From Spirogloea muscicola (Eukaryota > Streptophyta > Zygnematophyceae > Spirogloeales > Spirogloeaceae): a stretch of 24,265 nt of DNA. The first letter of the stretch is position 1. Every line of letters begins with the position of its first letter. The notes under the pieces were generated by a model, which was given only the letters and a program-made list of their open reading frames with translations, did not search any database and was not told the origin of the DNA. Location of the stretch: NCBI GenBank assembly GCA_009602725.1, contig WELB01000003.1, positions 231,419 through 255,683 on the forward strand, in the 5' to 3' direction. Below are positions 1 through 24,265 of this stretch, piece after piece. Both the position numbers and the translations under genes were made by a program.

Positions 1-335
1 CCACGAGTGAGCAACATCAGGTCTGAGTAGCTCGCTGCAGGGAAAGAGGCACTCCGCCGAGACCCAGAGGCGGCGGCCATAGCACGGCCTGCGCGCGTGT
101 GGACGGCGTGGGCAAGGGAGCGTTGAAGCGATACGGCCAGGCGCATGCGGAAGACTTGTGCGAGCGAACCGGCGGCGTTGAAGCCGGGCATCGCCCCTGG
201 CAGACCCGGCCGCCGGTCAATGGCCTGGCGGGCAAGCCGCTGAATGAGATCCTGCCAACGGCAGATGCAACGCGTGAGGGAGGGACTTCCGACCACATCG
301 ACATGGCCGTACCCACCTGGCTGGTAGCTAGTAGC
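1..335 (-). CDS. Partial copy A of an unrecognised repeated protein family (SDLxLLTRGY family)
   Basis: An open frame on the minus strand runs from just after an in-frame TGA (338-336) to the window edge, 111 codons, with its end cut off in the middle of the terminal TRG(Y) motif. It was found by comparison with the frame at 19777-20088 (+). From PGFNAAGSLAQVFRMRLAVS onward the two proteins agree at about 50 of 63 positions by hand count and end in SDLMLLTRG and SDLHLLTRGY. Many codons for identical residues differ (for example CGT versus AGA for the Arg of TRG), which suggests selection on the peptide. No ATG lies near the 5' side of the frame, so this is a 3' exon or a gene fragment. The segment is rich in Arg, Ala and Ser, with no recognised domain and no clear membrane segment. 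Function is unknown. A mobile-element origin is possible because the family is repeated. Confidence 0.5.
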
Positions 336-344
336 TCAAGAGCT

Positions 345-410
345 TGTCGATTGCCGTCCGGTATTCGGGCATCAGTTAGCGACCTCTATGTGCTGACTCG
401 TGGTTACTGA
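345..410 (+). repeat. Copy B: short C-terminal remnant of the SDLxLLTRGY family
   Basis: The plus-strand frame ending at TGA 408-410 finishes in PSGIRASVSDLYVLTRGY, matching the last 10 residues of copies A and C (SDLMLLTRG and SDLHLLTRGY) and, weakly, about 10 residues before them. After the motif, copies B and C also share the bases GGTTACTGAG. The rest of the 99-410 open frame does not match the family and is mostly the opposite strand of copy A. Copies A and B therefore point away from each other, and their ends form an imperfect inverted repeat of about 23 bp (1-24 against 379-402). B looks like a truncated copy rather than a working gene. Confidence 0.45.
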
Positions 411-715
411 GTGGGTCAGCTTAGCAGCAGGCGATGTACATTTGTCAATGTGCTTGCCGTTGTACTTGGCCACATAGGCCCTTCATCTCTTGATAAACAC
501 GCATTCACCAGTACTTCCGCCCGGGCCGCCTGAGAGCCGCGCCGCGCCCGCCGCCGCAGCCGCCGAGGCCGCGAGCATGGCCCGGGGCTGGACGCCGCGG
601 CGGCGGCGTCGGCGGCTCACTCCGGCATGGTGTCCGTGAACCAGCGCCTGGCCCTCCCGCGAGCTGCACCGGCAGCCGTTGTGGCAGACGCGGGAGGCCG
701 CTCCGTGCAACCCTG
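411..715. other. Upstream region and GC-rich start island of the ABHD17-like gene
   Basis: This stretch is moderately AT-rich to about 510 and then becomes very GC-rich up to the start codon at 716, as seen at the other gene starts here. It should hold the promoter and 5' UTR. No TATA box or other specific motif could be assigned. The open frames in the GC-rich half are composition artefacts and match nothing recognised. Confidence 0.5.
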
Positions 716-2545
716 ATGGGGGGCGTGACGTCCACGATTGCAAACCGCTTCGCCTTCTTTCCACCGACGCCCCCCACCTACAAGCTCGTCAAGGACGCGG
801 CTACCGGCCGGGTTTCTTCAGCAGAGATCCCTGCTCGGCCGACTGTGGAGCTGCGCTGCCTCCAGACCAGCCGCCGGCAGGAGATCGTGGCGGTCTGGGT
901 CGCCAATCACAGGGCCAAGCTTACGGTCCTGTACTCCCACGGAAACGCCGTGGACTTGGGCCAGATGCACGACCTGTTTGTAGCGCTCAGCAGCCGCCTT
1001 GGCGTCAATATCTTGGGGTGAGCATTGGTGCTACTTTCTTGGTCAACTCGTAACAGTAATGCACATGCTCTGTCTAGACGCGTGGTGCTGAATTAATCAT
1101 AAACAACAATCTGAGATCAAGGCTGACAAGTGCCAGAGTCAGTGCAGCTTAACTTAGCAGGTTGCTGACCTTAGCTGTTGCAGCCTTGCTGCTTTGTCTT
1201 TTGATTGTTGGACTTACAAGTAGACGCGTGTACCTGACATGTCTGCTGCACAATATTAACTTTCTTTTACACTTCCTACGCACAGGTATGACTACTCAGG
1301 TTATGGTGCGTCTACAGGCACAGTATGCGCTCACTCAACGGCTCTGATTATAAGTTGCTTACTCATGTCAGCAAGGTCTTGCGTTGGTTGTGTGTGCACA
1401 GCATGCATCCTAAGTTGCGAGGAGTTCAGTTATTTCTTGCGTCATTGTACTTGAAAGCTGGTGCAATAGTTAGTCACAGCTCACACTGTAGGCTGCTCAG
1501 AAGTAGGTGCAACGAGACTGTCATGTAGAGGGCGCATGCCACTATTAGCACGCTGAGCTTGTGTGTAACTTAGTTGATGCATGTTGGCGTTTGACAAGAA
1601 ATCGTGACTTGCATTTGAATCCAGCCAAGCGAGTTGAATACGTACTCAGACATTAGAGCAGCGTATGATTCCCTTCGCAATGATCATAATGTGAGGAGTG
1701 AGGATATTGTCCTCTATGGCCAGTCCGTGGGCAGTGGCCCAACAGTTGATCTCGCTGCCAAGTTGGCACTCAAAGGTCAGCAACTCCGTGGTGTGGTCCT
1801 GCATTGCCCCATCCTATCTGGCGTACGTGTTCTTTACGAAGTCAAGCGGACCTATTGGTTTGACATTTACAAGGTACATTCTTGCAGCAAAGGAAGCATC
1901 TTCTGTTTTTGAGCCCGTTCACAGCAGCTTGCATTCACAATACATGCTAATCCCAGGCTTCAAATATTGGCTCGGTTTCTCCACCTGTGCCTCACTTGCA
2001 GGTCTATTCAACTGCTTGTTGCTGACATCCTCTTTACATTCCCAGGCTTTAACCAAGCATAGTAGCCTGGTGCTTACTTGCTTCTTCTGAAATTGCACAG
2101 AACGTTGAGAAAATCGGACAGATTACTTGCCCTGTCTTGGTGATGCACGTAATACCCCTTTCCTTGTATCTCATCCTAGGCAGCAAATTTGGCTTCAGAA
2201 TATTTTCTTTCGTTGCCTCCTGTCATGCATTGATACTAGTCCCCTTTTTTATGATACCTGGTTGCGGAGGGGCTAAGTAACTCCTCGAAGCATCACTCTT
2301 CATGTGTAGCTAACGAGTGCGCTTCTCACTGTCTCTTGCTCTTTCAGGGCACGGCCGACGAAGTAGTGGATGTCATGCATGGCAGGCAACTTCATGAACT
2401 CTGTAAGCACCCGTACGAACCCCTTTGGATAGAAGGTGGTCACCATTGCGACCTGGAGTGCTTCCCTGCATTTCTCAACCATCTGCAGCAGTACATTCGT
2501 CACCTTGAGCAGAGGACTCCCCCACTGCGTGCAGCAACACCATGA
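716..2545 (+). CDS. ABHD17: ABHD17-like alpha/beta hydrolase (probable protein depalmitoylase), 5 exons
   Basis: Exons 716-1017, 1286-1322, 1625-1873, 2101-2148 and 2348-2545 join in phase at GT-AG sites to give 277 residues, close to family length. The fold signature is complete: YSHGN (oxyanion region, about 73-77), YDYSGYGAST after the first junction, the nucleophile elbow GQSVGSG with Ser147, the acid in GTADEVVD (Asp216) and the base in GGHHCDLE (His244). Animal ABHD17 proteins remove palmitate from membrane proteins such as Ras and PSD-95. Activity here is inferred. The protein lacks the N-terminal cysteine cluster of animal members but begins MGGVTS, which fits the N-myristoylation pattern and matches the start of land-plant homologues, so it is probably attached to the cytosolic face of a membrane. 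Exon 2 is only 37 nt. The gene converges on the coiled-coil gene to its right. Confidence 0.93.
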
Positions 2546-3220
2546 ACAACTGAGCACTAGGTAGTCGACCCAGCAACTGCTGTAGTTACTCACTGATCAG
2601 GAATTGAGTGGTGCAAATTGCTTTCCCGAAGCAGCCCTTGTGCAGTGTAGGTGCGTGGGCAGACTAGGTAATGTCAACGATTGTCAGTCCACACAATTAC
2701 GGCTTGTGACACCCGACTTGGTCATAAGGTCTGCACATGAGGTATGTGCAAATTGAGTCAGGTGAAGCTGGCCATGTGAGGAGACATGTCGCAGGTTTTG
2801 AGGCATCACATTCTTGTATTGACAGATAGATGTTGCTATGGATGCCCTTGTAGGACAGCTTGGACTAGTGAACGACTCCAACCAGTGGAAGTCGTCATCG
2901 AGCCAATTGTTTGCCAAGAGAGGACTTCCCATCATTACATCTGTACACATGGAATCTAGATATACACGTGCCAGGTACTATCTTATGGGGTCAAGACTCC
3001 CCTGGTCCTCAGCCACTTTCTGATGGAGGACAAGCATTGAGCTCTGCTAGGTATAACGACCTTTGAATGAGGCATGGTGCGTCAAGGCATGATTGCAATC
3101 TATTAAATCACGTCCAACGCCCTTCTTGGTTGTACGCTTACAAGCAAGCAGGATCAAATACTGTACTTGTTCTTAGCTAGCTGCTGCTCCGCCAGTGGCG
3201 ATTGAGTAAAGTTGCTGATA
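2546..3220. other. Intergenic region between two convergent 3' ends
   Basis: This stretch should contain the 3' UTRs of the ABHD17-like gene and of the minus-strand coiled-coil gene. Short open frames (for example 2684-2950 minus and 2838-3023 plus) have no recognisable motif and are not flanked by convincing splice sites in phase. No RNA gene or repeat was seen. Confidence 0.55.
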
Positions 3221-4917
3221 TCAGCAACACATTGTTGATACTGGCGTGCAGACCTCGAGTCGCTCAGCATGCTGAAGTGCCTTCTGCATTCTTATGCGCA
3301 GAGCTCTGTGCTCCTCGTCAGCTTCTGCATGAAGTGCCTCCAATCTTGCTGCAAAGTCCTGCTGCTCCTGTAGTCTCTCTTCCACCTCCAATATTGAATA
3401 CTGAGGCATGGCAAAAGTCAAGCACAGCCAATAAGACAGTGACAGTGCTTCCCTGCGACATTGCTAGCATTGAGCAATGCTCTACTACAATGTCATCTGT
3501 ACATCTTGTGCCCATTTGCAATCATTGTCACCTTCACCACTTGACATTTTACAAGCAGAGACGTACCTCCATCTGAGCCGCTACATCTGCATCCTCTCCC
3601 ACATGCTGCTCAATTGTCTCCGTTAGAGCAGCTATACGCCTGTGGGCTGATCTAGCTGCTTCTTTCAGCAAGTCCTGCTCAGACTTGAGCTGCACAACAC
3701 CCCCGTGCTTTAAATTTACATCAAACTCCTCTTCAAAGGCAGGCTGGCAAGCATGTATATGTATATCGATTTCGCTTCTTGTCAGCATGCTCATCACAAG
3801 GGGTCAACTTTAATCTTGGCCCTGTAAGCGTATGCTTCTCTGAACTGCAAACATCAGACCTATCAACCTTATAGAGAACAGAATTGCTCACCTGATCAAT
3901 CTTGTGCAAGGCTTCTTCGTGGGCCTCGGACTGCCGCGCATGCTGCCCTTGCAGCTCGTTTAGCATCCTTTTGGTGGCCTGGACCTCAATGGCTTGCTCT
4001 TTCGTAAGAGCACGCAACTCGACGAGCTCCTCGTTCAAGGCCACCAACTGGCACATTCATCATAAACCAGTGCTTCCATAGCCTTGACAGGATGATTTGC
4101 TTGCAAGAAGCTTTCCTAGCCTCCTCGCAGATCACCCTACGTAGCTGGCCTCACAATTTGTCCTAAAGATGAAATACACTACCTTGTCATCTACAAGCAA
4201 GCACATGGAAAGTCTCGGCACCATCCAGCTGCATTAACAGCTGGCACACCCCCAATGTGTAACTGGGCTGCATAAGAGCTTGGAAGCTGCTGGGAGCAGC
4301 AACGGATCATGATACTAATCTCCTCCTGAATCTTAGGGCCGTCTCTTTGCAAGCAGTCGCATCTTGGAGAGCTAGATAGTCGTTGATTGCAAAATGGCCA
4401 TTACCTTTGGTGCCTCGTCGGCAGCCTCCTGCTTCTCTTTGGCGAGTGCTCCCTGCAGCTCCTGCACCTGCCTGCTGAGCTCTGCAGCCTGCTGCAGGAG
4501 GGCTTCCTCGCTACGCTTGACCTCCGCGTAGCTGCGAATGCGCCCTTGCACGGCCGCGGGCTTGAGGTAGCCTGTCGGTGGTGGCTCCCGGTCCCGGCCA
4601 GGTGGCGTGCCAGAGCCAAAGGCAAACGACGACGCAGAGGGAACCTCCGCCAGGGTGCGGCGGCGGCCCTTGAGGCGCGTCGCTGGCAGAGGCCCGTCGC
4701 CAGCGATCCCCGCGCGACTCTCCTCGCCTTTGTCCCGGTAGCCGTCGCCGTCGCCACGGCTGGGCAGGCTGGCCGGTGGCTCCGCTGTCGTCGCGATCGC
4801 CGTCCCAGCCGCCGGAGGCTCCGCGGCCACCGCCGCCGCCGCTGCCCTGGAGCTAGGCATGCCGCTCCTCCGCCGCGCGGCGGGCGGCGGTCGCGGCGCG
4901 GGCGCCGGCGACGCCAT
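3221..4917 (-). CDS. Coiled-coil protein of unknown function, at least 4 exons
   Basis: Proposed exons on the minus strand are 4917-4405, 4047-3892, 3689-3567 and 3400-3221, all joined in phase 0 with GT-AG borders, giving about 333 residues. The first about 130 residues are Ala/Pro/Arg/Gly-rich and likely disordered. From KRSEEALLQQAAELSRQVQE (about 135 onward) the chain is a heptad-rich coil that continues through exon 2 (LVALNEELVELRAL), exon 3 (LKSEQDLLKEAARSAHRRIA) and exon 4 (VEERLQEQQDFAARLEALHA). The end VCTPVSTMCC results from reading through a possible donor at 3253. A 39-nt intron there would be far shorter than others in the window. The 357-nt first intron could hide another exon. 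The coil resembles parts of centrosomal or ciliary coiled-coil proteins only in a general way, and no family is assigned. It shares a divergent promoter region with GCP5. Confidence 0.7.
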
Positions 4918-5267
4918 GGCCGGTGTGCTGCGCCGCCGTGTGAGGGGAGCGCTGGCTGGAGGGGAAGCTCACCGGGGGTGAAGGGAGCGCCCCGCGCCGG
5001 TGCGGCATGCAACGGCTACTTGGGCTAAGCGGGCCGACGAAACGTCGATGCGGCGACGAAGCCATTCTGGCTTCGTTCGCCGCCGTCACGACGCTGCTGC
5101 AGGGGGCGGGAAACTGGAGCTCCGTGCGAGCTCCAGTTTCCGTGCGAGCGGAGCCTGGCCTCGCGGCCAGCGCCAGAGCCGCGCCACCATCCCCGGTTGC
5201 GCGCCTCTGCGCGCTCCTCGCCGCGGCTGCGCGACGCGACGTAGGCCGAATTGACGTCTTCGTTAAT
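4918..5267. promoter_or_regulatory. Putative bidirectional promoter (coiled-coil gene / GCP5)
   Basis: The minus-strand gene starts at 4917 and GCP5 most plausibly at 5268, leaving 350 bp for two divergent promoters in a very GC-rich island. An upstream in-frame ATG at 5007 would extend GCP5 by 87 Ala/Arg-rich residues and leave only 89 bp between the genes. The 5268 start is preferred because family similarity begins just after it. No TATA box was seen. The interval contains the hairpin at 5109-5141. Confidence 0.5.
5109..5141. repeat. Perfect 14-bp inverted repeat with 5-nt loop
   Basis: The arms GGAAACTGGAGCTC (5109-5122) and GAGCTCCAGTTTCC (5128-5141) are exact reverse complements around CGTGC. 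They lie in the divergent promoter or 5' leader of GCP5. If transcribed, they would form a stable stem-loop. The symmetric site could equally bind a dimeric protein. Function is unknown. Confidence 0.85.
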
Positions 5268-8200
5268 ATGGCCCTGTCTGAATGGGGCCTGCAAGGCAGG
5301 AAGACCATCGGTCATCTCTTTGGCCAACTTGTCGCCACACTAGCTCGTGAGCAGGTGATGTCAGGCTCGGCTGAGCTGGTCTGTAGTCCTGCTTGACATG
5401 ATGGCCCTGCGCTATCTGAAAGGGAAGCAGCTTGTTTGCTCAATGGGCGCAGTTGACCTACTCTTACTCATGGAGAATCATTCTTATGAATTCTGCAGCC
5501 AGGTAGCGTGGACAACGCAGTGGCTCTCAGCAAATGCCTGCACAAGTACAGATTTCACAACTTCCCAAATCTTTTGCCTAAGGACGTGGAGAAGAAGTAC
5601 CAAAGGCAGGTACCGCTGAACTCACTTCGACCTTTTTGGACGCAGGCTCATCTCTTGTGCTCTATTATTGACTGCCTACTCTTGCTGCTTGAGGTGGCAT
5701 CCTGCATAGCCTGATAAGCTACAAAGCACTTCCATGCTCTGCTGCAGGCTTCAGCAGCGGTTTGACTTGGACGCTCAATATGCCAAGAGTTCTAGATTGC
5801 AGAAGTTGGTGGCTAGGCTCCTGTGGTGCAGCAAAGAAGCTGCATGCAATGTACGTGCCTGACACCTTATGACGTGACCACTGCAAACCAGCCCTGTGCA
5901 TTCGCTCGCGGACCTTACAAGCTGCTGCAATGAGAACAGTAGAGAATATCTGGAAGTTGACACATGTGTGACAACTACAACCAGTTCCGATTGAGTCACA
6001 TGTGACTGAGGCCTCTTTCTCCCTCTTCTTGGAGTAGGATCTTGGCCATGCAATACTTCTACTACTCTACAATCTCGCAGAGTCACTGAGATGGCTGGGA
6101 GACGGGGAGGACGAAGACCTTCAAGAAGATGGAGAAGATGTGTGGGAAGATGGCATGCTGGCGGTACTTAGCCATTTATTGGTAGTGCAGGCAGCCTGTG
6201 TTTGCAGCATCCCATATCACCATAATCACACCAGCTTCTAGCTTGGAATTTAAAGTGCAACTAGATGGAAATGCAGGTTGATGCATTGGCTACACTGAGT
6301 CCAGTCAGCATAACCAGGTTATCAGAAGATGCTTTTCATGCATATGACATGTGCATGTACCAATATGTGTTGCTGTATCTCTTACAGGGGGAGGCCTTGG
6401 CTTCCGATGTAATGAACGAGGTGACTGCTGATGAGACTGACTTGCCAACCGTAGTAGATGATGACTTTTCTTCCACCGAAGAGGACAGTGAAGACGAAGA
6501 TGTATCTGATCACAAGCCTTCTTTTTCAAATACAGTGAGCACTGATATTTGCACCCCCAGATGCCCACCTGCAGCTGAGTGCGTGGATGGTAGATCATTA
6601 GGTTCTTAGAAGAATACTTGAAAACGTCTTGCATTGCTGATGGCAAGGTTGCTTACATTAGCAACATGTGATCTATGTAGGAAGGCAATAAAACACCTCA
6701 GACGACCTTCACCTGGAAAGAGCTTCATCGATTCAGATTCCAAGAACCAGTGGAGAGTGTCCACTTAGGTGGTGAGGATGTCTACTTACTCATCAATTGA
6801 TGTGTTGTCTATTTGGAACTGCATAAGAGATTCCATCAAGTCGCAGAGATGCCCGTTCCTAACCATCCTGGCCTACTCTTTATCCAAGTCCGCAGCTTGA
6901 GCTGAGAAATCTGCAAGTCAGAGCCCTGGCTTGCACACACTTGTGTAGGCCAGTATCAATGCACAGATCAACTTTGACAAGTCATCCACGTCGGACGCAT
7001 TGAGCATCTGTTTGTGACAGTGCAGGCATTTGTTGAAAATCTGACAAAATAGTGGCAGATGTGCAGGTAACATTGAAAAAGAGAGGACTGCTCGTGAAGA
7101 GAGGACTCGTAACTTGCATGCTTGCTTACATGGACTGCATTCAAGGGCCATGACTCCAGCCCAATGCATCACAGAAGCAGCAATGGTGAGAATAAAATCT
7201 GTAGCCCATTCTATAAGAATGAGGTAGATGTGGCTTACAGTAGACCTCATTGGCAAGTACATCAGTAGCTCAAGACTGTTAACAAATAGCTCAAAGGCTC
7301 CAGAGGGCCCAGGTTGTGCTCATACTGTGCTTGTGTTCTTCTTAACGGAGGTAATTTTCACAGGCATGCGCACGGTGTCTTGCACTTTTCACATTATGAA
7401 TGCGTGCTAATTGTACGCTGTTCATGTCTTCTTACCACTGGATTGCAAATAGGTCAGACACGTGCTGCACATGATGCAAGGCCTGCCGAGCGACATCCTT
7501 ACTTGGGACAAAGGGCGCAGGCAATTCGTACTTAGGCCGGGCATATGCTTCTCCCATCTGTCTTCGACCACTGTGCTGTCCTCGCTGCAACATCTCATGG
7601 CTGCTGCAAGTAGCTTGCAGCAAGTGCAAACCTTTGTTGACATTGTAATTCAGTCAACTTATGCCAGTCATGGTAGTGGAACATTTGAGTACAGCACAAC
7701 CGTACAGGCCTTCGCAAAAGCAATGTCGACCCAGCTACAGGTACTTAAGCTTGCATATCATAGCAATGAGGAGGGCAGCCAACCTTACCACTATCACATT
7801 CATTAGGACTTCTTGGGCGTCCTAAACGAGGGTCCAGGCCATAAGAAGTGCAGTCAATCCTCAGGATTATGTGGGTGACACGCATGAGCTTTTGCGACCA
7901 TAGATGCATGTTCTGGATACAATATGACCATTTCTTTCTGATCAGCAGGTTCTACGGTCAACCTTGATTGAGCATGACATGCTGGCGGCAGAAGGGCTTG
8001 ACAGCGAACAGCTGACCATCTTGACACTTCACCAGAACTTGACAAGGCAGGGTCACCCAAGGCAACTAGTAGGCCTTTTGGTTCGGAGCCTGCAAGAGCC
8101 TACACATGACGTGCTGCTAAGCGCTTACTTGCCTTGCTTAGCCTGGAAGTGAGGTGTGGTAGATTGCTGGGTGAGAACAATGAAGTATTACTGACTTGGT

Positions 8201-11200
8201 GGGCAAGTTGCACAACCTCTTGTTATCTACTTATAAGTACATGTAAGCAAATCAGCTCCACGGCACCTGTAACCACTAAATCATGTGGTTTAATCAAACA
8301 CACTTTTGACAAGATGTGGCTGTGGAACACCATACCAGATTCTGCAAGCATGCCAATCTGCTGCAACGAGTCCTGAGAAACTTGAGCACTGAAGAGGAGG
8401 CAACGGGTTATGTTGGAGCCGCCACATTACTCTCAGGCCTGTACAACATGATGACAAAATTTTGCTGGTTCCAAGATAGTTTGGTAGGATGTCTTTTCCT
8501 TCCTTGCCTGTCTTTGAGCCGGACTTCTTATGTTTTGACGCATGCTGCAATGACGTACAACCTTCTGTTCGGCTGAGCATAACAAATCCCCGTGCACTTT
8601 CCAAGACAAGCAGCTGTTTCTCATGACAGTCAATTCATATCCCCGCAGGGTAGCACATATTCTGTTTTATTGCAACTGTTCATGGCCACCATGCAGCCAA
8701 TGCTGACTTACCTTCATGCATGGCTCTACAAAGGCGTGTTGCTAGATATAGGCAATGAGGTAAGTGAGTGGACAGAGCATATGAATGTTCCAAAATGCAT
8801 GAGCACAACTGCTTACTGTGTTGGAATTGTCGTCAACAAGTAACACAAGCTCCTCAATATCAGTTTCTTATAAAGTGCAAAGCAGAGGTCAATGCCTCTG
8901 AAGCACCAATCTCATGGTGGCGAAGCCATTCATTGCGCAAGCATGAGGAAGACAGGCCTGGAGTGGCGAGCAGCTCAATATCATCTGATACAAAGTATGA
9001 GAGCATCTCACAGACAACTTCTGTATCTGTTATTGCGAAGCACCTCACCACAGATATCAAGACATGGAGCATGGCATCTATCAATATGCATAGATTACTA
9101 CCAATTTGATCTCCTTGCTACCTGCCAACTTCCACTCACCTGCAAATTTGGACATTGATTGAGTGCGCTTGAGCTCTGGACAATAACACTCCTGGTATAT
9201 GCAGGTCCAGTGGCAGGGAGATGATATCTGGTGATGAATGTTTGATACTTAATGACGTTGAGGATGAAGATGATAAGGTCCTCTGCCCGTCCTTCTTGAA
9301 GCCCTATGCTCAGAAAATCCTATACAGTGGGACCTCACTGAGATTTTTGCAAGAAGTCAGGAGGACATGTCCACAAGACACTCAGATGAGCATGCCAGTA
9401 TCATGTGCAGCAAACTTGTTGCACGCCACAGCTGGAGCTATTGGTGATCCAGAGCTTCCTAAGATGACTCAGGAAGGCTCGTTAAGGACCATTCCCTCAA
9501 GACCAGAAGAACCTGTAGATGCGAAGGAGGTCTCAGTATGTTGTCAATTAACTATGGAGTCAGAAAACGACAATATGCTTCTCAGGGACTTTTGCAGCAC
9601 ACTACAGGAACTTACTGAACAAAGCCAGTCTGATTCAAGGAATTTTGAGACCTTCACAACTGGGCATCAAGACAACATATCTGACTATCACGACATTGCA
9701 GTCTGTGAAGTCGACACTAGCAAAAGGCTACCATCACAACATCCTGACTTGTTGCCCCAAACATCATTCACAAGTCCTGGGCCAGGCAGCCTGTCATCAA
9801 CGCCCCCAGTAAGCAACTATCAAGAGCTGATCAATAGGAGCTTGTGAGATATGGCCCTATTGCGGGGCGTATTTACTCTTCGTCTAAGATGGCTGTTGTC
9901 ATGCATCAGGTGGCTATGGGGAAAGCTGCAGAGCAAGTGCTGGTGGCTCACTGTGAGAAATTTCAGCTGCCTGCTCTGCTATTGGAGAAAGCGTTGCTTA
10001 GAAATCTGAGATCTCAGGTAATAGAGCTACTTGTCGATTTTGGCACTGGATATATTTGGAATTCGTAGCTTGGAGGTTGGGGTGCTGCACCAGGTCTACC
10101 TGGCCTAATATGTCTGTCATCCGACAGATGTGTGTCATTGAGCAGAGGCTATTATCATGCTTCATGAAGGACTGGCGGCTCTGTGAAGAGCTCTCTCTTT
10201 TGCGCAGCCTATATCTGTTACCTTCTGGTAAGAAGATATCTTATCTGTTACCAGCTGTAGGAAGTATCTACATCAAGTAGAGCACAACGATCCTGGATAT
10301 CCAATTGATGGGGTTACAAATCTGCATAGCAGTATCACACGCCATGCCGCGTGCATCACTTCATCTGCTAGTATTGGACTGCCTATGTAGCGCATGAAAT
10401 AAGCAAGGTACTGTGCAAAATGCTTGGAGAGGAATGTCCAAAAAGGTGTAAATAGGCTGCATTGTTGGTTGTGGTCCTTCAGGTGACCTCCTCCAGACGT
10501 TTACTGAGAACTTGTTCATCAGACTGGATATGGAGCAAGCCTGGGATGATGACTGCGAACTCAATGCATTGCTGCAGGTGGTCTATGGCCCAGATCGTAC
10601 AATGATGGTCATGTCTCTTCAGCAATTGCTGAGGACTTGGCTGTTCCTGATGTTATTGCGTACTTAGCATAAGGGTGATAATATGCTGTCCAAAGTACGA
10701 CATCTCATGCTGTCAACATTGACACATGCACAAGCAGTGTTGCTCTCTGTGGAGATTTGCATGTACAGATATGAATGTTTATCAGCATGTTCTACACACA
10801 CTGACGTGGAAGGTTGCACAGCACAGATTGACCTTAACATTAGGGTGTGCTGAGAAGGTACTTGCAGGACTCCATTCGTGAAATCCATGATACAGGCTTA
10901 AACACAGTGACAGTGACTGTTGCAAGTCTAAAGACAACCACAATTTCAAGACAAACAACTCCCATCAATATTGACGCACTTGACCACATACGCCTTTCTT
11001 ATAAGGTTGCCCCTTCGTCACCTCCTTTTCAGGACACGAGCCACTCATAGATAACACAAAGCAGGAGGTGGGACTTAAGTTAGATTCTAGGCAAGCAGGA
11101 GTAGATGCATCTGCCATTCAGTCTTCCATACCAATACTGCCTTGTGCGCTGAGGGTCAGAACATTGGAAGCTAGGGTTGAGAATCTGCTCACCTGCTTGA

Positions 11201-12855
11201 ACCTGTGCGTTGATATTGCATGAGTTGGCATCTCACAGATGCCTTGGGCAGTGCGTTTGATTGTCTCTGAGGCTGCATGTTTGGTGTACAACGAGGTGAG
11301 GCACCGCAATCGCTGATGCAATTTGCAGGCCTGAACTGATGAACTTGCCAAAGCTATGTTGGTTTATCTTCAATATACAAGCATCCTTGATTGTCATATT
11401 TACAGCTGCATGGTGGTGCTGCTCAGGTGATGGTCTTTTTGATGAAGGTGAAGCGGGCTAAACACGCTCTCTCACAAGTGCGGAGTTCTTCGTGGAAGGT
11501 GCAGAGAAGACTTGTCCAGTATAGCAGGCTTGCTTGTCAACTCAATGTACTGCTTAAGTTGAGCAAATTACAGCCAAAGGCCAAGCTTGTAATATAGCGA
11601 CACAAATTGCAACAGTCTACATCCAGCTAGCTTTACCCCAAGTTGTTTGGTAATAATGCAACATGCAGAGTGGGAATGGTATGGCAGCAGGGTCATGCCG
11701 CAAGGCATTTCTGCAGTGGACGGTCAAAGTTGATGGAGCAGAGGCTGCTGCATTTCGTTGATACGTTACATCAGTTCGTCACCAAGCACGTACAGAACAT
11801 GCACCCTGCACTCTTGAGTACTCTTTAGTTGCGTCAAGCAGTAGACGTAGTGTCACGCAGTTTAATTGCAAAACCAAGATCAAGCTTTCCCTACCTATGA
11901 AGATCAGTAATACTAGGCCTAAGGTGGTGTTGTTTGCTGTAAGGAGCTGTTCTGTATTTTCTAGAATGCTGTCCCATATGCTCTGCATGGGCTTTTGCCT
12001 GGTCGGCTTGTTGATGCGTGATGCTCACTAGCCTATAGATTGCCACACGGTGCTCCAGTTGAGGAAGCTGGCAAGCATGCGACTGCTGCTCAGACTCGCG
12101 TGTCGTATGACAGATACTGGTGCAAGCGTGGATACAGCTCTGTGGCAACTTGGCTGTAGCTACTTCTCTTAAGAATGTCATCAATGATCACAGTGCTTAT
12201 CTGCTATCTATACAGCAGTGTTGCTTTCTCACCCCAGATAGATTTGTGAGCATTTCTTGGATCCATCAATGTCCTCCTCACTTTCCAACTGAGGGTCCCT
12301 GCTTACATCTGCTGTCAGCTTGGTGGCAAAATTGGCAGGATATCTATGGTGACCCTCGCAAGATGTGAAAGTGTTAGGCCCAGTCCTTTCAGGCTCTTGC
12401 TCTGCCCTCATGTAGATTCTACTGATAAACAGATCTTGTATATGTGCAGTCACTCTTGATGTTAGCAAGGATACACAAGCTCCTGGGACTAGCTCTGGAA
12501 TACTGCAAGCTCAGCATGAGGCTTAGGTCCATAGGAGATATCTCCAACACTCTTCTTCTTGATGAGGAGCTGCTTCCCTTGGAGGATGCATTTGACAAGG
12601 GCATTACCTTCATGCTAAGGGTTTGATGCAACTCTTGACTAACTGGAAGCCCTGGGCAATGTGGTGTGCATCTCATTTGGAGGAACACAAGAGTTGGCTG
12701 CTTCACTTGCTCACATGCAGATCTGCCCTGCATGACTCTTGCAGGTGCTGTCATCCAAGCAGTACACCAATCAGCTGCCTCATCTGGCTGATCTGTTGAC
12801 TGGCCTCAACTTCAACAATTACTACATGTCAGCAGATGGGTCCTTTCGACTGTGA
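5268..12855 (+). CDS. GCP5: Gamma-tubulin complex component 5 (GCP5), 23 proposed exons
   Basis: Exons: 5268-5346, 5503-5609, 5755-5850, 6038-6163, 6388-6534, 6702-6771, 7304-7350, 7453-7740, 7949-8051, 8314-8483, 8649-8759, 8864-8994, 9205-9808, 9910-10017, 10128-10227, 10483-10577, 10868-11005, 11239-11295, 11427-11498, 11691-11789, 12114-12245, 12450-12620, 12745-12855. All join in phase, giving about 1053 residues (human GCP5 has 1024). Diagnostic parts include the N-terminal KYRFHNF motif shared with GCP5/Mod21, an acidic linker (SSTEEDSEDED), VRHVLHMMQGLPSDIL (about 225), FSHLSSTTVLSSL, CPSFLKPYAQKILYSG, the C-terminal GCP core ALDHIRLSYK / MPWAVRLIVSEA / VMVFLMKVKRAKHAL, RLLHFVDTLHQFV, HSAYLLSIQ and the end LPHLADLLTG. 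GCP5 is a scaffold subunit of the gamma-tubulin ring complex that nucleates microtubules. Exons 6, 7, 9 and 19 have alternative borders, and one exon may be missing between 6772 and 7303. Exon 13 holds a long Ser/Asp-rich insert. Confidence 0.9.
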
Positions 12856-13204
12856 CTGCCTAGAAGCCAACGGCAGAGGTGATTGGTACTATGAATCATT
12901 GATGCCCTACTCAGCAATTTGTTACGGCTGATCAAACCTAAGCCTTAGCGCCCCCATCCACCTGGGGGCTTCAGTCATTGACCAACTTGTGTGAGGCCCA
13001 CCCAATTATTCACGACTTGCACTTTCAAGGATAATGACGAGGTTGCGAAGACACTTCAAGCACTATGCACTGTCGGCATCCACTTATGAGAACTTTCAGG
13101 GCGGCAAAATTGATGGCTGCTTCTGATATTGAAAGTCGAGCAAAGCATTTGATGCTGAGCCATAGCTGAAGCGTCCAGCCATCGTCTTTCTGGCTCCTGG
13201 CAGG
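12856..13204. other. Intergenic region between convergent GCP5 and CDP-DAG synthase
   Basis: These 349 bp contain the two 3' UTRs. No coding frame, repeat or RNA gene was recognised. The last bases (13201-13204) precede the minus-strand stop codon. Confidence 0.6.
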
Positions 13205-15309
13205 TCAGCCAAACAAGGGGAGGCCGACCTTGACGAAGGAGTAGACTAAGGCACCAGTGAAGATGTAACTATCTACACGGTCCAGGATGCCACCGTGCCC
13301 AGGAATGAGCTGACCTGAGTCCTTCACACCGGCATCGCGCTTCAGCATGGACTCAGTCAGGTCCCCAAAGAGGGATGCCATAAAGACTAGGACACCGAGA
13401 GTGGCAGAGCTGCACAAATTTCGCCAGCACAGCTGTGTTAGGCAGCAGACCATGCAACGCTCTTGAAGCAAATGTATCCTATGGAGTCACTACGGACACT
13501 CCAAATTCACCATCCAAAGTGTCAGGAGAAGCTGGCATTGCCCAAACCTAAAGATGGAAGAGGGCCATTGGAAGAGCTTCGAGAGGCCGACAGCTACTCC
13601 AACAGCGCCCAGGAGGCCAGCTGCACATTGGAGTATGCAAGTTGTGAGGTGCCAAAGGCATGCGGCATTCAACATGTGAAAACCGCAAGCAGCGTTCCTT
13701 GTCATTGATAATCTTCAGGCATCGAGTGCCGGAGAAGCGGGTGGCAAGCTTGCAGCTTGTAGTGAGACGCACCTAAGGCACCCTCCCGGGTTTTCTTGGG
13801 ACTAATGTCTATGAGGGGCGTGCGGCCAAACGTCTTTCCGCCGAGGTAAGCCCCCGTGTCGGCAGCAATGATGGTCGAGAATGCCACAAAGGTGGCCACA
13901 AGCCCAACAGTCCACTCGCTTGTTGCTGCCCGGGGCAGCGGCCACGAGGACAAGAATGCCGGCTCCGGCAGGGGGCCGAAGTTGGGCAAGCTGCACCGCA
14001 GCTTGATCCAGAATGTTGGCAGGTATCCGCAATAGAAGAGCCCAAAGAGCGCACTTGTGAATTGGCCTTTCCGTGGCCGTGTGGGCTGCAAGAGGAGAGG
14101 AGCATGAAACTCTGTCAGGAAGTATATTATCTGTGAGTCAAGTCGCAGGCCATCTTGCTGGCCGGAATGCTGCCGCCGCTTGACTGGGGCGCCCATGCCC
14201 CAATCATAGCATATTGACCTGCAGTCCTGATTGAGGGCTTTCACTTGCAGCCCTGCAATGCTCCTTGAAACTGTGATGCAGATAGCACGGCTGAAAAGCC
14301 TCATTGTCCCTAAACCCTAAAAACTAAATCCTACACCCTAAAGGTGTGGGGCATCACCTGAATGAGCAGGACAGCCGCGACGAGGCAGGTGGCAGTGACT
14401 ACGCCGTAGATGATGTGCCCCCCAAAGTAGTACGTCATGACCGGCAGAGCCGTGCACATCAAGGTGCATGCCTGCGAAGGCACCATCTACTCAGTTAGTC
14501 GGGAGCAGAAAAATGATCAGCTCCATGTTGATTGAGTAGAAGTTGTCCTCTCATTTGAAGGCTACGTGTGCAGAAAGACAGTTTGCGATTACCAAATGCT
14601 TGTGCAGAGCTACAGCACTTAGACAGGGCGTGGAGTGGCAGAGACCATTGTGGCGATTGGGGGGGCCGGGGTCCAGCCCCTGGCCAAGGCCTTGGCGTGC
14701 GCCAGCCCGAAGTACTCCCGGGTCCCCTGCATTCCGGGACGGACACGCGGCAGCTGTAGAGCTTCTACCCGGACTCTGGCTCCTCATGGAGCCCGCGAAT
14801 GTGCAGCCTGCCACGCTTCAGCAACGCATTACTGCCTATATTTAACAAGGGCTCACCAGAATGCCCATCATAGCCAAGCAGGCGGTGAAGACCCAGCCGC
14901 CAGCGACAATGCTGGAGATGGCCATGGCGCCAATGAGGGTGCCAAAGACGACGCGATTGAGTAGGGAGCCCCAGCGGCTCCGCCCGCCGGCGGCCCTGTG
15001 GGAGGCCTTGCCAGCAGCGACAGCAGCGGCAGAAGCCGCGGAGGTCGACGCGGTGGCCGGGCGAGGGCAGGGGCTGCCGTCGTGCGCTTGCCCCGTGGCC
15101 GCGCACGCCGTCGCTGCGCGCCGCGAGGCGCGCCTGGGAAGGTGCCGCCGCAGCGCAGCTCGCCGGCAGCGGTCAGCATCGCATGCTGCGACAAGCGGGG
15201 CAGAGTTGGGGCGCGCCCATTGCCAGGGCTGCTGGAGGCGGCTGCAGTGCGACGCCACGATGCTGTGCGCATCGCAGAAAGAGCGCGCGGCTAACGGACG
15301 TCTGCACAA
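13205..15309 (-). CDS. CDS4/5: CDP-diacylglycerol synthase (phosphatidate cytidylyltransferase), plastid type; 5' end unresolved
   Basis: Exons on the minus strand are about 15309-14857, 14726-14646, 14471-14358, 14085-13773, 13620-13548 and 13409-13205, joined in phase. The enzyme makes CDP-diacylglycerol from phosphatidate and CTP, the branch point to phosphatidylglycerol and phosphatidylinositol. The family signature is intact: [13 protein letters not shown] followed by [14 protein letters not shown]. Upstream lie [28 protein letters not shown] and hydrophobic spans such as [20 protein letters not shown]. The sequence resembles bacterial CdsA and plant plastid CDS4/CDS5 more than the ER enzymes, and the Arg/Ala/Ser-rich N terminus suits a plastid transit peptide. 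Odd point: the exon-1 frame is open upstream to a TGA near 15450 without any ATG, so translation begins in an unseen upstream exon, at a non-ATG codon, or the GC-rich sequence holds an indel. 15309 is a TTG, used only as a boundary. Confidence 0.9.
14308..14342. repeat. Short interstitial telomere-like repeat (CCCTAAA type)
   Basis: Two perfect units CCCTAAACCCTAAA (14308-14321) are followed by degenerate units and another CCCTAAA ending at 14342. This is the plant and green-algal telomere repeat (TTTAGGG on the other strand). It lies inside the third intron of the CDP-DAG synthase gene, with minus-strand exons on both sides, so this is not a chromosome end. It may be a scar of break repair by telomerase or by telomeric DNA capture. 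Confidence 0.75.
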
Positions 15310-15718
15310 GCTCGCACGCGCACCTGCGAGGCCCCCGGCCCGCCAGTAGCCGCGGCCTGGCTGGGTCCCGCTGGCCCCCGCAGCCGCTGCACGCCGGCGC
15401 AGGCCAGGCAGCGAGCCAGCCGAGGACTCTCCTCTCCGCCGCCGTCAACGGCACCAATGACTTCGGCGCCGGCGCCGTCGCCGGCGCCGCGTTCTGCGGC
15501 GTCCAAGCACGGCCTGGCCAGCGCGGCCCAGCAGTCGCCCCAGCTGGGCGCTGCGCCGGCGGGGCTCCTNGTCAGCGCTTCTGACTGACGCTGACTGTGG
15601 CAGGGGAAACACCCCCCCCCCCGGCCCCGGAGGACGGGCCAGCGTTTAGCAGCTAGGGGTTCAGAGCCGAGCTCCCAGCCGCGCCCGGCGGCGGCGGCGG
15701 CGGCGGCGCCTCGGCCAG
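15310..15718. promoter_or_regulatory. GC-rich divergent start region between CDP-DAG synthase and RPAC2
   Basis: The interval should contain both promoters and probably a missing first exon or true start of the CDP-DAG synthase. It is extremely GC-rich, contains one ambiguous base (n at 15570), a C homopolymer starting near 15611 and a (CGG)n run at 15686-15707 in the RPAC2 leader. No TATA box was seen. Open frames here on both strands are composition artefacts. Sequence accuracy may be low. Confidence 0.5.
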
Positions 15719-16420
15719 ATGGTGGAGGAGCAGGGCGCTGCCACTGGCGCTGCCAACGGCGCGGCCGCTGGCGCGGCGCCGGCGGCGGCGGCGGCGGACG
15801 CGGCCACCTTCTCGCTGGCCGACGAGGACCACACGCTCGGCAACGCGCTGCGCGTCGTGCTCAACCAGGAGTAAGCGCGTGGCCCTCTCTGCCCGCGCGG
15901 CAGCCTCGGGCCTGCTGCGAGCTCCGCGCAGCGGCTGCTGGCGCTGAGCGGCAGTCTGATCCCCCGGCGGCTCGGTGCTGCGACCAGCCCGCGCGTGGCC
16001 TTCTGCGGCTACTCGGTGCCGCACCCCTCGGAGGCGCGAGTGAACGTGCGCGTGCAGACCACAGGTCCGCCCTTCGAGCCCCGGCGCCGAGTTCGGGGCC
16101 GAGCTGTGCAGACTCGTGTCCTCGGACCTTGGCCCGGATCGGCGTGCTCCTCGGCCTCATCGGGCTGCTGTTGCTTCCTCTAGTGGCAGCCTGGTCGGAG
16201 TGGGCGCAGAAGGACGAGATGGGCTGTGCCTTGCGCTTACAGCGTTCACATGCCTGCGCGTTTGTCGCGCTTGGGCTCAGGTGATCCAGCCCAGGACGTC
16301 TTCAAGGACGCGCTCGAGGACTTGGCTTCCATCTGTGACTTTGTGAGAGCGACCTTCGAAGATGCGGTAGCCGACTTCAAGCGCAAGCAGCTGGATGCTC
16401 CCGCACCCATGGATGTTTAA
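15719..16420 (+). CDS. RPAC2: RNA polymerases I and III subunit RPAC2 (RPC19 / AC19), 3 exons
   Basis: Exons 15719-15870, 15988-16064 and 16281-16420 join in phase (ending phase 2, then phase 1) to give 122 residues, a normal length. The protein pairs with RPAC1 (AC40) to form the alpha-like assembly platform of RNA polymerases I and III in the nucleus. Evidence is a near-complete family pattern: FSLADEDHTLGNALRVVLNQ (about 32-51), DPRVAFCGYSVPHPSEARVN, VRVQTTGDPAQDVFKDALED and the C-terminal helix CDFVRATFEDAVADFK. The first 30 residues are an Ala/Gly-rich tail and are not conserved. The start ATG follows a (CGG)n leader, and an alternative start is unlikely because no other in-frame ATG precedes the conserved part. 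The gene diverges from the CDP-DAG synthase. Confidence 0.95.
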
Positions 16421-17520
16421 GCTTGTGTGCTCGCTCAGGGAGTGACTTCGGCCACAGGACAAATGCGAGAGCAGCCACCGAGGTGCCTGAAGGAACTTAC
16501 TCAGCTCAGTCCACTCCTGAAGTTAACAGTAATACCTTGCCTGAGGCCCATAAGCCAGGTCAAGACGCCTAGCACCAGGTGCAGGCTTGACCACGCGAAG
16601 ACGCGAACACTCATGCGGAATGGGGGATGGGAGGATAGGAGGGGTGTAGCATATTGGGTTACCTTGCAACGGGCATCCTACAAAGTGAGCATGACCATGT
16701 TGAGTAGTGCGTGCACTGATGGAAGCACAAGTCCACTGCTAGGTGGCTAGTGTATATCTCCGCTCTCTTTTACCTTGACCATTCTTGACCAAATTCTCCA
16801 CAGCTGCAGGCCTCTGGCAACCTCTCCACAGCTCGTGGAGTTGCCGTGCTGCTAAGCAGCCTCTGACAGCGGTTGCAGCACCAAGATACCTCCTCTGCAT
16901 GCCGTTCTGCAGGGGAAAGTATTAGCAACCACGCTAGCCACTGTGCCGGGGTAATCATGGCTATGTGACCAAGACTTTGCATGGTCGACAGCACGTCCTG
17001 GCTCGTTGTGGTACCATGCAGTCACTTGAGTGGAGGCAAGAATCTGAGAAGATGCTGTCGTGAGCAACGAGGAGGTAGCATCTGAAAGTTGCGCAGCAGC
17101 GCGGCATGGCACCAACCTGCAGGCCAGTCGCATGTCAAGCGGAGCTGGAAGCAATTGATCACTGGCTGCATGCCTCCAACTCCAGCAGTAACTTTTGGAG
17201 ACAAGAGCGGTAGGATGCTTTCCCGTTTGAGCAATGCAAAATAGGGTTGTTATTATCTGGTCATTACCTGGGCACATTGCCTGCCTCGGTGATTGACTGC
17301 TATTGGCACTGCCAGCACAACAAAGTCGTGGTGGCAGTCTGACCTGCACACCTGTAGGACACTTGTCATACATGCTGGCGTGCCCAATGTGGTCACTGTG
17401 ATACAGTTGTGCAAGTCGAAGTCATTGGATGCGGCTTCTGCATTTTGAGCAGCTTCGATTTCCAGTGCCTCCTTTCGAAGGACATGAGAAATATGCACCC
17501 AATGCATACTCCTCATACAA
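16421..17520. other. Stretch without a recognised gene; weak coding-like frames on the minus strand
   Basis: The first few hundred bases are probably RPAC2 3' UTR. On the minus strand, 17373-16852 is open for 173 codons from an ATG, and an overlapping frame (17516-17253) contains KEALEIEAAQNAEAASNDFD, which reads like real protein. The two frames overlap, so at most one is right at each point. No domain was recognised and no convincing exon chain could be built. This could be a minus-strand gene downstream of the segment at 17526-17888, a degraded gene, or noise. Confidence 0.3.
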
Positions 17521-17525
17521 TTAAT

Positions 17526-17888
17526 TTAGAATAGGCCAAAGAGGTTGTAGACCTCTTTGGCAGGAGTAGAGGTGAGACCTCCAACAACATTGCCTGCTGA
17601 GGCACTCCTCACCTTAGGCTTTTGACTAGCTTCTCGGCCAGCAGGCCTGGCCTCTATTATCCCCGCAAGTTGAGATTGCACAGCAGCTTGAATGTACCTA
17701 TAGGAGTCCTCATGAGCCTCAGCACCCCAGCCTCGATCTCAGCAGCATTCAGTGACTCGACCTATTGAAACCGGCTCATGCGCAATCTGGCAGTACTTGT
17801 GCGGAATACGCTTTGTAAGCATCCCTAAGAATAGAAGGGCCGGGTCAACAGCATGCTGTATGATTGCAGACTGCGCCTGCCACTTGTC
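17526..17888 (-). pseudogene. Unrecognised coding-like segment with one in-frame TGA
   Basis: One minus-strand frame of 121 codons from 17888 to a TAA at 17528-17526 is interrupted only by a TGA at 17741-17739. The part before it includes AIIQHAVDPALLFLGMLTKR and CQIAHEPVSIGRV. The part after it includes AHEDSYRYIQAAVQSQLAGI and ends PAKEVYNLFGLF. Both parts look like protein, but no family was recognised. The TGA may lie in an intron: an acceptor TGCTGAG just before AHEDSY would suit an intron starting near 17908, about 190 nt, a normal size here. Alternatives are a broken gene or a sequencing error. A final exon (17720-17526) is the most economical reading. Confidence 0.35.
17535..17561. 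repeat. Perfect 11-bp hairpin at the end of the coding-like segment
   Basis: The arms GCCAAAGAGGT and ACCTCTTTGGC flank the loop TGTAG. The hairpin covers the codons of the putative C terminus (KEVYNLFG) on the minus strand. It may be chance, or a 3'-end structure. Confidence 0.7.
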
Positions 17889-18000
17889 TCAGACCCTGGT
17901 CCTTTGCCTTGGACGACCAGAAAAGTAATCGTGGAGACAGCCCTTCCTACTGGCAGGCTAAACTCGTCTTTCTTTGGAAAATGTGGGCATGTCGCAACAG

Positions 18001-18062
18001 ACAACGACCTAGCTATTTCAATGTGACAATGACAACGAGCTAGCTGTTTGAATGTGACAGAG
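18001..18062. repeat. Two-copy tandem repeat, unit about 31 bp
   Basis: The segment beginning ACAACGACCTAGCTATTTCA at 18001 is repeated from 18032 with a few substitutions, and the first bases of a third unit follow (GACAACA). It is a simple local duplication with no coding meaning visible. Confidence 0.75.
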
Positions 18063-19776
18063 ACAACACTTGACTTGGGCCTTAGCTTCAATGTCAACAT
18101 GCAAGCCTCTATTGTCCTGATTGAGCTGCTCTTGTCAGTCTGCATCGACCTTTGTTTGCCACGCTTTGATCACAGGCCTAAGGACCTGAACGAGGTCTTC
18201 AAGGATGCACCATGTCGGTGCTGGACTTTAGCGGCCCCTCTTTCAGGTACTGCCCTCCGAGGCGGGACAGGCCTGCATGAATAGTTCAAGGCGCACGAAG
18301 GGCAACCGTCACTGTGACTTCCCCGCATGTACATCCCCGAAGCAATGAGACGTGCTGGATGCGGCCACAACTGAGAGAACATAAGACAAAACCCGTGGGT
18401 CAGGGTTGGGTAACGCTTTGCCCAGTAGAAGCGGCGGTATTAGTGGCTATTTTAAGAGCCAGCCATTGTGGACAGGAAGCTGTAGTTCCTGTTCCACTTC
18501 TTCGTCTGGCTGACGAGGGGATACTAAGCGGCCCCTCCTAGGCCGAGCTTCAGTAATGTGGAATATACCACCCACGAAATCCATGTACACAGTTCGGCTG
18601 GCCTTCAAAGCCGTCATTGTGCTACCAGCGAGAGCAGTCTCACTTGGGCGCAGTGGCTCTCTTAGAGTGGCAGCTCAGAAGATTCATGGATTATGGTGAT
18701 GGCGGAAGGCGCCACTGGTTGAGACGAGGCCCATTCAGCTTGGTCAGCTGCTCCATTACAACGCCCTCAGCAGCTCCGTGCAGCATTGGGCAGAGAGAAG
18801 GTGTTATATTCCCTTAATTTGGTCCGAAGAAAATTGTGCTGGTAGTGCTACATGACCGTATATGTAGGTGTCAGCAAATTAAGCTAGGAAGCTTTTCTAG
18901 GGGGCAATTGCTGTGAAGGCCGGTCCGATAATGGTGGGCATCGAGCCGCCACAAGCCTCGTGACGCTCGTGCCCCGTCCATCGTATGGTCCACTTGGTCT
19001 ACGATGGCGTGTCGGGGGGGCAGCTTGCGGCATACCAGCATGCTGCAGGCGTGAATTGCGAGTCACAGAAGCTTCTTTTGCTCCATTTGCGGCCCTTCCT
19101 TGGCACTGGCCATCTATTAGCATGCAGGGCCAGCACTAAGTGACGCCACTAGCATCTGTGGCGGTGCTCCGGCTCCCCATGAATCCTGTCAAATCTGTAT
19201 GTGCAACACTCTTTAGTCTAGAAAGCCCTTACAGGTTACCTTAGCCCCTCTAAGCCAAGGTCTTCACTTTGTGCAGCCCCATGCTTACCTTCTTTGCACT
19301 AGTATCTCGCCTGATCAAATTACTGGCTCGACTTGGCCTCCATCTCCTAATACAGGACTGGCCCCTCACAGCCGTTGCCTTCCTTGAATGAGTTTTTCTA
19401 TCTCAGCAAATTGTTAAAAAATAGCTGCATCTTCTCGTCTTTCAAGCCCACCACAGGCCATTCTGGGCCTGCGGACCTCGGGATTAATGGGTGAAGCCTG
19501 AGAGAGAGGCGCAGCCCGGCCCCATTGTCACCGCAACAGTCGCCGCAGCTCCTGCCAGCTCGCAGCTTGGAGTCCGTGCCTGCCTCCCTCTGGGAACACT
19601 TGCTAGCTGGTGCCAAAAGGTGACGGCAGCCCCATAGGCGAGTCTACTGCTGCGCTGATGTTCAAGGGCGAGTGCGACTTCGTCTCTGAAAGTAAACATT
19701 GCTCAGCTCAGCTCTCGTCCACACTTTTCTCCCAGGCCGACATCTCGAATGACTGAACCTTGTCCATTCCTTTTGA
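18063..19776. other. Gene-free stretch, no feature recognised
   Basis: Short open frames on both strands (for example 18048-18284 plus, 18617-18817 plus and 18884-19123 minus) show no motif and no plausible exon chain. A peptide EVFKDAP near 18195 recalls DVFKDAL of RPAC2 but the flanks do not match. The region is probably intergenic sequence with degraded repeats. Confidence 0.5.
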
Positions 19777-20088
19777 GCTGGCCTTTCAGACATTGCCCCT
19801 TTAGAGGTAGCTTCTTCTTGCCACTGCCTCTCACGGGCCTTTGGTCGTTCCTTCTTGCGGCCACCCTCAGCCACTGTCCCCTTGGCCGAGCAGCCTGGCT
19901 TCCATGTCGCCGGGTCCCTCGCCCAAGTCTTCCGGATGCGCCTGGCCGTCTCATTGCAGCGGTCCCTAGCTTTTGCGGTCCACTTGCGCGCAGGCCGCGC
20001 TCTGGCGGCGGCCTCCGGCTTCCGTCAGGGCGACGTCTTTCCGCCTGCTAGCCATTCAGATTTGCATCTACTGACGAGAGGTTACTGA
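19777..20088 (+). CDS. Copy C of the SDLxLLTRGY repeated protein family, complete 3' end
   Basis: The frame is open from just after a TGA (19774-19776) to a TGA at 20086-20088, 103 codons. From EQPGFHVAGSLAQVFRMRLA it matches copy A closely and ends SASHSDLHLLTRGY-like with PPASHSDLHLLTRGY. Similarity to copy A is weaker but visible upstream (SRAFGRSLLRPPS against QRLARQAIDRRPG). There is no ATG before the conserved part except a TTG-type codon, so it is probably a last exon or a fragment. Composition is Leu/Arg/Ala/Ser-rich. No known domain was recognised. It is followed by the inverted-repeat structure at 20129-20412 and stands alone in a gene-poor stretch, which suits a dispersed, perhaps mobile, sequence. 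Confidence 0.5.
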   Translation, partial: AGLSDIAPLEVASSCHCLSRAFGRSFLRPPSATVPLAEQPGFHVAGSLAQVFRMRLAVSLQRSLAFAVHLRAGRALAAASGFRQGDVFPPASHSDLHLLTRGY

Positions 20089-20128
20089 GAGTTCGCATAC
20101 TGCTGTCTCAGTCCTTAGCACTCCGGCT

Positions 20129-20412
20129 CCTTCAGACCTTGTCCATTCATTTTTTGGGCTGGCCTCTCCCAGCCACTAGTTAATCTGGCCGCGCTTGCGT
20201 TTTTTTCCCCTTGGAGGAGCTCCACCTCTCGTCCACCCATACTCTCTTGAACAGCCATCGTCAGTCTTTCGGCAAGGACCTCCCGCACGGCCAGTCGGAT
20301 AGGAAGTGGCTCTTCCAAGAAAATGTGAGCTCTCACATTTTCTTGGAAGAGCTCCTCCAAACAGGGGCGAAGGATGCGAACGCCAGCCCGAAAGGACTGG
20401 ACAAGGCTGAAG
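20129..20412. repeat. Nested inverted repeat: outer diverged arms around a perfect palindrome
   Basis: An outer element containing CTTCAGACCTTGTCCATTC (20129-20175) recurs in reverse orientation near 20372-20412 (reverse complement reads CTTCAGCCTTGTCCAGTCC and then GGGCTGGC). A diverged third copy lies in direct orientation at about 19755-19792. Between the outer arms sits the perfect palindrome at 20309-20352. The arrangement recalls a foldback or MITE-like element. No target-site duplication was established. Confidence 0.5.
20309..20352. repeat. Perfect 21-bp inverted repeat with 2-nt spacer
   Basis: The left arm starts GCTCTTCCAAGAAAATGTGA (20309-20329) and the right arm is its exact reverse complement (20332-20352), separated by CT. 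Such an arm length without mismatch is unlikely by chance and implies recent origin or selection. It could form a cruciform or a tight RNA hairpin. Confidence 0.9.
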
Positions 20413-20584
20413 TGGGGCCCGGAAAGCCCTAAACAACACAATCAAGCAGCAAGTACAACGAAGGATGGTCACTGGGCAACCGCCTTCCAAAAGGAGCCGA
20501 CGATGGCGGAAAAGGCCAGAGGAAAGGCCAGAGCCTGGCGCTCGGGCAGGTGCGGTGGCGGGGCCAGGCGGCGGGCGCGTCGCG

Positions 20585-21117
20585 ACGTGCTGGCCGCGTC
20601 CGGTCCTTTCCACGCGGCGCCCATGCGACTGGCCGCGCCGTGCTGGTGAAATCTCTAGGGCAGTTCCGCACGCGACACGTGCAGGCCGGGCCGGCGCGGT
20701 CTCCTCGAGGGCCCACGTCGGCAACGTCGATTGGCCGGGAAGCGAAGCGAAGGCGCCGGCGACGTGGCCCGCCGCGCCGGGCTGCTCCCGCGCCCGAGGG
20801 GGCCCCGTCAGCTGACGCCGATGTGACGTGTCACGCGGCGGCGGCGCGACACGCGTCCCGGCAGCCTCGCCCAGGGAGCCGATGACGTCACGCGGGGCGC
20901 GGCGGCGCCACGCGGCGCGCGCCGCCGCCTGGAAGCTTCAGCCGGCGGACCGCGTCGGGAGCGCGGGGAGGCGGTGTGCCAAGGCCCGCAGAGGACGCGG
21001 GGGGCCGGGAGGGGCGGTGTCCTCTGCGGGGAGGCGCCATGCGCGGGGGAGGGAAAAGGGCGGGAGCGCTTTTTCCTCCTCCCGCGCCCCAAACCTCCGC
21101 TCGCTTGCCCACCACGT
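20585..21117. promoter_or_regulatory. Cluster of ACGT-core (bZIP-type) motifs upstream of PLATZ
   Basis: Eight ACGT cores were counted by eye: 20585, 20677, 20716, 20725, 20762, 20826, 20885 and 21114. They include a G-box CACGTG (20676-20681), GACGTGGC (20761-20768), the symmetric GTGACGTGTCAC (20823-20834) and a perfect CRE/TGA-type TGACGTCA (20883-20890). In plants such motifs bind bZIP factors and mediate abscisic acid, stress or light responses. Regulation of the PLATZ gene by bZIP proteins is an inference. The block is very GC-rich, and no TATA box was seen. Confidence 0.5.
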
Positions 21118-21194
21118 AAGCGCCGTCAGCCGCCGCCACCCCATTGCGCCGCCGCCACCTCGCCCCCCCCTCTGCAGTCCACGCNTCGCGCGCC

Positions 21195-22028
21195 ATGGCC
21201 GTGGGCGTGTCGCAGCTGCCGCCGGCGTCCGAGGACAGCCCGCCGCGCGAGGGCCCCCCGTGGCTGTCCGCGCTGCTGCGTGCGGACTTCTTCGTGCCGT
21301 GCGCGGCGCACGCGGCGACGCACAAGAGCGAGCGCAACTTCTTCTGCGTGCAGTGCGCGCCCAGCGCCGGCGCGCTGTGCCAGGCCTGCGTGGCGCGGCA
21401 GCACGCTGGCCACGCCGCGCTCCAGATCCGCCGCTCCTCGTACCACGACGTCGTGCGCGTGGCCGACATCGGGCGGCACCTCGACCTGGCCGCCATCCAG
21501 GTGTACGTGATCAACAGCGCCAAGATCGTGTTCCTCAACGGCCGGCCCCAGAAGCACCCCGTCAAGGGCGCGCCCTACGCCTGCGAGAGCTGCCGCCGCA
21601 CGCTCCTCGACGCCTGCCGCTTCTGCTCCCTCGGCTGCAAGCTCGCTGCATTGGCGCGCCCCGACGGCGGCGGCGACCACCTCAGCATGCAGCCGCGGCC
21701 CGGCGGCAAGGCCGGCGGTGGCGGCAGCAGCGGCGGTGACGGCGTTGCCAGACACAGCCACGGCCACGGCCACGCCCGGCACTTGGAGGAGCCGGAGGTC
21801 AGCTCCGGCGGGGGCTTCTGGGCGCCGCCCTCGCCGTCGTCAAAGCGGCGGCGGATGACGCCCAGCAAGCTCCTGGACATGGTGCCGCTGCCCCCGCTGC
21901 TGGAAGCTGCATCTGCGCCCAGCAGTCCTGTCCTCCACCCCTGCACGCCCACGCAGAGCGACAGCCTGGAGCATTCGTGGAGGTTACACCGCCGCAAGGG
22001 CGTCCCACACCGGGCACCATTGGTCTGA
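21195..22028 (+). CDS. PLATZ-family zinc-dependent DNA-binding transcription factor, single exon
   Basis: An uninterrupted 277-residue frame begins at an ATG just after an ambiguous base (n at 21185). PLATZ proteins bind A/T-rich DNA and repress or activate transcription in the nucleus. They are characteristic of the green lineage. The opening PPWLSALLRADFFVPC matches the family. The first zinc motif is C36-x2-H39-x11-C51-x2-C54-x7-C62-x2-C65-x4-H70-x2-H73, and the second is C130-x2-C133-x10-C144-x3-C148. Between them are IRRSSYHDVVRVADI and VYVINSAKIVFLNGRPQ. The linker has a His/Gly-rich patch (HSHGHGHARH), a basic KRRR cluster likely to serve in nuclear import, and several Ser-Pro or Thr-Pro sites. 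The end RRKGVPHRAPLV is the conserved PLATZ tail. The upstream ACGT-core cluster is its likely control region. Confidence 0.95.
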   Translation: MAVGVSQLPPASEDSPPREGPPWLSALLRADFFVPCAAHAATHKSERNFFCVQCAPSAGALCQACVARQHAGHAALQIRRSSYHDVVRVADIGRHLDLAAIQVYVINSAKIVFLNGRPQKHPVKGAPYACESCRRTLLDACRFCSLGCKLAALARPDGGGDHLSMQPRPGGKAGGGGSSGGDGVARHSHGHGHARHLEEPEVSSGGGFWAPPSPSSKRRRMTPSKLLDMVPLPPLLEAASAPSSPVLHPCTPTQSDSLEHSWRLHRRKGVPHRAPLV

Positions 22029-23149
22029 GGCCCCTCTCTCTGCAAGTCGCACGCTTTGCGCATTGCACCCTCTGCGGTCGCGCTGGCAACTCACAGGTCT
22101 TTCAGCATTTAGCCAGCCCCTTCATGTTGTGCAATAGAGTAATAGACCCAGCACTAGATACTCTAGGTCCAGGAGTAGTTAAATGCTTTTGAGCTTCTCT
22201 GGTTGCATGGAAGTTCGTGGATTTTGCCCAAATCCTTTGTATGGCTCCTCCTTATAATACTCCCCAAGGTGCTACATTAGCACAGGGCTTCTTCATAGCT
22301 CAGACTTGCAGCATTCCAATTCACACCCCAGTGTTTTCCCCTGCTTCCTGTGTGGCTGACTTGTACTACATTGAGATTGCCAGCCAGCACTGGCGGTGTC
22401 AGCTGCGTTGCATGGCAGATTATCTGGGGAAGGTTGTTTACGAAGCTGTTCCTGAATGTCCTTAACATTTATGCTCCCTGCACTTTGAGACAACAAAAAC
22501 GCCGAGTTCGGAGATTACCACAAAGATTGCTGAAGCAGACATGTAACATGTGCTTGTTTCAGAAGCTTCTGATTTGGATTGCCTTCACAGCACAATGTTG
22601 CCTATCGCTTAGTACTGAGCTGTGTAGCTGCAGAATCATGACCAGATTTGACGGTCTTTTGGGGCGAGCAACAAATGTAGTGGTTACAGAAAATTGAGCT
22701 CCTTGGTTTTGAAGGTTATTCTTTGGAAAGGAATTATAAGGCAGAGTTGATCTGTGCATTTAGATGAACTATGCAGCTAGATGCGATCTCCATCACATGA
22801 TTTCCATCCATACGGTCAACCCTGTCCTTCAAGAGGTGGCTGTGTTGCTCAGAGATTTGACATGATTTCATCTTTGATCCTTCAACCTGTCACATATGCT
22901 GGTCAGTCTGCAGCAGCAAGTTGCTATACAAGAATGAAGTGTTCAAACCAATCGCAAGTCACTTGCCAGTCATCTTCCAATGCTGCTAACGTGCAGCACT
23001 ATGCCAATAGTTCCAGTCATCAGTCCTCATGACCCCAATCGAACAGACATGCAAATCTGTCCTTGACGAGTGTAAAGCAGAAGTTGCGACTTTTGCCTTC
23101 CTTTTGAAACTGATTGCGCTTAATCATAGCCTCTGCATCATGCAGGACA
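22029..23149. other. Intergenic region between convergent PLATZ and TEX30-like genes
   Basis: Composition drops sharply from the GC-rich PLATZ coding region to a balanced or AT-rich sequence. It should hold both 3' UTRs. Short frames (for example 22350-22697 plus and 22781-23032 plus) have no recognisable motif. No RNA gene or repeat was identified. Confidence 0.55.

Positions 23150-24265
<1,116 letters not shown>

Follow-up and report, generated by a model that had tools for sequence, protein, structure and literature searches.

The question raised by this locus is what is encoded by two frames that lie in the window, the whole stretch of 24,265 nucleotides analysed here, and that share the peptide ending SDLxLLTRGY. 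A sequence-only reading had proposed that the minus-strand frame at 1-335 (copy A) and the plus-strand frame at 19777-20088 (copy B) belong to an unrecognised multicopy protein family, perhaps part of a mobile element. Its hand count of 79 percent identity was upheld by BLASTP, which aligned the two frames with 49 of 62 residues identical (79%), 53 of 62 positive, zero gaps and an E value of 2e-22. The local score was 228, against a mean of 30.5 and a maximum of 59 for 1,000 shuffled versions of copy B. The silent differences that had been pointed out are also real, as the NG86 method gave a dN of 0.165 and a dS of 1.97 over 62 codons (ratio, 0.084), although with dS near saturation the direction of dN/dS alone is safe. 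The peptide was therefore under selection, as had been supposed (dN/dS of about 0.08 between copies A and B); the selected units are the source genes, on which past selection acted, and the window copies are truncated. Both frames translate as described, but the homology is shorter: in copy A it covers window positions 1 to about 262, and in copy B it begins at about 19888 and extends to the stop that ends at 20088. In particular, copy A resembles its relatives from about residue 25 of the previously described frame onward, and its last residues and stop are not visible because the window is preceded by an assembly gap, with N at at least 2,000 positions.

The genome to which the window belongs (471 contigs, 153 Mb in total) was searched in six frames. 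Each tail returned at least 150 matches, since all 150 candidates scored were matches for copy A (of 16,764 first-look candidates) as well as for copy B (of 17,230); these counts are lower bounds, and candidates left unscored were not counted as copies. The suspected high copy number was thus confirmed, and so was the suspected link to a mobile element, as the tail constitutes the end of LINE protein frames that contain a reverse transcriptase (RT). In family A, three uninterrupted frames of 1406 (L040), 1418 (L041) and 1393 (L042) amino acids each end in the tail, while the 1521-amino-acid frame of L060, in family B, ends in the copy B version of it. At the protein level, L042 and L060 agree at 71% of some 1010 aligned residues. 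Over window 1-262 (or 1-252), the DNA of copy A is 98 to 100% identical to other genomic copies, and its translation matches residues 1306-1391 of L042 with 90.7% identity; for copy B, 66 residues align with residues 1456-1521 of L060 at 95.5% identity. Given these shared tails, copies A and B are 3′ ends that come from two families of the same type of element. The first 37 or so residues of the originally described copy B frame are partly translated 3′-UTR-like sequence of another copy (19754-19785), which matches the 3′ untranslated region (UTR) of L042 at 84% (E value of 0.002) and, over 19757-19782, that of L060 at 92% (E value of 1.9e-4). The features of the window and the motifs of the full-length proteins are collected in the table.

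Table. Features of the window and motifs of the family A (L042) and family B (L060) proteins. Window positions are in nucleotides, and the end of the family E fragment is approximate; residue positions follow the numbering of the frame and are not counted from the start codon.
Feature	Sequence	Position	Strand	Remarks
Copy A, 5′-truncated 3′ end of a family A LINE	Window	1..262	-	C-terminal tail of the protein with RT and putative RLE
Family E, 5′-truncated 3′ end	Window	325..~505	+	SDLYVLTRGY, stop ending at 410, then 3′ UTR
Family 3′ UTR fragment	Window	19754..19785	+	A short distance upstream of copy B
Copy B, 5′-truncated coding 3′ end of a family B LINE	Window	19888..20088	+	With stop
Copy B 3′ UTR	Window	20089..20196	+	DNA match to L060 over 19887-20196, 76%
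Hairpin-like GGGCTGGCCTCTCCCAGCC	Window	20156-20174	+	Within copy B 3′ UTR, read from the sequence
Possible further 3′ UTR fragment (weak)	Window	20379..20404	-	91% over 23 nt to L060 3′ UTR, E value of 0.008
Finger-like CxxC...H...C motifs, two each	L042; L060	From 175, 353; from 355, 478		Pattern only
YADD	L042; L060	827; 956
Cys/His knuckle CX1CX12HX3C	L042; L060	1163; 1291		Invariant in families A and B
RADLVA, then D after 14 residues (RADX14D)	L042; L060	1232; 1360
KEKKY or KELKY (KX2KY)	L042; L060	1279; 1407
AFGxxW (GX2W)	L042; L060	1302; 1430

The three full-length family A copies have a common 3′ UTR and a common 5′ end, with the first in-frame ATG 82 nt inside the latter and the stop 4159 nt from the 5′ end; an intact element measures about 4.3 kb and carries a single long frame. 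Across the 4180 nt compared, L040 equals L042, and L041 differs from each of them at 2 positions, which suggests that the family moved recently. At the protein level, RVT_1 (PF00078) scored above the Pfam cut-off in L042, L040 and L060, and the ends of the three full-length copies revealed no long terminal repeats, as is expected of a non-LTR retrotransposon. Two further Pfam matches stayed below the cut-off, namely, a SUZ12-like zinc domain in the first finger region of L060 (0.029) and an HCR match (0.23). The only NCBIfam match, a group II intron RT model, was far below its cut-off, and none of the 90 and 86 pattern-matching stretches of IMG/VR viral contigs was confirmed as a relative. A single full-length protein found no match in the PDB at an E value of ≤1. 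A profile of families A and B (four sequences) against 177,635 distinct PDB sequences returned only two matches at an E value of ≤10, and both were R2 retrotransposon proteins, aligned over the RT (E values of 3.7e-5 and 4.9e-5). One alignment showed the L029 row visibly out of register, and this row was dropped from the next version.

The order of YADD, knuckle, RADX14D, KX2KY and GX2W is alike in families A and B, and ADX14D and KX2KY were found, as motifs, in families A, B and C. The tail starts near GX2W and extends for some 86 residues to the end of the protein. In RLE LINEs, according to the available text of PMC5678591, a knuckle of the form CX2-3CX7-8HX4C precedes the endonuclease, the K that opens KX2KY serves as catalytic lysine and a GXW motif sits just past the endonuclease fold; the present proteins show this order too. 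Because a profile of the C-terminal 240 columns (four sequences) gave no PDB match at an E value of ≤10, the assignment of this region relies on motifs and their order, which point to a putative RLE domain, that is, a C-terminal endonuclease of the probable PD-(D/E)XK type with the lysine of KX2KY. We are confident that copies A and B are dead, 5′-truncated insertions of an RLE-type non-LTR retrotransposon (LINE).

Among RLE-bearing elements, the Dualen/RandI LINEs of chlorophyte algae merited consideration, since they too occur in green hosts, as does the element described here. These elements have both an AP-endonuclease and an RLE (PMC4640811, in the part available), and the accessible text of PMC8226300 reports Dualen LINEs in all the species that it compares. 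The present families might then be Dualen elements whose AP-endonuclease was lost or has diverged too far to be detected. Against this, Pfam found neither an AP-endonuclease nor an RNase H, the domains that accompany the RLE in Dualen/RandI, in L042 and L040 at an E value of ≤1 or in L060 and a 1013-amino-acid part of L042 at an E value of ≤10; moreover, the 82 nt between the common 5′ end and the first ATG of three family A copies leave no room for an upstream frame. We thus consider a Dualen origin improbable and the element an RLE-type LINE without an AP-endonuclease.

The view that the tail represents an independent small-protein family of the host, ending in SDLxLLTRGY and unrelated to transposition, draws on the peptide being strongly conserved at many sites and on the tail alone having no Pfam match (E value of ≤1), which is also why no domain had been recognised in it. 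In the genome, however, the tail is continuous with the RT frames of L040-L042, L043, L046, L051, L060 and others, and the copies start at varying points of one long frame and run into a shared type of 3′ UTR. Such a family is therefore very improbable. The same clear match to a known kind of transposon removes the designation of the tail as an unrecognised protein family, as it constitutes the C-terminal end of a LINE protein with a Pfam-supported RT and RLE motifs. Equally improbable is a MITE or other DNA transposon with inverted ends that would span window 1-410 and encode ...LTRGY on both sides, because, although window 1-30 resembles the inverse of about 367-410, among the scored copies 1-262 occurs without 325-505 and vice versa, so that the two segments belong to different families and are arranged tail to tail.

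The segment that begins at 325 had been noted as a short third copy of the peptide. It is indeed present on the plus strand at about 325-505, and its coding part ends in SDLYVLTRGY followed by a stop, but it is a member of another repeat family, family E. A search with it found at least 39 other places where a match with 90 to 96% identity sets in at about position 325 (40 scored of 2,291 first-look candidates), besides 6 weaker second matches, and 12 fetched copies were aligned. Related endings of other families in the fetched loci were SLSDLRLLSRGY, SLSDVRLLTRNY, SSSDFLLLTRGY and SVSDLYVLTRGY, the last being that of the third copy at 325-~505. As a separate observation, the family E 3′ ends (L061-L072 and window 325-505) share an upstream coding stretch, ..LQRAQAHALHQKAGRALAGSSR.., which is related to the family A tail.

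The preferred reading, truncated insertions of an RLE-type LINE, also accounts for the pattern of selection. By analogy with published R2 elements, the element protein would nick the target DNA by means of its RLE, target-primed reverse transcription would copy the element RNA into the nick, starting at the 3′ end of the RNA, and the template would be recognised through the 3′ UTR. Copying would often stop early and leave a 3′ end composed of the code for the C-terminal tail and the 3′ UTR. Two circumstances make the tail resemble a conserved family: it forms part of a functional enzyme in the source elements, and truncation spares it. For the L042 frame compared with that of L060, dN/dS was 0.12 in the RT, 0.14 in the knuckle and RLE, 0.21 in the tail, 0.22 in the linker and 0.19 in the counted N-terminal part. 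In family A copies free of gaps (29 distinct ones of ≥200 nt and ≥92% identity; 7 copies with indels left out), sites differing from the window copy fell on third (91), second (42) and first (18) codon positions, and the altered codons comprised 86 silent changes, 62 replacements and 2 stops. This excess of third positions is consistent with selected source genes followed by decay of dead copies. The 3′ UTR hairpin keeps at least 5 of its 7 pairs in 6 of 7 aligned sequences, and family E is without it. A two-sided change occurred in only 1 of the 7 pairs and one of four single sequences folded better than its shuffled versions; we do not claim covariation.

The loci around the copies are mosaics of truncated 3′ ends from several families in both orientations, and many copies in the loci read retain their 3′ parts alone. 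Target duplications of 5 to 8 bp, which differ in sequence, were recognised by eye at five of the seven nested sites read and were unclear at the other two; the full-length copies L040-L042 showed none that was clear. The 5′ truncation and the short target duplications are as in LINEs. Flanking sequence differed among all three full-length copies, and no fixed insertion site was apparent in the flanks read (nested sites, and the full-length copies compared with one another). In the young A subfamily, a family fragment lay within 100 bp of the 5′ end in six of seven copies (L043 had none by the references used), and four of the seven had more than a trace of family sequence no further than 100 bp from the 3′ end. 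As a control, small and uneven, we used 1-kb stretches (12 fetched, 4 of them N and 8 readable), where a fragment lay within 100 bp on either side at 32 of 128 points, all 32 from two of the eight readable stretches; in the window, the figure was 28 of 474 points. Family sequence covered 1338 of 8000 bases in the control and 755 of 24,263 in the window. Family cover of the flanks was 35% over 28 of the 30 loci, with L010, which is the window copy, and L013, which repeats L006, set aside; this figure includes the bodies of long focal copies and does not count as evidence. Apart from it, the data suggest that the copies cluster near their own kind; a preference for landing at their own copies is not proven.

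Compared with known LINEs, the element is closest in layout to R2. One long frame with N-terminal fingers, RT, knuckle and RLE is seen in R2 proteins (R2Tg, PDB 9dou; R2 protein, PDB 9nl3) and appears alike here, KX2KY is common to both, and the RT profile match noted above links them. The same R2 architecture, with N-terminal fingers, a central RT, a Cys/His knuckle and an RLE, is described in the accessible parts of PMC6895275 and PMC5678591. Differences lie in the knuckle (CX2-3CX7-8HX4C in R2-type elements versus CX1CX12HX3C here), in PD versus AD and in GXW versus GX2W, and no Myb domain was among the Pfam matches of L040, L042 and L060. Members of the R2 clade integrate into the 28S rRNA gene at one fixed position, and elements of the Utopia/NeSL type target U2 snRNA or other small RNA genes. 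By contrast, the different flanks of the full-length copies speak against a fixed 28S site here. HERO and NeSL/Utopia carry fingers, RT, a finger and an RLE in one protein, as here, a likeness drawn from descriptions. As far as the available text of PMC4640811 goes, the RLE groups besides Dualen are CRE, R2, R4, NeSL and HERO, mostly known for fixed targets; HERO includes many non-specific families, and reports of Utopia come from Amoebozoa, SAR and Opisthokonta and not from green lineages. Chlorophyte algae carry Dualen and L1-group Zepp-like elements, and Zepp and Zepp-like elements of Chlorella, Coccomyxa and Chlamydomonas form LINE clusters in green genomes, as seen here (PMC8226300, in the part available). 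Zepp-like elements are L1-group LINEs according to the same partial source, whereas the solved relatives of the present protein are R2 proteins. We classify the element no further than as a probable RLE-type LINE, whose relation to R2 is suggested by the PDB profile match. It is a known kind of element, a LINE, and is counted here as an addition to the RLE group.

The host setting bears on what this means. The genome yielded eight RuBisCO small-subunit matches, corresponding to four two-exon loci, and the best PDB matches of the rbcS exon tested were chains annotated as small subunit 1A, chloroplastic (120.6 bits), with 1gk8, from Chlamydomonas, at 88 bits. The rbcS of this genome thus looks plant-like, probably of the streptophyte type. 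We put forward only tentatively, leaning somewhat against it, that a recently active lineage of RLE-only LINEs, comprising several families, has spread in a plant-like green genome of the streptophyte type, with no fixed target and with a tendency to insert into or next to its own copies, whereby clusters of truncated 3′ ends accumulate. If true, RLE-only LINEs would extend into the green lineage, from which the partly available sources report Dualen LINEs, with AP-endonuclease and RLE, and L1-type LINEs. Among the best-ranked titles and abstract openings of a literature search, with Repbase and most subscription journals outside it, we recognised none on RLE-only LINEs of green algae or plants, so that the evidence for their absence is weak. 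Should the host be a streptophyte alga, the RLE LINEs would gain an example from the green lineage that is apparently not site-specific, with very recent movement suggested by how nearly identical its full-length copies are. More generally, a conserved peptide with silent-site variation and no recognisable domain can be the leftover end of a LINE protein, which explains the puzzle posed by the two frames.

Several side observations concern other elements and genes. Two of eight PF00078 loci of the genome were read (L052 and L053); a second LINE as a control was not among these two, which look the same as each other and, by eye, like Ty3/gypsy elements with regions for protease, RT and integrase, and several further places in the genome have frames of the same length, 1237 amino acids. 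In the window, an Rfam search gave zero matches, and six of the ten frames tested had no Pfam match at an E value of ≤0.01. Below-cut-off matches were a gamma-tubulin complex N-terminal domain at 9221-9847 (plus; E value of 1.9e-4) and DUF2985 at 16852-17373 (minus; E value of 0.0021). The frame at 679-1050 had no Pfam match, and the region at about 716-1021 and from 1286 on (plus) presumably encodes an ABHD17-like alpha/beta-hydrolase split by an intron, as judged by eye. A cytidylyltransferase family domain (PF01148; E value of 3.7e-17) lies at 13702-14304 on the minus strand, and a PLATZ transcription factor domain (PF04640; E value of 1.3e-26) at 21144-22028 on the plus strand, in a frame about 1 kb downstream of the 3′ UTR of copy B.
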